From NCBI RefSeq assembly GCF_000374045.1, contig NZ_KB893316.1:1-64000 (forward strand): a stretch of DNA of 64,000 nt, in the 5' to 3' direction. Positions 1-64,000 of the stretch are shown in pieces. This DNA comes from Segetibacter koreensis DSM 18137 (lineage in GTDB: Bacteria; Bacteroidota; Bacteroidia; Chitinophagales; Chitinophagaceae). Within the stretch, counting starts at the first letter, position 1; each line of letters opens with the position of its first letter. The position numbers and the translations under genes were made by a program. Under the pieces are notes generated by a model. It did not search any database and was not told the origin of the DNA. It saw only the letters and a program-made list of their open reading frames with translations.

Positions 1-44
1 ATACTTATGTGCCTCTACAAAAAAAGGATATGCTAAAAGAGTAA
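1..44 (+). CDS. Possible 3' end of an upstream gene (partial)
   Basis: One frame is open from the window edge and reads TYVPLQKKDMLKE before a TAA at 42-44. It could be the C-terminus of a gene lying mostly outside the window, but a 13-residue tail is too short to assign to a family and another frame is open nearly as far. Low confidence. Confidence 0.25.
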   Translation, partial: TYVPLQKKDMLKE

Positions 45-51
45 ATAAAGG

Positions 52-186
52 ATGAAAAAGGTAATTTTAAAAACTGCTCTCTTTTGCTCGCAAATAAACT
101 GTTGCAAAAGAAGAGCGGTAGAAAAAAAAACTAAAACTAAAACCAAAATAACGGCAAAAAGAAAAGTGATACTTACCTCCCAATAG
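52..186 (+). CDS. Possible small lysine-rich protein (44 aa)
   Basis: An ATG at 52 sits just after AAAGG and opens a 44-codon frame ending in TAG at 184-186. The product starts MKKVILKTALFCSQ and its second half is very rich in Lys and Thr. There is no recognisable domain, and the composition follows an A-rich stretch of DNA, so this may be a chance frame. It lies before the first attC-like repeat. No function can be proposed. Confidence 0.2.
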   Translation: MKKVILKTALFCSQINCCKRRAVEKKTKTKTKITAKRKVILTSQ

Positions 187-202
187 CAAACTTACGGCGA
201 CG

Positions 203-300
203 TCGGTCAACCCAAAAGTATACCACAAAGCCCCGCAAAAGGACTACAATGCGGGGCTTTGATTGGGGGCTTCGCGGATACTTTTCTTTTTGTTGGCTGT
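203..300 (+). repeat. attC-like imperfect inverted repeat, site 1
   Basis: Nested inverted repeats are visible: AAAGCCCCGC (227-236) pairs with GCGGGGCTTT (251-260), and AAAAGTAT (214-221) pairs with ATACTTTT (278-285). The outer ends read GGTCAACCC and TGTTGGCTG, which resemble the outer boxes of the sites at 819-960 and 1858-1990. The long folded structure between two orphan ORFs suggests an integron-type recombination site. The inner 10-bp stem could instead be a transcription terminator, although no T-run follows it. Confidence 0.35.
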
Positions 301-358
301 AATTAAAAAATACGTAATGCACTACTTTGACTTATACTCCTAAATCAAATAAACACAA

Positions 359-799
359 ATGAATACTGAATTAGCAAACTCATTAAGTGATGAACAAAAA
401 GCAGCGACATTAACTGCTCTAAAATGGATCGGCTTATGGGTAAGTATGGATATTTCTGATTCGGGTGATTTAACGCCTTCATGCGCTGAAAGACTAAGAA
501 TAAATTACCAGTTATTGAAGTTTAGTCGCTCCAGTACTTTGTTGAGTAAATACGAAGATGACGGTGCAGAGGATCTTCTTTTTAGGACTCTTAATTCTAT
601 TCCAACTATTACAAAGCCTTGGTTTGTTGTGGAAACGTATATGATGGTTTCTGTGGAAGGTAATATTTCTCCAAGAGCTATGCAAATCGCTTTAATGTAT
701 TGTGAAAAAATTGGAGTATCAGAAGAAATGTATTTAGAGATTATTAAGGAAGCTTATGTTGCAACAGGCGACTATCGAGAAGGTATGTTCGACAAGTAA
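359..799 (+). CDS. Hypothetical protein, possible gene-cassette ORF (146 aa)
   Basis: I do not recognise this 146-residue protein. It starts MNTELANSLSDEQK, shows no signal peptide or membrane segment, and looks like a soluble, mostly helical acidic protein. The ATG at 359 is preceded by an A-rich, SD-less leader typical of Bacteroidota. The ORF lies alone between two attC-like inverted repeats (203-300 and 819-960), an arrangement expected of a gene cassette. Function is unknown. Confidence 0.6.
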   Translation: MNTELANSLSDEQKAATLTALKWIGLWVSMDISDSGDLTPSCAERLRINYQLLKFSRSSTLLSKYEDDGAEDLLFRTLNSIPTITKPWFVVETYMMVSVEGNISPRAMQIALMYCEKIGVSEEMYLEIIKEAYVATGDYREGMFDK

Positions 800-818
800 C
801 TATTAGAAAAGGCAAAAC

Positions 819-960
819 TACAGCCAACATGGGTATTTATGCAAGTATTTCGGGACGTTAAAAACTGGCGGATGAATACCAACTGCATCGATATTTTTTC
901 AGTCAACATCACTACTGCCAATTCCACACCTGCATAAATACCTAAACGTTAGCTGCAACT
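819..960 (+). repeat. attC-like imperfect inverted repeat, site 2
   Basis: GGTATTTATGCA (832-843) is exactly complementary to TGCATAAATACC (931-942). Outside these arms the ends read ACAGCCAAC and CGTTAGCTGCAAC, which are again near-complementary. About 140 bp long, with conserved outer boxes and a variable centre, it has the architecture of an integron attC site. The right box GTTAGCT does not strictly match the classical GTTRRRY core, so the assignment is an inference. Confidence 0.45.
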
Positions 961-1002
961 CTTGAACATTTCGATAATTGATCCGTGCCGTTATCTTTGC
1001 CA

Positions 1003-1839
1003 ATGTTTTATAAATTTTTACTTACCTTATTAGCCGCCATAGTTTTATTAGTCTCAACGCTAGGTAAGTATTTTAGTGAGAAGAAGATTGATAGAACAAG
1101 AATTAGATTAATCACTATTTGCGCTGTTTTAGGTATCACAATTTCAATTTTTCAGGCTATATTTCAATATTCTTCAGACTTGAAAGCTGAAAAGGGTGCA
1201 AAGGAGAGTCGACTTAGGATTGATTCGGTTAACAACGAATTGAAAAAATTACAACAGAAAAATGTCGACTCATTAATAGCATCGTTAGAGATGAGTCGAA
1301 AAGTTATATCTCTTCAGGATCGTTTACAATTAAGTCAAAAAGATATTATCCGACGCCAGGAAGAAACAAATAATCAATTAACTGGAAAAAATTGTTTCCC
1401 AACGATCAACGTAGGAACAAATGAAGGTAAAATAATTACCAATCAGATTCTCCTGTCCATATCTATTATTAATAATTGCACTTATCCTATTAGAAGTTTA
1501 ACCGCTGTGGTATCACATCAATACCCATTCGGAAGACAGGAAAATGTGGTTAATGCAGTGGAAGTACGGCTAAATCCCCAAAAATTTGTTGACCAAATTT
1601 ATACTCCTGTAACAATTGGCGATTTGGGGCCTAAGCAGACCACCGGCTTATTTTATGCCGCCGTGCCTCCTAAAAACGATTCAGAAAACTATAACTTTAT
1701 AATTAGGTGGACGGGTGGACAATATGAAGTAAGTTATACAATGAAACATACCTCAGGGGGAAAAATAGTTATTATTAATAAAAAGGTAACATCACCTATG
1801 AAATCAATTGATATTCCATCCGTTTTAAAAGAATTATAA
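1003..1839 (+). CDS. Hypothetical membrane-anchored coiled-coil protein (278 aa)
   Basis: The protein starts MFYKFLLTLLAAIVLL and has two predicted membrane segments within the first 60 residues, separated by a charged KKIDRTR stretch. A coiled coil follows at about residues 65-130 (SVNNELKKLQQKNVDSL...RRQEETNNQL), then a C-terminal beta-rich domain of about 145 residues. I do not recognise the family. An in-frame GTG at 985 would add six residues; the ATG is preferred because the hydrophobic segment starts there. It lies alone between attC-like sites 2 and 3. A role as a membrane sensor or effector cannot be judged from sequence. Confidence 0.6.
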   Translation: MFYKFLLTLLAAIVLLVSTLGKYFSEKKIDRTRIRLITICAVLGITISIFQAIFQYSSDLKAEKGAKESRLRIDSVNNELKKLQQKNVDSLIASLEMSRKVISLQDRLQLSQKDIIRRQEETNNQLTGKNCFPTINVGTNEGKIITNQILLSISIINNCTYPIRSLTAVVSHQYPFGRQENVVNAVEVRLNPQKFVDQIYTPVTIGDLGPKQTTGLFYAAVPPKNDSENYNFIIRWTGGQYEVSYTMKHTSGGKIVIINKKVTSPMKSIDIPSVLKEL

Positions 1840-1857
1840 CTACAATGAGAAGAAGAA

Positions 1858-1990
1858 ATGCAGCTAACATTGCATTTAAGCTATGCCGGGTTTTGGGAAG
1901 TAATTGATCGTTAGTTTTTCAATTCTAGCTTTAAATCTTCAATTATAGTGATTTAAAGTCTATTGCCGCCACATCTTAAATGCCTGTACG
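1858..1990 (+). repeat. attC-like imperfect inverted repeat, site 3
   Basis: GCATTTAAG (1872-1880) is exactly complementary to CTTAAATGC (1975-1983). The left end reads ATGCAGCTAACATT, whose GCAGCTAAC is the complement of the GTTAGCTGC box ending site 2. The right end (TGTACGTTTTT) is more degenerate. This is the weaker outer boundary of the proposed cassette pair. Confidence 0.35.
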
Positions 1991-2354
1991 TTTTTCCAAA
2001 ATCTTCCTACTAAGAGTTTTTCAAAATGTTACTTGTTTTTTCCTGTGTTACCAATAATTACACGTTAATAAACCAAGAATAATCCTGCATTTCAAGATTT
2101 GGACTAAGGAAGTTAGTAAAAATATTTGTAATTAGTGCAGGTAAACCGCTTTAGAGGTCTTAACTAATATGCATTAAATGCCGCTCGCTGGGCAAGCTAT
2201 CAACTGCTATTAACCTAATATTCCTACTTTCTTCCTTTTTTATAATTGTGGTCAAAAAAAGGATTTTTAAGGTGCCTTGTACTTTTACAAACAATATCTA
2301 AGATTTGCCTCTTTAAACTAAAAATTTTAGTATTTTTACCTAATATTATTTGCA
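1991..2354. other. Non-coding spacer without identified gene
   Basis: AT-rich spacer between attC-like site 3 and the radical SAM gene. I see no supported ORF or RNA gene. It presumably contains the promoter for the radical SAM gene, but no convincing TTTG/TAnnTTTG pair was found. Confidence 0.4.
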
Positions 2355-3611
2355 ATGAGTGAACGGTTAATGGAAAAGCTTTCAATACTAGCTGACGCTG
2401 CAAAATATGATGTATCCTGTTCATCAAGTGGCAGCAGTCGAAAAAATGAGAACAAAGGTTTGGGCGATGCTAAAGGAGTAGGTATTTGTCATGCTTATAC
2501 AGAAGATGGGCGATGCGTTTCGCTGTTAAAAATTCTTCTTACCAATCATTGTATTTTTGATTGTGCATATTGTGTTAGCCGCAAAAGCAATGATGTAAAA
2601 CGTGCGGCTTTTACCGTACAGGAAGTCGTTGATCTCACCATAAATTTTTATCGCCGCAATTATATAGAAGGATTATTTCTAAGTTCCGGTATTTTCAAAA
2701 ATGCTGATTATACTATGGAACGGTTGGTAAGAATTGCAAAAAAACTTCGGCAAGAGCATAATTTTCATGGGTATATCCATCTGAAAGCTATACCGGGAGC
2801 AAGTGACGAACTGCTGAAGGAAGCCGGCTTGTTTGCTGACCGGCTTAGCGTAAATATAGAAATGCCCACAGAGCAAAGTCTGAGGCTGCTTGCTCCTGAT
2901 AAGAACCGAAAAGACATGATAGCACCTATGAAATACCTGAAAGGTGCAATTGAAGAAAACAGGGAAGATAAAAAAATATTTAAAAAAGCTCCATTATTTG
3001 CCCCTGCGGGGCAAAGTACTCAAATGGTTATTGGCGCTACTCCTGAAAACGACAGGCAAATTCTTTGGATGGCCAACCAGTTTTATGATAAGATGAAATT
3101 GAAGCGAGTGTATTATTCAGGTTATGTGCCTGTTAGTAATGATAATCGTTTACCTGCTATTGGCACGCCTGTTCCCATGATCAGGGAAAACCGGTTATAC
3201 CAGGCCGATTGGTTGCTGCGGTTTTACGGCTTTGAAGTAGATGAAATAGTAAATGAAGAAAATCCGTTGCTTGAGATGGATATTGACCCTAAATTAAGTT
3301 GGGCTTTAAGAAATCTTCAATTATTTCCACTTGATATAAACAAAGCTGATTTGTCTCTTATCATGCGCATTCCCGGTATTGGTGTTAGCTCTGCAAAAAA
3401 AATTGTTGCCGCTCGTAAGTTTAGTAAACTTACCTGGGATCATTTGAAAAAGTTTGGAATTGCAGTTAATCGCGCACGAAATTTTGTTACCTGCCAAAGT
3501 GATGTTTTTAACAGGAGAGACTGGCTGCCATCGCAGATAAAAGATAAAATTTTACAGGCAGGAAAAAGTAAATACTCACCCAATTTTTCACCCCAGCTAA
3601 AATTGTTTTAG
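2355..3611 (+). CDS. Radical SAM protein, putative DNA modification/repair (UDG-linked type)
   Basis: This 418-residue protein carries a radical SAM CxxxCxxC cluster motif at Cys66, Cys70 and Cys73 (CIFDCAYC), which would bind a 4Fe-4S cluster and S-adenosylmethionine. Near residues 335-365 it has a helix-hairpin-helix (IMRIPGIGVSSAKKIV), a DNA-binding element. This combination matches the family annotated as putative DNA modification/repair radical SAM protein, known to co-occur with a DUF4130 protein or a UDG-DUF4130 fusion. The next gene, two bases after the stop, is exactly such a DUF4130 protein, so the two form an operon. The substrate is not established for this family; a role in repair or modification of DNA bases is inferred. 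Confidence 0.85.
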   Translation: MSERLMEKLSILADAAKYDVSCSSSGSSRKNENKGLGDAKGVGICHAYTEDGRCVSLLKILLTNHCIFDCAYCVSRKSNDVKRAAFTVQEVVDLTINFYRRNYIEGLFLSSGIFKNADYTMERLVRIAKKLRQEHNFHGYIHLKAIPGASDELLKEAGLFADRLSVNIEMPTEQSLRLLAPDKNRKDMIAPMKYLKGAIEENREDKKIFKKAPLFAPAGQSTQMVIGATPENDRQILWMANQFYDKMKLKRVYYSGYVPVSNDNRLPAIGTPVPMIRENRLYQADWLLRFYGFEVDEIVNEENPLLEMDIDPKLSWALRNLQLFPLDINKADLSLIMRIPGIGVSSAKKIVAARKFSKLTWDHLKKFGIAVNRARNFVTCQSDVFNRRDWLPSQIKDKILQAGKSKYSPNFSPQLKLF

Positions 3612-3613
3612 AA

Positions 3614-4390
3614 TTGGTAACTGTTATTTACGACGGAACATTTGAAGGTTTTCTTACTGCTGTTTTTGAGGTGTATGAGTATAAATTTTCTTCAGTTAAT
3701 ATAACTACTAAAGAACGTTTTCAACAAAATGTTTTTAATAATCATCATGAAAGTTTATTTAATGAGGAAAAAGCTGCAAGAGTATGGAAAGGATTGACAG
3801 CAAAAATATCTGCAGCAGCATTAAGCCAGTTGTATAAAGCCTTTCTGTCAGAAGAAACAGGAATGGAGGATATACTATTGAAATACATTCAATATGCATT
3901 TGCCAAAAAACAAACGATAGAAAGTGACTATTCTAATGCTGCTGTTTTAACGGTTATTCAAACAGCAAAAAAAGTGTATCGCGAAAAGCATAGAATGGAA
4001 GCGTTTATTCGTTTTCAACTAACCGGAGATGGTTTGTTTTATGCAGTTTGTCAGCCTGACTTCAACGTGTTGCCTCTTATAGAAAAGCATTTTAAAAGCA
4101 GGTATGCAGACCAACGCTGGCTGATCTATGACAGCAAAAGAAAATATGGTATTTACTATGACCGGTTTAAAGTGGAAACTGTACAGTTGTCTTTTGACGA
4201 AAAAACAAATAATGGAAAAAATATACAAATTATGCTGGATGAAAAGGAATTATTGTACCAGCAACTATGGCAGCAATATTTTAAAAGTGTAAATATTGTT
4301 GCAAGGAAAAACACGAAGCTTCATATACAACATATGCCCAAAAGATATTGGAAATTTTTGCCTGAAAAGCAGTCGGATGCGTTTAGATAA
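3614..4390 (+). CDS. DUF4130 family protein, probable DNA metabolism partner
   Basis: The 258-residue protein matches the DUF4130 / probable DNA metabolism family that is the usual partner of the upstream radical SAM protein. Recognisable parts are the N-terminal VIYDGTFEGFLTAVFEVYEYK and the C-terminal RYWKFLPEK. In some bacteria this domain is fused to a uracil-DNA glycosylase domain; here it stands alone, and no glycosylase gene is visible nearby. The start appears to be TTG at 3614, only two bases after the radical SAM stop, implying translational coupling. Function beyond the DNA-metabolism association is unknown. Confidence 0.8.
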   Translation: MVTVIYDGTFEGFLTAVFEVYEYKFSSVNITTKERFQQNVFNNHHESLFNEEKAARVWKGLTAKISAAALSQLYKAFLSEETGMEDILLKYIQYAFAKKQTIESDYSNAAVLTVIQTAKKVYREKHRMEAFIRFQLTGDGLFYAVCQPDFNVLPLIEKHFKSRYADQRWLIYDSKRKYGIYYDRFKVETVQLSFDEKTNNGKNIQIMLDEKELLYQQLWQQYFKSVNIVARKNTKLHIQHMPKRYWKFLPEKQSDAFR

Positions 4391-4410
4391 AATGATCTAT
4401 AGCAAATAAT

Positions 4411-4451
4411 AATGTCACAACTTCTATCCTTCAGATACAAGTTGTGACATT
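4411..4451 (+). repeat. Perfect 13-bp inverted repeat downstream of the DUF4130 gene
   Basis: AATGTCACAACTT (4411-4423) and AAGTTGTGACATT (4439-4451) are perfect complements around a 15-nt loop. The hairpin lies 20 bp after the DUF4130 stop, between convergent genes, so it may terminate or stabilise that transcript. No T-run follows. Confidence 0.6.
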
Positions 4452-4568
4452 ATAAATTACATATTAAACGCTTGCATGAGTTGTGCGGTTGCACTCTACG
4501 TTACAAGATCTATAGAGAAAAATTCAGTAACAATTTTTAATAATCATTACTGTAAAAATAGCGACTTA

Positions 4569-5375
4569 TTAAATTTGAGAAAAACTCGCCGGAACCAAAA
4601 ACGTGCGTGTAATGTTCGAAACAATCTTTGCGTCAGCATACTCGGGGATTGCTTTTATCCTGTTCCATTCAGGATCGCCACCGAATGCTTTCCAGTTTTT
4701 GTCATGTTCTTCCATATCATCAAAAGTGAGCATGTAGGTGAGATTGGGACGCATTTCGCCTATTAGTGTTTCTCCAAAAAATACCGGCGTAAGACCAACT
4801 CTTTTAAAAATGGCTATTTCCCCTATATCATTAAACATTTTAATTTTCTTTTTTCCTGCGGCTTCACTTGCACTTTCATAACGGCGCAGTTCAAATATTC
4901 TTGATTTATTAGGTGGTGCCTGCAGTTTCGGCATTCCGGCAAAAGCTTTCAAAAAAGAGCTTTGAATCCTTTCATATGCCGGGGCAGTAGCGGGAGCATT
5001 TAGATAAGCATCACCAGCAGACTGGTAAGTAGCGTCATTAGCCAATTTATCGGAAACATTTATAAAATCTTCGACAGAATTATAAGGAATGATCACATAT
5101 ATTTTACTTTGCCCCTCAGGTTGTTGTTCGGTGAATACTCCTATATTTTTACTGCCTAATTTATTTAAAGCAGGTATAGCAGCATTTTGAAAATAATCTT
5201 CTACCAGCTTTTGCTGCTCACTGTTTTTTAAGGTATATACTCTAAGTTCATAATATTCGCCACCTGATTTTTTTCCCATCTGGTCTTTTTTGGAAGCCTT
5301 ACTAACTATTGGTGCTATGCCTGCTGCTAAAGAGCCGGTAACAAGGGATGCTTTTACAAATAACCGTCTTTTCAT
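4569..5375 (-). CDS. NIPSNAP family protein with Tat-like signal peptide
   Basis: The 268-residue product begins MKRRLFVKASLVTGSLAAG, an RR-x-F-x-K pattern followed by a hydrophobic stretch, resembling a twin-arginine export signal. The mature part holds two NIPSNAP (dimeric alpha/beta barrel) repeats, starting near YYELRVYTLKN and RIFELRRYES. The second ends with the typical DPEWNRIKAIPEYADAKIVSN segment. NIPSNAP proteins in Bacteroidota are commonly exported and are of uncertain biochemical function. The gene stands alone, convergent with the DUF4130 gene. Confidence 0.85.
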   Translation of the reverse strand: MKRRLFVKASLVTGSLAAGIAPIVSKASKKDQMGKKSGGEYYELRVYTLKNSEQQKLVEDYFQNAAIPALNKLGSKNIGVFTEQQPEGQSKIYVIIPYNSVEDFINVSDKLANDATYQSAGDAYLNAPATAPAYERIQSSFLKAFAGMPKLQAPPNKSRIFELRRYESASEAAGKKKIKMFNDIGEIAIFKRVGLTPVFFGETLIGEMRPNLTYMLTFDDMEEHDKNWKAFGGDPEWNRIKAIPEYADAKIVSNITRTFLVPASFSQI

Positions 5376-5588
5376 CTGTCTTATTTTGCGACTAAATTAT
5401 CTTAAATAATCGACAATGAGCGCATCTATGTTTTGATAAATATCGTCTTATAAAATTACGCCTGTTTACAATTTTGATTGGGAGGTTTTGAAGGCATATA
5501 AATTATAATTTTACCACAAAGAATACTGTAACAGGTAATAAATATTTTTATAGATTTAACCAGTTTTAATAATAAAAAAAATATAGCA

Positions 5589-6038
5589 ATGGGTTTGTTT
5601 GATAACATGTTTAATAGTGTACCGACAGAAAAAAAATATGTTCCGGAAGATACCCGGGAGGCTTATGCAGTGGTTTTATATTGCTGTGCAAATGCTGAAG
5701 GAAATATAGGGGATGAGGAAATTATTTTTATAGATACTTTATTTCAAACCATGGCTATTTTTAAAGATCACGATGGGGCGGAGTATTTACAAATCGCTGA
5801 AAGAGTGTATAGCAATTATAGTTCGCATGAACTAATTGAAGGAAGCATTAATTGTGTGAAAGAAAACCTGCGTCCCCAGTTATTTTGCTATTGTTGCGAT
5901 GTGTTTTTAGCAGATGGTGTTGTAACCGAAGAAGAGAAAAAAATTCTTGAAAACCTTGCCCAAATATCAGGCATTGATGAAGAAACCTCAAAAAAAATTG
6001 TAGAGGTTGCTATAATAAGAAATGTAATAGAGAAATAA
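5589..6038 (+). CDS. TerB-like (tellurite-resistance B domain) protein
   Basis: This 149-residue soluble helical protein has the two acidic repeats typical of TerB-like domains: ANAEGNIGDEE near residue 35 and LADGVVTEEE near residue 108. TerB domains bind divalent metal and occur in stress and membrane-associated complexes. There is no ter cluster here, so a tellurite role should not be assumed. The gene is monocistronic and ends in a bidirectional terminator shared with the DUF3276 gene. Confidence 0.7.
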   Translation: MGLFDNMFNSVPTEKKYVPEDTREAYAVVLYCCANAEGNIGDEEIIFIDTLFQTMAIFKDHDGAEYLQIAERVYSNYSSHELIEGSINCVKENLRPQLFCYCCDVFLADGVVTEEEKKILENLAQISGIDEETSKKIVEVAIIRNVIEK

Positions 6039-6046
6039 AAAAACAT

Positions 6047-6089
6047 AAAAAAAGCATCAATAATTAAATAAATTCCTGATGCTTTTTTT
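6047..6089. terminator. Bidirectional intrinsic terminator
   Basis: AAAAAAAGCATCA (6047-6059) and TGATGCTTTTTTT (6077-6089) form a hairpin with A- and T-runs on both sides. It lies between the convergent TerB-like and DUF3276 genes and can serve both. Confidence 0.85.
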
Positions 6090-6109
6090 CTTTTAATGAT
6101 TTTTTTAAT

Positions 6110-6550
6110 CTACCACTTATCTACCTCGTCGGTACTATGGTTGATTATGGGTGCAGAAACCAGCTCTTCATCATCTAAAGTCTCCGTTACTTCCGAAGTT
6201 TCCTCAGCAGCCACTTCTACTTCTGCCACTGGTGATTCTGATCGGCCATTTTCTTCATAGTTGTCATGATTAAATGCATCGAAATCAAAGTCAGGCATTA
6301 ATTCTGTTTTTACATAATCTACCGCTTCAGTTAATGCTTTAGAAAATTTATTAAAATCTTCCTTGTACAGAAAGATTTTATGACGGTCATAACCATTGTC
6401 GTTAAACCTTTTGCGACTTTCAGTAATGGTTAAAAAATAATCATTACTGCGGGTAGCCCTTACATCGAAAAAATAAGTTCTTCTTTTTCCTGCACGAATT
6501 CGTTTGCTGTAAACACTTTCAATTTTCTGTTCGTTGTTTTCGTAAGCCAC
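6110..6550 (-). CDS. DUF3276 / PUR-alpha-like nucleic-acid-binding protein
   Basis: The first ~95 residues (SKRIRAGKRRTYFFDVRATR...YDRHKIFLYKEDFNKFSKAL) are the DUF3276 domain, a PUR-alpha-like fold that binds single-stranded nucleic acid. It is widespread in Bacteroidota. The C-terminal ~50 residues are acidic and low in complexity, rich in Glu, Val and Thr. The protein probably acts as a cytoplasmic RNA/DNA-binding regulator, but targets are unknown. A good Bacteroidota-type promoter is visible upstream (6594-6623). Confidence 0.85.
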   Translation of the reverse strand: MAYENNEQKIESVYSKRIRAGKRRTYFFDVRATRSNDYFLTITESRKRFNDNGYDRHKIFLYKEDFNKFSKALTEAVDYVKTELMPDFDFDAFNHDNYEENGRSESPVAEVEVAAEETSEVTETLDDEELVSAPIINHSTDEVDKW

Positions 6551-6593
6551 AGTTGTTGGTTTTTGTTAATAGTTCATTAAAAACAATGATACA

Positions 6594-6623
6594 CAAATAT
6601 AGAATTACTTTTCAATTGCCAAA
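6594..6623 (-). promoter_or_regulatory. Bacteroidota-type promoter for the DUF3276 gene
   Basis: On the minus strand TTTG (plus 620-623) is followed after 18 bp by TATATTTG (plus 594-601). This fits the TTTG / TAnnTTTG consensus of the Bacteroidota primary sigma factor. Transcription would start near 6588, giving a leader of about 40 nt. Confidence 0.65.
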
Positions 6624-6685
6624 ATTTTTAAAAGAAACCTTGTAATTTTTTTTTATTTATCGCTTACTGCAATCACTAACCCTTA

Positions 6686-8503
6686 TTACCCAACGGAAGA
6701 CACAGTTTGCATCTTATATAGCTCTGCATAGTAGCCATTTTGTAAGAGTAATGACTCATGTGTTCCCTGTTCTGTTATTCTTCCATCCTCAAGTATAACT
6801 ATTTTATCAAACTTTAAAAGCGTAAATATCCGATGTGTAATTATTATTGCCGTCTTATCCTGCAAATACTGGTATAAATTGGAAATTATTGTATTTTCAG
6901 TTGCTGTATCTACGGCGCTTAAACAATCGTCAAAAACAACTATTTCCGGCTGCTTTATCAATCCCCTTGCTATAGATATTCTTTGTTTTTGCCCTCCGCT
7001 AAGTGTTACGCCTCTCTCTCCAACCATGGTATCGTAACCCTTCGCAAATTGAAAAATTTCGTTTTCAACGCTTGCCTGTTGAGCGGCCTTACTTATTTGT
7101 TCCTCAATAAAATTTCCTTCAAGTCCGAAACTTATATTATTTGCAACCGTATCACTAAATAAAAATACGTCTTGCGGTATGTAACTTACCTGCTCACGTA
7201 AACTCTTCAGCGAGTATTCCGAAATATTTTTACCACCTATTGTAATGTCTCCTGTCTGGGGCGTATAAAAACGAAGTAGTAACTGAGCAATGGTAGATTT
7301 TCCAGACCCTGTTTTTCCCAATATTAGTACTTTTTCACCTTTTTTTATTTTTAAAGAAAAATCTTTAAGAGCATGAATGCCCGTATGCGGATAAGTGAAA
7401 TTAACAGTATTAAACCTTATATCGCCCTTAACCTGCTGCGGTATTTTACCATTGTCTGATATAGCTGGCCTTGTATCTAAAAATTCATTCAGCCTTTTTT
7501 GTGACGCTGAGGCTCTTTGTACCATACTTGCTACCCAGCCTATTGCGCTTACGGGAAACTGCAACATATTTATATAAATAACGAATTCTACAATTACCCC
7601 AACTTTTAGAGGATCATGTAAGGCCTGTATTCCACCTATTAAAATGGTAATTAAAGTACTTAAGCCAATCATTAAAGCCATACTGGGAAAATAAATAGAT
7701 TCTACCTTAGCAAGACCTATTGCATTGTTGCGGTAATCTTCGCTGTTTTTTGCAAAAAAACCAAGCATAGCTTTTTCCTGCACAAAAGATTTTATAACCC
7801 TTATTCCTGAATAGCTCTCTTGTGCATTTGTGGTTAGGTCTGACAGGAGTGATTGTATTTTTTCGCTTTTCTTATAAATAATCTGGTTTACAATATATAT
7901 TGTTAATGCAAGAATAGGTAAGGGGGCCAGCACGTATAAGGTAAGGGTAGCATCTTTTCTTACCATGTTTACAACGCAAAAAGCGATCAACGTAATAAGG
8001 TTTATAAGATACATGATAGCCGGACCGGTGTAGCTCCTAACCCTGCTTACATCTTCGGTCATTCGGTTCATCATATCACCCGTGCTGTGTGTCTTGAAAA
8101 AGTTGGTATCAAGTAATTGGTAGTGATGAAATATTTCATTCTTCTGATCAAATTCAATATGACGGCTCATAACTATTATTGTTTGCCGCATAAAAAACAT
8201 GAGTATGCCGCGTAGAATGGCAAGCATTAAAATAGTGATACAGCAAATAGCAACCAATTTTATAAAGTTGCCCTTTAAAGGCTCCATTATTTTAATAAAC
8301 CACTGCACAAGGGGATCATTCCATGGTCGTTCAGCTACATGTTTTGCATTGGGCAAACGCTGCTGTACCTGGTTAACCACATAGCTGGTAACCTGCGGTG
8401 CCAGAACTGCAAAATAATTTGAGGCTATTACAAACAGGATACCTACAATAAACCTCACTTTGTATTTCCAGAAATACTTATTAAGCGCCGAAAGGTGTTT
8501 CAA
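6686..8503 (-). CDS. ABC exporter, fused permease-ATPase (MdlA/YheI-like)
   Basis: This 605-residue half-transporter has an N-terminal six-helix exporter domain (about 1-340) and a C-terminal nucleotide-binding domain. The latter shows Walker A GKTGSGKS (396-403), signature LSGGQ (501-505) and Walker B IVVFDD (521-526). The residue after the Walker B Asp, normally the catalytic Glu, is Asp526, as in the degenerate subunits of heterodimeric exporters of the MdlA/YheI type. No partner half-transporter is adjacent. The substrate (lipid, drug or other) is unknown. Confidence 0.88.
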   Translation of the reverse strand: MKHLSALNKYFWKYKVRFIVGILFVIASNYFAVLAPQVTSYVVNQVQQRLPNAKHVAERPWNDPLVQWFIKIMEPLKGNFIKLVAICCITILMLAILRGILMFFMRQTIIVMSRHIEFDQKNEIFHHYQLLDTNFFKTHSTGDMMNRMTEDVSRVRSYTGPAIMYLINLITLIAFCVVNMVRKDATLTLYVLAPLPILALTIYIVNQIIYKKSEKIQSLLSDLTTNAQESYSGIRVIKSFVQEKAMLGFFAKNSEDYRNNAIGLAKVESIYFPSMALMIGLSTLITILIGGIQALHDPLKVGVIVEFVIYINMLQFPVSAIGWVASMVQRASASQKRLNEFLDTRPAISDNGKIPQQVKGDIRFNTVNFTYPHTGIHALKDFSLKIKKGEKVLILGKTGSGKSTIAQLLLRFYTPQTGDITIGGKNISEYSLKSLREQVSYIPQDVFLFSDTVANNISFGLEGNFIEEQISKAAQQASVENEIFQFAKGYDTMVGERGVTLSGGQKQRISIARGLIKQPEIVVFDDCLSAVDTATENTIISNLYQYLQDKTAIIITHRIFTLLKFDKIVILEDGRITEQGTHESLLLQNGYYAELYKMQTVSSVG

Positions 8504-8646
8504 TTAAAGACAATTTTTGCAAATGTACACCTTGCAATCTCTATACATAGCTACAACCAGATGGACCATAATAAATTTTAGCATTCAAATTTCTATTGTT
8601 AGCGGTAACTATTTTAGAATGTCATTAATTATAGTTATTATTGTAT

Positions 8647-8718
8647 AAGGCTACAGCCTAAATAGTAGGCTATATAAGCCTGCAGCCTTATAATAATTCT
8701 TTTGAAGTCTACAGACTT
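8647..8718. repeat. Three near-palindromic 14-bp units upstream of the SatD-like gene
   Basis: AAGGCTACAGCCTA (8647-8660), AAGCCTGCAGCCTT (8676-8689) and AAGTCTACAGACTT (8705-8718) share the pattern AAGnCTnCAGnCTT. They occur about every 29 bp and end 13 bp before the next start codon. They could be operator repeats, small hairpins or remnants of a dispersed palindromic element. Confidence 0.6.
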
Positions 8719-8731
8719 ATAATTAAAAATA

Positions 8732-9418
8732 ATGAATATGGAGGCTATTATAACCGGAGATATCGTTTCTTCGCAAAATATTGAACCGGTACATCGTGAA
8801 CAATTATTTAAAAAGCTGGATGTTTTCCTAAAGTCTTTAAAAAACAATTATTTAAGCAGTTATGAAACATTTAGGGGTGATAGCCTGCAGTGCAAAACGA
8901 TTGTGCCTGAGCTTGCATTGCGAACAGCTATACTTATAAGGGCTTTTTTTAGAGCCTATATACCAGAAAACACAAAAAGTGTAATAAACAAGAAAAATAA
9001 GAAAGGGTATTTCTCAACCAAATACGATATACGTTTGGCTATTGGAATTGGCGAAGTAGATTTTATAGATGAAAAAAAAATCAGCAGTTCTGATGGGCAG
9101 GCTTTTAGGTTATCAGGTGAAGGTTTAGACAGCTTGAAAAATACCTCGCAGCACCTTTTAGTAAAAACTGCAGACCATAATTTTGACGAGCAAATAGAGC
9201 CAGCTGTTTTATTAGTAGATGCGCTAATACAAAAATGGACTCAAAACCAGGCCATACTGGTATTATATAAGCTTCAACAAATGAAAGAAGACGAAATAGC
9301 TGCACAGTTACAAATATCACAATCGGCCGTAACACAAAGAAAAAAAACAGCTGAATGGTATGCAGTTGAAAAATTGGTTACTTATTTTGAAAAGACAATC
9401 CATAACTGGCAAAAGTGA
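8732..9418 (+). CDS. SatD family protein
   Basis: The 228-residue protein resembles the SatD family: an N-terminal MEAIITGDIVSSQ segment and a GEVDF core. A C-terminal helix-turn-helix-like stretch (MKEDEIAAQLQISQSAVTQRKKTAEW) suggests DNA binding. SatD was named in a streptococcal acid-stress locus, and the molecular function is not established. The gene overlaps the following DUF3307 membrane gene by four bases (GTGA), so the two are translationally coupled. The preceding palindrome cluster could be its control region. Confidence 0.7.
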   Translation: MNMEAIITGDIVSSQNIEPVHREQLFKKLDVFLKSLKNNYLSSYETFRGDSLQCKTIVPELALRTAILIRAFFRAYIPENTKSVINKKNKKGYFSTKYDIRLAIGIGEVDFIDEKKISSSDGQAFRLSGEGLDSLKNTSQHLLVKTADHNFDEQIEPAVLLVDALIQKWTQNQAILVLYKLQQMKEDEIAAQLQISQSAVTQRKKTAEWYAVEKLVTYFEKTIHNWQK

Positions 9419-10215
9419 ATTCATTTTTTTCATATACAGATGGTAGTATAGTAGTAAAGTTATTAATGGCACATTGCATTACCGATTTTTTTCTGCAACC
9501 AAACTCCTGGGTGACAGATAAGAAAAATAATCTATGGGGCTCACGTTATTTATACCTACATGTACTTATAACAGGTATAGTAGCATGGCTATTACTAGCT
9601 AATATTCATTTATGGCCCCAAGTGCTTTTAATTACATTAACCCATTTATTAATAGACGGGTTAAAAGTACAGGTTGAAAAATATCTTAAGAACACCAGGA
9701 ATATCGACTTCCGTCTTTTTATAACAGACCAGGTGCTGCACATTACTGTTATTATTATAGCCTGGCTATGGATTATTAATGGCTGGGTTAACTGGACGAA
9801 GATGATAAATGGATTGGTTAGTAATTTTAATATATGGGTAAGAGCGTTCGGATATATTTTTGTAACCTCACCCGTTGGTTATATCATTCAGTTTCTTACA
9901 CGAAAATGGAATACTGATTTAGCAGGAAACGACAGTTTGCCAAACGCCGGCAAATGGATAGGCGTACTGGAAAGGCTTTTGATCTTAACGATGGTGTTTA
10001 TAGACCAGTTTTCGGCGATAGGCTTCCTTGTAGCAGCTAAGTCAATATTGCGTGTTACAGATAAACCAGACAAGCCAACATCTGACCCAACAATGGGTAG
10101 GCCTTTCAGCTCGCGAAAGCATACCGAGTATGTGCTGATCGGTACTTTTCTAAGTGTCGGCATAGCCATTTTTACCGGTCTTGTAATCAATGCTCTGTTA
10201 AGATTAAATAGATAA
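9415..10215 (+). CDS. DUF3307 multispanning membrane protein
   Basis: This 266-residue protein starts with GTG within the end of the SatD-like gene. It has several hydrophobic segments, and its N-terminal LMAHCITDFFLQPNSWVTDK and LTHLLIDGLKVQ motifs are typical of DUF3307. The His/Asp pairs in these segments could bind metal, but no activity is known. The tight overlap with the SatD-like gene suggests a membrane protein and soluble regulator acting together. Confidence 0.78.
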   Translation: MNSFFSYTDGSIVVKLLMAHCITDFFLQPNSWVTDKKNNLWGSRYLYLHVLITGIVAWLLLANIHLWPQVLLITLTHLLIDGLKVQVEKYLKNTRNIDFRLFITDQVLHITVIIIAWLWIINGWVNWTKMINGLVSNFNIWVRAFGYIFVTSPVGYIIQFLTRKWNTDLAGNDSLPNAGKWIGVLERLLILTMVFIDQFSAIGFLVAAKSILRVTDKPDKPTSDPTMGRPFSSRKHTEYVLIGTFLSVGIAIFTGLVINALLRLNR

Positions 10216-10301
10216 GGAGAATATTCCTTTTGTAATTATATATGAAATTGCTTGGAAGCAAAAAGTGAATTTCTCCATGGCTGCTCTACATTACATTCCA
10301 A

Positions 10302-11498
10302 TTAAATAGTTCTTGCCGGATATATTTTTAAAGCTTCCTGAAGGCAATCCATTGCAGCATTTATTGCAGAAGGATTTATAACATAAGCTAATCTTACTTC
10401 CTGCTTTCCGAGTCCAGCGGTTCCATAAAAACCGGTGGCGGGAGCAAGCATAAGCGTTGACCCTTTATACTCAAAACTCTCAAGGAGCCATTGGCAAAAT
10501 TTGTCACAGTCATCAATAGGCAAGCGTGCCATTGCGTAAAAGGCTCCACCTGGGTTTGGACAAAAAACACCTTCCATGGCATTTAATCTTTTTACTAAAA
10601 GATCTCGTCTGCTTCTGTATTCTTCTTTCGTGGTACTAAAATAATCTTTCGGAAGGTCTACTGCAGCTTCGCCAGCTATTTGTGCAAAGCTCGGCGGACT
10701 TAATCTTGCCTGGGCGAATTTAATAGTTGTATCTAACACTTGTTGATTTTTGGTAACCAGTGCTCCAATACGCCCACCACACGCACTATATCTTTTGCTT
10801 ATGGTGTCCATCATGATCACGTAGTCATCAACACCTTTTAGATGCATAGCACTTATTTGTTTCCCTTCATAAGTAAATTCTCTATAAGCTTCATCAGAAA
10901 AAAAATACAGGTTGTGTTTTTTTATCAGCTCTTTCAACTGCTCCAATTCCTCTGCAGTATAAGAATACCCTGTAGGGTTATTGGGGTTGCAAATAAGAAT
11001 TGCTTTGGTTCTTGGGGTAATGGCTCTTTCAAATTCTTCTATAGGCGGTAGCGCAAACCCGTTCTCTATATGAGAAGTAACCGGTACAAGTGAAACTCCG
11101 GCTTCTACTGCAAAGCCATGGTAATTAGCATAAAAAGGCTCTGGCACAATTGCTTCATCACCTGAATCCATGCAAGCCATAAAGCCAAACAAAATAGCTT
11201 CACTAGCCCCAGTAGTAATAAGGATTTGCTTATGATTTACTTCTATTCCTACAGATTGATAATATTGTACCAATTTTCTTCTGTAACTTTCATTGCCGGC
11301 ACTATGGCTATATTCAAGAATAGTGAAATTACTTTTTCTTACAGCATCCAGTATCAATTTTGGCGTTTCTATATCAGGTTGGCCTATATTTAGGTGATAT
11401 ACATGGACGCCTTTTTCCTTAGCAGCTTCTGCATACGGAACCAGCTTTCTGATAGGGGAGGCGGGCATTTCTTGTCCGCGATGGCTGATTGTTAACAT
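10302..11498 (-). CDS. PLP-dependent class I/II aminotransferase (aspartate-aminotransferase-like)
   Basis: The 398-residue protein has the fold-type I hallmarks: LNIGQPDIETP near the N-terminus, NNPTGYSYTAEEL, SDEAYREFTYEG, and the PLP-lysine region MMDTISKRYSACGGRIGALV. It transfers amino groups between amino and keto acids. The similarity is to the aspartate/aromatic group, and substrate specificity cannot be read from sequence. It is monocistronic on the minus strand, convergent with the DUF3307 gene. Confidence 0.9.
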   Translation of the reverse strand: MLTISHRGQEMPASPIRKLVPYAEAAKEKGVHVYHLNIGQPDIETPKLILDAVRKSNFTILEYSHSAGNESYRRKLVQYYQSVGIEVNHKQILITTGASEAILFGFMACMDSGDEAIVPEPFYANYHGFAVEAGVSLVPVTSHIENGFALPPIEEFERAITPRTKAILICNPNNPTGYSYTAEELEQLKELIKKHNLYFFSDEAYREFTYEGKQISAMHLKGVDDYVIMMDTISKRYSACGGRIGALVTKNQQVLDTTIKFAQARLSPPSFAQIAGEAAVDLPKDYFSTTKEEYRSRRDLLVKRLNAMEGVFCPNPGGAFYAMARLPIDDCDKFCQWLLESFEYKGSTLMLAPATGFYGTAGLGKQEVRLAYVINPSAINAAMDCLQEALKIYPARTI

Positions 11499-11545
11499 TT
11501 CGCAAAGATAAGGGTCGGAGCAGTTTTTCGATATATCCTTACATT

Positions 11546-11577
11546 AAAAAAGCTGCCCGTTATGGCAGCCTTTTTTA
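11546..11577 (-). terminator. Intrinsic terminator of the DUF1573 gene pair
   Basis: GCTGCC (11552-11557) and GGCAGC (11564-11569) form a hairpin. On the minus strand it is followed by a six-T run. It lies just beyond the stop of the downstream DUF1573 gene. Confidence 0.8.
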
Positions 11578-11595
11578 ATGCTTTTATAATAACGT

Positions 11596-12000
11596 CTATT
11601 TTCCTGATTTAGATTTAGTCGCAGCGTCTGCTCCAACAACTTCTCCATCTATTGTTAAAATAATCGGGTCTGCTACTTTAGCAACTTTTACAGTTACCTG
11701 CTTTGTAAAAGAACCCATTGATGCTGCATTGTAAGTAACTTTTATTGTTTTTGTCGCACCTTTTGGAATGACACCCTTAGGATAGTCAGGCGTTGTACAT
11801 CCGCATTGTGCCGTTGCACTTTCAATTACAACCGGAGTTGCAGATGTGTTTTTAAATGTAAAAGCGAACGTGGCCGGAACATTTTGAGGAATTTGGCCAA
11901 AGCTATGTTTGGTTTCTTTAAATTCAAGTGGTGCTTTACTTTGAGCAAAAACAGTAGCTGCAGCTAGAAAAGCAACCATTACAAAGAGAATTTTTTTCAT
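11596..12000 (-). CDS. DUF1573 domain exported protein (134 aa)
   Basis: The product has a signal peptide (MKKILFVMVAFLAAATVFAQ) and one DUF1573 immunoglobulin-like domain with the characteristic FKNTSATPVVIESATAQCGCTTPDYPKG segment, including a CGC motif. DUF1573 proteins are common periplasmic or surface proteins in Bacteroidota and Planctomycetes with no firm function. It follows a paralogous DUF1573 gene 59 bp upstream, probably in one operon ended by the terminator at 11546-11577. Confidence 0.88.
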   Translation of the reverse strand: MKKILFVMVAFLAAATVFAQSKAPLEFKETKHSFGQIPQNVPATFAFTFKNTSATPVVIESATAQCGCTTPDYPKGVIPKGATKTIKVTYNAASMGSFTKQVTVKVAKVADPIILTIDGEVVGADAATKSKSGK

Positions 12001-12059
12001 GAGTTTTATTTTGTTAAGGTTATAGAGAAAATGTAAAAAATAATTGATTTTTAAATTTA

Positions 12060-12545
12060 TTATTTGCCTGCAGTTTTCAATTTTTGTACTGCACTATTTG
12101 ACGGAGCGGGTGTTTCGGGAACTTTGTAACCCGTGCCATGAAATTTTATTTGTTTGCTCAAGCCATTATTGAAAAAAATGTCTACATATTTTTCAAAAGG
12201 TCCGTCTGCATATCCACTAAAGCCTAAAGTAACTTTAAAATCTTCTCCCGGTGCATAAGCTTTCCCCTGCTCATATTTTGGAGTAGTACAACCACACCCT
12301 ACTTTTACGTTTTCAATTTTAACTGAATCTTTACTAACGTTTTTTATTAAAACGTCAAACTCTACCGGTTTGCCGTAAGGTATTTTACCAAAATCGTGAT
12401 TGTCTTCTTTAAATTCCAAGACTTTAGATACGTCAGCTTTTGCCACCGTAGGTGTATTGGCAGCAGTTGTAGTTGCTACTGAAGTCTGGGCATTAACAAA
12501 CGCGGCAGCTAATAAACACGTCAGAAGACCAGTAATTTTTTTCAT
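12060..12545 (-). CDS. DUF1573 domain exported protein (161 aa)
   Basis: A second DUF1573 protein, with VLIKNVSKDSVKIENVKVGC and a GCGCTTPKYEQG segment around the domain centre. I chose the ATG at 12545 because the following MKKITGLLTCLLAAAFVNAQ is a standard signal peptide; the upstream extension in the same frame is Asn-rich and unlikely. A Thr/Ala-rich linker follows the signal. The two tandem genes probably arose by duplication. Confidence 0.87.
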   Translation of the reverse strand: MKKITGLLTCLLAAAFVNAQTSVATTTAANTPTVAKADVSKVLEFKEDNHDFGKIPYGKPVEFDVLIKNVSKDSVKIENVKVGCGCTTPKYEQGKAYAPGEDFKVTLGFSGYADGPFEKYVDIFFNNGLSKQIKFHGTGYKVPETPAPSNSAVQKLKTAGK

Positions 12546-12793
12546 TAAGAAATGATTTTTAGGATTATTTAGATTATTGTTGCTTTTACAACGCAATATT
12601 ATTGTTTTTGAAAGGAATAATTGTGCCTATTTTCGTACTGGTATAGTTTTTAAGTTTTTATTAATTACTATAAAAATAAATAATTAGTTTTAAAAAAGAA
12701 GACGAAAATTGGACTTATAAATTTTGGCAGAGTTTAAATAACGATTGTAATTAAAGAATTTTAACCTGCTGTGCCATTTATATATTTTTGATT

Positions 12794-15178
12794 ATGGAAA
12801 ATTATCATTCTGACATTGATCTTACTGATGAGGTGATGTCATACGACAGGTTCAGGGAGGAGGTGTTGCAGGATTATAAGATTGCAATGGAAAGCCGTGA
12901 AACAAGCCTGTTGGGAAGACGTGAAGTGCTTACTGGTAAAGCCAAATTTGGAATTTTTGGTGACGGAAAAGAAATCGCCCAGATTGCAATGGCAAAGTTT
13001 TTTAAGAATGGTGATTTTCGTGCAGGATATTATCGCGATCAGACTTTTATGTTTTCAACGGGCCTTGCCACTATAGAACAATTTTTTTCCCAACTATATG
13101 CAGATCCTGATATCACACATGATCCTTTTAGTGCAGGTCGACAGATGAACGCGCACTTTGCAACTCCCTTTGTAGATGATGAGGGTAACTGGCTTGATCT
13201 TGCAAACCGAAAAAATATTTCAAGTGATATTGCCCCTACTGCCGGACAAATGCCCCGAGCGTTAGGATTAGCCCTGGCGTCTAAAGTTCTTCGAAGTTTA
13301 CCAGACATAAAAAAATTAAAGAATCTTAGCAATAATGGCAACGAAATATGCTTTTGTACCATAGGGGACGCCAGTACAAGTGAGGGGCATTTTTGGGAAA
13401 CTTTAAATGCCGCAGGGGTAATGCAGGTTCCGCTTGCTGTATTTGTATGGGATGATGGATATGGAATTTCAGTCCCCAAGAAATATCAGACTACAAAGGG
13501 TTCTATATCAGAAGCGATGTCTGGCCTGCAAAAAACAAAATTTAGTAATGGAATTAATATATATAAAGTTAACGGATGGGACTATGCGGGTATGTGCGAA
13601 GTATTTGAGGCAGCTTTAACCGAAATGCGGGAGACACATGTACCTGCCCTTTTTCATGTGGAAGAAATCACTCAGCCACAAGGTCATTCAACCAGTGGAA
13701 GCCATGAACGTTACAAAACCCACGAGAGGCTAATGTGGGAAAAAGAGTGGGACTGTATAAAAAAGTTTCGTGAATGGATTGTAGCTAATGGGCTTGCATC
13801 AGAAGATGAACTGTCTGAAATTGAAGCTGCAGCAAAAACCCTTGCGCGAGAATCTAAAGCAAGAGCATGGTCAAATTATATTGCTCCAATAAAAAAACAG
13901 GTAGAAAAAACAGTCAGTCTATTAAATAGCCTTACAGTTGAAAATGGTGATGTGAATGCACAATTGAAGAAAATAGTTACCGAACTTCAGACCAATCGTG
14001 ACCCTCTCAGGCGCGATGTTATGAAGACTTTGAGCACCGTTTTACAAATAGTTCCTTCTGCAACTGAGGTTAAGGCATACTATAAAGAATTAAAGAAGGA
14101 GAATGAGGCGCTTTATAATTCTTACTTGTTTAATGAGGGACCAAAGTCAGCTTTAAAAGTCGCTGAAATAAAACCTTTTTATAATGAAGATTCCCGTGTT
14201 GTAAACGGATATGAGGTACTTAATAAATATTTTGATGCATTATTTACTGTCAACCCAAAAGTGTTTGCTTTTGGTGAAGACGTAGGGAAAATAGGCGATG
14301 TAAACCAGGGGTTTTCAGGATTGCAGGAGAAGCATGGTGACAACCGGATCTTTGATACCGGCATTCGCGAATTAAGTATAATAGGTCAGGGCATAGGTAT
14401 GGCTCTGCGAGGTCTCAGGCCAATTGCAGAAATACAATATCTTGATTATCTTTTATATGGACTTCAGCCTTTAAGTGATGATCTTTCTACAATCCATTAT
14501 AGAACAAGAGGACGCCAGAGTTGTCCGCTTATTGTTCGCACCCGCGGTCACAGATTAGAAGGGATTTGGCACAGCGGTTCGCCTATGGGAATGATAATAA
14601 ACGCATTACGAGGTTTGTTTGTCTGTGTTCCAAGAAATATGGTGCAGGCAGCGGGTATGTACAATACTTTGCTGAAGGCAAACGATCCGGCTATTATGAT
14701 CGAAAGTTTAAACGGCTACCGCCTGAAAGAAAAACTGCCGGCCAACCTGGCTGAGTTTACGGTGCCGCTAGGTATACCGGAAGTAATGCAGGAAGGAGAA
14801 GATGTAACAGTGGTTTCTTATGGGTCAACCTTACGTATTGTGCATCATGCTGCTGCAACATTAAAAGAGTTTAATATTAGTTGCGAAATAATTGATGTAC
14901 AAACACTACTTCCTTTCGACATACATCACTCTATTGTTGAGTCGTTAAAAAAGACAAACAGGATTGTATTTGTTGATGAAGACGGACCAGCAGGCAGTAC
15001 AGCCTTTATGTTTAACGAGGTTATAGAAAAACAGGGTGGTTATCGTTTTTTAGATGTAGCTGCACGTACCATTACTGCGCAGCCCCACCGTCCTTCTTAT
15101 GGAAGTGATGGGGATTATTTTAGTAAACCAAACGAAGAGGATATTGTGGAAGTCATACGGGAAATGATGGCGGAGTAA
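12794..15178 (+). CDS. 2-oxoacid (branched-chain) dehydrogenase E1, alpha-beta fusion
   Basis: This 794-residue thiamine-diphosphate enzyme fuses the E1 alpha part (about residues 1-330; AGQMPRALGLALASK and GDASTSEGHFWETLNAAG as the ThDP/Mg region) to the E1 beta part (about 450-794; FGEDVGKIGDVNQGFSGLQ, FDTGIRELSIIGQGIGMALRG). It decarboxylates 2-oxoacids and passes the acyl group to an E2 lipoyl protein. The fused form is usual in Bacteroidota for branched-chain 2-oxoacid dehydrogenase. E2 and E3 are not adjacent. ATG at 12794 is chosen over TTG at 12788. Confidence 0.9.
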   Translation: MENYHSDIDLTDEVMSYDRFREEVLQDYKIAMESRETSLLGRREVLTGKAKFGIFGDGKEIAQIAMAKFFKNGDFRAGYYRDQTFMFSTGLATIEQFFSQLYADPDITHDPFSAGRQMNAHFATPFVDDEGNWLDLANRKNISSDIAPTAGQMPRALGLALASKVLRSLPDIKKLKNLSNNGNEICFCTIGDASTSEGHFWETLNAAGVMQVPLAVFVWDDGYGISVPKKYQTTKGSISEAMSGLQKTKFSNGINIYKVNGWDYAGMCEVFEAALTEMRETHVPALFHVEEITQPQGHSTSGSHERYKTHERLMWEKEWDCIKKFREWIVANGLASEDELSEIEAAAKTLARESKARAWSNYIAPIKKQVEKTVSLLNSLTVENGDVNAQLKKIVTELQTNRDPLRRDVMKTLSTVLQIVPSATEVKAYYKELKKENEALYNSYLFNEGPKSALKVAEIKPFYNEDSRVVNGYEVLNKYFDALFTVNPKVFAFGEDVGKIGDVNQGFSGLQEKHGDNRIFDTGIRELSIIGQGIGMALRGLRPIAEIQYLDYLLYGLQPLSDDLSTIHYRTRGRQSCPLIVRTRGHRLEGIWHSGSPMGMIINALRGLFVCVPRNMVQAAGMYNTLLKANDPAIMIESLNGYRLKEKLPANLAEFTVPLGIPEVMQEGEDVTVVSYGSTLRIVHHAAATLKEFNISCEIIDVQTLLPFDIHHSIVESLKKTNRIVFVDEDGPAGSTAFMFNEVIEKQGGYRFLDVAARTITAQPHRPSYGSDGDYFSKPNEEDIVEVIREMMAE

Positions 15179-15300
15179 TAAATAATGGGGTAATAATATT
15201 GAGTGGAAGATCCGTTTTTGTATTTGCTCGTTATTGATTGCTATAACTTTTTGGGACCTTTAAGAAGAGGCAGCAAATGCAGATTATATCTTTTTTACGC

Positions 15301-15717
15301 TTAATCTAAAAACTTGTTTTGCAGATCTGGAGAAGGTACCCAGCACTTTTCTTTCTTTCCGAACCATCTGTACCTGTTGCGTGCAATTAAGTTATAAAAG
15401 CCGTTTCTGATAAGCTTAGGAATAAATATAAAAATGGTCAATAGAGGCCACGTGCCATGTAGTTGATTTGTGACCAATAATGCGGCAGTAGACTTAGTGT
15501 AAATTTTCCCTGACCTATATAAGATAAAAGAATTGAAAGCATCAGTTGATAAATGAAACTTTTTCAATACCGACAGGCCGTAATCAGACTGCAAAGAGGC
15601 AAAACGAAAAATGTCTTTTTTGTCTCTTTTTATTACAAACTGAACAGCGCCGCTGCACAAATTGCAAACACCATCAAATAAAATAACAGGGTGTGGGAGT
15701 TCATCAATATCAGACAT
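15301..15717 (-). CDS. DCC family thiol-disulfide oxidoreductase (DUF393)
   Basis: The 138-residue protein has the defining DGVCNLCSG motif (residues about 15-23), giving the CxxC of the DCC/DUF393 family, a thioredoxin-like group. Further family marks are FRFASLQSDYG and the C-terminal NRYRWFGKKEKC. It is predicted to be a small redox protein; the partner is unknown. It is convergent with the E1 gene. Confidence 0.9.
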   Translation of the reverse strand: MSDIDELPHPVILFDGVCNLCSGAVQFVIKRDKKDIFRFASLQSDYGLSVLKKFHLSTDAFNSFILYRSGKIYTKSTAALLVTNQLHGTWPLLTIFIFIPKLIRNGFYNLIARNRYRWFGKKEKCWVPSPDLQNKFLD

Positions 15718-16193
15718 AATAGATACAGATGTAAAAGTAAAGATAGGTACACAATCAACTTAATTTGACCTGTCAATTTCTGCTTAAAGAAAAGCCTTTT
15801 TCGGCCATTCTGGCTTTAACTCTTAAAAATCTTCGTAATTAAGCAATATGGCAAAGAACCAAACAACATTTGACAGTTGCAAATTTTGCAATCTTCCCTA
15901 AAATTTATTTAAATTATTTACTGTCTGCATAAGGTAATATCATATTATTAGGCAAAACAATGCTTTTTATAAAAATGCTTCTTCCTATACACGAGAACGA
16001 CTCAGAAAAATCAAAAATTGGCAGTATTTTTATTGCTATTAAATGACGAGAGATTATTATTTAATTTTTTAAAGTTTTAAAATTTGTAATAAAATTACTT
16101 GCAAACGTTTTTATCGAACTTTGCCGGTAAAACCTTTGTTAAGATAAAAAGCGAAAAGTCATAACAAGACTTTTTACTTTATTTTTGATTAGA
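15718..16193. other. Non-coding spacer upstream of the tail-specific protease
   Basis: About 475 bp between divergent genes. A small imperfect inverted repeat (AAAGCCTTTTTCGGCCATTCTGGCTTTAA area, 15793-15820) is visible, but there is no supported ORF or RNA. It should contain promoters for both flanking genes; no convincing promoter pair was found. Confidence 0.4.
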
Positions 16194-18338
16194 ATGAATA
16201 AAATACTTCAATTTATGCTTAAACGCAAAGTACTGCCTGTAGTGCTCGTAGTCTTGTTTGCCGCAATTTTCTGGGCTTTCCAAAGCCAGGGGGGAAGTGG
16301 AACTTCTCTTACTACCCAACAAAAAATACTAACCACACTTGGAACTATAATCGAGCAAAATCATTATAAACCTAAACCAATTAATGACAATTTTTCTGAG
16401 CAGATTTTTACAAAATTTTTAGCGGCGGTCGATCCAGATAAAAACGTCTTTCTTTTGTCAGATGTAAACTCTCTTAAGAAATACCAAAACAGCATAGATG
16501 ATGAAATTCACGGTGCTCCTATTCAATTTGTTCCTGCTGTAGATACCATTTATACAAGGAGGATGCAGGAGGTAATGTCTATGTACAAAAAACTCCTTGC
16601 AAAGCCTTTCGATTTTTCTGTTGAAGAAGAGATTACCGTAGATGGAACTAAATTAAACTATCCTGCTACTGAAGAGCAGAGAAATGATATGTGGAGAAAA
16701 AAGCTGAAATTTCTTACTTTGGAGAGATACACAGATCTTATTGACCAACGTGATAAACTTAAAGCCAGGAAAGACACAATTGTAAAAACCGATGCTGCGC
16801 TAGAACAGGAAGCAAGGGAGAAAGTGGGTAAAATGATGGACAAGAATTTTGAGCGATTAAAGCTGAAATTCAACGACGATGATCGTTTTAACCTTTTCAT
16901 CAATACGATTACTTCTTATATGGATCCTCATTCCGATTATTTTCCTCCTGTAGAGAAAAGATCTTTTGACGAGCAAATGAGTGGAAAATTTTATGGTATC
17001 GGTGCTTCATTAAAAGAAGAGGATGGAAATATAAAAGTAGCAAGTCTGCTTACAGGTAGCCCTGCATGGAAAAGCGGACAGATACAAGTAGGAGACATAG
17101 TAACTAAAGTTGGGCAGGGAAAAGAAGAACCAGTGGAACTTACCGGTCTTGCAGTAGAGGATGCAGTAAAAATAATAAGGGGAAATAAAGGAACTGAAGT
17201 CAGGCTTTCTTTAAGAAAACAAGATGGAACAATAAAAGTTGTATCAATTATAAGAGACGAGATCGTACAAGATGAAGTATATGTACGCAGTGCTATTATT
17301 AATGGTAAAGAGAAGATAGGTTACATTTATCTGCCTGACTTTTACGCTGATTACGAAAAACCCGATGGGCACCGTTGTGCGCAAGACGTAGCGAAAGAAC
17401 TGCAGAAACTGGAAGCCGAAGGGGTAGATGGTGTAGTAATGGATTTACGCAACAACGGGGGAGGATACCTGCCTGAGGTTGTTGAAATGGTAGGTTTATT
17501 TATACCGGATGGCCCTATAGTGCAAGTTAAAGACAGGGAAGGAAGACCAACAGTTTTGAGAGACAATGATAAATCCGTATTGTACACAGGACCTCTTACT
17601 GTCATGGTAAACGAGTTTAGCGCATCAGCATCTGAGATATTCGCAGCTGCCATTCAGGATTACGGCCGCGGTGTTATAATTGGCAGTTCTTCTTCTTATG
17701 GAAAGGGCACCGTTCAACGCAGCATTCCTTTCGGTCGCCCGTTGGATCTTTTCACCGGAAGAACAGAGTATGGAGCTATCAAGCTTACACTGCAAAAATT
17801 TTATAGGATAAACGGTGGATCGACCCAATTAAAGGGAGTGACTCCGGATGTTGTTCTTCCAGATGAGTATGAGTACCTGAAATTTCGTGAGAAAGATAAT
17901 GACAATGCTATGCCTTGGGACGAAATTGCAAAAACAGATTACACAAAATGGCCTGCATCCTATAACATTAGTTTGATAAAAGCAAAAAGCGAACAAAGAG
18001 TAAAGAACAATGCGAAATTCAATTTAATAAACAACAACGCATTGTGGTTGTCGAAACAAAACGATAAAACTTACAGTCTTAATCTCGATAAATATAAAGA
18101 AGAACAAAAAGCGATAAGAACTACCGTGAAACAAAATGACAGCCTTGCAAAATTAACAGTTGAACTTCCGGTAGTCGGGTTAAAGGCAGATGCGGCGAAA
18201 TATAATAACGTGGATAAAGACAAGGGAGAGCGTTATAAGAACTGGTTAAAAAATTTAAAGTCGGATATATATATCAATGAGGCTGCTAATGTAATAGAAG
18301 ATATGAGTGCAAAGCAAACCAATGTAGCAAAACATTAG
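16194..18338 (+). CDS. prc: Carboxy-terminal (tail-specific) processing protease, S41 family
   Basis: The 714-residue protein has an N-terminal membrane/signal segment (about 12-30), a tail-specific protease N-terminal region, a PDZ domain (about 265-345), the S41 catalytic core and a C-terminal DUF3340-like region. By alignment with E. coli Prc, catalytic Ser478 lies in SASASEIF and Lys504 in SYGKGTVQ. It degrades periplasmic proteins marked at their C-termini. The ATG at 16194 is chosen over the in-frame TTG three codons upstream. A strong hairpin follows the gene. Confidence 0.92.
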   Translation: MNKILQFMLKRKVLPVVLVVLFAAIFWAFQSQGGSGTSLTTQQKILTTLGTIIEQNHYKPKPINDNFSEQIFTKFLAAVDPDKNVFLLSDVNSLKKYQNSIDDEIHGAPIQFVPAVDTIYTRRMQEVMSMYKKLLAKPFDFSVEEEITVDGTKLNYPATEEQRNDMWRKKLKFLTLERYTDLIDQRDKLKARKDTIVKTDAALEQEAREKVGKMMDKNFERLKLKFNDDDRFNLFINTITSYMDPHSDYFPPVEKRSFDEQMSGKFYGIGASLKEEDGNIKVASLLTGSPAWKSGQIQVGDIVTKVGQGKEEPVELTGLAVEDAVKIIRGNKGTEVRLSLRKQDGTIKVVSIIRDEIVQDEVYVRSAIINGKEKIGYIYLPDFYADYEKPDGHRCAQDVAKELQKLEAEGVDGVVMDLRNNGGGYLPEVVEMVGLFIPDGPIVQVKDREGRPTVLRDNDKSVLYTGPLTVMVNEFSASASEIFAAAIQDYGRGVIIGSSSSYGKGTVQRSIPFGRPLDLFTGRTEYGAIKLTLQKFYRINGGSTQLKGVTPDVVLPDEYEYLKFREKDNDNAMPWDEIAKTDYTKWPASYNISLIKAKSEQRVKNNAKFNLINNNALWLSKQNDKTYSLNLDKYKEEQKAIRTTVKQNDSLAKLTVELPVVGLKADAAKYNNVDKDKGERYKNWLKNLKSDIYINEAANVIEDMSAKQTNVAKH

Positions 18339-18406
18339 CATTGATAGTATAACCTAAAGGGAAAGCTGCTATTTTTGATAAAATCTTTTGTATAAATACA
18401 ATCAGC

Positions 18407-18451
18407 ACCATTTTTAAGAATGTTTTCCTGAAACACATTCTTAAAAATGGT
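18407..18451 (+). repeat. Perfect 16-bp inverted repeat after prc
   Basis: ACCATTTTTAAGAATG (18407-18422) and CATTCTTAAAAATGGT (18436-18451) are perfect complements around a 13-nt loop. It lies 69 bp after the prc stop and may terminate that transcript. A T-run is missing, so a structural or mobile origin is also possible. Confidence 0.6.
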
Positions 18452-18573
18452 CTTGGTTTTAGTCGAACTCTAAACAAACCTATCTTCAATCACCAATATT
18501 TTCCACTTTAAATTATTGCAGTTGTATAACAGCAGAAAGTTATAAAGCTTTTCGAACCGCATAAAGGTAGACT

Positions 18574-19080
18574 ATGGATAGCAGTAAAAAATGGTTTGCA
18601 CTATACACAAAACCGCGTTGGGAAAAAAAAGTAAGTAGTATTCTAGAACTAAAAGGAGTTGAATGTTGGTGCCCTCTTAAGAAAACCCAAAAGCAATGGA
18701 GCGATAGAAGAAAAATTGTTGAAGAACCTTTATTTACTTCATATGTTTTTGTGCGTATAAATGATACAGAGAAGTCTGGAGTTTTAATGACTGATGGTAT
18801 AATCAACTTTGTTTTTCACGTTGGAAAACCGGCCGTAATAAGAGATCAGGAAATTGAGATAATCAAAAAATTTCTTTTAGAGAAAGAAGCATCAATAACG
18901 GTTCAATCTTTTCAATCTTTAGATGAAAATACAAAAATTAAAGTTAATCATGGGGTCTTCATGGATGCTAAAGGCATTGTAGTAAAAGGCGGAAAGAAAA
19001 AAGTGTATGTTAAGCTTGAAAGCCTGGATCAGGTAATGATTGTTGAGTTTCCGGCGGAACATCTTTCCCCGCTTTTTTAG
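18574..19080 (+). CDS. UpxY/NusG-like transcription antiterminator
   Basis: The 168-residue protein begins WFALYTKPRWEKKV, continues with EEPLFTSYVFVRI, and ends with a KOW-like segment (VNHGVFMDAKGIVVKGGKKKVYVKLE). This is the NGN plus KOW layout of NusG paralogues. In Bacteroides, UpxY-type paralogues open capsular polysaccharide loci and act on their own operon leader. Here it precedes two nucleotide-sugar genes after a 331-bp leader, consistent with such a locus, although no glycosyltransferases or polymerase follow. Confidence 0.85.
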   Translation: MDSSKKWFALYTKPRWEKKVSSILELKGVECWCPLKKTQKQWSDRRKIVEEPLFTSYVFVRINDTEKSGVLMTDGIINFVFHVGKPAVIRDQEIEIIKKFLLEKEASITVQSFQSLDENTKIKVNHGVFMDAKGIVVKGGKKKVYVKLESLDQVMIVEFPAEHLSPLF

Positions 19081-19411
19081 TTTTTCCTTATTGTTAGATC
19101 TTTTGCCAGTTCTTACTTATTATCTATTTTTTATAATCCTTGTTGTTGTATAAGATTTAAAGAAGTTAAAATAGTTTCCCTACTATTTGCTCAAAAAAAA
19201 TTTTTCTCTTTTTAGGGCTTAGATGTTGCTTTATCTGCATTATTGTCGTCTTTAACTATAAAGATTTCAGTTATTATTGAATAATATGTAGTATAGCATT
19301 GTAAACATAAACTGGCATAAGTTTACAAAGGTTGCACGAAAGTAAAATTTTGAAATTACCAGCAATGATAGATCAAAACTTTTATTAGGTCACTTTATTG
19401 AATTATTAAGT
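19081..19411 (+). other. Long leader between the UpxY-like gene and the polysaccharide genes
   Basis: This 331-bp untranslated stretch contains an inverted repeat, TGTAAAC (19300-19306) and GTTTACA (19321-19327), and several poly-T and poly-A runs (19191-19215). UpxY proteins act on the 5' untranslated leader of their own locus, so a pause or recruitment site may lie here. No ORF is supported. Confidence 0.35.
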
Positions 19412-20425
19412 ATGAGCGATATGAGGTTTGCAATTATTGGTTGTGGCAGAATTGCAGAACGGCACGCTGGTCATATTAACAAAACAGGGGTGCTAAAAGC
19501 GGTATGTGATTCAGATTTTAAAAAAGCTGTTGATATTGCAAAAAAATACGATGCAATTGCCTACCAGGATTATGATGAAATGCTTGCCCGGGAAAAAGAA
19601 GTTGCTGTAATATCTGTTTGCACCCCTAATGGTCTGCATGCAGAACACTCAATAAAAGCATTACAAGCGGGTTTTCATGTATTATGTGAAAAACCGATGG
19701 CAACGAACGTAAAAGATGGCCTTGAGATGATAAAAGCGGCTGAAAAAGCCGACAGGCGATTATTTATTATTAAGCAAAACCGTTTTAATCCGCCTGTAGC
19801 GGCGGTAAAAAATGCTGTTGATAAGGGAATTCTAGGAAAGATTTACAGTATTCAGGTAAGTTGTTTTTGGAATAGAAATGCAGATTACTATAAGAATTCA
19901 TGGAAGGGTACGAGCGCTCTTGACGGAGGTACTTTATACACCCAATTCAGCCACTTTATAGATTTGTTGTATTGGATAGTTGGTGATGTAAAGCAAGTGT
20001 TTGCTTTAACAAGCAATTTCGCTCATAAGGGAGTGATCGATTTTGAAGATACAGGGGTTGTCGCCCTGGAATTTGTTAATGGTGCATTAGGAACAATAAA
20101 TTATACCGTAAACAGTTTCAACAAGAACATGGAGGGTTCACTTACTATTTTTGCTGAGAAGGGAGCTGTAAAAATTGGCGGCGAGTATTTAAATACAATA
20201 GAGTATCAAAATATAGATGGATTTGAAATAAAGGATATTGGTGAACAATCCATAGGCAATAATGGTAGATATACAGGCGCCAGCAGTAATCATGATAAAG
20301 TATATGAAAATCTAATTAATGTTTTAAGAGATAAAAGTTCAGTTTCGACAAACTCGTTTGAAAGCTTAAAAACATTGGAAATTATAAACAAAATTTATCA
20401 ATCTTCAAAACTGGGAGGTGTTTAA
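19412..20425 (+). CDS. Gfo/Idh/MocA oxidoreductase, WbpB/WlbA-like (UDP-GlcNAcA 3-dehydrogenase)
   Basis: The 337-residue protein has the N-terminal Rossmann motif FAIIGCGRIAERHAGHI and the Gfo/Idh/MocA signature CEKPMA at about 94-99. Its middle (RNADYYKNSWKGTSALDGG) closely resembles WbpB/WlbA. Those enzymes oxidise the 3-position of UDP-N-acetylglucosaminuronic acid on the way to 2,3-diacetamido sugars of surface polysaccharides. The next gene, overlapping by 8 bp, encodes a matching acetyltransferase. The aminotransferase (WbpE) and 6-dehydrogenase (WbpA) of that pathway are not in the window. Confidence 0.85.
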   Translation: MSDMRFAIIGCGRIAERHAGHINKTGVLKAVCDSDFKKAVDIAKKYDAIAYQDYDEMLAREKEVAVISVCTPNGLHAEHSIKALQAGFHVLCEKPMATNVKDGLEMIKAAEKADRRLFIIKQNRFNPPVAAVKNAVDKGILGKIYSIQVSCFWNRNADYYKNSWKGTSALDGGTLYTQFSHFIDLLYWIVGDVKQVFALTSNFAHKGVIDFEDTGVVALEFVNGALGTINYTVNSFNKNMEGSLTIFAEKGAVKIGGEYLNTIEYQNIDGFEIKDIGEQSIGNNGRYTGASSNHDKVYENLINVLRDKSSVSTNSFESLKTLEIINKIYQSSKLGGV

Positions 20426-20966
20426 AGATATGAGGCACATAACATTACAAGTAAGCGTACGCGATGTAGTTTTTGGTGAAAATGTCACTATTATAGAACC
20501 TGTAAATATTTATGGCTGTAAAATAGGTAAAAATTCTTTTGTAGGTCCTTTTACTGAAATACAAAAAGACGTGGTTATTGGTGAGAAATGTAAAATTCAA
20601 AGCCATGCTTTTATTTGTGAATTGGTGACTATAGGCAATAATTGCTTTATCGGCCATGGAGTTATTTTTGTAAACGATCTTTTTTCTACCGGCGGACCGG
20701 CAATGCGTGACAAAGATTTATTAAAACCAACAATTATAGGCAACAACGTATCGATTGGTAGCAATGCTACCATACTTCCCGTTGCGATTTGTGACAACGT
20801 AGTAATTGGCGCAGCGTCAGTTGTCACGAAAAATATAACAAAGCCGGGTATATATGCCGGTAATCCAGCCAAATTTTTAAGAAGTATTGAGGGTACTAAC
20901 ACTTATACTACCAACGCACTGAATGGTGAAATAAGTGAAACTTCTGAAAGCGGTATAAACAATTAA
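20418..20966 (+). CDS. Left-handed beta-helix N-acetyltransferase, WbpD/WlbB-like
   Basis: This 182-residue protein is made of hexapeptide repeats (IGKNSFVGPFTEI, IGEKCKIQSHAFI, IGNNCFIGHGVIF, IGNNVSIGSNATI), forming the trimeric left-handed beta helix of acyltransferases. The segment FVNDLFSTGGPAMRD, with NPAKFLR near the end, matches WbpD/WlbB, which acetylates the 3-amino group of UDP-2-acetamido-3-amino-glucuronate. It overlaps the upstream dehydrogenase gene by 8 bp. It probably starts with GTG inside that gene (20418). Confidence 0.85.
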   Translation: MFKDMRHITLQVSVRDVVFGENVTIIEPVNIYGCKIGKNSFVGPFTEIQKDVVIGEKCKIQSHAFICELVTIGNNCFIGHGVIFVNDLFSTGGPAMRDKDLLKPTIIGNNVSIGSNATILPVAICDNVVIGAASVVTKNITKPGIYAGNPAKFLRSIEGTNTYTTNALNGEISETSESGINN

Positions 20967-21085
20967 AAATTTTGCTTGAATTAGAAAACGTAAGGGAAAA
21001 ATTACCTTTAAAAGCTAAGGCTATTTTAATGCTTCGTGCCCTTTTCCTTTATAGTTGATATCTTGCATATTGAATCTCCTGCTAC

Positions 21086-21835
21086 ATGTTTGATTTCTTG
21101 AAAAAATTTGGTAAAACCGTTGACCCTGATTTGTCGTTTCTTGGGGCAGATATGCATTCACATCTTTTACCCGGTATAGATGACGGGTTGCAGGAGCTGG
21201 AAGAATCTGTCGAGTTTATAAAAGAGCTGCAAAAGCTTGGCTACAGTAAGTTGATTTGTACGCCTCATATCTTATCTGATTTTTACCCAAACAGCCCCGG
21301 TACTATTCTGCCCAAATTAGCAGAAGTAAGGGCTGCGTTAGCGGAGGCAAATGTAGATGTAAAGGTAGAAGCGGCAGCAGAGTATATGATAGATAATGAT
21401 TTTACTGAATTAATAGCAGGTTCTAAAAAGGAAGATTTATTAACTATTGGCGGAGACTATATTTTAGTTGAACTTTCTTATATGTATCCGCTACCAAATA
21501 TTGAGAAAATTATTTTCGATGTAAGAATGCTTGGGCTTCAACCCATTATTGCCCATCCTGAGAGATATAGTTATTACCATAACGAATTTTCGAAGTATGA
21601 ACGTTTTAAGGAACTGGGCTGTAAACTTCAGGTAAATTTATTGTCACTTTCCGGCGCCTATGGGTCGCAGGTAAAAAAGACGGCTGAAAAATTATTTAAA
21701 AATCAGATGGTTGATTTTTTAGGAACGGACATGCATCATCAAAGACATTTGGCTATGTTGAAAACCCTTGCTTCAAAACAAGATTTTTACGATCTTGTTG
21801 GTAGTGCTCAACTCTTAAACAAAACATTATTATAG
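21086..21835 (+). CDS. PHP-family tyrosine-protein phosphatase (CpsB/YwqE-like)
   Basis: The 249-residue protein shows the PHP metal-binding motifs DMHSHLLPGIDDG (about 22-34), CTPHIL, IAHPERY and GTDMHH. This set is typical of manganese-dependent tyrosine phosphatases such as CpsB and YwqE, which dephosphorylate the tyrosine autokinases controlling polysaccharide export. The gene lies 119 bp after the acetyltransferase gene. Its cognate kinase/Wzc gene is not visible. Confidence 0.88.
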   Translation: MFDFLKKFGKTVDPDLSFLGADMHSHLLPGIDDGLQELEESVEFIKELQKLGYSKLICTPHILSDFYPNSPGTILPKLAEVRAALAEANVDVKVEAAAEYMIDNDFTELIAGSKKEDLLTIGGDYILVELSYMYPLPNIEKIIFDVRMLGLQPIIAHPERYSYYHNEFSKYERFKELGCKLQVNLLSLSGAYGSQVKKTAEKLFKNQMVDFLGTDMHHQRHLAMLKTLASKQDFYDLVGSAQLLNKTLL

Positions 21836-21978
21836 TTATGCAAAGATGCCTATTCAACTTGTTTTAGAAAATGGTCATCCTGTAAAATAAACAAACGTTC
21901 TGCAGTCCAGTTTTAACCTTTAGTTTCTCCAAGTTTCTTTTTATTGACTTAACTATCTTGCTTTATATTTCTATTTAA

Positions 21979-22797
21979 ATGAAAAACACTGTACAAATTA
22001 CTATTCCTGTAGAAGATGATAACACGCGTGAAGAATTAATTGCAAAATTATCAGCCATAGAGTTTGATGCATTTGAAGAAAAGGAGTCAGAACTAGATGC
22101 TTTTATTGACGAAGAAAAGTTTAATTCTGCTCAGCTTGAAAATATTCTTTCTTATAATAAGCTCAGTTATACAAAAGAAATTATCCAAGATCAAAACTGG
22201 AATGCTTTGTGGGAAAGCAATTTTCAACCTGTGATTGTAGATGATTTTTGTGTAATAAGGGCATCATTTCACCCTCCGTTTTCAAAAATTAAACATGAAG
22301 TTATAATTACACCAAAAATGAGTTTTGGAACAGGGCATCATGCCACCACTTATTTGATGATAAGTGCTATGAGCCAAATTGACTTTACAGAAAAACAAGT
22401 TGCAGACTTTGGTACGGGTACTGGCGTTCTGGCAATTTTGGCTGAAAAACTTGGAAGTAGTTTTGTGTGGGCTATCGATAATGATGATTGGAGTATTGAA
22501 AACTCGAAAGAAAATATTGAAAGAAACAATTGTAAAAATATTACAATTGAAAAAGCTGATGGATTTCATTCCAACAAAAAGTTTGAGATCATTCTTGCAA
22601 ACATCAATAGAAATATAATTCTAGAAAACGCAGAAAACATGGTAACGGGTCTTAAGGCAGAAGGAAAACTTTTGTTAAGCGGATTACTTAGGGAAGATGA
22701 AATGGATATTGTCTCATCTTTTGTCCAAAAAGGCTTAATACATGATTCTACGACCGAAAAAAATAACTGGATTTGTATATTATTACATAAAAAGTAG
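21979..22797 (+). CDS. prmA: Ribosomal protein L11 methyltransferase
   Basis: The 272-residue protein has an N-terminal substrate-recognition domain (about 1-95) and a class I SAM-dependent methyltransferase domain with motif I DFGTGTGVLAILAEKLG and the PrmA signature MSFGTGHHATT. The NPxY-type post-motif II is replaced by LANINRNI, as is usual for PrmA. It trimethylates L11 in the cytoplasm. Monocistronic by spacing. Confidence 0.9.
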   Translation: MKNTVQITIPVEDDNTREELIAKLSAIEFDAFEEKESELDAFIDEEKFNSAQLENILSYNKLSYTKEIIQDQNWNALWESNFQPVIVDDFCVIRASFHPPFSKIKHEVIITPKMSFGTGHHATTYLMISAMSQIDFTEKQVADFGTGTGVLAILAEKLGSSFVWAIDNDDWSIENSKENIERNNCKNITIEKADGFHSNKKFEIILANINRNIILENAENMVTGLKAEGKLLLSGLLREDEMDIVSSFVQKGLIHDSTTEKNNWICILLHKK

Positions 22798-22994
22798 AAA
22801 GGCTGCTATAAAGTTATTTAGACCAAAGATGGCTATATTATAAGTAGCCAGAAACATCTTAAAGCTGCATTCAACATAATAAGAATATCTGCCCCTTTTT
22901 TGACTATGTTGTTTCTTAACTTTCTGTTGTACAACTGCTTGTGGCTTCTTTTTTTCTCTTGGTACTATTATTGTTTATACTAATCAAAAAAAAT

Positions 22995-23816
22995 ATGAAA
23001 AACAAATTATTATTATTAAGTATTTTGGTAACGATGCTTGTTGTGGCTTGTTCACGAAATGCCATTACTGGTCGAAACCAACTTTCGTTAGTTTCCGATG
23101 CCCAGGTACAGCAAATGGCTCAAACCGAATACAAGACATTTTTATCACAAAATAAAGTAATAAGCCCAAGCCAGAGTAAGGATGCTGAAATGGTAAAGAG
23201 AGTAGGCAGCCGTATAGCTAATGCAATTACTCAGTATTATACAAAGCAGGGGCTTGGCAAAGAATTAGAAGGTTACCAATGGGAATATAACCTTGTAAGC
23301 AGCGACCAGGTAAATGCGTGGTGTATGCCGGGAGGTAAAATTGTGGTGTATTCCGGGTTGTTGCCTGTTACCCAAAATGAAGCAGCTTTAGCAGTTGTTT
23401 TAGGACACGAGATTACACATGCTGTAGCTAAACATGGTAATGAAAGAATGAGCGAAGGCCTTGTTCAGCAATTAGGTGGCGCAGCGCTGCAAGTTGCACT
23501 TTCAAACAAACCCGCGGAGACCAGAAATCTTTTTTTACAAGCTTACGGTCTTGGTTCTACTATAGGTGTTACCTTGCCACACAGCCGTAATCAAGAGTAT
23601 GAAGCCGATAAATTTGGACTTATTTATGCCGCCCTTGCAGGCTACAATCCTCGTGAAGCAATTCCTTTATGGGAAAGAATGGAAAAAATGAGCAACGGTC
23701 AAAAACCACCGGAGTTTTTAAGTGATCACCCATCAGAAGGAAACAGGATAGCAAGATTGCAGGAACAGATGCCGAATGCCCTTAAATACTACAAGCCAAT
23801 GGGGCAGAATAGATAA
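22995..23816 (+). CDS. M48 family metallopeptidase, lipoprotein
   Basis: The 273-residue product starts MKNKLLLLSILVTMLVVAC, a lipoprotein signal with lipobox VVAC, and carries the zinc motif HEITH (GHEITHAVAKHGNE) plus a downstream EYEADKFG glutamate ligand segment. It resembles the periplasmic LoiP/YcaL/Oma1-like M48 group that degrades misfolded membrane proteins. An in-frame upstream ATG at 22941 would add 18 residues in front of the signal and is rejected. A strong terminator follows. Confidence 0.9.
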   Translation: MKNKLLLLSILVTMLVVACSRNAITGRNQLSLVSDAQVQQMAQTEYKTFLSQNKVISPSQSKDAEMVKRVGSRIANAITQYYTKQGLGKELEGYQWEYNLVSSDQVNAWCMPGGKIVVYSGLLPVTQNEAALAVVLGHEITHAVAKHGNERMSEGLVQQLGGAALQVALSNKPAETRNLFLQAYGLGSTIGVTLPHSRNQEYEADKFGLIYAALAGYNPREAIPLWERMEKMSNGQKPPEFLSDHPSEGNRIARLQEQMPNALKYYKPMGQNR

Positions 23817-23896
23817 AAATATGTCTTAATACAAAATCGAAGATATTTGATCCCTTAGGTAATCGAACTTTGATCAGAATTAGATTACAAATCAAT

Positions 23897-23936
23897 GTAA
23901 GGCCCTCCAATCAAAGTTGGAGGGCTTTTACATTTT
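23897..23936 (+). terminator. Intrinsic terminator after the M48 gene
   Basis: GCCCTCCAA (23902-23910) and TTGGAGGGC (23917-23925) form a GC-rich stem. It is extended by AATGTAA / TTACATT outside and followed by TTTT. Confidence 0.85.
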
Positions 23937-24069
23937 GAATATTCAAGTATGAAAAAGTGCAGGATTGCAAGGTGAAAGAAACAAATCAAGAAAAGTAAGA
24001 AGTACAATATGTAAAAGAAAATGCATCTATCAAAAAAATATCTTTTCTTCGACTTGAAATTAATTATCA

Positions 24070-25236
24070 ATGGTTACAGCAGCAATTCCTAAAAAGCGGA
24101 TTCTTTCGGTAGATGTTCTTCGCGGATTGGTAATGATTGTTATGGCGCTCGATCATGTCAGAGACTTTTTTCATATTTCCGCCCAGACTGCAGACCCGCT
24201 CGATCTTGGCACAACTACACCTATCCTTTTTTTTACCAGGTGGATTACTCATTTCTGTGCCCCTACATTTGTTTTCCTGTCCGGCGTTTCTGCTTACCTC
24301 TCTGCTGAAAATAAGACTTTGCAAACGGTTAGTAGTTTTCTTATGAAAAGAGGATTATGGTTAGTAATTGTGGATCTTGTTTTGATCTCTTTTGCATTAA
24401 CTTTTAACCCGTCTTACAATTTGGTCATGCTCACTGTCTTTTGGGCGATTGGTTGTTCTATGATTTTTTTAGGTCTCATATTGAAGATCACTCCCAAACT
24501 TGTTCTTCCGTTAGGCCTTCTTATTTTTATTAGTCATGATCTTGTTTCTGCCGCAAATATTCCCGCTGGTGGTACCGCAGAGTTTGCCTTAAAAGTTTTG
24601 TTTACAGGAATATATGTAATCCCGGTAACTCCATCTCACTTTATTGGCTTTTTTTATGCTATTGTTCCCTGGTCTGGAGTTATGTTTTTAGGCTATGGGT
24701 TGGGGAACCATATTCGTAATAGAAAAACGCTTTTTATTTTAGGAATATCGTTATTGTTACTCTTTTTTTTGTTGCGTTTTATAAACCAATATGGTGAGCC
24801 CAAACCCTGGCAGTTGCAAGGCAATTTTTTAAATACTATTTTATCCTTTGTAAATACCACTAAGTATCCACCTTCTCTGCAATTCTTATCCATGACACTA
24901 GGCGTTGCTCTCTTACTGCTTGCATGTATTCCAAATTCTTCCTCACGTTTCAATAAAATAATTTCCGTTTACGGCCGTGTTCCATTCTTCTATTTTGTCA
25001 TGCATCTTTTTCTGGCCCATCTATTATTAGTGGGGGCCTTTTTTATAACCGGTCATACTACGCAGGAAATTAGAGACACAGCATCACCAATTTTATTTAG
25101 ACCACGTGATTTCGGCTTTTCGCTGCCAATTGTATATTTAGTATGGATTTCGGTAGTTCTGGTGCTTTACTATCCCTGCAAATGGTTTTATAAATATAAA
25201 GTCAATAGTAAAAAATGGTGGCTTCGCTATTTATAA
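24070..25236 (+). CDS. DUF1624 / heparan-alpha-glucosaminide acetyltransferase-like membrane protein
   Basis: This 388-residue protein has about ten hydrophobic segments and begins RILSVDVLRGLVMIVMALDHVRDFFH, the DUF1624 signature with a conserved Asp and His. HFCAPTFVFLSGVSAYLS follows. The family includes transmembrane acyltransferases related to lysosomal heparan-alpha-glucosaminide N-acetyltransferase. The donor and acceptor here are unknown. It is convergent with a DUF1328 gene. Confidence 0.85.
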   Translation: MVTAAIPKKRILSVDVLRGLVMIVMALDHVRDFFHISAQTADPLDLGTTTPILFFTRWITHFCAPTFVFLSGVSAYLSAENKTLQTVSSFLMKRGLWLVIVDLVLISFALTFNPSYNLVMLTVFWAIGCSMIFLGLILKITPKLVLPLGLLIFISHDLVSAANIPAGGTAEFALKVLFTGIYVIPVTPSHFIGFFYAIVPWSGVMFLGYGLGNHIRNRKTLFILGISLLLLFFLLRFINQYGEPKPWQLQGNFLNTILSFVNTTKYPPSLQFLSMTLGVALLLLACIPNSSSRFNKIISVYGRVPFFYFVMHLFLAHLLLVGAFFITGHTTQEIRDTASPILFRPRDFGFSLPIVYLVWISVVLVLYYPCKWFYKYKVNSKKWWLRYL

Positions 25237-25405
25237 AACATCAATAAAAAACCTTCTTTCAAATGCCGGTGGATTTTAAAAGATAGCTCAAATTTGAAAA
25301 AATTCAAGATTACGTTAGGGAAGTACAGAACAACGAAAGCGCATTCAGGCATTTTTTTTAGAAAGACAGAAAGAGAGTAAGCGTTTCAAAAAAGCAAAAT
25401 AAAAA

Positions 25406-25430
25406 AAGGCTGTCATTTTTAAACAGCCTT
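25406..25430 (-). terminator. Intrinsic terminator of the DUF1328 gene
   Basis: AAGGCTGT (25406-25413) and ACAGCCTT (25423-25430) form a hairpin. On the minus strand a long T-run (the A-run at 25399-25406) follows. Confidence 0.8.
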
Positions 25431-25455
25431 CTATCTATTAATCATAATCACTAAT

Positions 25456-25617
25456 TTATACTGATTTTCTTCCCATTATTAATGAAAGAACAAACAGTAC
25501 GATAAAAATAAAGAATAAAACTTTAGCTATACCTGCAGCACCTGCAGCGATGCCTCCAAATCCAAAAATTGCAGCAATTATTGCAACAATCAAAAATATT
25601 ACTGTCCACCTTAACAT
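25456..25617 (-). CDS. DUF1328 small membrane protein (53 aa)
   Basis: Starting at the ATG at 25617, the product [20 protein letters not shown] is a 53-residue protein with two membrane helices separated by a Gly/Ala-rich turn (GGIAAGAAG), matching DUF1328 (YtjA-like). The family is often associated with envelope or osmotic stress, but its role is unknown. The longer upstream frame would add non-conserved residues. Confidence 0.88.
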
Positions 25618-25880
25618 AAAAAAAGATTTAAATTTTACTAAATATATTTCCAAAGAATTAATTAAAAAACTGTGCCATTCATACACGCAGATTCGACTGT
25701 AGAACGGTAAATAAAAGAATATTTTTGATTATTATAAAACAATGCACAGAGCCTTCTAATAAACAATTGGTTAAATCGATTGCTTTTTTAAGAAACACAA
25801 TAGGGTAAACGTCTTATATTTACAATCTTGCTTTTGCAATTACGACGTTGAATAAATTATAATATTTTGTCTGAAGAATT

Positions 25881-27587
25881 ATGGTAGAAGTTAATAAGTT
25901 ATTGCCTAAAACACCTACAGGAATAGTTGGCCTTGATGAGATAACCGAGGGAGGCATTCCTACCGCCAGACCTACGCTTATTTGTGGCGCCGCAGGTAGT
26001 GGAAAAACATTGTTTTCAATTGAGTTTATCGTAAAGGGGGCGCTGGAGTTTAATGAACCGGGTGTTTTTATGGCTTTCGAAGAGAAAGCAGAGGAATTGT
26101 CTCTAAACGTCGCTTCACTTGGGTTTGACCTTGAGGCACTGCAAAGAAACAATTTAATTAAAGTTGATCATGTACATATTGAAAGGAGTGAAATAGAAGA
26201 AACCGGTGAATACGATCTCGATGGACTTTTTATACGATTGGGCTATGCGATTGATAGCATAGGTGCTAAACGTGTAGTATTGGATACTATAGAAAACTTA
26301 TTTTCAGGTTTGTCAAACCAATCAATATTAAGGGCAGAGCTGCGGCGATTGTTTCAATGGCTAAAAGAGAAACGCGTTACCGCTATCATTACCGGAGAAA
26401 AGGGTGATGGTTTTCTTACAAGACAAGGGCTTGAAGAGTATGTTTCTGATTGCGTAATATTGTTGGACCACAGAGTTAGCCGACAAATTTCGACAAGACT
26501 TTTACGAATAATAAAATACAGGGGGTCAGTACACGGTACTAATGAGTATCCCTTTTTAATAGATGCAGACGGAATATCTGTTTTGCCAATTACCTCCCTT
26601 AAACTTGAACACAGCGTTTCCTCTGAAAGAGTTTCGTCAGGCATTCCCTCATTAGATAAAATGCTTGAAGGACAGGGTTTTTTTAAAGGAAGCAGCATAC
26701 TTGTATCAGGAACTGCGGGTACAGGCAAAACAAGCATCGCCGCATATTTTGCAAACGAAACGTGTAAGAACAAAAAAAAGTGCGTCTATTTTGCTTTTGA
26801 GGAATCTCCGCAACAGATTATAAGAAATATGCGGTCGATAGGGATTGATCTACAGGAACATATTGACAACGGATTTCTTGAGTTTCACGCATCAAGACCG
26901 ACTTTGAATGGCCTTGAAATGCACCTTGTTGCTATTCATAAAATAGTTAAAAGGTTTAAACCCGAGGCTATTATACTCGATCCAATAACAAATCTCATTA
27001 CTGTAGGCGCTGTAAGCGAAGTAAAAGCAATGCTTATAAGGCTGATAGATTTTTTACAGGCAGAGCAAATTACAGTAATGTTTACCGCATTGACACTTAC
27101 AACTGTTATAAACGAACAAACAGATGAAGGAGTTTCTTCGTTGGTAGATGCATGGCTGCTTGTAAGAGATATTGAATTTAATGGCGAAAGAAATCGTGGA
27201 TTGTATATTATGAAATCGAGAGGCATGCGGCATTCAAACCAGGTGAGAGAATTCGTAATATCAAATGAAGGTTTAAAGCTGGTAGACGTGTACCTGGGAC
27301 CAGAAGGGGTTTTAACGGGTTCTGCAAGAGAGGCCCAACAATTGATGGAGGAAACAGGTGTGGTTTTGCGCACCCACGCGGTAACAAGAAAAGACAGAGA
27401 AATAGAAAGGAAGCGAATGGTGTTGCAGGCAAAAATAGAAAGCTTAAAAGAAGAATTTGAATCTGTAACAGAAGAATTAAACAAAAGCTACGTAGAAGAA
27501 GAATTGAGGAAAGAGGTAATGGAAAAAAATCGTGAACAAATAATAAAAAGCAGGCATAATGGAAACATTAACAAATCCGACAGTTAA
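25881..27587 (+). CDS. kaiC: KaiC-like two-domain ATPase
   Basis: This 568-residue RecA-type ATPase has two KaiC domains. Domain CI has Walker A GAAGSGKT (36-43) and catalytic Glu67-Glu68. Domain CII has Walker A GTAGTGKT (277-284) and Glu307-Glu308. At the position of the cyanobacterial phosphosites Ser431/Thr432 it has Ser419-Ser420 ([12 protein letters not shown]). The C-terminus (about 500-568) is a charged coiled coil, longer than the KaiA-binding tail of cyanobacterial KaiC. Two kaiB genes and a histidine kinase follow in one operon and no kaiA is present. Likely an hourglass-like timer or stress-signalling ATPase rather than a proven clock. Confidence 0.93.
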
Positions 27588-27882
27588 TCCGGAGCTGGTG
27601 AGCGAAGAAAAATGGGAACTGAGGTTATATGTCGCCGGTAAAACAACTAAATCGGTTGCAGCATTAAATAACCTGAACAAACTGTGTGAAGAATATCTTA
27701 AAGGAAAATATATTATTGAAGTAATTGACCTGCTACAGCATCCTCAACTTGCAGAAGGAGATCAAATTTTTGCAATACCGACACTGGTAAAAAAAGTACC
27801 GGAGCCTATTCGGAAAATAATTGGTGATCTGTCTAACGAAGAAAAAGTTTTGGTAGGCCTTAATATTCGTCCTGCAAAATAA
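27559..27882 (+). CDS. kaiB: KaiB-like protein, first copy
   Basis: The 107-residue thioredoxin-like protein carries the KaiB pattern [50 protein letters not shown] and [17 protein letters not shown]. It lacks the CxxC of true thioredoxins. KaiB binds KaiC after a fold switch and changes its activity. The ATG at 27559 lies inside the last 29 bases of kaiC, so translation is coupled. A second kaiB follows 4 bp after the stop. Confidence 0.92.
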
Positions 27883-27886
27883 TAAT

Positions 27887-28213
27887 ATGGGCATTGACAA
27901 AGACCTTTTAGAAAAAGCAGGTGATAATAACAGTAATGAAGGTCTTACATATGTTTTGCGTTTGTTTGTTACAGGAGCTTCTGCAAATTCTGTCAGGGCA
28001 ATAAGTAACTTAAAACAAATATGTGAAACTCATCTTAAAGGAAATTACTCACTTGAGATAATTGATGTCTATCAACAAAAAGCAATAGCTGAAACTGAAC
28101 AAATTATTGCATTACCTCTTCTAATAAAAACACTCCCTTTACCCCGCAAAAGACTTGTTGGTGATATGTCTGAAAAAGACAAAGTTCTTCGTGGTTTAGG
28201 ACTTATTATATAG
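27887..28213 (+). CDS. kaiB: KaiB-like protein, second copy
   Basis: The 108-residue paralogue of the preceding gene keeps the same segments (YVLRLFVTGASANSVRAISNL, YSLEIIDVYQQKAIAETEQIIALPLLIK, RLVGDMSEKDKVL). The two copies clearly differ in sequence, arguing for an old duplication with divided roles, for example one binding KaiC and one binding the kinase. This is an inference. It is followed within 7 bp by the kinase gene. Confidence 0.92.
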   Translation: MGIDKDLLEKAGDNNSNEGLTYVLRLFVTGASANSVRAISNLKQICETHLKGNYSLEIIDVYQQKAIAETEQIIALPLLIKTLPLPRKRLVGDMSEKDKVLRGLGLII

Positions 28214-28220
28214 ATGTTAG

Positions 28221-29510
28221 ATGGAAGCGAAAACCTACGAAGAACTGGTAAATGAAGTGAACGACCTGCGTCTCCAACTGGAGGAGGCGAACGATACTAT
28301 TGATGCTATAAGAACAGGCAAAGTAGACGCTCTTGTTGTAAAAGGGAAAAAGGGTCACGAATTATATACCTTAAAAACAGCAGATCAGACCTATCGTCTT
28401 TTTATTGAAAAAATGATTGAAGGCGCGGTAACATTAGATCAGCATGGAATAATTCTTTACAGCAATTCGCAATTTGCTTTAATGGTAAACATGCCGTTGT
28501 CGAAAGTGATCGGGTTATCTTTTAGTAATTTTATCGATCCTGCTTCAAAGCAACAATTTTCTTCACTTTTCAAGCGGGGTTGGAAAGAAGATTGCAAAGG
28601 GGAAATAGTCTTAGTGCATGAAGGCAAGAATAGAGAATTTCAACTTTCATTTACTTCACTTGAACTGGATGAAGGCGTTTCGCTAAGCATTATTCTCACT
28701 GACCTTACCGAGCAAAAAGAAAACCAAAGACAGTTAAAGCTAAATAATAAAAAATTAGAGGAAATTAATTGTGCCCTTGAGACCAGCAACCACGATTTAC
28801 AGCAGTTCGCTTCTGTAGCTTCTCACGATTTGCAGGAACCTCTTCGCAAAATTCAAATTTATTCTAATCTTCTGCAGGAAAAACACCTGGCAGAGTTGAC
28901 ACCCTCTGCCAGTTTATACCTTCATAAAATTGTAGCTTCTACCGAGCGAATGAGAGTTCTTATACATGATATTTTATCCTTTTCCCGTTTATCAGCTAAT
29001 GACATCAAATATGAGCTAACAGATTTAAAATCATTAACGGAAGAGTTGCTAAAAGATTTTGAAATATTGGTTGAAGAAAAAAAAGCGACAATAATCATCG
29101 GAGACCTGCCAATGATAGAAGTTAATCCGGGACAAATAAGACAGGTATTGCAAAACATTATAAGTAATGCAATAAAGTTTTCGCGACAAGATGTTAGCCC
29201 TGAAATACATATTTCGGGCACCAGAATATGTGACAATTTATATGACAGTGATCCGCTAACTGACGGTCCTTATGCCTGCATCAGAATAAAAGATAACGGG
29301 ATTGGGTTTGATGAAAAGTATATGTCGAATGTATTTACCCTTTTTAAAAGATTGCACCCAAAAGACAAGTACGAGGGAACGGGTATAGGTCTTGCCATTG
29401 CCAAAAGAATTATTGAAAAACATAATGGCAATATAACCGCTCGTAGTACAGAAGGCGTTGGTTCAGAATTTATTATTGTTTTGCCTGTGCACCAGCAGCA
29501 GGTCGTATAA
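28221..29510 (+). CDS. PAS-domain sensor histidine kinase linked to KaiBC
   Basis: This 429-residue soluble kinase begins with a short coiled coil (about 5-45, ending AIRTGKVDALVV), then a PAS domain (about 53-165), a HisKA dimerisation domain with phospho-acceptor His202 (SVASHDLQEPLRK), and an HATPase domain with N-box Asn316 (NIISNAIKF), G1 KDNGIGF and G2 GTGIGLAIAK. There is no transmembrane segment, so it senses a cytoplasmic signal. Its place as last gene of the kai operon suggests a SasA- or CikA-like output role. The N-terminus is not a KaiB-like domain, unlike SasA. No response regulator is adjacent. Confidence 0.9.
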   Translation: MEAKTYEELVNEVNDLRLQLEEANDTIDAIRTGKVDALVVKGKKGHELYTLKTADQTYRLFIEKMIEGAVTLDQHGIILYSNSQFALMVNMPLSKVIGLSFSNFIDPASKQQFSSLFKRGWKEDCKGEIVLVHEGKNREFQLSFTSLELDEGVSLSIILTDLTEQKENQRQLKLNNKKLEEINCALETSNHDLQQFASVASHDLQEPLRKIQIYSNLLQEKHLAELTPSASLYLHKIVASTERMRVLIHDILSFSRLSANDIKYELTDLKSLTEELLKDFEILVEEKKATIIIGDLPMIEVNPGQIRQVLQNIISNAIKFSRQDVSPEIHISGTRICDNLYDSDPLTDGPYACIRIKDNGIGFDEKYMSNVFTLFKRLHPKDKYEGTGIGLAIAKRIIEKHNGNITARSTEGVGSEFIIVLPVHQQQVV

Positions 29511-29725
29511 TAAAGTAAGAAATCAGTAGACCGCCTTGCAACTTCAATTAGCTTGCTACATTAAAAACAAAAACCTAGATAATTCCTTTGACCGATACTT
29601 ACAGGATATATTTTCAACTACAATGGGCTGTAGGCGGAAATTTTTAGAAACTATTTCGCCTTCTTATATTGTTTATACCAATACCAAATTATGATATTAG
29701 TCATTTTTCCGCTTTAATCATCAAG

Positions 29726-29745
29726 ATACTTTTGCGAAAAAGTAT
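29726..29745 (+). promoter_or_regulatory. Palindrome overlapping the hmp start codon (possible operator)
   Basis: ATACTTTT (29726-29733) and AAAAGTAT (29738-29745) are perfect 8-bp inverted repeats with a 4-bp spacer. The right arm runs into the ATG at 29744. With its flanks it reads AAGATACTTTT, distantly like the NsrR-type operator AAGATGCATTT. A nitric-oxide-responsive repressor site is possible but unproven. Confidence 0.4.
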
Positions 29746-30964
29746 GACAATGACAATACAACAAAAGGATTTAGTAAAGGCAACGGTGCCCGTGTTGAAG
29801 GAGAATGGAGTTGTGCTAACAACACATTTTTATAACCGGATGCTGAGTCAAAACCCTGAGCTGAGAAACGTTTTTAACAGCGGAAATCAACATAATAGTT
29901 TGCAACCAACTGCATTGGCAATGGCAGTTTTAGCTTATGCTGAAAATATTGATGATCCATCTGTTCTGAAAAACGCGGTAAATAGAATTGCAAATAAACA
30001 TGTAAGTCTTGATATTCGTCCCGAGCATTATGCGATTGTAGGTAAACACCTGCTTGCCTCAATTGGCGAAGTTCTCGGCGACGCCGCTACTCCAGAACTC
30101 GTAGATGCATGGGCTGTGGCTTACGACCAGTTAGCACGTATTTTTATTGGGGCAGAGGCTGATTTGTATAGTGGTTCAATTGCAAAAGAAGGCGGATGGA
30201 CAGGATGGAGACCATTTATTATTAAGAAAAAAGTGAGGGAATCAAAAGAAATTACTTCTTTTTATCTCTATCCTTCAGACGGAGGTAAGGTTCGCAGTTT
30301 TCTTCCTGGTCAATATATCAGTGTACGATTGTTTCTGCCTGAAATAAACGTATTTCAGCCGCGCCAATACAGCCTCTCAAGCGCATATAATGATTCCTAT
30401 TATCGTATTTCGGTAAAAAGAGAAGCAGGTAACAATCTTAAACCTGAAGGCCTTGTTAGTAACCGGCTTCACCATCATCTAAAGGAGGGAGATGTTATTG
30501 AAGTTGCACCTCCTGCTGGTGATTTCACTTTTGATATTAATAAAGAAAGCCCTGTATTTTATATAAGTGGGGGAGTTGGTGTAACTCCGTTATTTAGTAT
30601 GCTCGAAACGCTTGTTAAGGCAGGTAGCGACAGAGAAATTACTTGGATTCATGGTGCACGCCACCCTGAAGTTCATGCTTTTAAACATGCTGTTGCAGAA
30701 CTTTCTGATCATCACGGAGGGGTAGACGTTCATACCTTTTACGATGAAATAGAACTTGAAGAAGCGGACAATGAAGATAATTTGTACGAAGGTTTTGTTG
30801 ACCTGGAAAAATTGAACAAAAGTATTGAACCTGGGGCTGATTACTATATCTGTGGTCCTGCTCCATTTATAAAGAAACACCACGAATTTTTGAGATCAAA
30901 AGGTGTTGAGAAATCATCAATACATTTTGAAGAGTTTGGTCCTTCAATTTTAATAGTAAATTAA
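29744..30964 (+). CDS. hmp: Flavohaemoprotein / nitric oxide dioxygenase
   Basis: The 406-residue protein has an N-terminal globin domain (about 1-145, proximal His in ANKHVSL), a FAD-binding reductase domain (about 155-265, RQYSLSSAYND) and an NAD-binding domain (GGVGVTPLFSMLETL, CGPAPFI). It converts NO and O2 to nitrate using NADH. The start at ATG 29744 gives the normal family length; the frame extends upstream to 29669 but that part is not conserved. A 12-bp hairpin terminates it. Confidence 0.93.
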   Translation: MTMTIQQKDLVKATVPVLKENGVVLTTHFYNRMLSQNPELRNVFNSGNQHNSLQPTALAMAVLAYAENIDDPSVLKNAVNRIANKHVSLDIRPEHYAIVGKHLLASIGEVLGDAATPELVDAWAVAYDQLARIFIGAEADLYSGSIAKEGGWTGWRPFIIKKKVRESKEITSFYLYPSDGGKVRSFLPGQYISVRLFLPEINVFQPRQYSLSSAYNDSYYRISVKREAGNNLKPEGLVSNRLHHHLKEGDVIEVAPPAGDFTFDINKESPVFYISGGVGVTPLFSMLETLVKAGSDREITWIHGARHPEVHAFKHAVAELSDHHGGVDVHTFYDEIELEEADNEDNLYEGFVDLEKLNKSIEPGADYYICGPAPFIKKHHEFLRSKGVEKSSIHFEEFGPSILIVN

Positions 30965-30977
30965 GCATTTGGCAGTT

Positions 30978-31023
30978 AAATCAAAGAAGTTATTTTCTTA
31001 CAGATAGCTTCTTTGATTTTTAG
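30978..31023 (+). terminator. Intrinsic terminator after hmp
   Basis: AAATCAAAGAAG (30978-30989) and CTTCTTTGATTT (31008-31019) form a perfect 12-bp stem followed by a T-rich tail. Confidence 0.85.
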
Positions 31024-31150
31024 ATATGTAAAAAGCAAGTACTAATTGTCTTGCATTCAATTCAAAACTTATCTAAGAAATTCTTACAATTCTAGCCAGT
31101 TCTTTAAATAATAGTAATTAATAATAAAATGAAAAACTGATCTAAAGATT

Positions 31151-31585
31151 TCACCTAACCCGTATAAACTTTTCTGTTTTGCCAAAAAAGGAAAATCCGA
31201 TATAACCTCTTACCGACATCGTTTTTTGATCTGTGAGTTTTATTGAAGATTTGTATTCTTTGCCATCCTGCGGATTATATATTTTACCACCTTTCCATTC
31301 TTCGTTATCGAATATAAAATCCCGCAACATGATCAATCCTAAAAGCTTGTTATTACGTACGTTTTCATCAGGATTTTTAAAATCAACTTTTGGACTGCCT
31401 GTTTTGTCGTATGGATGTTTTAGCCATATTATCTTACCATAATACTTTCCATTATTTTTATAAATCTGAATATGACCTTTGTTAGTGCTGTTTGCCCATA
31501 CGCCTAAAATGGCATCAGCATTAAAGGCCGCAAAGAGCTGATATGCAGAAAAAACGAAAATGAACAAAAAAGCAATTTTTTTCAT
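31151..31585 (-). CDS. DUF2147 exported protein
   Basis: The 144-residue protein has a signal peptide (MKKIAFLFIFVFSAYQLFA) and a DUF2147 domain: ILGVWANSTNKGHIQIYKNNGKYYGKIIWLK near the N-terminus, GKIYNPQDGKEYKSSIKL in the middle and MSVRGYIGFSFFGKTEKFIRV at the end. It is a lipocalin-like small exported protein of unknown ligand. Monocistronic, convergent with hmp. Confidence 0.88.
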   Translation of the reverse strand: MKKIAFLFIFVFSAYQLFAAFNADAILGVWANSTNKGHIQIYKNNGKYYGKIIWLKHPYDKTGSPKVDFKNPDENVRNNKLLGLIMLRDFIFDNEEWKGGKIYNPQDGKEYKSSIKLTDQKTMSVRGYIGFSFFGKTEKFIRVR

Positions 31586-31651
31586 ATTCTCAAATATCCT
31601 AAATTATATTTATAAACAAAAGGTTGAAGGAAAGCATTAACAAATGTTAGT

Positions 31652-31927
31652 TCATAACATGTCCTTGAATTTGTCTGTCGATTGTAACACTTTATCAGCA
31701 AACTCGCATATCGGCAAAATTTTTAGCTTTTCTTGCCTCGCATATTCAACTCCTTGCTCTACCAGTCTAAAGCCAACGTCTTTTCCTCTTAAAGATTCAT
31801 CAACTTCTGTATGGTCAATTACCATTTTTCCTTTTTCAATTGTGTAGGTCATTTCAGCTAATTCTTCTCCATTTTGTTCTATAAAAAATGTTCCTTCATT
31901 TCCATCTTCTTTGTGTTGTATAATCAT
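31652..31927 (-). CDS. Small GNAT-like N-acetyltransferase (YidJ type)
   Basis: This 91-residue single-domain protein has the short GNAT form: a beta sheet (AEMTYTIEKGKMVIDHTEV) and the acetyl-CoA loop LRGKDVGFRLVEQGVEYA, followed by KILPICEFA. Such mini-GNATs lack a defined substrate. It is transcribed away from the trp leader. Confidence 0.85.
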   Translation of the reverse strand: MIIQHKEDGNEGTFFIEQNGEELAEMTYTIEKGKMVIDHTEVDESLRGKDVGFRLVEQGVEYARQEKLKILPICEFADKVLQSTDKFKDML

Positions 31928-31986
31928 TAGTGAGGTTTTTATTTATCGTTATGCTTAACGTTCTAACAAAAACCTTGCAAAAAAAA

Positions 31987-32018
31987 TTTGTAAAATAAAA
32001 AATTGTGCTTCATCTTTG
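31987..32018 (+). promoter_or_regulatory. Probable trp operon promoter
   Basis: TTTG (31987-31990) is followed after 20 bp by CATCTTTG (32011-32018), a 7-of-8 match to the Bacteroidota -7 box TAnnTTTG. Transcription would begin near 32024, leaving almost no leader before the leader-peptide ATG at 32027. Confidence 0.5.
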
Positions 32019-32026
32019 TGCAGCAA

Positions 32027-32083
32027 ATGAAAACAATAAATTTAAATAACAATTGGTGGCATAGCATCTCTTTACCGGGGTAG
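32027..32083 (+). CDS. trpL: trp operon leader peptide (18 aa, tandem Trp)
   Basis: An ATG at 32027 opens an 18-codon frame, MKTINLNNNWWHSISLPG, ending in TAG at 32081-32083. Two adjacent Trp codons (32054-32059) are striking in so short a peptide just upstream of trpE, and are the hallmark of ribosome-mediated attenuation. The last codons CCG GGG (32075-32080) are complementary to the 5' arm of the downstream terminator. A ribosome stalled at Trp would leave CCGGGG free to block the terminator; one reaching the stop codon would cover it. Confidence 0.85.
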   Translation: MKTINLNNNWWHSISLPG

Positions 32084-32119
32084 CTGTGTTATTGCTGTTA
32101 TTTTACAACATATTACAAG

Positions 32120-32143
32120 CCCCGGCAAAAGCCGGGGTTTTTT
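32120..32143 (+). terminator. trp attenuator terminator hairpin
   Basis: CCCCGGC (32120-32126) and GCCGGGG (32131-32137) form a 7-bp GC stem with an AAAA loop followed by six T (32138-32143), a textbook intrinsic terminator. It lies 156 bp upstream of trpE and is preceded by no other gene. Its 5' arm CCCCGG can alternatively pair with CCGGGG in the leader ORF at 32075-32080, forming an antiterminator. Confidence 0.88.
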
Positions 32144-32299
32144 ATTTGTTAAGCTTCGCCGCATGGATGAATGGGAATGTTAGATGCAGAACAAAAATTG
32201 GCTGAAAGCTGAAAAGTTGTTGCTATAATAATATTAAAAATTAAATCTGGGTTTCTTCTTTTTTAAAGAAGAATGGCTTGGGTGTGGTAAATAAAAATT

Positions 32300-33715
32300 A
32301 TGAAACCTATTGTATTTGAAACTACATGTAAGAAGATGCTTGCTGATGTTTACACCCCTGTGGGTATTTATCTGCGATTGCGAGACCGGTTTCCTGGCAG
32401 TATTTTATTGGAGAGCTCTGATTTTCATGCTGCTGAAAACAGTTTTTCGTTTATATGTATAAAACCCGTTGCCGGTATTCAGGTGACTACAACTGACACA
32501 TTTGAATTTAAATATCCCAACGAACCTGTAATTAGGAAAAATTTAAGTGGAAAAGATGCAGTGGTTTCAGAACTCGATTTCTTTTTAAAACGGTTTCAAC
32601 CTTCAAATAAAAGTGAAATTCCTGTGTCTCAGGGTTTGTTTGGCTACACGACTTTTGACGCTGTTCAGTTTTTTGAAGATGTAAAGCTAAAAGATGGAAA
32701 GGACGAACCAAATGCTATTCCGCTAATGAGATACAGGTTGTATCAGTATGTTATTGCTATCAATCATTTTAAAGACGAATTATACATTTGTGAGAACAAA
32801 ATAAAAGGTCTTGAAAGCGAACTCGAACTTATAGTTTCCCTTATTAGAAGCAAGGATGTTCCTGTGTTTCCTTTTAAGGTTACAGGTGAAGAAACTTCTA
32901 ACCTTACCGATGAAGAATACGTTGAGATGGTAAAAAGAGGAAAAAAAAGTTGCCACAGGGGAGACGTTTTTCAGATTGTTCTCAGCAGAAGATTTGAGCA
33001 AACTTTTACAGGGGATGAATTCAATGTTTATAGAGCTTTACGAAGTGTAAATCCGAGTCCTTACTTATTCTACTTCGATTACAACGACTATCGATTAATG
33101 GGAAGTTCTCCTGAAAGCCAGTTGATTATTAAAAATAATAAGGCGATTGTGCACCCTATTGCAGGTACGTTTAAAAGAACAGGGAACGATGAACAGGATG
33201 AACTTCTTGCAGAAAAGTTACTGAAAGACCCAAAAGAAAATGCAGAACATGTAATGCTCGTTGACCTCGCCCGTAATGATCTTAGCCATAACGCAGATAA
33301 TGTTCATGTGTCAAGTTTTCGTAAGGTTCATTACTATTCTCATGTTATTCATTTGGTAAGTGAGGTTACCGGAAATCCAAAACCTGGTACAAATCCTTTT
33401 GAATTGCTAGCCTCAACATTTCCGGCGGGCACTCTTAGTGGCGCGCCTAAAGTAAAAGCAATGCAGCTAATCGATGAATATGAAAAAACTTCACGCAGTT
33501 ACTATGGAGGTACGATTGGTGTTGTCGGCTTCAATGGTGAGCTAAATCATGCGATTATGATTCGCTCATTCTTAAGCAAACAAAACACTCTTTTTTACCA
33601 GGCAGGAGCCGGTGTTGTAGATGCCTCAGTGCCAGAAAGTGAATTGCAAGAGGTAAACAATAAATTGAATGCATTAAAGACAGCAATTAAATTAGCAGAG
33701 ACTATTTGCGAATAA
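32300..33715 (+). CDS. trpE: Anthranilate synthase component I
   Basis: The 471-residue chorismate-utilising enzyme has the N-terminal feedback-inhibition motif LLESSDF and the catalytic core with GDVFQIVLSRRF, PSPYLFYFDY, GTFKRTG and STFPAGTLSGAPKVKAM. With TrpG it makes anthranilate from chorismate and glutamine. It is the first structural gene after the attenuator at 32027-32143, and trpG follows in the same direction. Confidence 0.95.
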   Translation: MKPIVFETTCKKMLADVYTPVGIYLRLRDRFPGSILLESSDFHAAENSFSFICIKPVAGIQVTTTDTFEFKYPNEPVIRKNLSGKDAVVSELDFFLKRFQPSNKSEIPVSQGLFGYTTFDAVQFFEDVKLKDGKDEPNAIPLMRYRLYQYVIAINHFKDELYICENKIKGLESELELIVSLIRSKDVPVFPFKVTGEETSNLTDEEYVEMVKRGKKSCHRGDVFQIVLSRRFEQTFTGDEFNVYRALRSVNPSPYLFYFDYNDYRLMGSSPESQLIIKNNKAIVHPIAGTFKRTGNDEQDELLAEKLLKDPKENAEHVMLVDLARNDLSHNADNVHVSSFRKVHYYSHVIHLVSEVTGNPKPGTNPFELLASTFPAGTLSGAPKVKAMQLIDEYEKTSRSYYGGTIGVVGFNGELNHAIMIRSFLSKQNTLFYQAGAGVVDASVPESELQEVNNKLNALKTAIKLAETICE

Positions 33716-33823
33716 TTATTAGGGTAGCAATACTATTAATAATTATTCTGTCTCTCACTTGTGCTAAATAGCAATATTGAACAAATAATAAAACAAATCT
33801 TCGTTTTTGGCGAAGTGGTTGAA

Positions 33824-34390
33824 ATGAAAATATTAGTTTTTGATAATTACGACAGCTTTACTTACAACCTTGTTCATTTGGTCGAAAAGATAACACATGA
33901 AAAGGTGGATGTTTACCGCAACGACCAAATTCCATTGGAAAAGATAAAAGAGTACGACAAGATTATTTTATCTCCGGGTCCCGGAATTCCGTCAGAAGCA
34001 GGTTTATTATTGGATGTAATAAGAGAATATGCGGCCACCAAGTCAATATTAGGTGTTTGCCTTGGTCACCAGGCGATTGGAGAAGTATTTGGGGGACAGC
34101 TTGAAAACCTTTCATCTGTTTTTCATGGCGTGGCTACTCCTTGCCAGCTTGCGAGCGATAATACACTATTTAAAGGATTACCAGGGCAAATTGAAGTTGG
34201 AAGATATCATAGCTGGGTAGTAAAAGAAGAGGGTTTTCCCGAAGAACTTGAAATTACTGCAAGAGATGATAATAATTATATTATGGGTTTACAACATAAA
34301 ACATATGATGTAAAAGGTGTACAATTTCATCCCGAGAGTGTGTTGACACCCGATGGAGAAACGATTTTGAGAAATTGGTTGGGCGTCTGA
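33824..34390 (+). CDS. trpG: Anthranilate synthase component II, glutamine amidotransferase
   Basis: The 188-residue class I amidotransferase begins MKILVFDNYDSFTYNLVH and has the oxyanion loop SPGPGIP, nucleophile Cys in GVCLGHQAIGE, and the His-Glu pair in VQFHPESV. It supplies ammonia to TrpE. I chose the ATG at 33824 because the upstream in-frame extension (from 33761) is not part of the family. The next gene, trpD, is 137 bp away across an inverted-repeat region. Confidence 0.95.
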   Translation: MKILVFDNYDSFTYNLVHLVEKITHEKVDVYRNDQIPLEKIKEYDKIILSPGPGIPSEAGLLLDVIREYAATKSILGVCLGHQAIGEVFGGQLENLSSVFHGVATPCQLASDNTLFKGLPGQIEVGRYHSWVVKEEGFPEELEITARDDNNYIMGLQHKTYDVKGVQFHPESVLTPDGETILRNWLGV

Positions 34391-34510
34391 ACTGGGATGT
34401 GTGAGATGAATGGGATAGAGATGAAAAATCTTCTCCAATTCATCCCATAATTCCCAACAATCCCATTATCCTAGTTCAGATAATTTCTAACATTCCCACT
34501 AATCCCAGTT
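34390..34510. repeat. Intergenic inverted repeat between trpG and trpD
   Basis: AACTGGGAT (34390-34398) is the exact complement of ATCCCAGTT (34502-34510). Inside, ATGGGAT (34410-34416) pairs with ATCCCAT (34442-34448). Motifs of the type ATTCCCA / ATCCCA recur within the unit, and a related GATGAATGGGAATGTTAGATG-like tract lies near 32165. It looks like a MITE-like or structural intergenic repeat within the operon. Confidence 0.55.
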
Positions 34511-34527
34511 AAGACAAAAAGCATAAT

Positions 34528-35520
34528 ATGAAAAAGATACTACAACACCTATTCGAGTATAAAACTTTGTCAAGAGAACAGGCAAAGGAGGTTTTGACTA
34601 ATATTTCAAAAGCCATTTATAACGAATACGAAATAACAGCTTTTGTAACTGTTTACCTCATGCGCAGTATCACTATTGATGAATTGCAGGGGTTTAGAGA
34701 CGCACTTCTTGAATTGTGCACCAAAGTTGACCTTAATGGCTTTAAAACCATGGATATTGTAGGCACCGGCGGTGATGGGAAAAACACTTTTAATATTTCG
34801 ACACTCTCTTGTTTTGTAGTTGCCGGTACAGGACAGAAAGTAGCTAAGCATGGCAATTACGGAATGACCTCTGCCAGTGGTGCATCGAATGTAATGGAAC
34901 AGATGGGATATAAACTTAAAAATGATATCTCAGCTTTAAGAAAAGAAATTGACACCGCTAATATTTGTTTTCTGCATGCTCCCTTGTTTCACCCGGCGAT
35001 GAAAACTGTTGGTCCCCTTCGCAAAAGTATTGGCATCCGTACATTTTTCAATATGCTTGGGCCGATGATTAATCCAGCTAATCCGGACTTTCAATTGGTC
35101 GGCGTTTATAATCTTGAAATGGCGCGCATCTACAATTACTTGCTCCAACAAACGGGAAAACCCTTTACAATTATTCATAGCCTCGACGGTTACGATGAAA
35201 TATCGCTAACAGATGATACAAAAGTGATCACCAATGCCGGAGAAAAGGTTTTGACACCTGAACAAGTAGGAAAACGGATGGTGCGACCAGAAGACATCTT
35301 CGGAGGCAACACGCCGGAAGACGCGGCAAAAATTTTCTCCCGGATTATAAAAGGGGAAGGAACCTGGGCTCAAAACGCAGTTGTCTTTGCCAATGCTGCC
35401 ATGGCCCTGCAGTGTTCTGGTAATTTCGGATCTTATGATGATGCTTATGCTGCGGCTGTAGAAAGTCTTGAAAGTGGAAAAGCTTATGAGTGCCTACAAA
35501 AACTAATTAGTTTACAATAA
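34528..35520 (+). CDS. trpD: Anthranilate phosphoribosyltransferase
   Basis: The 330-residue protein has the TrpD signature DIVGTGGDGKNTFNISTLSC, the glycine loop for phosphoribosyl pyrophosphate, and KHGNYGMTSASGASNVMEQMG followed by FFNMLGPMINPA. It joins anthranilate to phosphoribosyl pyrophosphate. It is a stand-alone form, not fused to TrpG. Confidence 0.95.
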   Translation: MKKILQHLFEYKTLSREQAKEVLTNISKAIYNEYEITAFVTVYLMRSITIDELQGFRDALLELCTKVDLNGFKTMDIVGTGGDGKNTFNISTLSCFVVAGTGQKVAKHGNYGMTSASGASNVMEQMGYKLKNDISALRKEIDTANICFLHAPLFHPAMKTVGPLRKSIGIRTFFNMLGPMINPANPDFQLVGVYNLEMARIYNYLLQQTGKPFTIIHSLDGYDEISLTDDTKVITNAGEKVLTPEQVGKRMVRPEDIFGGNTPEDAAKIFSRIIKGEGTWAQNAVVFANAAMALQCSGNFGSYDDAYAAAVESLESGKAYECLQKLISLQ

Positions 35521-35685
35521 TCGTAACGACAAAAGTTAGTGGCAGATGTAAAGATAACCGACAGTATAAAAGATGAATTACGATAGCGACGCAACATAGG
35601 TGAAATAAAAAACTACAGAATCGACAGAACCAACAGAAAATAAATTTATCAAAGCAGAAAAGCAATCTGGTTTTACTTTTACACA

Positions 35686-36495
35686 ATGAATATTCTTGAT
35701 AATATTATAGCAACAAAGAGAAATGAGGTAGAACAAAAAAAGGAATTGTTGCCGGTTGAAGAACTAAAAAACTTTCCTAATTATCATTCTACCTGCAATT
35801 CTTTGGTTACGCAATTACTAACAGAAGGGGCTACAGGTATAATTGCAGAGTTTAAGAGAAAATCTCCATCAAAAGGAGTCATAAATGGGGAAGTGCAAAT
35901 TGGTCCTGTTGTAGAAGCTTATGATGCTCATGGTGCTTCCGGTATTTCCATTCTCACAGATGAAAATTATTTTGGCGGCTCAAATGATGATATTGTTTAT
36001 GCCCGTGATATTGTTTCAGTACCCATTTTGCGAAAAGATTTTATTATTGATGAATACCAGATAGTAGAGGCAAAAGCAATTGGCGCAAGTGTAATTTTGC
36101 TTATTGCTGCATGTCTCACTCCAAAGCGCGTTCAGGAGTTGGCACTATTTGCAAAAAGATTAAGTTTAGAAGTTTTACTTGAAATTCATAATGAAGGAGA
36201 GTTGAAGCATATTTGCAATGAGGTTGACATAGTAGGAGTAAACAATCGCGATTTAAAAACTTTTACAGTCGATGTTAGCCGCTCAATTGAGTTAAGTGAA
36301 AGAATACCGGCAGATAAAATAAAGATTTCAGAAAGTGGTATAAGTGATGTTGATACGATTGTTCGTCTCAGGCAGTTTGGTTTCAGTGGTTTTCTTATCG
36401 GGGAAAGTTTTATGAAACATACTGACCCTTCGATTGCTTTTGCTGATTTTGTAAATGCCCTTAAAGCTGCTTCGAATATTGCACTTGAGGGGTAA
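35686..36495 (+). CDS. trpC: Indole-3-glycerol-phosphate synthase
   Basis: The 269-residue TIM-barrel protein has the motifs IIAEFKRKSPSKG (catalytic Lys), PILRKDFIIDEYQI and VGVNNRDLKTF, then ISESGISD near the phosphate site. It closes the indole ring from CdRP. The trpD-trpC spacer of 165 bp contains a degraded copy of the dispersed GCGACGCAAC repeat. The trpF start lies 10 bp beyond its stop. Confidence 0.95.
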   Translation: MNILDNIIATKRNEVEQKKELLPVEELKNFPNYHSTCNSLVTQLLTEGATGIIAEFKRKSPSKGVINGEVQIGPVVEAYDAHGASGISILTDENYFGGSNDDIVYARDIVSVPILRKDFIIDEYQIVEAKAIGASVILLIAACLTPKRVQELALFAKRLSLEVLLEIHNEGELKHICNEVDIVGVNNRDLKTFTVDVSRSIELSERIPADKIKISESGISDVDTIVRLRQFGFSGFLIGESFMKHTDPSIAFADFVNALKAASNIALEG

Positions 36496-36505
36496 AAAAT
36501 TAGTG

Positions 36506-37189
36506 ATGGAAAACAAATATCAATCAGCTTCTGCTAACCTCTATAAAGCTCCTCGTATAAAAGTTTGTGGAATGACAGACCTCAGGCAGATGCACGAGCT
36601 TGGTGAGATAGGAGTTGAGTTTGCCGGAATGATCTTTTATCATAAGTCACCACGGTTTATAATGCGTCATTTAAAGGGTTATGAGGTAAAAAAGGCAAAG
36701 TTGAAGGTTTTCAAAATTGGCGTTTTTGTAAATGCTTCTTATGATGAGGTTATGAATCATGTTGACAATTTCGGTTTAGACATGGTGCAGTTGCATGGTA
36801 ATGAAACACCTTATTATTGTTCGAAGCTTTCAAACTATATATCTGTTATAAAAGCTTTCAGAATATCGGAAGATGACAACATAGAATGGAAAATCAAAAA
36901 CTATTATGACGATTCGGATATGTTTATGTTTGATACTGAAGGTGAGGGTTTTGGAGGAACGGGAAGAAAGTTTAACTGGGAAAAATTGCAGCATGCACAG
37001 ATCTCTAAGCCATTTTTTCTTAGTGGAGGGATCGAGCCAGACGATGGACCAGGTATTAAAGAGTTTTTGACGGAACCTGTAGCTAAGGATTTGTTTGCGC
37101 TGGATATAAACAGCAGGTTTGAATTATCCCCGGGGGTAAAAAATATGGATAAAGTAAGAGAATTTGTAAAGCAACTTTCTAAACCTTAG
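36506..37189 (+). CDS. trpF: Phosphoribosylanthranilate isomerase
   Basis: The 227-residue TIM barrel has the TrpF hallmarks IKVCGMTD (active-site Cys), FAGMIFYHKSPRF, VQLHGNE and FFLSGGIEPDD. Asp near FALDINSRFELSPGVK completes the phosphate site. The start is taken at ATG 36506 (GTG at 36503 is also possible); the longer frame overlapping trpC is not conserved. Confidence 0.93.
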   Translation: MENKYQSASANLYKAPRIKVCGMTDLRQMHELGEIGVEFAGMIFYHKSPRFIMRHLKGYEVKKAKLKVFKIGVFVNASYDEVMNHVDNFGLDMVQLHGNETPYYCSKLSNYISVIKAFRISEDDNIEWKIKNYYDDSDMFMFDTEGEGFGGTGRKFNWEKLQHAQISKPFFLSGGIEPDDGPGIKEFLTEPVAKDLFALDINSRFELSPGVKNMDKVREFVKQLSKP

Positions 37190-37287
37190 CTGGGAGATTA
37201 TGGTATCTAAAAAAACAAAAAAGACTGTTGAAATGATGTTTTAGAAAGTGTTAAGCGTGTAAAAAAAGCTCAATAAATATCTGAAGG

Positions 37288-37311
37288 TACAAGAGTGCGA
37301 CGCAAGGATGC
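37288..37311 (+). repeat. Dispersed GTGCGACGCAA repeat, copy upstream of trpB
   Basis: The tract ACAAGAGTGCGACGCAAGG lies 17 bp before the trpB start. It matches inverted or direct copies near 38583-38606, 43061-43083, 44856-44890 and 52845-52872. Together with the copy after trpB in opposite orientation it brackets trpB. Confidence 0.65.
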
Positions 37312-37326
37312 TAAATAGAAATACTA

Positions 37327-38550
37327 ATGATGACTACAAAAGAAAATATATTATCACCTATTGGGAAAGAAGGAGTAGGACCAAATGAGTTCGGGTATTA
37401 CGGAACTTTTGGCGGTGCATTTATTCCTGAAATGCTGTATCCCAACGTGGACCAGTTGAAGACACGATACCTGGAAATTATGTCCGAAGCTTCGTTTCAA
37501 AAGGAGTTCCGTGATTTACTGAAAGATTACGTGGGAAGACCAACACCTTTGTTTTTTGCAGAGCGGCTAAGTAAGCAGTTCAACACTCAAATCTTTCTTA
37601 AGCGTGAAGACCTTTGCCATACAGGTGCGCATAAAATCAATAATACTGTTGGGCAGATTTTGCTTGCACAACGACTTGGAAAAAAACGAATTATAGCAGA
37701 AACAGGTGCTGGTCAGCATGGTGTTGCCACTGCAACTGTCTGTGCTCTCAAAGGAATGGAATGTGTGGTGTATATGGGTGAAGTAGACATAGAAAGGCAG
37801 GCGCCGAATGTGGCTCGCATGAAAATGTTGGGAGCAACTGTTGTACCGGCAAAAAGTGGAAGCAGAACTTTGAAAGACGCTACGAATGAAGCTATCCGTG
37901 CCTGGATAAATGAACCTGTTGATACGCATTATATCATAGGAAGTGTTGTCGGCCCGCATCCTTATCCTGATATGGTGGCAAGATTTCAAAGCGTGATAAG
38001 TGAAGAAATGAGGTGGCAGTTAAAGGAAAAAACAGGAAGTGAATTGCCAACGCATGTAATTGCCTGTGTCGGTGGTGGAAGCAATGCTGCCGGCGCTTTT
38101 TATCATTATATTAATGAACCTTCCGTCAAACTTGTGGCTGTAGAAGCTGCAGGCTTTGGAGTAAACAGCGGCATGAGTGCAGCAACAACACAGCTTGGCC
38201 GTGCAGGAATTTTGCACGGAAGCAAGAGCCTGGTTATGCAAACCGAAGACGGGCAGGTAGTAGAACCTCATAGTATTTCGGCTGGTTTAGATTATCCTGG
38301 TATAGGACCGATGCACGCGCATTTGTACGAGAGCGGCAGAGGTACGTTCTTAAATGTAACGGATGAGGATGCATTACAGGCAGCCTTTGACCTGGCTAAG
38401 CTTGAAGGAATAATACCAGCTTTAGAATCGGCTCACGCATTTTCTGCGTTAAAGCAAATGACATTAAACGAAAAAGATAAGGTAGTTATTTGTTTAAGTG
38501 GAAGAGGCGATAAAGATTTGGCTACATATATGAAAGCAATGAGAGTATAG
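37327..38550 (+). CDS. trpB: Tryptophan synthase beta chain
   Basis: The 407-residue PLP enzyme has the TrpB1 signatures [20 protein letters not shown], the PLP-lysine segment [14 protein letters not shown] and the glycine loop [10 protein letters not shown], with [12 protein letters not shown]. It condenses indole with serine. Unusually, the trpA partner does not follow directly; a two-domain acetyltransferase gene separates them. Confidence 0.95.
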
Positions 38551-38582
38551 TTTTATGTAGTCAGCATCTGTGCTACTATAAG

Positions 38583-38609
38583 CATCGTTGCGTCGCACTC
38601 TTGTACGGT
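38583..38609 (-). repeat. Dispersed GTGCGACGCAAC repeat, inverted copy after trpB
   Basis: On the minus strand GTACAAGAGTGCGACGCAAC is read across this tract. It faces the copy at 37288-37311, so trpB is flanked by an inverted pair 1.3 kb apart. It overlaps the 5' edge of the frame of the next gene, which therefore probably starts further downstream. Confidence 0.65.
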
Positions 38610-38644
38610 ATCGTTTTAATCATCTTTTTTTGATAACAAATATT

Positions 38645-39568
38645 GTGGTTCATTATACTTTATCTCCGGCAACTGATGTTGATTTTGGCTTTGCCTATCA
38701 ACTTAAAAAAATAGCGTATAAGGAATATATAGAACAAACGTGGGGCTGGGATGAGGAGTTTCAAATCCAATTTCACAACGAAAACTTTTCAACAGAAAAT
38801 ACAAAAATTATAAAAGTTGAAGAAGAACCAATAGGAACTGTGGATGTTAGGGAAGGAGATAAAAATATTTTTATAAGTGGCTTGTATCTTTTACCTGAAT
38901 TTCAGAATAAAGGAATTGGAAGTTCAATTTTGGAGGCATTGCAAAAGAAAGCAGAAGTAGGTAAAAAAAGAGTTGAACTTGAAGTTTTACGTGTAAATAC
39001 CAAAGCGCAGCAGTTATATAAAAGACTCGGATTTACAATGGATGAAAGAGATGAAACAAAGTTCTTCTTGTATAAAGATTATAGTGTCAGCGAGAGCACG
39101 ATGAGCAATTTAGAAATCATAGGATATTCAGATAAATACCAGGAAGATTTTGCGGCACTAAATAAAGCCTGGCTTCAAAAGTATTTTACTGTTGAACCTA
39201 TAGATGAAAAGATATTTGCAAATCCGGCGGAATATATAATAGGCAATGGAGGCTATATATTTTTTGCAAAATTAGGTAATGCAATTGCAGGAACGTTTGC
39301 TTTAATGAAAATAGGAGATGGAGTTTTTGAATTATCAAAAATGGCGGTTGATGAAAAATTCCAGGGGCAGAAAATTGGAAACAAAATGCTTGAATTTAGC
39401 ATTAAGAAGGCAAAGGAATTGGGTGCGCAAAAAGTGATACTATATTCAAATACAGCTTTAAAACCTGCAATTTATTTATACAAGAAATTTGGTTTTAAAG
39501 AAGTGCCTCTAGGTTCTGTTGAATATAAGAGGGCAAACATAAAAATGGAGATTGAATTAAATAAATAA
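38645..39568 (+). CDS. Tandem two-domain GNAT acetyltransferase inside the trp operon
   Basis: The product has two GNAT domains. The first has ISGLYLLPEFQNKGIGSSILEAL as acetyl-CoA loop; the second, after an internal MSNLEIIGYSD, has LSKMAVDEKFQGQKIGNKMLEF. The first domain alone is about 145 residues. The open frame runs back to TTG 38588, but that part lies in a dispersed repeat, so the GTG at 38645 is preferred, with moderate certainty. The stop is one base before the trpA ATG, so the gene is co-translated with trpA. The acetyl acceptor is unknown. Confidence 0.78.
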   Translation: MVHYTLSPATDVDFGFAYQLKKIAYKEYIEQTWGWDEEFQIQFHNENFSTENTKIIKVEEEPIGTVDVREGDKNIFISGLYLLPEFQNKGIGSSILEALQKKAEVGKKRVELEVLRVNTKAQQLYKRLGFTMDERDETKFFLYKDYSVSESTMSNLEIIGYSDKYQEDFAALNKAWLQKYFTVEPIDEKIFANPAEYIIGNGGYIFFAKLGNAIAGTFALMKIGDGVFELSKMAVDEKFQGQKIGNKMLEFSIKKAKELGAQKVILYSNTALKPAIYLYKKFGFKEVPLGSVEYKRANIKMEIELNK

Positions 39569-39569
39569 G

Positions 39570-40340
39570 ATGACAAGGATAGAAAAGTTGTTTAGTGAAA
39601 AAAAACAACAAAAAGTTTTAAACGTGTATTGCACTGCCGGCTTTCCAAAGTTAGACAGTACACTTGAAGTGATGAAGTCACTACAGGCTAACGGAGCCGA
39701 TTTAATCGAGCTCGGGATGCCTTACAGCGACCCTCTTGCCGATGGCGAAGTCATACAACAAAGTGGTGCTGTGGCATTGCAAAACGGAATGACAATCGCT
39801 ATACTGTTTGAACAACTGAAAGAGATGCGTTCGATTATCAATATTCCTGTTATACTTATGGGGTATATGAATCCAGTTCTGCAATACGGCTTTGAAAATT
39901 TTTGTGCTAAAGCTGCTGAAGTGGGTGTCGATGGATTAATCCTTCCAGATCTGCCGATGTATGAGTATGAGAGTGAATATGGACAAATCATAAAAAAGTA
40001 TGGATTAAATTTAATATTTCTGGTTACTCCTGAAACGAAAGAAGAGAGAATAAGAAGAATTGATGACTTAAGTACTGGTTTTTTATATGCTGTTTCATCC
40101 TCATCAACGACGGGAAGCAACAAAGATATTAGTGAACAGGAACCTTATTTTAAAAAGCTTCACGACATGAATCTTAAAAATCCTATACTTGTTGGTTTTG
40201 GTATAAAAGACAAGCAAACTTTTGAAGCTGCATGCAAGTATACAAATGGTGCAATTATAGGAACAGCTTATATAAAAGCACTCGGAAACGGTAAAGATGT
40301 ACAAATGGCAACAAAAGAGTTTTTAGAGAAAATTGTGTAA
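39570..40340 (+). CDS. trpA: Tryptophan synthase alpha chain
   Basis: The 256-residue TIM barrel has the TrpA signature LIELGMPYSDPLADGEVIQQ (catalytic Glu and Asp region), VGVDGLILPDLP and VGFGIKDKQTF. It releases indole from indole-3-glycerol phosphate for TrpB. Start ATG 39570 follows the GNAT stop by one base. hisH begins 74 bp after its stop, extending the same transcription unit. Confidence 0.95.
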   Translation: MTRIEKLFSEKKQQKVLNVYCTAGFPKLDSTLEVMKSLQANGADLIELGMPYSDPLADGEVIQQSGAVALQNGMTIAILFEQLKEMRSIINIPVILMGYMNPVLQYGFENFCAKAAEVGVDGLILPDLPMYEYESEYGQIIKKYGLNLIFLVTPETKEERIRRIDDLSTGFLYAVSSSSTTGSNKDISEQEPYFKKLHDMNLKNPILVGFGIKDKQTFEAACKYTNGAIIGTAYIKALGNGKDVQMATKEFLEKIV

Positions 40341-40413
40341 ATATAGATTTTTAAGAATTAGATGATTTTTCTTTAAATCTTTTCTGCAACTGATGGAAAA
40401 AACTTAGAAAACA

Positions 40414-41016
40414 ATGAATCTCAAAATAGTAAAATACAATGCAGGCAATATTCAATCAGTGCTTTTTGCATTAGAGAGAATTGGCGTGCAGGCAGAGGTT
40501 ACAGATGACATTGAAAAGCTGCGATCTGCTGATAAAGTAATATTTCCCGGAGTTGGCGAAGCAAGCACCGCTATGGAATATTTAAAGGCAAGAAACCTTG
40601 ATAAGGTAATTAAAGAGTTAAAGCAACCTGTTTTGGGCGTTTGTCTTGGCATGCAGCTAATGTGTGCTTATAGCGAAGAGAATGACACACAATGTTTTGG
40701 CATATTTGAAGAAAGGGTATTACGTTTCGATAGTGCAGGTACTGACTTAAAGGTTCCACAGATGGGTTGGAACAATATCTATAATTTAACGTCGCCTTTG
40801 ATGGAGAATGTAGGTGAGAACAGTTACTGTTATTTCGTACACAGTTATTATGCTTCCCTTGGTAATCATACAATTGCCACAACCGATTACACTAAACCTT
40901 TCAGTTCAGCATTAAATAAAAACAATTTTTACGGAGTGCAATTTCACACAGAAAAGAGTGCTGAAGCAGGCGAACAAATTCTTAAAAATTTTATAAACCT
41001 GGAGCCCCGCCCCTAA
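40414..41016 (+). CDS. hisH: Imidazole glycerol phosphate synthase, glutamine amidotransferase subunit
   Basis: The 200-residue class I amidotransferase has IVKYNAGNIQSVLFAL, nucleophile Cys in GVCLGMQLM, and the His-Glu pair in VQFHTEKSAEAG. It supplies ammonia to HisF. The native end is expected near ILKNFINL; the last residues EPRP and the stop come from CCCCGCCCCTAA, the left inverted repeat of the DUF559 cassette. The C-terminus therefore looks rewritten by an insertion. Confidence 0.93.
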   Translation: MNLKIVKYNAGNIQSVLFALERIGVQAEVTDDIEKLRSADKVIFPGVGEASTAMEYLKARNLDKVIKELKQPVLGVCLGMQLMCAYSEENDTQCFGIFEERVLRFDSAGTDLKVPQMGWNNIYNLTSPLMENVGENSYCYFVHSYYASLGNHTIATTDYTKPFSSALNKNNFYGVQFHTEKSAEAGEQILKNFINLEPRP

Positions 41017-41030
41017 AGGCAGGAGGGAGA
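41001..41030 (+). repeat. Left inverted repeat of the DUF559 cassette
   Basis: GAGCCCCGCCCCTAAAGG is an imperfect inverted match of the tract at 41449-41474, whose reverse complement reads AGCCCCCCCGCCCCTGAAGG. The left copy supplies the stop codon and last residues of hisH. Confidence 0.7.
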
Positions 41031-41057
41031 AGTTAAAAAAAATTTAAAACTAAGGAA

Positions 41058-42188
41058 GTGAAAAAAGAGATGTTTTACGGAGCGAGTAATTTGATATTTG
41101 AGAAAGCAGAAGAATTGCGAAATAATGTTACGCCAGCCGAAGATTTATTGTGGAATTATTTGAAGGGAGGACAGTTAGGTGTGAAGTTTAGAAGACAGCA
41201 TCCTGCTGCTTCATATGTACTTGATTTTTATTGCCATGAACTTAAGCTATGTATAGAATTAGATGGTAGTATTCATGCTTTAGAAGAAGTTAAAAGAAGC
41301 GATGCAATACGAGAAGCGCATTTGAAAGAACTAGGAATTACAATTGTACGTTTTGATAATAGAGAATTATTTAAAGATTTACCAGCCGTAATAGAAAAAA
41401 TAAAAATCGCGTTGAATACAGCTAAACAAAAAAGCTCTGGTGTTACCAGCTCCCCTTCAGGGGCGGGGGGGCTTCAAATAATTCCTGCAATTGATATTAT
41501 TGAAGGAAAATGTGTTCGGTTAACGCAAGGAGATTATTCTCAAAAAACAATTTACAACGAGCACCCCTTAGAAGTTGCCAAACAATTTGAAGATGCCGGA
41601 CTAACTCGATTGCATTTAGTTGATTTGGATGGTGCTAAAGCAGGCGCAGTCAAAAACTGGAAAGTGCTTGAATCAATTGCCGCAAAAACAAAATTGACAA
41701 TTGATTTTGGTGGTGGAATAAAAACAGAAAAAGATGTAAACATAGTCTTTGAATCTGGTGCTGCTTATGCCACTGTTGGCAGTATAGCAGTAAAAGATGA
41801 AACAGCGTTTAAAAGCTGGTTGCAAAGATTTGGAGCCGATAAATTTATTTTAGGCGCTGACGTAAAAGATGAAAAAATAGCAATAGCAGGCTGGCTTGAA
41901 ACGACTGATATCTGGATTTACGATTTTATTGAAAAATATATTAATAAAGGAGTTCAACAAATATTTTGCACCGACGTAAGCAAAGACGGAAAGTTGGAAG
42001 GGCCCTCTTTAGATTTATATAAAAACATTATTTCCAAATTTCCTGAGCTTCATTTTATTGCAAGTGGTGGAGTAAGTTCACTAAAAGATGTTGAACAGTT
42101 ACAGAAAATTGGATGTAAGGGAGTCATAATTGGAAAAGCTATTTATGAAAATAAAATATCGTTGTTAGAGTTGAAACAATTTAAATAG
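41058..42188 (+). CDS. hisA: DUF559 endonuclease-like domain fused to HisA (ProFAR isomerase)
   Basis: Residues 1-120 form a DUF559 domain, a very-short-patch-repair/PD-(D/E)xK-like fold (VTPAEDLLWNYLK, FRRQHPAASYVLDFYCHELKLCIELDGSIH, LGITIVRFDNRELF). A linker at about 121-138 (KQKSSGVTSSPSGAGG) is encoded by the right inverted repeat. HisA proper starts at Leu139 (LQIIPAIDIIEGKCVRL) and runs the usual ~238 residues, with catalytic Asp in VDLDGAKAG and in FCTDVSKDG. The expected HisA start Met is Leu (CTT at 41472). Start GTG 41058 has AAGGA before it; ATG 41070 is an alternative. No stop separates the two parts. HisA converts ProFAR to PRFAR. Confidence 0.9.
   Translation: MKKEMFYGASNLIFEKAEELRNNVTPAEDLLWNYLKGGQLGVKFRRQHPAASYVLDFYCHELKLCIELDGSIHALEEVKRSDAIREAHLKELGITIVRFDNRELFKDLPAVIEKIKIALNTAKQKSSGVTSSPSGAGGLQIIPAIDIIEGKCVRLTQGDYSQKTIYNEHPLEVAKQFEDAGLTRLHLVDLDGAKAGAVKNWKVLESIAAKTKLTIDFGGGIKTEKDVNIVFESGAAYATVGSIAVKDETAFKSWLQRFGADKFILGADVKDEKIAIAGWLETTDIWIYDFIEKYINKGVQQIFCTDVSKDGKLEGPSLDLYKNIISKFPELHFIASGGVSSLKDVEQLQKIGCKGVIIGKAIYENKISLLELKQFK
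41449..41474 (-). repeat. Right inverted repeat of the DUF559 cassette
   Basis: GCTCCCCTTCAGGGGCGGGG followed by GGGCTT is the imperfect inverted partner of 41001-41030. It is translated as the linker SSPSGAGG and ends exactly at the position of the lost hisA start codon. Confidence 0.7.
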
Positions 42189-42208
42189 CTGCTGTAATAA
42201 GATAAAAC

Positions 42209-42967
42209 ATGCTGACAAAGAGAATAATACCTTGTTTAGATATTAAAGACGGGCGAACCGTAAAAGGCATCAATTTCGAAAATATTCGCGATGCTGGTGA
42301 CCCTGTAGAATTAGGTGCATTGTATGCACAACAAGGGGCAGATGAACTGGTGTTTCTTGATATTACCGCTACAGTTGAAAAGCGTAAAACTTTAAGTGAA
42401 CTTGTTAATCGCATTGCCCATAAAATAAATATTCCGTTCACTGTGGGTGGAGGAATTGGTAGTGTTGAAGATGTAAGCGTCTTGTTAGCAAATGGCGCTG
42501 ATAAAATTTCAGTAAATACCGCCGCTTTTAAAAACCCTTCAATGTTAAATGAACTTTCAAAAGAATTCGGCTCACAATGTGTGGTCTTGGCAATTGATAC
42601 AAAACAGGAAGAAGATGGCGAATGGTATGTTTACTTAAATGGGGGAAGAACGAAAACAGAAACCAAATGTTTTGATTGGGCAAAAGAGGCTGTTGACAGA
42701 GGCGCAGGTGAAATCTTATTAACATCAATGAATAATGATGGAACAAAAAAAGGTTTTGCCTTAGATATTACGAAAAAGCTTTCTGTCAATTTGCCCGTTC
42801 CTATAATTGCATCTGGCGGCGGTGGAACAATGGAACACTTTACAGATGTTTTTGAACAGGGAAAAGCCGATGCAGCGTTGGCTGCCAGCATTTTTCATTT
42901 TAAAGAAATTTCAATTCCTGACTTGAAAAGATACTTGCGGGAGAAGGGAATTGCAGTTAGGTTGTAG
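42209..42967 (+). CDS. hisF: Imidazole glycerol phosphate synthase, cyclase subunit
   Basis: The 252-residue TIM barrel begins [19 protein letters not shown] (catalytic Asp) and has [36 protein letters not shown] (second catalytic Asp) and [12 protein letters not shown]. With HisH it makes IGP and AICAR from PRFAR. It starts 21 bp after hisA. Confidence 0.95.
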
Positions 42968-43060
42968 GTTTTCCTGTTGAACTCTGCGGGTGTGAAGATT
43001 ATTACTTTTTATAAGTGCTTTTTTTCTTTTTTTTAAAGAAGCGGAGTAAAGAAATACAGC

Positions 43061-43083
43061 ACAAGAGTGCGACGCAACGGATG
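43061..43083 (+). repeat. Dispersed GTGCGACGCAAC repeat, copy upstream of hisIE
   Basis: ACAAGAGTGCGACGCAACGG lies 18 bp before the hisIE start, as the related copy lies 17 bp before trpB. Both are followed by a similar ATGnTA.AATAGAA tract. A copy in opposite orientation lies after the tlpA-like gene. Confidence 0.65.
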
Positions 43084-43100
43084 TTACAATAGAATTACAA

Positions 43101-43721
43101 ATGGCGACTACAAAAAATAAATCAGTGAATATAGATTTTTCAAAATACAGTGATGGACTTGTTCCTGCGGTTGTGCAGGATGATGTAACGAATAAAGTAT
43201 TGATGCTTGGATTTATGAATGAGGAAGCATTAACTAAGACTAAGGAGATTGGCAAGGTGACTTTTTATAGCCGCACTAAAAAAAGGCTTTGGACGAAAGG
43301 AGAGGAGAGTGGAAACTTTTTGTTACTGAAAACCTTGCTGCTTGATTGCGATAATGATACTATTCTTATAAAAGCTAACCCTGTCGGGCCTGTTTGCCAT
43401 ACAGGGGCAGATACGTGTTTTAATGAAATTAACCAATCCGACAATTTTTTAAATTATTTGGAAAGTGTTATAGAACAAAGGAAAACGCTTAAAGCATCTG
43501 ATTCTTATGTCGCTTCACTTTTTTCAAAAGGCATTAATAAAATTGCTCAGAAAGTAGGCGAGGAAGCGGTGGAAGTTGTGATAGAGGCAAAAGATAGTAA
43601 TGAGGATTTGTTTTTAAATGAATCAGCAGATTTGCTCTTTCATTATTTGATTTTACTTAACGCAAAAGGCTATAAATTGCAGAATGTTATTAGTATTTTG
43701 CAGAAACGCCACTCGAAGTAA
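43101..43721 (+). CDS. hisIE: Bifunctional phosphoribosyl-AMP cyclohydrolase / phosphoribosyl-ATP pyrophosphatase
   Basis: The 206-residue fusion has the HisI domain first (VLMLGFMNEEALTKT, TFYSRTKKRLWTKGEESG, zinc ligands in LLDCDNDT and CHTGADTC) and the HisE domain from about residue 118 (KGINKIAQKVGEEAVEVVIEAKD). It catalyses steps 2 and 3 of histidine synthesis. It is the last his gene; hisG, D, C and B are absent. The next gene starts one base after its stop. Confidence 0.94.
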   Translation: MATTKNKSVNIDFSKYSDGLVPAVVQDDVTNKVLMLGFMNEEALTKTKEIGKVTFYSRTKKRLWTKGEESGNFLLLKTLLLDCDNDTILIKANPVGPVCHTGADTCFNEINQSDNFLNYLESVIEQRKTLKASDSYVASLFSKGINKIAQKVGEEAVEVVIEAKDSNEDLFLNESADLLFHYLILLNAKGYKLQNVISILQKRHSK

Positions 43722-43722
43722 T

Positions 43723-44826
43723 ATGAAGAAATTATTGCCACTTTTATTGTTTCCCTTTTTTTCTATAGCTCAGAATGTAAATGATTCTACAATTAAAGGT
43801 GATTTTTCTATAACCGGAAATATAAAAGGCTTACCTGACAGCACAATGGTTTTTCTTGCCCGTCCCGGACAGCCTTCAGATGTTCTTGCTACAACTTATG
43901 CCCAGAAAGGTAAGTTTAACCTGTTTGGAAAAGTTGTGGACGGAGATATTTACCAGTTAAACTTTATAGGTTTTCCTGATCAGCCAGATGTGTTTTTGAC
44001 TCCTGCTAAAATAAACGTAACAGGCGACGTAAAAACACTTAAAAAACTTGTCTTTACCGGTTCGACGGCACAAAACGATTATCAATCTTATACATTGAAG
44101 TTTAATGCACTGAAAGACAGGCTGGCAAATTTAGCTGGCGTAATTAATAAAACTCCTGAAAGTCGTAAGAGAGATTCTTTGATCAACATTTTTGAAAAGA
44201 ATAAGCAAAAAGTACTTGAGCAGGTTGATTTGTTTGTAAAAGCTAAACCTGCATCACCGGTAACACCTTTTATTATATATGTTACCAGCCCGGTTGATAA
44301 TAATGTAAATGGTCTTGAAAACCGGTATTCTGCTTTGCTGCCAGCCGCGAAAGAGACTTTTTATGGACGGGAAATAGCTAAGCTACTTGCATCTTCCAAA
44401 ATCGGAATGGAGGGTACCCAGGCTATTGATTTCACTCAGAATGACACCGCAAATAACCCTGTTTCTCTTTCATCCTTTAAAGGAAAATATGTTTTGGTAG
44501 ATTTTTGGGCAAGCTGGTGCGGACCTTGTCGTCATGAGAATCCTGCGGTGGTTGCTGCTTACAATCAGTATAAAGACAAAAACTTTACTATTTTAAGCGT
44601 TTCCCTTGATCAAAATAAGGACAAATGGAAACAAGCCATACTTGCCGATAATCTTACCTGGACACATGTAAGTGATTTAAAATACTGGCAAAACGAAGTT
44701 GCCCAGTTGTACCATATTCAGAGCATTCCTGCAAATATGTTAATAGACCCAAGTGGAAAAATAATTGCGCGTGATTTACGGGGTGAAGCATTGTCAGAGA
44801 CACTGGGAAAGCTCCTGAACAAATAA
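43723..44826 (+). CDS. TlpA/ResA-like thioredoxin-fold protein with DUF4369 domain
   Basis: The 367-residue exported protein has a signal peptide (MKKLLPLLLFPFFSIAQ), a DUF4369 domain (about 30-130, GNIKGLPDSTMVFLARPG), a helical linker and a C-terminal redoxin domain with DFWASWCGPCRHENP (CxxC). It probably reduces or oxidises periplasmic cysteines. The ATG at 43723, one base after hisIE, is chosen over an upstream frame that overlaps hisIE. Its co-transcription with his genes is probably incidental. Confidence 0.88.
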   Translation: MKKLLPLLLFPFFSIAQNVNDSTIKGDFSITGNIKGLPDSTMVFLARPGQPSDVLATTYAQKGKFNLFGKVVDGDIYQLNFIGFPDQPDVFLTPAKINVTGDVKTLKKLVFTGSTAQNDYQSYTLKFNALKDRLANLAGVINKTPESRKRDSLINIFEKNKQKVLEQVDLFVKAKPASPVTPFIIYVTSPVDNNVNGLENRYSALLPAAKETFYGREIAKLLASSKIGMEGTQAIDFTQNDTANNPVSLSSFKGKYVLVDFWASWCGPCRHENPAVVAAYNQYKDKNFTILSVSLDQNKDKWKQAILADNLTWTHVSDLKYWQNEVAQLYHIQSIPANMLIDPSGKIIARDLRGEALSETLGKLLNK

Positions 44827-44855
44827 TTTGATTAATGGTTTGATTTGCCGGCAGC

Positions 44856-44890
44856 TGATCGTTGCGTCGCATCTCGTTCAAGCTTTTTGT
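44856..44890 (-). repeat. Dispersed GCGACGCAACGAT repeat, inverted copy after tlpA-like gene
   Basis: The minus strand reads GTACAAAAAGCTTGAACGAG, then ATGCGACGCAACGAT, a divergent copy facing the one at 43061-43083. The pair brackets hisIE and the TlpA-like gene. Confidence 0.55.
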
Positions 44891-44893
44891 ACT

Positions 44894-44925
44894 ATGGGCA
44901 GCATTTTGTAACTACTGCTGCCCAT
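44894..44925. terminator. Hairpin between convergent tlpA-like and treS genes
   Basis: ATGGGCAGCA (44894-44903) and TGCTGCCCAT (44916-44925) form a perfect 10-bp stem between convergent gene ends. It may terminate either transcript; T-runs are weak. Confidence 0.6.
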
Positions 44926-44937
44926 ACACAAGTTGAT

Positions 44938-47900
44938 TTACATTCTATCCAGCATTGCCTTTAATACCCTTAGCGGCACTCTCACCCAATCAGGTCGGTG
45001 ATTCAACTCATAGTTAAGGTCGAGCATTACTCTTTCAAGCAAATAAGTTTCCAGCATCATTTGAAGATCATCCTCATCTTTTGGAATAAATGCACTTCCC
45101 TTCACTGTTTCAAGATACGCCCTTAGAAAAAATCCCCTCATATACAAAGCCCACACGTCTGCAAAAGGAAGAAGACCTTGTATGTCTTCTTTAGGCACCT
45201 GGCTTGTTTTCATAAAACCTTCATTAGCCACATACCTGATCGAGCGCATCATTCCCGCCACGTCTCGCAGTGGAGAGCGTTTTAATCTTCTGTCACTAAA
45301 GCTTCTTACAGGATCGCCGCCGAAATCATTTATCACTATGTCCTTTCCGGTAAATAGCACTTGGCCTAGATTGTAATTACCATGAATCCTTGTTTTAATC
45401 ACATCCAGTTTCTTGACATATATTCTCTTAAAGATTTTCAGCACATCATCTCTTCTGGCTAGAACTTCTTCCAAATCTATTCTTACGTTATCCGGAAGCT
45501 TTTCAATTTTTTCTTTTTTTATTTGAAACGTTTGTCTGACAAGTGATTGCATAGATGAAAATAACGATCGTTGGTAGTGGAGCGAAAAATCCTCAGGCGC
45601 AAAGTCTTTTACTCTTTTTTCTGAAGCGAGAGCAAGATGCATTTGTCCTGTTCGTACACCTATGGCTCTTACCTGTTCACTTGCAGTGGGGCCTAATAAG
45701 GTTTGTAACTCTTCCGGCAATTCATCAAAAGATACAGGGTTTGTAAGGCTGCCTGGTTTTGCTAATGTAAAAAGTTCGCCTTTATCTGGGGCTGCAAGAA
45801 TTCTTTCAATATAATTACCTATCCGTGTTAGCATAAAGCTATAAGCATCGCCGTGGTTTTCTTTCAATAACTGCAGCATTCCGAGAGCTATGGTATCGTT
45901 TTGAAACTTCCACTCTATAGCACCGCAGAAGGCGGGAACATGTTCAAATTGAGCTTTTTCTGTAAGAAACCTGGTAATCTCAACATCGGGGTTTGTTGTA
46001 GGATCAATCTTTCTATACACTTTTATGAAAAAACCATTGTCGTAATTAATTGAGGTAAAACCGTCTTCAGTGTGTATTTTCGATTTCACATCCGGTTGTT
46101 GCTGTAATTGATTTTTTAACTGACTGATGCCGTAAAATTCTATTGAGCTCTCCTCTAAAGGAATAACATCATTAGCCGCCATTTTTTGAATAAGGTCATT
46201 TTGAAAATTAGCACTAAATAAGGCGTCAATTAGAATAGCTTCCTCACCTCCTATTTTCAATTTTGCAACTATCGCCTCGGGACAAGTTTCTTTCATTTTT
46301 AAAGCCAAATCTTCTTTTGCAAAAGTCAGTGGCAATTGATAAGACTCAGGTAAGCTACCTTCAAATTGAACTTCGACAAGTATTAAAACGACTTTCTCCT
46401 CCCTTGTTGGAATAGTGGCATGATTGGTAATTACAATGCTTTGAATACTGCGTTCTTTATTTATGAACCAATCAGTTTTTATTAAATAACTAGCCAGATT
46501 ATTTTGTATTTCTTCCAAAGTGCTCTCTTTCAAAATTTCATCCCACGTTTCAATTCTAATTGTAGGGAGGGCCTCCAGGGTTTGAGCTTTAGTATTTACA
46601 TTTTCCAGTTCAAACCATTCATATGCATAGGCTCCAAGTGTAAAAAAATAAGGGCTGTCTTTAACTACGGGAAACCTATTCTTACTAAAAACCTCTACGG
46701 GAATGTGATTTTTGTAAGCAGACAAATCAATTTCTGCTGCAAGTGAATATTTTGATAAATTAACAATTACCAATAGCGTTTCATCCTCATATTTCCTGGT
46801 AAACGCTAGTACCTTAGGATTGTCGGCATGAATAAATTTCAAATCTCCTCTGCCAAAAGCTTTAAATCTCTTCCGAATGTTTATCATGCGTTTCATAAAC
46901 CAAAATAGTGAAGATGTATTGGCGCGTTGCATTTCAACATTTACAGCTTCATAATGATATTCAGGGTCTAATATAACCGGTAGGTAAAGTTTTTGAGGAT
47001 TAGATGCTGAAAAGCCAGCGTTTCTGTCAGGAGACCATTGCATGGGCGTACGTACTCCGTCACGGTCACCAAGGTAAAAATTATCTCCCATTCCGATTTC
47101 ATCGCCATAATAAATAACAGGAGTTCCCGGCATAGAAAATAAAAGACAGTTCATCAATTCGATCCTTCTGCGGTTGTTACCCATAAGCGGCGCAAGCCGA
47201 TGACGAATGCCAAGATTAATTTTTGCCTTTGGATCTTTTGCATACACTTTGTACATGTAATCACGTTCTTCGTCAGTCACCATTTCAAGTGTTAACTCAT
47301 CATGGTTTCTTAAAAACATTGCCCATTGGCAATTGGCGGGGATAGCAGGGGTCTGCTCAAAAATATCAGTAATAGGGTAGCGGTCCTCCATCTGAAGTGC
47401 CATAAACATTCTTGGCATTACAGGAAAATGGTAGTTCATATGACATTCATCACCATCACCAAAGTATGACGCAGAATCTTCTGGCCACATATTTGCCTCT
47501 GCAAGAAATACGGTACCGGGAAAATTATCATCTACATGTTTTCTCAATTTTTTTAAAAAAGCATGTGTCTCAGGCAGATTTTCCCCATTTGTGCCTTCAC
47601 GTTCAAACAGGTAAGGCACGGCATCAAGGCGAAATCCGTCGACGCCCATTCCACACCAATAATCAAGTATTTTAATTACTTCCTCCTGCACCAGGGGACT
47701 ATCATAATTCAGATCGGGCTGGTGATGGAAAAACCTGTGCCAGTAATATTGCTGTGCTACCGGATCCCACGTCCAGTTGCTTGCTTCGTAATCGGTAAAG
47801 ATGATTCTAACATCTTTCCATTGATCCGGATTATCCGTCCAAACATAAAAATCTCGCTCAGGAGAACCTTTAGACGCTGTACGCGCTCTCTGAAACCACG

Positions 47901-48249
47901 GATGCTGATCGGAAGTGTGATTAATGACAAGTTCGGTTATTACTTTAAGATTGCGTTTATGAGCTTCATTTAAAAACTGTTTAAATTGAGTTATATTACC
48001 GTAGCGCGAATTTATACTATAGTAATCGGCAATGTCATAGCCATCGTCTTTAAGTGGGCTTGGGTAAAAGGGAAGCACCCAAATAGCTGTAACACCCAAG
48101 TCCTGCAGGTAATCCAGTTTTTGAAACAATCCCTGGAAATCACCTATTCCATCTCCGTTGCCATCGCAAAATGCTTTTATATGCAGTTCGTAAATAATTG
48201 CGTCTTTATACCAATGAAGTTTATCGTCAATTGTTGTATTTATATCCAT
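44938..48249 (-). CDS. treS: Trehalose synthase (maltose glucosyltransferase) fused to maltokinase
   Basis: Residues about 1-550 form a GH13 TreS domain with catalytic Asp209 (GFRLDAVPY), Glu251 (FLAEANMW) and Asp317 (LRNHDELT); it interconverts maltose and trehalose. Residues about 560-1103 form a maltokinase with its N-terminal cap, which would make maltose 1-phosphate. In the kinase loop, expected as HGDxHLGQ, the sequence is HGNYNLGQ, with Asn958 in place of the catalytic Asp and Asn in place of the following His. The later DFGGDPVRS metal segment keeps its Asp. No glgE or glgB is adjacent. Confidence 0.92.
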   Translation of the reverse strand: MDINTTIDDKLHWYKDAIIYELHIKAFCDGNGDGIGDFQGLFQKLDYLQDLGVTAIWVLPFYPSPLKDDGYDIADYYSINSRYGNITQFKQFLNEAHKRNLKVITELVINHTSDQHPWFQRARTASKGSPERDFYVWTDNPDQWKDVRIIFTDYEASNWTWDPVAQQYYWHRFFHHQPDLNYDSPLVQEEVIKILDYWCGMGVDGFRLDAVPYLFEREGTNGENLPETHAFLKKLRKHVDDNFPGTVFLAEANMWPEDSASYFGDGDECHMNYHFPVMPRMFMALQMEDRYPITDIFEQTPAIPANCQWAMFLRNHDELTLEMVTDEERDYMYKVYAKDPKAKINLGIRHRLAPLMGNNRRRIELMNCLLFSMPGTPVIYYGDEIGMGDNFYLGDRDGVRTPMQWSPDRNAGFSASNPQKLYLPVILDPEYHYEAVNVEMQRANTSSLFWFMKRMINIRKRFKAFGRGDLKFIHADNPKVLAFTRKYEDETLLVIVNLSKYSLAAEIDLSAYKNHIPVEVFSKNRFPVVKDSPYFFTLGAYAYEWFELENVNTKAQTLEALPTIRIETWDEILKESTLEEIQNNLASYLIKTDWFINKERSIQSIVITNHATIPTREEKVVLILVEVQFEGSLPESYQLPLTFAKEDLALKMKETCPEAIVAKLKIGGEEAILIDALFSANFQNDLIQKMAANDVIPLEESSIEFYGISQLKNQLQQQPDVKSKIHTEDGFTSINYDNGFFIKVYRKIDPTTNPDVEITRFLTEKAQFEHVPAFCGAIEWKFQNDTIALGMLQLLKENHGDAYSFMLTRIGNYIERILAAPDKGELFTLAKPGSLTNPVSFDELPEELQTLLGPTASEQVRAIGVRTGQMHLALASEKRVKDFAPEDFSLHYQRSLFSSMQSLVRQTFQIKKEKIEKLPDNVRIDLEEVLARRDDVLKIFKRIYVKKLDVIKTRIHGNYNLGQVLFTGKDIVINDFGGDPVRSFSDRRLKRSPLRDVAGMMRSIRYVANEGFMKTSQVPKEDIQGLLPFADVWALYMRGFFLRAYLETVKGSAFIPKDEDDLQMMLETYLLERVMLDLNYELNHRPDWVRVPLRVLKAMLDRM

Positions 48250-48498
48250 AACTGCTAATTATAATTTTAATTGTCTATACCTGCATAATTTGCGTGCCAA
48301 TGTAAATCAACCTAATAAACCGAGATTTATGGGATTATTATAGTTGTAAATAAAATAAGAATTTAAAATAATTTTTATTTGAAATGCTGTAAAAGCAGAA
48401 TAAAGAACTTCAAAAGTAGAAAAGTGGCTAAAATGATTTTATATTGTTTTGACAAATAATCGTAAATCTGCAAAGCATTAATAATTTTAAATTTCCAG

Positions 48499-49125
48499 GT
48501 GCCTCTTTTTTATCAAAAAAATATCAGCCCGACCACAAAGCTAGCTATTTGGGAAATTGAAGAACAGGAAACGTTTTTTCTTTCAAAAGTACCGTTGCAT
48601 AGAGAAATTACTCATCCTAATAAACGGTTGCAACATCTTGCCGGCAGGTATCTTTTACCTTTTTTATTTAAAGACTTTCCAACAAAAGAAATTGAAATTG
48701 CAGACACCCGAAAACCTTTTTTACCCAATGAGCAATATCATTTTTCCATTTCGCATTGTAATAAATTCGCAGCAGCAATTGTAAGCAGTGACTGCCGGGT
48801 CGGTGTAGATGTTGAATTTACTACCCCAAGACTTCATAAAATAAAACATAAGTTTTTGCATCCCGACGAATTGCGATTTGTAAATTCACAATTACCTGGC
48901 AAACAGATTGACGTTTTAAGTATACTTTGGTCTGCAAAAGAAGCTATGTATAAATGGTATGGTGAAGGATTGGTCGACTTTAGTGAAATGATGAGAACAT
49001 TTCCTTTTGAATTACAAAGAGATGGTATAATAGATGCAGCATTTATGAAAAACGGATTTCATCAAAAATTACTTCTTAATTACAGACGAATGGAAGAATT
49101 GACTTTAGTTTGGGTAGGTTCATAA
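48499..49125 (+). CDS. 4'-phosphopantetheinyl transferase superfamily protein
   Basis: The 208-residue protein shows the Sfp-type motifs FSISHCNKFAAAIV, VGVDVEFTTPRLHKI (magnesium Asp/Glu) and LWSAKEAMYKWYG (catalytic KEA motif). It transfers phosphopantetheine from CoA to a carrier protein. It starts with GTG at 48499, is divergent from treS, and no polyketide, NRPS or fatty-acid gene is nearby. Confidence 0.9.
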   Translation: MPLFYQKNISPTTKLAIWEIEEQETFFLSKVPLHREITHPNKRLQHLAGRYLLPFLFKDFPTKEIEIADTRKPFLPNEQYHFSISHCNKFAAAIVSSDCRVGVDVEFTTPRLHKIKHKFLHPDELRFVNSQLPGKQIDVLSILWSAKEAMYKWYGEGLVDFSEMMRTFPFELQRDGIIDAAFMKNGFHQKLLLNYRRMEELTLVWVGS

Positions 49126-49149
49126 AATAAAACAGACATTGATGGTGTG

Positions 49150-51189
49150 TTATAGGATTAATTTACCTTTTTTAATAGATTTTGATACGGTAAAGGCTGG
49201 AGCATTACTGCGCATCTTTATTCTTTTGATCAAAACTGTCCAATCTGAAGAAGAATCTGAAGGGGGATGTCCAATTGATACAGTTCCGGAATTTACATGT
49301 TTTATACTTCCATTTTGCAAGGGTCCTCCTGCTCTCGGATTATACCATTGTACAGAATAAGAATAATTACTAAAAGGAAGGTGTATGTTAGAAGTTCCAC
49401 CTTTTTTTAAATACACTACATATACTTCACTGTCTTTTCCCAAACTCCATCCGTTTGAAACATTATTTAAAGGTTTTAGTTCTATTGATGAAAGATAAGT
49501 TTTGAAAAATTCAAGTGCATATTTTGCATATCTCCAACTCTTGGCGCGGCTTCGAAAATCCTGGCAGGTCAAATCTGTTTCCCCTGTCTTATAACCAAAG
49601 TAGTATTCTACTCCGGCGCCTCCCGCCATAAAATTTCCCCACAATACACTTTTCCTTATAGCATCTGAGTTGTCAGCAACCGAACCTCTATTTCCGGCAT
49701 ATTCACGATCTGCTGCCACTCCTACATCTGCAGGATTTTGCTCGTCGTTTGCTACAATCCATTTCTTTCCTGCTTTTGCAGAAGCTTCAACCCATTTTCG
49801 GGTTTCTGCATAAACATTCGAAGTATCGGTCTGAATCGAAATTCCTGTAAAATCAGACGCTTTGCCTAATAAAGGCCTGTACACTTCCTCCTGTTTACGT
49901 GGAAACGTATGAATGACAATATTGTGATTATAGGGGTCATGATCATGCAGGTACTTTGCCATGTCCTTTCTTTGCTTGTCAGTCTGGCTGTTTTCTTCAC
50001 CTATATTCCAGTTTAAAGCAAGATGATGTGCAAAGCGTGCTATTAATTCTCTGCAATATAATTTTCTCTGTATACCCAGCTCTCCTTTATCCAATAAATT
50101 ATTACTTTCAGTTTCCTGTAGTTTGAAATGGAGATACATACCCATTTTTTGCGAATGCTCAAATACAATTTCCCATTGGTCCATTTTAGAAATATCTATT
50201 CTTGTAAGATCAGAAGGAGTTATATAGGGAAAAACGTTTTTGTCGTCCCCATTTATATTTAACGTGAGAAAAGAAAAAGAATTCATGCCTTGCTCAGATA
50301 AATAATTTACTGCTCCGATTATTCCTTTTCCTTTTTTACTTTTCCAGGTAGTATCTCCACTATTCCAATCTTTTATATGCGGAGCCCATGTTTTTCTTCT
50401 TCCACCGCTGTCAGGTGTATTATCAAAGTCTGTATACGCTAAAAAATTTTCAGGAGCATCAGAACCTGCTTTTCTAAAATATTCTCCCGTTTCTGCAAAT
50501 TGCAAATAAGCTGCTCCAACATATTGCAAACGACCTTTTGCTCTAAGATCTTTTCCTGTTTTGTTTGAGGATAAAATAGAAAAACTGCCTGAAGCGCCGT
50601 CAATTAAAGATATTGGAGTTCCTGAATTTATATCATCACTTACCGCTACCTTATTACCTTTCCTAAAAGAAGCAACATATGTCCATCTTCCCGTTTCATC
50701 GGGACTGAAATGCACTCTCCACTTATTGCCGGATGTTGCCGATGTTTCTCCTGCATTTCCATCTGCTGCGAAATATCCCGGTACTTTATAGCTTTTTCCT
50801 GAAGTATGGGTGAAGGTTACGTCAAGCCGATAATTGAGGAAAGGATTTACAGAGTTTGTTTCGCTTGAAAAAGGTCCATCAAAAGTAATTGTAACGCGAT
50901 GCCATTTTTTAAGTTCCCCGGATATTTTCCCCGCTTTGGCTTGGGCAGTAATTACACTATCTTTTGTAGCCTGAAAAGGTAGTTTCGAAGATTTTGGTGC
51001 ATCATTTTTAGTTTTAAAATTTAAATAAGGCGATGCTGGCAGTACTTGTATGTTTTTAAACGGATCAACGCTGTTTTTCGTATTTTGGTTTACAAGATTA
51101 AAGGAGGTTTTCAACTGGCCTGATAATAAGAATACAATAACCTGGATGAATATTATATATAGCCAGTTCAACGAGTCTAATTTTTTCAT
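49150..51189 (-). CDS. DUF5060 glycoside-hydrolase-like protein with C-terminal collagen-binding-type domain
   Basis: The 679-residue protein has an N-terminal membrane/signal segment (about 9-25). A DUF5060 domain follows (about 95-190: KWHRVTITFDGPFS, NPFLNYRLDVTF, GKSYKVPGYFAADGNAG, WRVHFSPDETGRWTY), then a TIM-barrel hydrolase region (FILTLNING-like; NWNIGEENSQTDKQRKD, WIVANDEQNPADVG). The end resembles the putative collagen-binding domain (SEVYVVYLKKGG, VQWYNPRAGGPL). It is probably a cell-surface or periplasmic polysaccharide hydrolase; the substrate is unknown. No susCD pair is nearby. Confidence 0.82.
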   Translation of the reverse strand: MKKLDSLNWLYIIFIQVIVFLLSGQLKTSFNLVNQNTKNSVDPFKNIQVLPASPYLNFKTKNDAPKSSKLPFQATKDSVITAQAKAGKISGELKKWHRVTITFDGPFSSETNSVNPFLNYRLDVTFTHTSGKSYKVPGYFAADGNAGETSATSGNKWRVHFSPDETGRWTYVASFRKGNKVAVSDDINSGTPISLIDGASGSFSILSSNKTGKDLRAKGRLQYVGAAYLQFAETGEYFRKAGSDAPENFLAYTDFDNTPDSGGRRKTWAPHIKDWNSGDTTWKSKKGKGIIGAVNYLSEQGMNSFSFLTLNINGDDKNVFPYITPSDLTRIDISKMDQWEIVFEHSQKMGMYLHFKLQETESNNLLDKGELGIQRKLYCRELIARFAHHLALNWNIGEENSQTDKQRKDMAKYLHDHDPYNHNIVIHTFPRKQEEVYRPLLGKASDFTGISIQTDTSNVYAETRKWVEASAKAGKKWIVANDEQNPADVGVAADREYAGNRGSVADNSDAIRKSVLWGNFMAGGAGVEYYFGYKTGETDLTCQDFRSRAKSWRYAKYALEFFKTYLSSIELKPLNNVSNGWSLGKDSEVYVVYLKKGGTSNIHLPFSNYSYSVQWYNPRAGGPLQNGSIKHVNSGTVSIGHPPSDSSSDWTVLIKRIKMRSNAPAFTVSKSIKKGKLIL

Positions 51190-51286
51190 CCTGATTTCAT
51201 CAATACAGGTAATAAATTTAGAATTTAAATTTCATTTTAATATATAAAAGTGTCTTTTTAAATAATGATTCCAAATTCTTACCTAT

Positions 51287-51329
51287 AATAAAACAAACAG
51301 CCTTTTTCATAAAGGCTGTTTGTTTTATT
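51287..51329. terminator. Bidirectional hairpin terminator (19-bp stem)
   Basis: AATAAAACAAACAGCCTTT (51287-51305) and AAAGGCTGTTTGTTTTATT (51311-51329) are perfect complements around a 5-nt loop. It lies after the DUF2130 gene on the minus strand and upstream of the DUF5060 gene. Confidence 0.8.
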
Positions 51330-51375
51330 ATTTCCTGTACTTATTTCGCTACAATGCTTATCATATTCCTTTGTA

Positions 51376-52647
51376 TTAATCCAGCAAATAACTGTCATTT
51401 TCTTCCACCAGACTCATGTTTACTGCATCTGCTCCTGCAATACCTTCTATAGAACCACGAATGTGAGCTGCGTTTAAAAGAACTTTTTCAAGTTGCTTTT
51501 CTCTTGCTTTCCAAAGCTTTTCCATTGTGTCTCTCTCTCTTTGAATACTTAGCCGCATGCTCATAAATCCTTCCCTAATGGCACTCCATTGTTCGGCAAA
51601 TTCATTACTGGTAAGATAATCGTACAACATTTGCATTTTATCGCCCCTGTTTTCCTGACTTTTAGTAAGTGCAAATACTTTAAGAATGCTTGTTCGTAAA
51701 ACGGTAGCAAGGCTTTTTACTTCTGAGAATGTACATATATATACTCCATCTCTTTCACCAAATCTTTCCATGTCTTTTGGCAAAGATTGGGTAACGATAA
51801 CCGCTATATCTGCTCCCTGCGACCGCATATCGGCTTTTAACTTATCAATCCAGTCGTTTCCGAAATCCTTTGTCCTTTTGCTTTCATAAATTATCTTTCC
51901 GCACTCGTTGCCATAGGGATTGCAGATAATTTGAACGCAATCTGCACCACGTACGCCTTTACCAACTGGTACTACCTTATCAAAAGGAAAACCAGATTTT
52001 AAAATATTTTCGAGTAATAATTCCTGTACTTCGCCCTGCATTTGCATGCTCCCCTGCTCAGCTTTACGCTTCATTTCATCTATTAGCTTTTCCTGGTCTT
52101 TCATTTTCTTATCATACTCTGCAAGACGCATGTGAAACTCTGTTTCTTTTAACGAGTTTTTTTGGGCCTCTTCCAAACGTATCTGCTCAGCTAACTGCGA
52201 CCTTTGCTGCAAAAGTTTGCGCTGCAGTTCCAACTCCAGTTCGGCTTCCCTGTCTTTTAGCTTTTGTTCCCGTTGTAGATAATCCAGTTCTTTTTTGCGG
52301 GCTTCTTTCAATTTCTCAGAGCTCTCCTCGCACGATTGCTCCAGCATTTTCATTTTCATTTCATAGTCCGAAGCTACTGACCTTTGTATTGATTCCTGCA
52401 ATTCCTGCTGCAATTTTTGCTTTTCCTGTAAAAGTCTTTGCTGTACTTCCTGCTCCTGCTGTTCGTGTTGTTTGGCGAGCAACTCTTTTTGATGCTGTAG
52501 TGCGATCTTATCTTTATCCACCTCCATTTTCATCTTTTGCCACTCTGCTGTCATTTTTTGCCTGGCCTGGGTCTCAAAATCTTTCATAAACGCTTCGCCG
52601 GGCTCAAACTTGTATTGGCAATTAGGACAATTTATAGATAACGCCAT
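51376..52647 (-). CDS. DUF2130 coiled-coil protein
   Basis: The 423-residue protein opens with a zinc-ribbon-like CPNCQYKF, followed by a long Gln/Glu/Lys-rich coiled coil (about 25-215) and the DUF2130 domain (about 215-395: GADCVQIICNPYGNECGKIIYESKRTKDF, ADIAVIVTQSLP). The E-x-K pattern in IIYESKRTK is reminiscent of a PD-(D/E)xK nuclease core. Activity is unproven. The gene is alone, terminated by the 19-bp hairpin. Confidence 0.87.
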   Translation of the reverse strand: MALSINCPNCQYKFEPGEAFMKDFETQARQKMTAEWQKMKMEVDKDKIALQHQKELLAKQHEQQEQEVQQRLLQEKQKLQQELQESIQRSVASDYEMKMKMLEQSCEESSEKLKEARKKELDYLQREQKLKDREAELELELQRKLLQQRSQLAEQIRLEEAQKNSLKETEFHMRLAEYDKKMKDQEKLIDEMKRKAEQGSMQMQGEVQELLLENILKSGFPFDKVVPVGKGVRGADCVQIICNPYGNECGKIIYESKRTKDFGNDWIDKLKADMRSQGADIAVIVTQSLPKDMERFGERDGVYICTFSEVKSLATVLRTSILKVFALTKSQENRGDKMQMLYDYLTSNEFAEQWSAIREGFMSMRLSIQRERDTMEKLWKAREKQLEKVLLNAAHIRGSIEGIAGADAVNMSLVEENDSYLLD

Positions 52648-52961
52648 CTTCTGATTTTTTTGCTAAAGTAACTAATCATCCGTCAAAAGATTGCAAGTTT
52701 TAGCTAAAATTTTTAGTAAAAAGAGGAATTGTTTATTTCTTATTTATTTATGTTAACAAGTAAAAAAGAAATAGCTACAAGAAACGTTTAACGAGGGAAA
52801 TGAATGAATAAAAAGATATGGTAAAGCTGATTAAAAGTGGAAAAGTACAAATGTGCGATGCAACGGAAGTCCAACTATGTTATTCGTTTGCGACCCAATC
52901 AGCTTTTTCAGGTGGATCCTCGCAGCATCCTCTTGTGCCTGTCTCTTAAAAAATCATTGCA
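52648..52961. other. Spacer with a dispersed repeat copy
   Basis: This 314-bp stretch between the DUF2130 start and the 3' end of a hypothetical gene has no supported ORF. It contains a copy of the dispersed repeat, GTACAAATGTGCGATGCAAC, at 52845-52864, with CGGAAGTCC following. Confidence 0.5.
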
Positions 52962-53570
52962 TCAATCAATCCTTCTGCTGATATCTGCATCAATTTTGTC
53001 AAAAAGATGTTGTGGCTTGTAGACCCTCCAGTTTTGAATATTCATCAGCTCGATGTAGTAATTCAACTTTTTGCGTTTAAAATCATATTGAGTTTGTTCG
53101 GGCATGTTTAAAGCAACTATCCAGCCTCCTTCATCAGTTACTTCTTCAAACCACTCTTCGTAGTAATCTTTATCCCCGCTATGAAAATTAAGCACATTTT
53201 CAGTTATAAGAATGAATTTAGTAATATGTTCATAAAACATATCATCTATAACATCCCGCTTCAATGTCATAATGTCGTTTTCAATAGCATCGTTCCATTC
53301 TCCTATCAATTCAATTACGGCAAAGTTTTCTGAATAATCAACGTACAATACTTTGAGGTATAAAGTTTTGCTTCCAAAATCATCCCATTGCGGATGTATA
53401 TAATAATTGTATACAGTCTGTGAATACTCAAACTCACTATAAGTACGACCGAAGAAAGGAGACTTTTCATCTTCTTCAGCGGTGTACATATGCCTCCAGT
53501 TAAAAAAAGGTTCAATATCATGCATATCTCTGACCCCGGCTCTTTCTTTTATAATTTTTACTAATTGCAA
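52962..53570 (-). CDS. Conserved hypothetical protein, Tyr/Asp-rich (202 aa)
   Basis: I do not recognise a named domain. The 202-residue protein is soluble, acidic and very rich in Tyr, Phe, Asp and Glu (NWRHMYTAEEDEKSPFFGR, YYIHPQWDDFGSKTLYLKVLYVDY, WFEEVTDEGGWIVALNM). There is no signal or membrane segment. The good coding quality across the full length and distinct segments suggest a real gene. Start ATG 53570; no operon partner. Confidence 0.7.
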   Translation of the reverse strand: MQLVKIIKERAGVRDMHDIEPFFNWRHMYTAEEDEKSPFFGRTYSEFEYSQTVYNYYIHPQWDDFGSKTLYLKVLYVDYSENFAVIELIGEWNDAIENDIMTLKRDVIDDMFYEHITKFILITENVLNFHSGDKDYYEEWFEEVTDEGGWIVALNMPEQTQYDFKRKKLNYYIELMNIQNWRVYKPQHLFDKIDADISRRID

Positions 53571-53702
53571 ATACGAAGATAAATGAGATAATTAAAAATT
53601 TAAAGCATAAATATTACGTGAAAAATTACCAAATGGCATCAGAAAAGTTAACCTAATACTAATGCATTTAATTTTTAAATTACTCTATCAAAAGTTGTAT
53701 AA

Positions 53703-53737
53703 GACAAAAAAAGGCCGCTTTTTGCGACCCTTTTTTA
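53703..53737 (-). terminator. Intrinsic terminator of the T9SS cargo gene
   Basis: The tract AAAAAAAGGCCGC, TTTTT, GCGACCCTTTTTT forms an imperfect hairpin. On the minus strand it ends in a T-run, just after the stop of the T9SS-sorted protein. Confidence 0.7.
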
Positions 53738-53753
53738 TAACATCAGTTTGACG

Positions 53754-54965
53754 CTATTGAACTATAAGCTTGTCGTTGTAAAAGACTTTTTTGTTGCCAC
53801 CTGTTAATTTTATCAAATACATTCCGCCTGCTGAGGTGCGAGGTAGAGATACTTTTTCTGTTTGTCCCGGAAGGGCAATATTCAATGGTTTTGTTATTAC
53901 ATTTCTGCCTGAAGCATCTGTCAAAACCAGGTTGTATCTCCCTGCAGGCACTTTGTCAAATTTCACGGTAAAAGTTCTATTTGTAGTAGGATTTGGATAA
54001 ACACTTACTGCCTCATTGCCTTTTACTTCAGACCATACTATTTTGTCTGCATCTCCTTTTTTCTGGTACAATAAGTTGCTGTTGGCCAAATCTGAACTGT
54101 TATAAACTTCGTTTTCGTTCTTGTTAATAGCAGTAGCCTCCAGGGTAGAAATGTTTACCTTATAATAATTATTGCTTAAGGTAGCACTGCTTACGATCAA
54201 CTCACCATTATTATTAACCACCATTCCATTACTTGTAAATTCAGGAGGGACTCCTTTTAGCTGACCAAGATAGTCTGCAATTCGGGTTTTAGGATTTAAT
54301 TTGAAAATATGATTGCGGTAAGTGACCAGGTACATATTCCCGTAAGCGTCGCCTACCATATCTCCACCCCAACTGCTGCATTGAGCATGTATGCTCATAG
54401 TTCCGTTTTTCTTACCGTCAATTAATTCACTAAGGTTTGTTACAGAAGGCTTTTGATCAGTGGTGAAACGGATAAGGCTTTTTCCATCGTTAGTTATTGC
54501 ATATCCTACCCCGTCAGATGCAAAAGCCATACGGGTAATTATGTTTGCCTCGTCAACTTTATTGCCTGTATTAAATGCAGGATTGTCATCAATCACAACG
54601 TTTAGATCACTTGAACCTAAGTCAAAATACATTAGGGTGTTTGATCGCATGCAGGTAAAATATAGACGGTTGTGTAGTGCATCAAAAGCTGCAGCCGCGA
54701 CGCCAGAACCAGTGGCCGAACTTAGAAATGAGTTTCCTTTATTGAGACCAGAGGTTAATTTATAATTTACGGATTTTTTTACAGACGGATCATAAACAGT
54801 GCGAATTACTTCGCCTGTAGCCAGGTCAATTTCCCTTATCACGTTCCACGTAAAGTTTCCCTTACTTTCACCGGTAACGGCAAACGCAGTGTTTTTTTGT
54901 GCGATTGAATGAGATGAAATTAAAACTGCTGCAATGGCCAGGTAGGGTAAAATTCTCTGTTTCAT
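53754..54965 (-). CDS. Secreted protein with T9SS type A sorting domain
   Basis: The 403-residue protein has a signal peptide (MKQRILPYLAIAAVLISSHSIAQ) and a beta-propeller-like central region (repeats such as YGNMYLVTYRNHIFKLNP and AYAITNDGKSLIRF). The C-terminal ~75 residues (VYPNPTTNRTFTVKF, GMYLIKLTGGNKKVFYNDKLIVQ) are a type A sorting domain for the type IX secretion system. It is thus exported to the surface or medium. The substrate is unknown. Confidence 0.88.
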   Translation of the reverse strand: MKQRILPYLAIAAVLISSHSIAQKNTAFAVTGESKGNFTWNVIREIDLATGEVIRTVYDPSVKKSVNYKLTSGLNKGNSFLSSATGSGVAAAAFDALHNRLYFTCMRSNTLMYFDLGSSDLNVVIDDNPAFNTGNKVDEANIITRMAFASDGVGYAITNDGKSLIRFTTDQKPSVTNLSELIDGKKNGTMSIHAQCSSWGGDMVGDAYGNMYLVTYRNHIFKLNPKTRIADYLGQLKGVPPEFTSNGMVVNNNGELIVSSATLSNNYYKVNISTLEATAINKNENEVYNSSDLANSNLLYQKKGDADKIVWSEVKGNEAVSVYPNPTTNRTFTVKFDKVPAGRYNLVLTDASGRNVITKPLNIALPGQTEKVSLPRTSAGGMYLIKLTGGNKKVFYNDKLIVQ

Positions 54966-55016
54966 ATAGTAGTTTTTTATACTACTAAGTTATGCCTTTA
55001 ATATAAGAAAAGGAAA

Positions 55017-55832
55017 TTATTTACTGCTTTCAACCGCCTTTTTTATACTTCCATGTTTCAGTAAAAGTGATTTTGCAGAATTATAATCTTTTAAGTGTAA
55101 TTGTTCCATAATCATTGTAACTCCACGGTCTATAAGCTTTGCATTAGTTAATTGCATATTTACCATTTTGTTATCTTCGACTCTTCCCAACCGTATCATT
55201 ACTGCTGTTGATATCATATTAAGTACCAGCTTTTGAGCAGTGCCGCTTTTCATACGTGTGCTGCCTGTAACGAATTCCGGACCAACAATTACCTCTACCG
55301 GAAAATCTGAAAAAGAAGCGGCCGGACTGCTGGGATTACAGACAATACAACCGGTTTTGATACCTCTTTTTTTGCACTCTTGCAATGCTCCAACCACGTA
55401 CGGTGTCGTTCCACTTGCTGCCAAGCCAATCACTACATCTTTGTCACTTACAAAATGTTTTTGTAAATCGTTCCAACCTTGTTCGGAGTTGTCTTCAGCA
55501 AATTCGACTGCCTGGGTTATTGCCTTTTCTCCTCCCGCAATCAATGCTATTACCAGTCCGTAAGGTATGCCATAAGTGGGTGGACACTCACTTGCATCAA
55601 CAATAGCCAGGCGGCCACTTGTACCCGCGCCAATATAAAATAGTCTGCCCCCGGCAAGCATTTGATTTGTTATTGCAGCTACCAGTTTTTCAATTTGTGG
55701 AATTGCTTTTTCAACAGCCGCTGGCACCGTTTTGTCTTCGCGATTAATGTTTTCAAGTATTTCATTAACAGTCATTTTTTCCAAATGCCTGTATTTTGAT
55801 GGTTGTTCGGTTATTTTTATAAAATCTGACAT
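55017..55832 (-). CDS. murQ: N-acetylmuramic acid 6-phosphate etherase
   Basis: The 271-residue SIS-domain protein has the MurQ signatures GAGTSGRLAIVDASECPPTYG, ALIAGGEKA and GPEFVTGSTRMKSGTAQKLVLNM. It cleaves the lactyl ether of MurNAc-6-phosphate to GlcNAc-6-phosphate during peptidoglycan recycling. A sugar kinase gene lies 102 bp upstream in the same direction, giving a plausible two-step unit. Confidence 0.93.
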   Translation of the reverse strand: MSDFIKITEQPSKYRHLEKMTVNEILENINREDKTVPAAVEKAIPQIEKLVAAITNQMLAGGRLFYIGAGTSGRLAIVDASECPPTYGIPYGLVIALIAGGEKAITQAVEFAEDNSEQGWNDLQKHFVSDKDVVIGLAASGTTPYVVGALQECKKRGIKTGCIVCNPSSPAASFSDFPVEVIVGPEFVTGSTRMKSGTAQKLVLNMISTAVMIRLGRVEDNKMVNMQLTNAKLIDRGVTMIMEQLHLKDYNSAKSLLLKHGSIKKAVESSK

Positions 55833-55934
55833 AGAGCTCCAAAGTTCCCAAAAAAGCTTTTACAACTTCTAAATTATTTGATAGCAAACGAATTTAAATT
55901 ACCATCAAACGTCGTATTACTAATTTCTTTTAAT

Positions 55935-56786
55935 TTATGCTACACCGGTATGATATTTCACCAGGCCTTCCATGGGGTTCTTAAGAACATGCCCTAAATC
56001 GAGCTGGTGGCTGTTGCATAATTCCTGCAGTACGTCTTTGAATCCAAATGCAATACTGCCAATAAAATTTATAGGTAATTTCCAGCTTTCGCGATATTTA
56101 TATAAATGATAGAAGAAGAAATCGTTCAAACCATCTTCCAATATGTTTTCGACCATATAATGGCCTCTGTTATCTGAAAGAAAAATAGCGAAGCTGGCAA
56201 GATATCGGTTGGGAAAAGGCTTTTTATAGAGATTTTCTAAAATTTCCATTTGATTTGTTACAAACATCGCATCAAAGCGTGCTTTTAAATCTTCGTCAAA
56301 AGTATTGTAGAGATAGTGTTGTAAGACTTTTTTCCCCAGCGAGGCGCCGCTTCCTTCATCCCCTAAAATATATCCCAGGCTGGGAGTGCTATTCATTATC
56401 TTTTTGCCGTTGTAATAACAAGAATTTGATCCGGTTCCTAATATGCAGGCAATTCCTTTTTCGTTGCCACATAGTGCACGCGCAGCTCCCAGCAGGTCTG
56501 TATCTGCCTTAACTTCCGCATCAGGAAACAATTTTTTCAATGCTTTGCAAATAATTTTTACATTACCCGGATTGCCAAGACCTGTGCCGTAAAAATGTAC
56601 TTTATTTACTTCAGCATTTTGTAACCCGGGAATTAGCTCTTCTTGCAATAATTCAACAATTTGTGCTGCATTTAAAAAATAAGGACTGATGCCAGTGGTA
56701 AAAATTGTTTTCTTTTTTCCACTATCACTTACACCGCACCATTCGCATTTTGTAGCACCACTATCCGCAATTAATTGTATTGGCAT
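55935..56786 (-). CDS. BadF/BadG-type sugar kinase (amino-sugar kinase-like)
   Basis: The 283-residue ASKHA-fold protein begins MPIQLIADSGATKCEW (phosphate-1 loop) and has CILGTGSNSCYYNGKK (phosphate-2) and GDEGSGASLGKK. It is of the BadF/GlcNAc-kinase type common in Bacteroidota. Next to murQ, it probably phosphorylates MurNAc or GlcNAc. The ATG at 56786 is chosen because the frame upstream (to 56846) is a hydrophobic non-conserved extension. Confidence 0.85.
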   Translation of the reverse strand: MPIQLIADSGATKCEWCGVSDSGKKKTIFTTGISPYFLNAAQIVELLQEELIPGLQNAEVNKVHFYGTGLGNPGNVKIICKALKKLFPDAEVKADTDLLGAARALCGNEKGIACILGTGSNSCYYNGKKIMNSTPSLGYILGDEGSGASLGKKVLQHYLYNTFDEDLKARFDAMFVTNQMEILENLYKKPFPNRYLASFAIFLSDNRGHYMVENILEDGLNDFFFYHLYKYRESWKLPINFIGSIAFGFKDVLQELCNSHQLDLGHVLKNPMEGLVKYHTGVA

Positions 56787-57078
56787 ATTTACACGTAGAA
56801 AAATCGGGAAGATTATTTCTTTTCTTTTAAAAATTATAAAGAACAAGGCAATGCGAAATCAATTATTTACCATCTTATTTCTTCATTAGGTACTTTAAAA
56901 TTTCATTTGCTGCCATAACTTAAGCACCAAAGTAATAACTTAAATAAAAAGAAAAAAGAGATTTAATTTTTTTGGCTCAAAAACAGCATTTTACGGGAAA
57001 GGTGCTGTTCATAAAAACTTAATAGCTATAATAGAACACGATAATTATACTTTTACAGCTAATTAAGTATTAGTACTG

Positions 57079-57879
57079 ATGAAATGTAAAGGAGTATTAA
57101 GGCTGGCTTTCTTATTTATGGCCTTTTTTTATGGGCCTTACAAATCAATGGCTTGGGGAATGTTGGGACATCGTATTGTAGGCGAAATTGCAAGTACTTA
57201 CCTGACACCCAAGGCAAGAAAAGAAATTCAACAGATTTTGGGAACAGAATCTATTGCGATGGCGAGTAACTGGGCAGATTTTATAAAGTCAGATACTACC
57301 TATAAGTACCTTAACTCATGGCATTATATAGATTTCGATAGCGCAATAAATTATACCAGAATGCAGTCATACTTAAAATCTGATACTGCAACTGATGCAT
57401 ACACAAAACTTAATTTTCTTATCAGAAAGCTTAAAAATAAAAAGCTTTCACAAAATGAAAAACTAATGTACCTGCGGCTGCTTATACATATTGCGGGTGA
57501 TGTACATCAGCCTTTGCATTCAGCTCGTACTGGCGACGCAGGTGGAAATGAAATAAAAGTTTCGTGGTTTGGTCAACCTTCAAATCTTCACCGTGTATGG
57601 GATGAGCAGTTGATTGAATTTCAAAGACTAAGCTATACAGAATATGCTGCGGCAATTAATCATGCAAGTGTGAAACAAAGATTGACCTGGCAGAAGCAAT
57701 CAATCAGCAACTGGTTGTTTGATTCGTATCGTATAAGTGAACAATTGCGTAAAGAATTGCAACAACCTGAGCAGAAGCTTAGCTTTCAGTACAATTTTAG
57801 ACATATAGAAACACTCAACGAGCAATTGCTGAAAGGCGGAGTGCATCTCGCTGGTTTATTAAATCAAATTTTTGGGTAA
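57079..57879 (+). CDS. S1/P1-type zinc nuclease
   Basis: The 266-residue exported enzyme has a signal peptide predicted to be cut after SMA, leaving Trp as mature N-terminal residue (WGMLGHRIVGEIA). In S1/P1 nucleases this Trp and the following His bind zinc. Further metal ligands lie in NWADFIKSD, WHYIDFD, HIAGDVHQPLHSA and LHRVWDEQLI. It degrades single-stranded DNA/RNA outside the cytoplasm. It is convergent with the SDR gene, one base apart. Confidence 0.92.
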   Translation: MKCKGVLRLAFLFMAFFYGPYKSMAWGMLGHRIVGEIASTYLTPKARKEIQQILGTESIAMASNWADFIKSDTTYKYLNSWHYIDFDSAINYTRMQSYLKSDTATDAYTKLNFLIRKLKNKKLSQNEKLMYLRLLIHIAGDVHQPLHSARTGDAGGNEIKVSWFGQPSNLHRVWDEQLIEFQRLSYTEYAAAINHASVKQRLTWQKQSISNWLFDSYRISEQLRKELQQPEQKLSFQYNFRHIETLNEQLLKGGVHLAGLLNQIFG

Positions 57880-57880
57880 G

Positions 57881-58543
57881 TCATGTTTGAATTTTGTGCT
57901 GCCTGATGTCATTGTTTTCATAGATTATTTTATTGCCACTATTTATTCCAATATCGACCATAGCATTTGAAAGTTCTTCAGAGTTTATTACGCCGCTATG
58001 ATATACTCTATTTAGAAATGGATAAATTCCCCTCATAATTTTATAGGTAACATTCGGCTCTTTTCTTGGTGTGACCGGGTAAATATATCCAGGCCGAAAT
58101 ATATAGGTATGAGGGAAATCATAACTCAATAAAATGTTTTCCGCTATGCCTTTATCTTTGGCAAACATCATCACGCTCTTTTCGCTCTGGTCTGCACCCT
58201 GCCCGCTAAGAAAACAGAATGTTGCTTCGGGACTGTTTTCTTTTAAAGCTTTTGCAAACGCATTTGTATAATCAACAGTTATTTTTCGAAATTCATTTCT
58301 TGGTACCTGTCCCGTATAAACGCCTATGCAATAAAAACATATGTCCTGGTTTTTAAAATACTCATTTACAGAATCATAATTTAGAAAATCTGTATGAAGG
58401 ACTTCTACCAGTTTAACATCATTTATTTGTGACCTCCGCCTCGTTATAGAAGTAACCTTTTGTACATCGTTACGCTTAAGACAATTTTGTAGAATCAGAT
58501 TTCCTATCATTCCTGTACTTCCAGCAATAATTATGTTTTTCAT
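57881..58543 (-). CDS. NAD(P)-binding SDR-like protein (HTATIP2-like)
   Basis: The 220-residue protein opens with IIIAGSTGMIGNLILQNCL, the GxxGxxG dinucleotide motif of atypical short-chain dehydrogenases, and has ICFYCIGVYTG and FCFLSGQGADQSE. It belongs to the NAD(P)H-binding/HTATIP2-like group, whose members often lack a defined substrate. Monocistronic after a DinB gene with its own terminator. Confidence 0.82.
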   Translation of the reverse strand: MKNIIIAGSTGMIGNLILQNCLKRNDVQKVTSITRRRSQINDVKLVEVLHTDFLNYDSVNEYFKNQDICFYCIGVYTGQVPRNEFRKITVDYTNAFAKALKENSPEATFCFLSGQGADQSEKSVMMFAKDKGIAENILLSYDFPHTYIFRPGYIYPVTPRKEPNVTYKIMRGIYPFLNRVYHSGVINSEELSNAMVDIGINSGNKIIYENNDIRQHKIQT

Positions 58544-58582
58544 ATTAATAAATTTTATTGTTAGAATTGATAGTTCTTAATG

Positions 58583-58615
58583 AAAAAGAGAAGCTGTACA
58601 GCAACTTCTCTTTTT
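58583..58615 (-). terminator. Intrinsic terminator of the DinB-like gene
   Basis: AAAAAGAGAAG (58583-58593) and CTTCTCTTTTT (58605-58615) form a perfect 11-bp hairpin with T-runs on both strands, between the DinB-like and SDR genes. Confidence 0.8.
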
Positions 58616-58651
58616 ATATAGCAATAACAAAAATTAATTTGTTTTGATAAC

Positions 58652-59149
58652 TTAAAAATTCGGTTCATCGGCGCTGGGACCATAACTTCCCGGAATGGGT
58701 ATATTTAACAACCGGAGATACACGCCCAACTGGGCACGATGATGAGTGGTTTGCGCAAAGGAATGTCGTATTACTTCATACTTAGTCATGACACTAAATA
58801 CTTTTTCGCCATTTCTTAAGGTCCAGGTTGGTAATAAATCTTCTTCTTTAGCTTCACTCAAAGCTGCTTTGCCTTCTGCTAACGATTTTTCAAAAACGGA
58901 TATTAATTCCTCTGTATTACTGACAGGGGTAGGAGTGTAGTCCATTTTTGAAAAATCCAGCTCTGAAGTTGTTAGCGCCATTTTTACCCACGATGGCAAT
59001 TCTGCTATATGAACCGTTAACTGTTTCAGCGTCATGCTTTTTTCATGCGGTTTCCAGTCAAATTTATCGTCAGGTACACGTTCAAGCATTTTTCTTGTGA
59101 TAGCAGCTTCCTGCTCCATCTCTTTCAATAGTAGTGGAATGATTTGCAT
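58652..59149 (-). CDS. DinB family protein
   Basis: The 165-residue four-helix-bundle protein has the DinB-like pattern LLKEMEQEAAITRKMLERVPDDKFDWKPHEKSMTLKQLTVHIAELP, with the first metal-ligand His in VHIAELP, and HSFAQTTHHRAQLGVYLRLL near the C-terminus with two further His. DinB proteins are metal-dependent thiol transferases or hydrolases of varied substrate. Monocistronic. Confidence 0.88.
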   Translation of the reverse strand: MQIIPLLLKEMEQEAAITRKMLERVPDDKFDWKPHEKSMTLKQLTVHIAELPSWVKMALTTSELDFSKMDYTPTPVSNTEELISVFEKSLAEGKAALSEAKEEDLLPTWTLRNGEKVFSVMTKYEVIRHSFAQTTHHRAQLGVYLRLLNIPIPGSYGPSADEPNF

Positions 59150-59414
59150 ATTTTTTTGGTTTATTAATACAAAGGAAAGAGATATTATTTATATTTTGTA
59201 GGCTTACAGTGAGGGTATTAAGTATTTTTTCAGCGAAATCTGTTCTTAGCTTGTCGTTTAGAGGAAAGTATGGGAGATGATAATTTTCGATTGGATTATT
59301 ACCGTTTGAGGGACTACATGAAGTAAAAAGAAGCCGTGTATTTGCTTTATGAAATATTTACAATAAGTTCAAACAGTCTCAATACTGTTTTTGACTTTAT
59401 ATCCCTTTACATGT

Positions 59415-59996
59415 TTACAAAGCGGACCGGTCTGCGTCATTCTTTTTTGCAACTGAATTAATGCAACGAAGACAGAAGTCATTAAATTCTTTTTCAATGT
59501 CCGTGGTTACATATCCTTCAATTTCTTTCTGAAAAAGCATATTGTTTTTAAAATCAATGGTTAGCAAACCGTCTTTTATAAGTGTGTTATTAATTTCACC
59601 CCACTTTAGAACTTTACGGGGAAAACTATTGAAAGAAATTTCATTTTCAGAAAAACCAATTTCCTGGGGAAATTTTACCTGTTTTTCCAACAATGCGGCG
59701 ACAGCATATAGAATTGCCATCCAGATATTTCTTTGCGGGCCAACAAACCAGCCAACAGCTGCAATTAATAATCCTAGCCGGAAATATGCCTGCCCGTTTT
59801 TTCGTTTTTTAATAATGGTATAGATCCATGCGAGTAATATCCCCACACCAAAATATAAATATCCTGCTCCGCTCTTTGGATAATGATAATAGTAGAAACC
59901 AAAAACAAGCAAGGCAAAAATGTACATTAGTTGGCTCACCTGGTCAACAACCTTGTAGTCCGGCTTTTTGAGTGTAACAAGAAAATCGTAAACCAT
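59415..59996 (-). CDS. Small membrane protein of unknown function (193 aa)
   Basis: The 193-residue protein has about four hydrophobic segments in its first 110 residues (MYIFALLVFGFYYYHY, YFGVGILLAWIYTII, LGLLIAAVGWFVG, MAILYAVAALL). A soluble C-terminal domain of ~85 residues follows, predicted to be beta-rich (NEISFNSFPRKVLKWGEINNTLIKDGLLTIDFKNN), resembling a PH-like or YcxB-type domain. It starts 3 bp after the agmatinase-family gene and is co-transcribed with it. Function unknown. Confidence 0.7.
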   Translation of the reverse strand: MVYDFLVTLKKPDYKVVDQVSQLMYIFALLVFGFYYYHYPKSGAGYLYFGVGILLAWIYTIIKKRKNGQAYFRLGLLIAAVGWFVGPQRNIWMAILYAVAALLEKQVKFPQEIGFSENEISFNSFPRKVLKWGEINNTLIKDGLLTIDFKNNMLFQKEIEGYVTTDIEKEFNDFCLRCINSVAKKNDADRSAL

Positions 59997-59999
59997 TAA

Positions 60000-61037
60000 T
60001 TATTTTTCTTTAACCATTAGGTTACATAATTTAAATAATAATCGTGCAGCTACGTTCGCATCAAAGCCTCCTTCACCAACACCTACCTCATTTAAGTCAA
60101 AACCTACAATTTGCCTGCCGCTTTCAATTACTTTTTTGAAAAGATAAGTTACCTGTTCTGCTTCAAAGCCACCGGCAACAGGAGTACCAGTGTTTGGGCA
60201 TAATTTGGGGTCCAGACCATCTACATCAAAACTTATATAAACCTTTTGCGGCAGTTTTTCTGTTATTTCACTTACGATTGTTTTCCATGTTTCGCCTTCG
60301 TATTGTCTTTCTTTTATGTTTTTATCAAAAAAAGTTACAACGCGATCGGGGTTGTCTGTTATAAATTTGGCTTCGTCTTCTGAGTAATCCCGTATGCCAA
60401 CCTGCACCAGCTTTTTCAATTCAGGAATTTCCTGTAAAGCGTTGTACATAACAGAGGCATGACTATAGGTAAAATCTTCATAAGAATCACGTAGATCGCA
60501 ATGTGCATCAATCTGTAAAATTCCAAAATGTCCGAATTTTTCTGCTATCGCTTTAAAAAAACCGAAAGGTGTGCTATGATCACCCCCGATCAGTCCAACA
60601 TGCTTTTCCTGGTCAAGCAATGCTTTAGTTTGCTGGTAGACCCACTCATTTAAAAAAATACTTCCTTCATTTATTTCTTTAAGGCTTTTGCACATAAACT
60701 TATTAGCTGCTACTTCATCGCCTTTTGAAATATAATCTATATATAATTCTGCTTCTTTTCTTAAATAATCACTTTTTAATAAGATTTTCCGGTCTACTGG
60801 TTTCATAAAAAAACCATTTTTCCAGCCGTCTTTTACATCACTATCAAAAAGGTCTACCTGCAAACTCGCTTTGAAGATCTGGTCTGCAGCTCTTGAAGTT
60901 CCCGCTCCGCAACTTACAGTCACCTCCCATGGTACAGGCAATAAAACAACTTTCGATTCTTCTTCTGAAAAAGGCAGACCAAAAATATTGTTGTTAGGAT
61001 TCCCGGCGCCGCTCGGGTCAAACTTAGATAAATCCAT
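60000..61037 (-). CDS. Agmatinase/arginase-family ureohydrolase
   Basis: The 345-residue enzyme has all binuclear manganese motifs of the ureohydrolase family: GGDHS, IDAHCDLRDSY, and SFDVDGLDP. This group includes arginase, agmatinase and formimidoylglutamase. The N-terminal part is longer than in classical arginase. The exact substrate is not readable from sequence; an agmatinase-like or guanidino-acid role is likely. It is followed in the operon by a small membrane protein gene. Confidence 0.85.
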   Translation of the reverse strand: MDLSKFDPSGAGNPNNNIFGLPFSEEESKVVLLPVPWEVTVSCGAGTSRAADQIFKASLQVDLFDSDVKDGWKNGFFMKPVDRKILLKSDYLRKEAELYIDYISKGDEVAANKFMCKSLKEINEGSIFLNEWVYQQTKALLDQEKHVGLIGGDHSTPFGFFKAIAEKFGHFGILQIDAHCDLRDSYEDFTYSHASVMYNALQEIPELKKLVQVGIRDYSEDEAKFITDNPDRVVTFFDKNIKERQYEGETWKTIVSEITEKLPQKVYISFDVDGLDPKLCPNTGTPVAGGFEAEQVTYLFKKVIESGRQIVGFDLNEVGVGEGGFDANVAARLLFKLCNLMVKEK

Positions 61038-61265
61038 CTTGTTATTTATATTTTTTAAAAGCGGTGCAAGTTAGCCTATTTGAGTATTTGACGAACACTA
61101 ATAATAACAGGCCACTTTCAATCTTAACAAAAATGAGAAGCCATAGAGGGTTTTATAGGCAAAATTAGCGGGCACGAAAAGGCAAAATTGTTAGAAGTTG
61201 TGCTTATATCTTTAAAATAGGGAGCCGTGAATTATCTTATAAAAAACAAAAGTTATAGAAGGACG

Positions 61266-61273
61266 TATATTTG
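61266..61273 (+). promoter_or_regulatory. -7 box of the CLC gene promoter
   Basis: TATATTTG matches TAnnTTTG exactly, 37 bp before the CLC start codon. A -33 TTTG at the right distance was not found, so it is a partial promoter prediction. Confidence 0.45.
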
Positions 61274-61309
61274 TAAAATTCCTGTTGTAATTGACAACTC
61301 AATATAAAA

Positions 61310-63199
61310 ATGACAAAGACTAACATTTTAAACAATGGAATTCCAATCTCAATTTCTTTAGAACCTACATTAGAAGCTGAAAATATTCAGCCAAAAGTAA
61401 CCGCTGATAAGAAGAGGCTGTTAACAATTGCTGCATTGGCAATAGTAGTTGCGGTGTTAATTAGTGTAATTGCCAAATTACTGGTATATCTCATTAATTT
61501 GGTTACCAACATTTCATTTTATGGTAATTTTTCCTTTGAACATTCAAGTCCGGCAAATAACACCTTAGGGTTGTTTGTGATTGTGGTTCCTGCGTTAGGA
61601 GGTATTTTGGTCGGCTTAATGGCTTTATTTGGTTCTAAAGCCATTCGCGGCCATGGCATTCCTGAAGCAATGGAACAAATTTTAACTAATCAAAGTAAGA
61701 TAAAACCAACTATCACTTACCTGAAACCTATTTCATCTGCTATAGCTATTGGCACTGGCGGTCCGTTTGGTGCTGAGGGACCTATTATTGCCACAGGGGG
61801 AGCGCTGGGTTCTACACTTGGACAATTATTGAAAATTACACATAATGAACGCAAAATATTGTTAGCTGCGGGTGCAACGGCGGGCATGTCCGCAATATTT
61901 GGAAGCCCAGTTGCCGCAATATTCCTGGCTATAGAATTGTTGCTGTTTGAGTTTTCACCACGTTCCATTATTCCTGTGGCGCTGGCTTGTATAACCGGTG
62001 CCGCCGGCCATCATTTCCTCTTTGAGGAAGGGCCGGTTTTTCAGATGAAAAACCTGATAGAAATGCCCTCTAACCCTGCACTTTTTGCATATAGCATTAT
62101 GGGCATTTTAATTGGCTTTCTGTCTGTGTTTGTGACAAAAATTGTCTATTTCATTGAAGATACTTTCGAAAAAATTCCTGTGCATTGGATGTGGTGGCCA
62201 GCCATTGGCGGTCTGGCCGTTGGCGCAATAGGTTATTTTGCCCCACGAACTCTTGGCGTGGGTTATGAAAATATTACTGACCTTCTTTCCGGTACTATGC
62301 CTATACAAATAGTGCTTTCATTATGTCTTTTAAAATTTGTTTCCTGGGCTGTAGCCCTCGGAAGCGGAACATCAGGGGGTACATTAGCTCCACTGCTTAC
62401 AATTGGCGGAGCCACAGGTATATTGTTAGGTAGCGCAATTATGTATTTCTTCCCCGCGTCAGGAGTAACACTTCCACTTGCAGCGATGGTAGGTATGTCA
62501 GCAATGTTTGCAGGAACATCACGTGCGTTAATAACTTCTATCATTTTTGCCATAGAAACAACTTCACAATCAAATGCTCTTCTGCCTCTTTTGGCATCTT
62601 GCACTGCGTCCTATTTTATTTCATTTTTTCTGATGAAAAATACTATCATGACAGAAAAAATTGCTCGAAGAGGAGTAAAAACACCACATTCCTACGAGCC
62701 TGATCTTTTAGAGAAAGTAAGCGTTGGCGAGGTGCTGGATGAAAACGGATTGGTACTAAGTGATGAAAATAGAATTTATGAGGTACAGGAATGGCTTGAA
62801 AACGAAAGCAACTATAAAAGCAACTATTTTATAATTGTAAATAATCACAATGCTTACCAGGGAATTATAAGCTCATCAAATTTACTTAGTAATCACCATA
62901 ATAAAAGTGCCTTAGTAGGAACACTTATCAAACGAAAAAATATTTCTGTTTCTGTTGATAACAGTTTAAGAAAAGCAGTGGAAATAATGGCGAAAGAAAA
63001 CATAGATGTCTTACCAGTTGTATCGAAAGAAAATAATATAACCGGCATATTAACTTACAAAAACATTATTTCCGCATACAAGTCAGGCATTGATGAACAT
63101 CATAAGAAGCATCAAAGTATTTCACTAAAAAGAAATAGCCTGAAAATTTTAGTACATGGTCAAAAGTTGATGTCGGCAGTAACCGGTAAAAATTCATAA
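61310..63199 (+). CDS. CLC chloride channel/antiporter with C-terminal CBS domains
   Basis: The 629-residue membrane protein has the CLC selectivity motifs GHGIP (114-118), GAEGP (154-158, with gating Glu156) and GTLAP (357-361), and about ten or more membrane helices up to residue ~450. The gating glutamate is retained, so proton-coupled exchange is possible. The C-terminus (about 470-600) contains two CBS repeats, which bind nucleotides and regulate transport. The Ser of the usual GSGIP is His115 here. Monocistronic. Confidence 0.9.
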   Translation: MTKTNILNNGIPISISLEPTLEAENIQPKVTADKKRLLTIAALAIVVAVLISVIAKLLVYLINLVTNISFYGNFSFEHSSPANNTLGLFVIVVPALGGILVGLMALFGSKAIRGHGIPEAMEQILTNQSKIKPTITYLKPISSAIAIGTGGPFGAEGPIIATGGALGSTLGQLLKITHNERKILLAAGATAGMSAIFGSPVAAIFLAIELLLFEFSPRSIIPVALACITGAAGHHFLFEEGPVFQMKNLIEMPSNPALFAYSIMGILIGFLSVFVTKIVYFIEDTFEKIPVHWMWWPAIGGLAVGAIGYFAPRTLGVGYENITDLLSGTMPIQIVLSLCLLKFVSWAVALGSGTSGGTLAPLLTIGGATGILLGSAIMYFFPASGVTLPLAAMVGMSAMFAGTSRALITSIIFAIETTSQSNALLPLLASCTASYFISFFLMKNTIMTEKIARRGVKTPHSYEPDLLEKVSVGEVLDENGLVLSDENRIYEVQEWLENESNYKSNYFIIVNNHNAYQGIISSSNLLSNHHNKSALVGTLIKRKNISVSVDNSLRKAVEIMAKENIDVLPVVSKENNITGILTYKNIISAYKSGIDEHHKKHQSISLKRNSLKILVHGQKLMSAVTGKNS

Positions 63200-63212
63200 A
63201 TTCTTTAAAGTA

Positions 63213-64000
63213 ATGAAGCTATTATTTTTTTGTCCTCGCTGGGGACAGGAACATACACCTTGGGATACCTTTTTACAGAATGTAAAAGAAGCGGGGTACG
63301 ATGGTGTAGAGTGTAGTTTGCCACTTTCTGAGAGGGAACAGGAAGAAATACTGAGTGGCTTTTCTAAATATAATCTGCAGTTTATTGCACAGCATTGGGA
63401 GACAGTTGATCCCAATTTTGAAAAGCATTGTTTAGAATATCAAACAAGGCTTCAGTCATTGGCAAATGCTAAACCTTTGTTTATAAATACCCAAACAGGA
63501 AAGGATTATTATTCCTTTCAGCAAAATGGGCAGCTTATTTCAATTGCCCGTGACATTGCAAAAAATACAGGAGTTTCAATTATTCATGAAACGCACAGAG
63601 GTAAGTTTAGCTTTGCTGCACACGTTACTAAATTTTTTTTAGAGCAGATTCCTGATTTAAGAATAACCCTCGATATTTCACATTGGTGCAATACAGCAGA
63701 AACATTTTTGCAAGACCAGGCTGATGCTGTTAATCTTGCCTTGTCAAGAACAGATCATCTTCATTCCCGTGTTGGATATACTGAAGGTCCTCAAGTGCCC
63801 GATCCTCGTGCTCCCGAATGGCAGGAAGCCTTGCAATTTCATTTGAATTGGTGGGACCAGGTAATTGAAAGGCAGCGAATAAATAATAAAGACCAATTTA
63901 CAATTACATCTGAATTTGGCGCACCACCCTATATGCTGCTGCTTCCTCATACACGTCAGCCAGTAGTTGATCAATGGGAAGTAAATATGTATATGATGAA
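63213..64000 (+). CDS. Sugar-phosphate isomerase/epimerase-like TIM-barrel protein (partial)
   Basis: An ATG at 63213 opens a frame that stays open to the window end (262 complete codons, no stop). The product begins MKLLFFCPRWGQEHTPWDTF and shows the xylose-isomerase-like TIM-barrel pattern: EAGYDGVECSLP, VSIIHETHRGKFSF, LRITLDISHWC and HSRVGYTEGPQ, with His, Asp and Glu at metal-site positions. It resembles the AP-endonuclease-2/sugar-phosphate isomerase family. The 3' end lies outside the window. Confidence 0.82.
   Translation, partial: MKLLFFCPRWGQEHTPWDTFLQNVKEAGYDGVECSLPLSEREQEEILSGFSKYNLQFIAQHWETVDPNFEKHCLEYQTRLQSLANAKPLFINTQTGKDYYSFQQNGQLISIARDIAKNTGVSIIHETHRGKFSFAAHVTKFFLEQIPDLRITLDISHWCNTAETFLQDQADAVNLALSRTDHLHSRVGYTEGPQVPDPRAPEWQEALQFHLNWWDQVIERQRINNKDQFTITSEFGAPPYMLLLPHTRQPVVDQWEVNMYMM

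Follow-up and report, generated by a model that had tools for sequence, protein, structure and literature searches.

Hairpin-bordered DUF559 nuclease cassettes read in frame with HisA and other enzymes of Bacteroidota

The DUF559-HisA locus of Segetibacter koreensis

The window analysed here, a stretch of 64,000 nucleotides from Segetibacter koreensis, carries a hisA gene that has no start codon of its own and is preceded, in the same reading frame, by a putative nuclease. This raises the question of how a nuclease came to form the N-terminus of a biosynthetic enzyme, and whether the arrangement is peculiar to HisA. A sequence-only reading of the locus had proposed that a mobile cassette bracketed by inverted repeats entered the hisH/hisA junction and survived because it gave hisA a new start. 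The features that bear on this are the following.

40414..41016, plus strand: hisH; its last codons (EPRP) and stop lie inside the left repeat
41001..41030, plus strand: left terminal hairpin/inverted repeat of the cassette; matching arm 41005-41019
41058..42188, plus strand: DUF559-linker-HisA ORF, 376 aa, GTG start; alternative ATG at 41070
41100..41414, plus strand: DUF559 nuclease domain, PD-(D/E)XK / EDxHD type, putative catalytic residues intact
41449..41474, plus strand: right terminal hairpin/inverted repeat; arm 41454-41468; encodes the SSPSGAGGL linker
41475..42188, plus strand: HisA portion, without a start codon of its own
42209..42967, plus strand: hisF, bare in this window

The fusion ORF lies between hisH and hisF (the start region of hisF is itself a cassette site in Pedobacter and Solitalea). 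That DUF559 and HisA share one ORF is confirmed: the frame is open throughout, and Pfam finds DUF559 at residues 15-119 (E 1.2e-27) and His_biosynth at residues 140-367 (E 2.2e-73). The DUF559 (PF04480) score is 96.4 bits, against a curated cut-off of 20.6. The left arm encodes the end of hisH (...NLEPRP and the stop), and the right repeat is translated as the linker, as had been noticed from the sequence. The further claim that CTT replaces the HisA start Met fits the alignment, in which the bare HisA proteins of Segetibacter genomes G004 and G002 begin MVIIP and MEIIP and the fused HisA reads LQIIP, but the CTT may be the host's own codon; either origin is conceivable, because at the parallel HisF site CTT is the host's second codon and the ATG has been lost.

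The inverted arms (15 nt, 93% complementary, 434 nt apart) do border the cassette. By itself, however, this repeat is weak and not significant: its score was reached by 54 of 4807 random pairs of 200-nt windows and by 86 of 4755 pairs with matched geometry. It is convincing only through comparison, because related hairpins border the cassette in five Segetibacter genomes and the left and right flanks match strongly over 71 in-frame copies (see below).

An AlphaFold model of the fusion built with 63 sequences (a run with 5 sequences gave a poor DUF559 model) has a mean pLDDT of 90.3 and a pTM of 0.65. DUF559 and HisA are both predicted confidently and their mutual placement less so; the SSPSGAGGL linker is of low confidence, and only residues 1-3 and 130-136 fall under pLDDT 50. 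By Foldseek the HisA part matches solved HisA with a TM of 0.90 by target length; the 50 matches listed of 1883 are all HisA, PriA or HisF, with none for DUF559.

The hisH/hisA junction in other Segetibacter genomes

The full fusion is present in five of the ten Segetibacter genomes searched (G000, G001, G006, G008 and G009). Four others have HisA without DUF559 (G002, G003, G004 and G007), and G005 gave no HisA match, so that the cassette is absent from four of the nine genomes with a HisA match. This comparison of relatives supports insertion of a mobile cassette at the junction. The hisH gene of G008 still ends in its own TAG, immediately ahead of the repeat, and in the other four fusions the repeat gives the stop. 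Cassette-free G003 has a hairpin remnant past the hisH stop, and its HisA is 21 residues longer at the N-terminus; this could be the scar of a cassette, a weak reading because cassette-free G007 also has a short extension (by eye).

Two ways in which the fusion might be nominal are an internal start that makes HisA separately and an artefactual ORF. Sequencing error is excluded as its source because five of the ten genomes carry the same open fusion, each with the frame maintained and no ATG where HisA begins. Candidate internal starts do exist: the window has a single in-frame TTG at 41412-41414, near the end of the DUF559 core, the G001 linker contains an in-frame GTG, and native ATGs persist at some ArgB and LeuB cassette sites. 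Between the DUF559 core and HisA of the window, however, no in-frame ATG or GTG is seen (read by eye), and an internal start cannot explain the insertions in the middle of LeuRS, IcmF, MetRS and other proteins described below. We consider a merely nominal fusion very improbable, and the dependence of HisA translation on the cassette's start, as originally suggested, is supported.

The same genomes carry DUF559 in frame elsewhere: inside LeuRS (G002, G003, G005 and G008), in IcmF (G002), in MetRS (G003 and G007) and before ArgB (G003). No cassette is present at the LeuRS site of G000 and G004, as judged by sequence, or of G001 and G006, as judged by the size of the gap between matches (these counts cover the Segetibacter genomes other than G007 and G009). 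In the DUF559 tree the Segetibacter LeuRS cassettes occupy three separate positions (L029; L019 with L020; L017).

Cassette ends

We defined a strict hairpin as a perfect GC-rich one with 7-nt arms within 220 nt of the domain, and 71 in-frame copies had enough flank to be scored. It occurs on the left of 42, on the right of 35 and on both sides of 26 of these, against 6 of 270 control windows, and so is more than 20 times commoner at copy ends than in control DNA; 29 left and 36 right flanks have none. With 8-nt arms and one mismatch allowed the figures are 54, 50 and 45 of 71 (controls 34/270). DUF559 copies in small ORFs are similar, with strict hairpins on the left of 29, the right of 27 and both sides of 18 among 60 copies (controls 4/231), and relaxed ones in 34, 39 and 27 (controls 19/231).

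When the left flank of an in-frame copy is compared with its own reverse-complemented right flank, the median score is 14.5, whereas comparison with other copies gives 8.5 and with host windows 8.0 (p 4e-25); for small-ORF copies the median is 16.0 against 8.5 (p 6e-18). Inverted matching exceeds direct matching clearly in the in-frame copies (p 1e-8) and weakly in the small-ORF copies (p 0.03). Stem sequences vary between copies and agree within a copy, as expected for terminal inverted repeats, and by these sequence measures the two ends of one copy do match as such. One end, for example, carries CCTCACCCC as its outer arm and then CCCCTCTCC-loop-GGAGAGGGG. Of the in-frame DUF559 windows, 41 of 142 contain the outer motif CCTCACCC, compared with 3 of 120 small-ORF windows; 53 of the 120 share the hairpin type. 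Pfam scans of the fused proteins gave no transposase family, and no target-site duplication was recognised by eye at HisF sites or at the Ilyomonas sites described below.

A count of small-ORF copies with their right hairpin inside a long downstream ORF came to 6 of 37; it misses the two Ilyomonas copies with this arrangement, is therefore too low and carries no weight here.

Host genes of in-frame DUF559

In the family survey PF04480 matches were found in 76 of 147 genomes. Segetibacter and the family survey together gave 137 distinct DUF559 copies, 72 in frame in longer ORFs and 65 in small ORFs. LeuRS is the host of 27 at two sites (21 at site A and 6 at site B), and two LeuRS proteins (L074 and L109) hold two cassettes each. 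The other hosts are IcmF (6), ArgB, HisA and the MetH activation domain (5 each), chorismate synthase, CinA and MetRS (4 each), adenine deaminase and the MetH N-terminal domain (2 each), homoserine kinase, nucleotidyl transferase and HsdR (1 each), and five others, among which Pfam, run on those other than L058, L116 and L141, named GcpE/IspG (L101) and M23 peptidase (L086). Labels were assigned from motifs downstream of DUF559. Pfam, run on one or two examples per label, agreed with them: each of the 20 example proteins has a named host family next to DUF559. With HisF, TsaD, LeuB and an epimerase added from other Bacteroidota, 18 kinds of host have been named by Pfam. Between fixed LeuRS anchors there are 147-235 residues in 21 filled copies and 22 and 19 in two empty ones.

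Class-wide, 118 of 295 genomes match DUF559 at E 1e-15, and open frames of at least 300 residues hold 72 of the 150 matches listed. Matches are also present in 39 plasmid and 2 phage records, each at less than 60% identity.

There are thus two modes of insertion, at operon junctions and in the middle of proteins. The element at hisA is a real mobile cassette, as had been claimed, but it is not specific to HisA and is one of a large family. Donation of a start accounts for only part of the cassette's survival, because most in-frame copies are internal and some ArgB and LeuB sites keep their native ATG.

Occupied and empty sites, and movement

Among GTDB genomes a scan turned up 521 relatives. 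Of the best 80, which were analysed further, 37 are in ORFs of at least 350 residues and 17 are DUF559-HisF fusions (13 Pedobacter, 2 Solitalea and 2 Bacteroidota MAGs). A family sample of 121 genomes (f41), 104 with a match, contains 16 that match the HisF fusion over its full length, one of them with an internal stop. In three more (G354, G445 and G536) part of the DUF559 region is matched, with stops, and the remaining matches are HisF with little or nothing before it. Occupied and empty sites occur side by side within genera, and the fused HisF of P. borealis shares 96% identity with the unfused HisF of G496 and G529.

An occupied site reads ...ATATAA, then CCCCCCAGCCCCC...GGGGGCGGGGGG, then CTAAGTAAAAG, and an empty one (L378) reads ...CTGTAATGCTTAGTAAAAG, with the hisA stop overlapping the hisF ATG. 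The hairpin C-run begins within 4 nt after the hisA stop in 15 of the 17 fusions; for the other 2, the stretch read shows no hisA tail. At its far end the right hairpin directly adjoins codon 2 of hisF. The cassette thus spans from the hisA stop to hisF codon 2, with the ATG lost. Among six empty sites only L378 overlaps, and five have spacers of about 80-300 nt, so the insertion may have hit overlapping stop and start codons or replaced a spacer.

Movement is seen in Ilyomonas limi, in which two copies 97.7% identical over 484 bp lie at unrelated operon junctions, one separating a MoxR-type ATPase gene from a DUF58 gene and the other thrA from thrB (names by eye from translations). Their similarity stops at the right hairpin. 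In each the DUF559 stop is overlapped by an ATG, from which the frame crosses the hairpin (MNNNSPSTSAATSSPSGAGG) into the downstream gene. Two near-identical copies at unrelated junctions of one genome indicate, by comparison of the sequences, that the cassette unit moves.

A tree of 130 copies with 16 host labels needs 25 label changes, against a minimum of 15 and a shuffled mean of 68.8. Much of the inheritance appears vertical because same-site copies mostly cluster, and the tree points to mostly site-faithful inheritance with some jumps. In a second tree (139 rows) HisF has at least two origins on starred branches; both trees are weakly resolved because they have few columns. The idea that HisA and HisF cassettes are sisters homing to paralogous starts was unsupported, the HisA copies being nearer to those of ArgB and ThrB (support 76). 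Strict site specificity is not evident, because the LeuRS insertion points vary by a few codons (by eye).

The nuclease domain

The putative catalytic residues are nearly invariant: E14, D42, E53, D55, H59 and D68 persist in 54-55 of 55 internal copies, in all 12 junction copies and in 57-58 of 58 copies from small ORFs (five other long copies stand outside the count). In the four HisA fusions compared, those other than G009, the DUF559 core has an omega of 0.03-0.08 in the 4 of 6 pairs that allowed an estimate, the HisA part 0.02-0.05 (3 of 6 pairs) and a 20-codon linker 0.73-3.36, with dS saturated in several pairs; by this measure the core evolves under purifying selection. Among PDB entries the DUF559 profile matches 3hrl (4.3e-28) and 3r3p ('Mobile intron protein', E 9.9e-5), the latter of which we take to be I-Bth0305I, as well as PvuRts1I chains (0.0026). 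These matches and the intact acidic and His residues indicate a sequence relation to Vsr-like / EDxHD homing nucleases.

Purifying selection would also be expected if DUF559 were a useful accessory domain, acting in Vsr-like mismatch repair or regulation and kept for host benefit, and the Caulobacter DUF559 protein VsrA has been linked, in the part of the report consulted, to the DNA damage response as a Vsr-like protein (PMC12907096). We nevertheless regard this as quite improbable, since the many unrelated hosts have no common function, presence is patchy within genera, and terminal inverted repeats together with a recent intragenomic duplicate are easier to reconcile with a selfish element.

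Pfam scans of 21 fused proteins (E 1e-3 or 1e-5) found no Hint/intein domain, and 7 loci gave 0 Rfam matches at the gathering threshold. An intein is accordingly rejected for the fused hosts scanned, which have no Hint splicing domain, and so is a self-splicing group I or II intron, Rfam finding no catalytic RNA core in the 7 loci. With no such signature in the cassettes tested, the nuclease domain is probably retained in the mature enzyme. In other phyla the picture differs: in eight loci among the best 80 of 521, DUF559 lies in a long ORF that shows intein-like motifs to the eye, and of seven that were scanned, six have a weak DNA-methylase match below cut-off; L231 and L240 have an intein_Cterm match above it. 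By analogy, DUF559 in intein-like inserts supports a homing role of the domain, and is no proof for the Bacteroidota cassettes.

Solo hairpins and RAYT genes

In line with a mobile cassette, the repeats recur in the S. koreensis genome: 5 further places have a hairpin of this family, differing by 2-3 mismatches, and the reversed control gave 0. The strict family motif has 0 matches in the S. koreensis genome, whose copies have other stems, and occurs in 28 of 147 family genomes (reversed control 0/147). Some solo hairpins lie in frame in HisD-, HisC- and helicase-like genes and in carbamoyltransferase-, type III PKS- and RtcB-like genes (judged from translations); others among the places examined are intergenic.

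Such hairpins resemble REPs, and the cassettes might be moved in trans by RAYT or another transposase, with DUF559 as passenger or repair helper. RAYTs are HUH/Y1 transposases, and RAYT-type (PF01797) genes are found in 82 of 147 family genomes. Solo hairpins without DUF559 do exist, and four of the 28 hairpin-positive genomes have no DUF559 match (G048, G054, G125 and G129), among them the genome with the most strict hairpins (G048, with 28) and one with 10 (G054). Against this, the S. koreensis genome has no PF01797 match at E 1e-8, and hairpins track DUF559 (24/28 hairpin-positive against 52/119 other genomes, p 4.8e-5) more than RAYT (20/28 against 62/119, p 0.09), although these counts include cassette hairpins, which favours DUF559. 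The flanks of RAYT genes (28 of 30 loci, 2 being too short) have the outer motif in 0 of 56 windows and CCCC-loop-GGGG in 6 of 56; the latter is found in 59 of 142 in-frame DUF559 windows, and controls have 3 of 136 for each motif. RAYT transposases are therefore rejected as owners of the hairpin family, and we think movement in trans by a transposase unlikely.

Proposed mechanism

Returning to the cassette itself, we consider it likely that these are small, mobile, splicing-free and homing-like DUF559 elements translated in frame with their host genes. Each is about 0.4-0.65 kb long, made up of a terminal hairpin, a DUF559 reading frame and an inverted terminal hairpin, and inserts into coding DNA such that the whole cassette, hairpins included, is translated in the host frame. 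In the junction class (hisH/hisA, hisA/hisF, before argB, thrA/thrB) it becomes the new N-terminus of the downstream enzyme, and in the internal class it lies mid-protein in large enzymes (LeuRS, MetRS, IcmF, MetH and others). The nuclease would most probably stay in the working enzyme as a tethered domain, made tolerable by the Pro/Gly/Ser linkers that the hairpins encode.

We infer that the DUF559 nuclease drives mobility; it would cut cassette-free alleles or target loops, and repair would copy the cassette in. Among the features of a homing element it is the distribution alone, in presence and absence at HisA, LeuRS and HisF, that fits. Solo hairpins may be leftovers or non-autonomous copies, and residence in genes that are hard to do without would protect the cassette from deletion. 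The stronger statement, that this is a selfish, non-splicing, intein-like class in which a homing nuclease bounded by terminal inverted repeats is permanent in essential enzymes, with hairpins serving both as DNA ends and as protein linkers, start-codon takeover at junctions and nuclease-free hairpins spreading in frame, seems to us about evenly balanced between right and wrong.

If true, a nuclease element can live in housekeeping enzymes without any removal step, and the many odd DUF559-fused tRNA synthetases and histidine enzymes of Bacteroidota would be explained. The family would also be a natural experiment on the uptake of new domains by proteins, and homing without splicing would be directly testable in cultured soil bacteria.

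Comparison with known systems

Searches of open-access PMC papers, judged by titles and abstract starts, listed no description of such cassettes. The nearest precedent for unspliced in-frame homing insertion is the ShiLan element of phage DNA methylases, which, in the portions of its report compared here, lies in frame in a conserved gene with no stop and no intein or intron signature, contains a nuclease ORF, has a disjunct distribution and is expected by its authors to stay in the protein (PMC11855218). Its nuclease, however, is of the HNH type and out of frame with the host, whereas DUF559 is in the host frame, so the cassettes are not of ShiLan type in this respect; it occurs in phage methylases, not in a range of chromosomal enzymes, and its main text has 0 occurrences of 'palindrom' and 'inverted repeat' (PMC11855218). 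The DUF559 cassettes have terminal hairpins.

Inteins and mobile group I introns with homing endonucleases, including the EDxHD enzyme I-Bth0305I, likewise place a nuclease inside an interrupted conserved gene, and the sections of the account consulted present the association with self-splicing sequences as freeing homing nucleases to invade conserved genes (PMC3943268). The DUF559 cassettes differ in having terminal hairpins and neither a Hint domain (21 proteins) nor an Rfam match (7 loci).

VsrA of Caulobacter belongs to the same nuclease family as the cassettes; it is described as responsible for a DNA damage response in cells without the ScmA methyltransferase and is discussed as a mismatch-repair nuclease, with no mention of insertion in enzymes in the excerpt compared (PMC12907096).

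Two kinds of hairpin element are also similar. Rickettsial palindromic elements, which belong to another phylum, are palindromic DNA in many unrelated proteins, and the solo hairpins here look alike. They insert in frame in proteins, and we know of no nuclease cassette that accompanies them. Proteins containing them have been tallied in the portion of the literature seen (PMC2635572). REPs and REPINs with RAYT are, in the sources as far as consulted, also hairpin units, solo and paired, with one linked gene. REPs, however, are extragenic by name and the DUF559 cassettes lie in coding DNA; a REP/RAYT system links its hairpin family to a Y1_Tnp gene, and the RAYT flanks here are without this hairpin family. 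Since each known kind considered either fails at least one tested defining feature or escaped testing, we rate the DUF559 cassettes, relative to the open-access literature and with a mechanism that we infer, as a new class of element.

Cassettes at their host genes

At the hisH-hisA junction of one Segetibacter genome (locus L013, genome G003), HisA is cassette-free and carries a 21-residue N-terminal extension and a hairpin remnant, possibly the scar of a lost cassette. However, the HisA of a second Segetibacter genome (G007), likewise cassette-free, also has an N-terminal extension, which weakens the reading of the first as a scar. In Pedobacter sp. AJM, a stop ends the DUF559 ORF at 123 aa (locus L213); this locus is 91% identical over 2.8 kb to the fused locus L205, and is perhaps a decaying cassette.

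Between trpB and trpA in the window, an ORF at 38588-39568 appears by eye to comprise two tandem acetyltransferase-type halves.

Other settings of DUF559 and the hairpins

In other phyla, DUF559 is found in intein-like inserts within long DNA-methylase-like ORFs at eight loci (L218, L220, L231, L236, L240, L264, L265, L266; hosts include Microcystis, Poribacteria, Oscillochloris and Parabeggiatoa), and L231 and L240 have an intein C-terminal match.

Hairpin-encoded peptides lie in tandem in the long DUF559-bearing ORFs of L058 and L066 (LTPSPSPVERGAKTEND..., SSSQGGGDVDAALNSDNT...), and at L134 (G036) a hairpin-encoded SPPSGGFRG segment lies close to the N-terminus of a TrpA-like frame adjoining a DUF559 ORF. 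In the window's own genome, a family hairpin immediately precedes an ssb-like gene (L006, G000:C14:3607).

Hairpins are also translated in frame, with no nuclease, in unrelated genes, namely HisD-like and HisC-like genes (L280), a helicase-like gene (L273) and those at L283, L286, L287 and L289, and in this they resemble the rickettsial palindromic elements.
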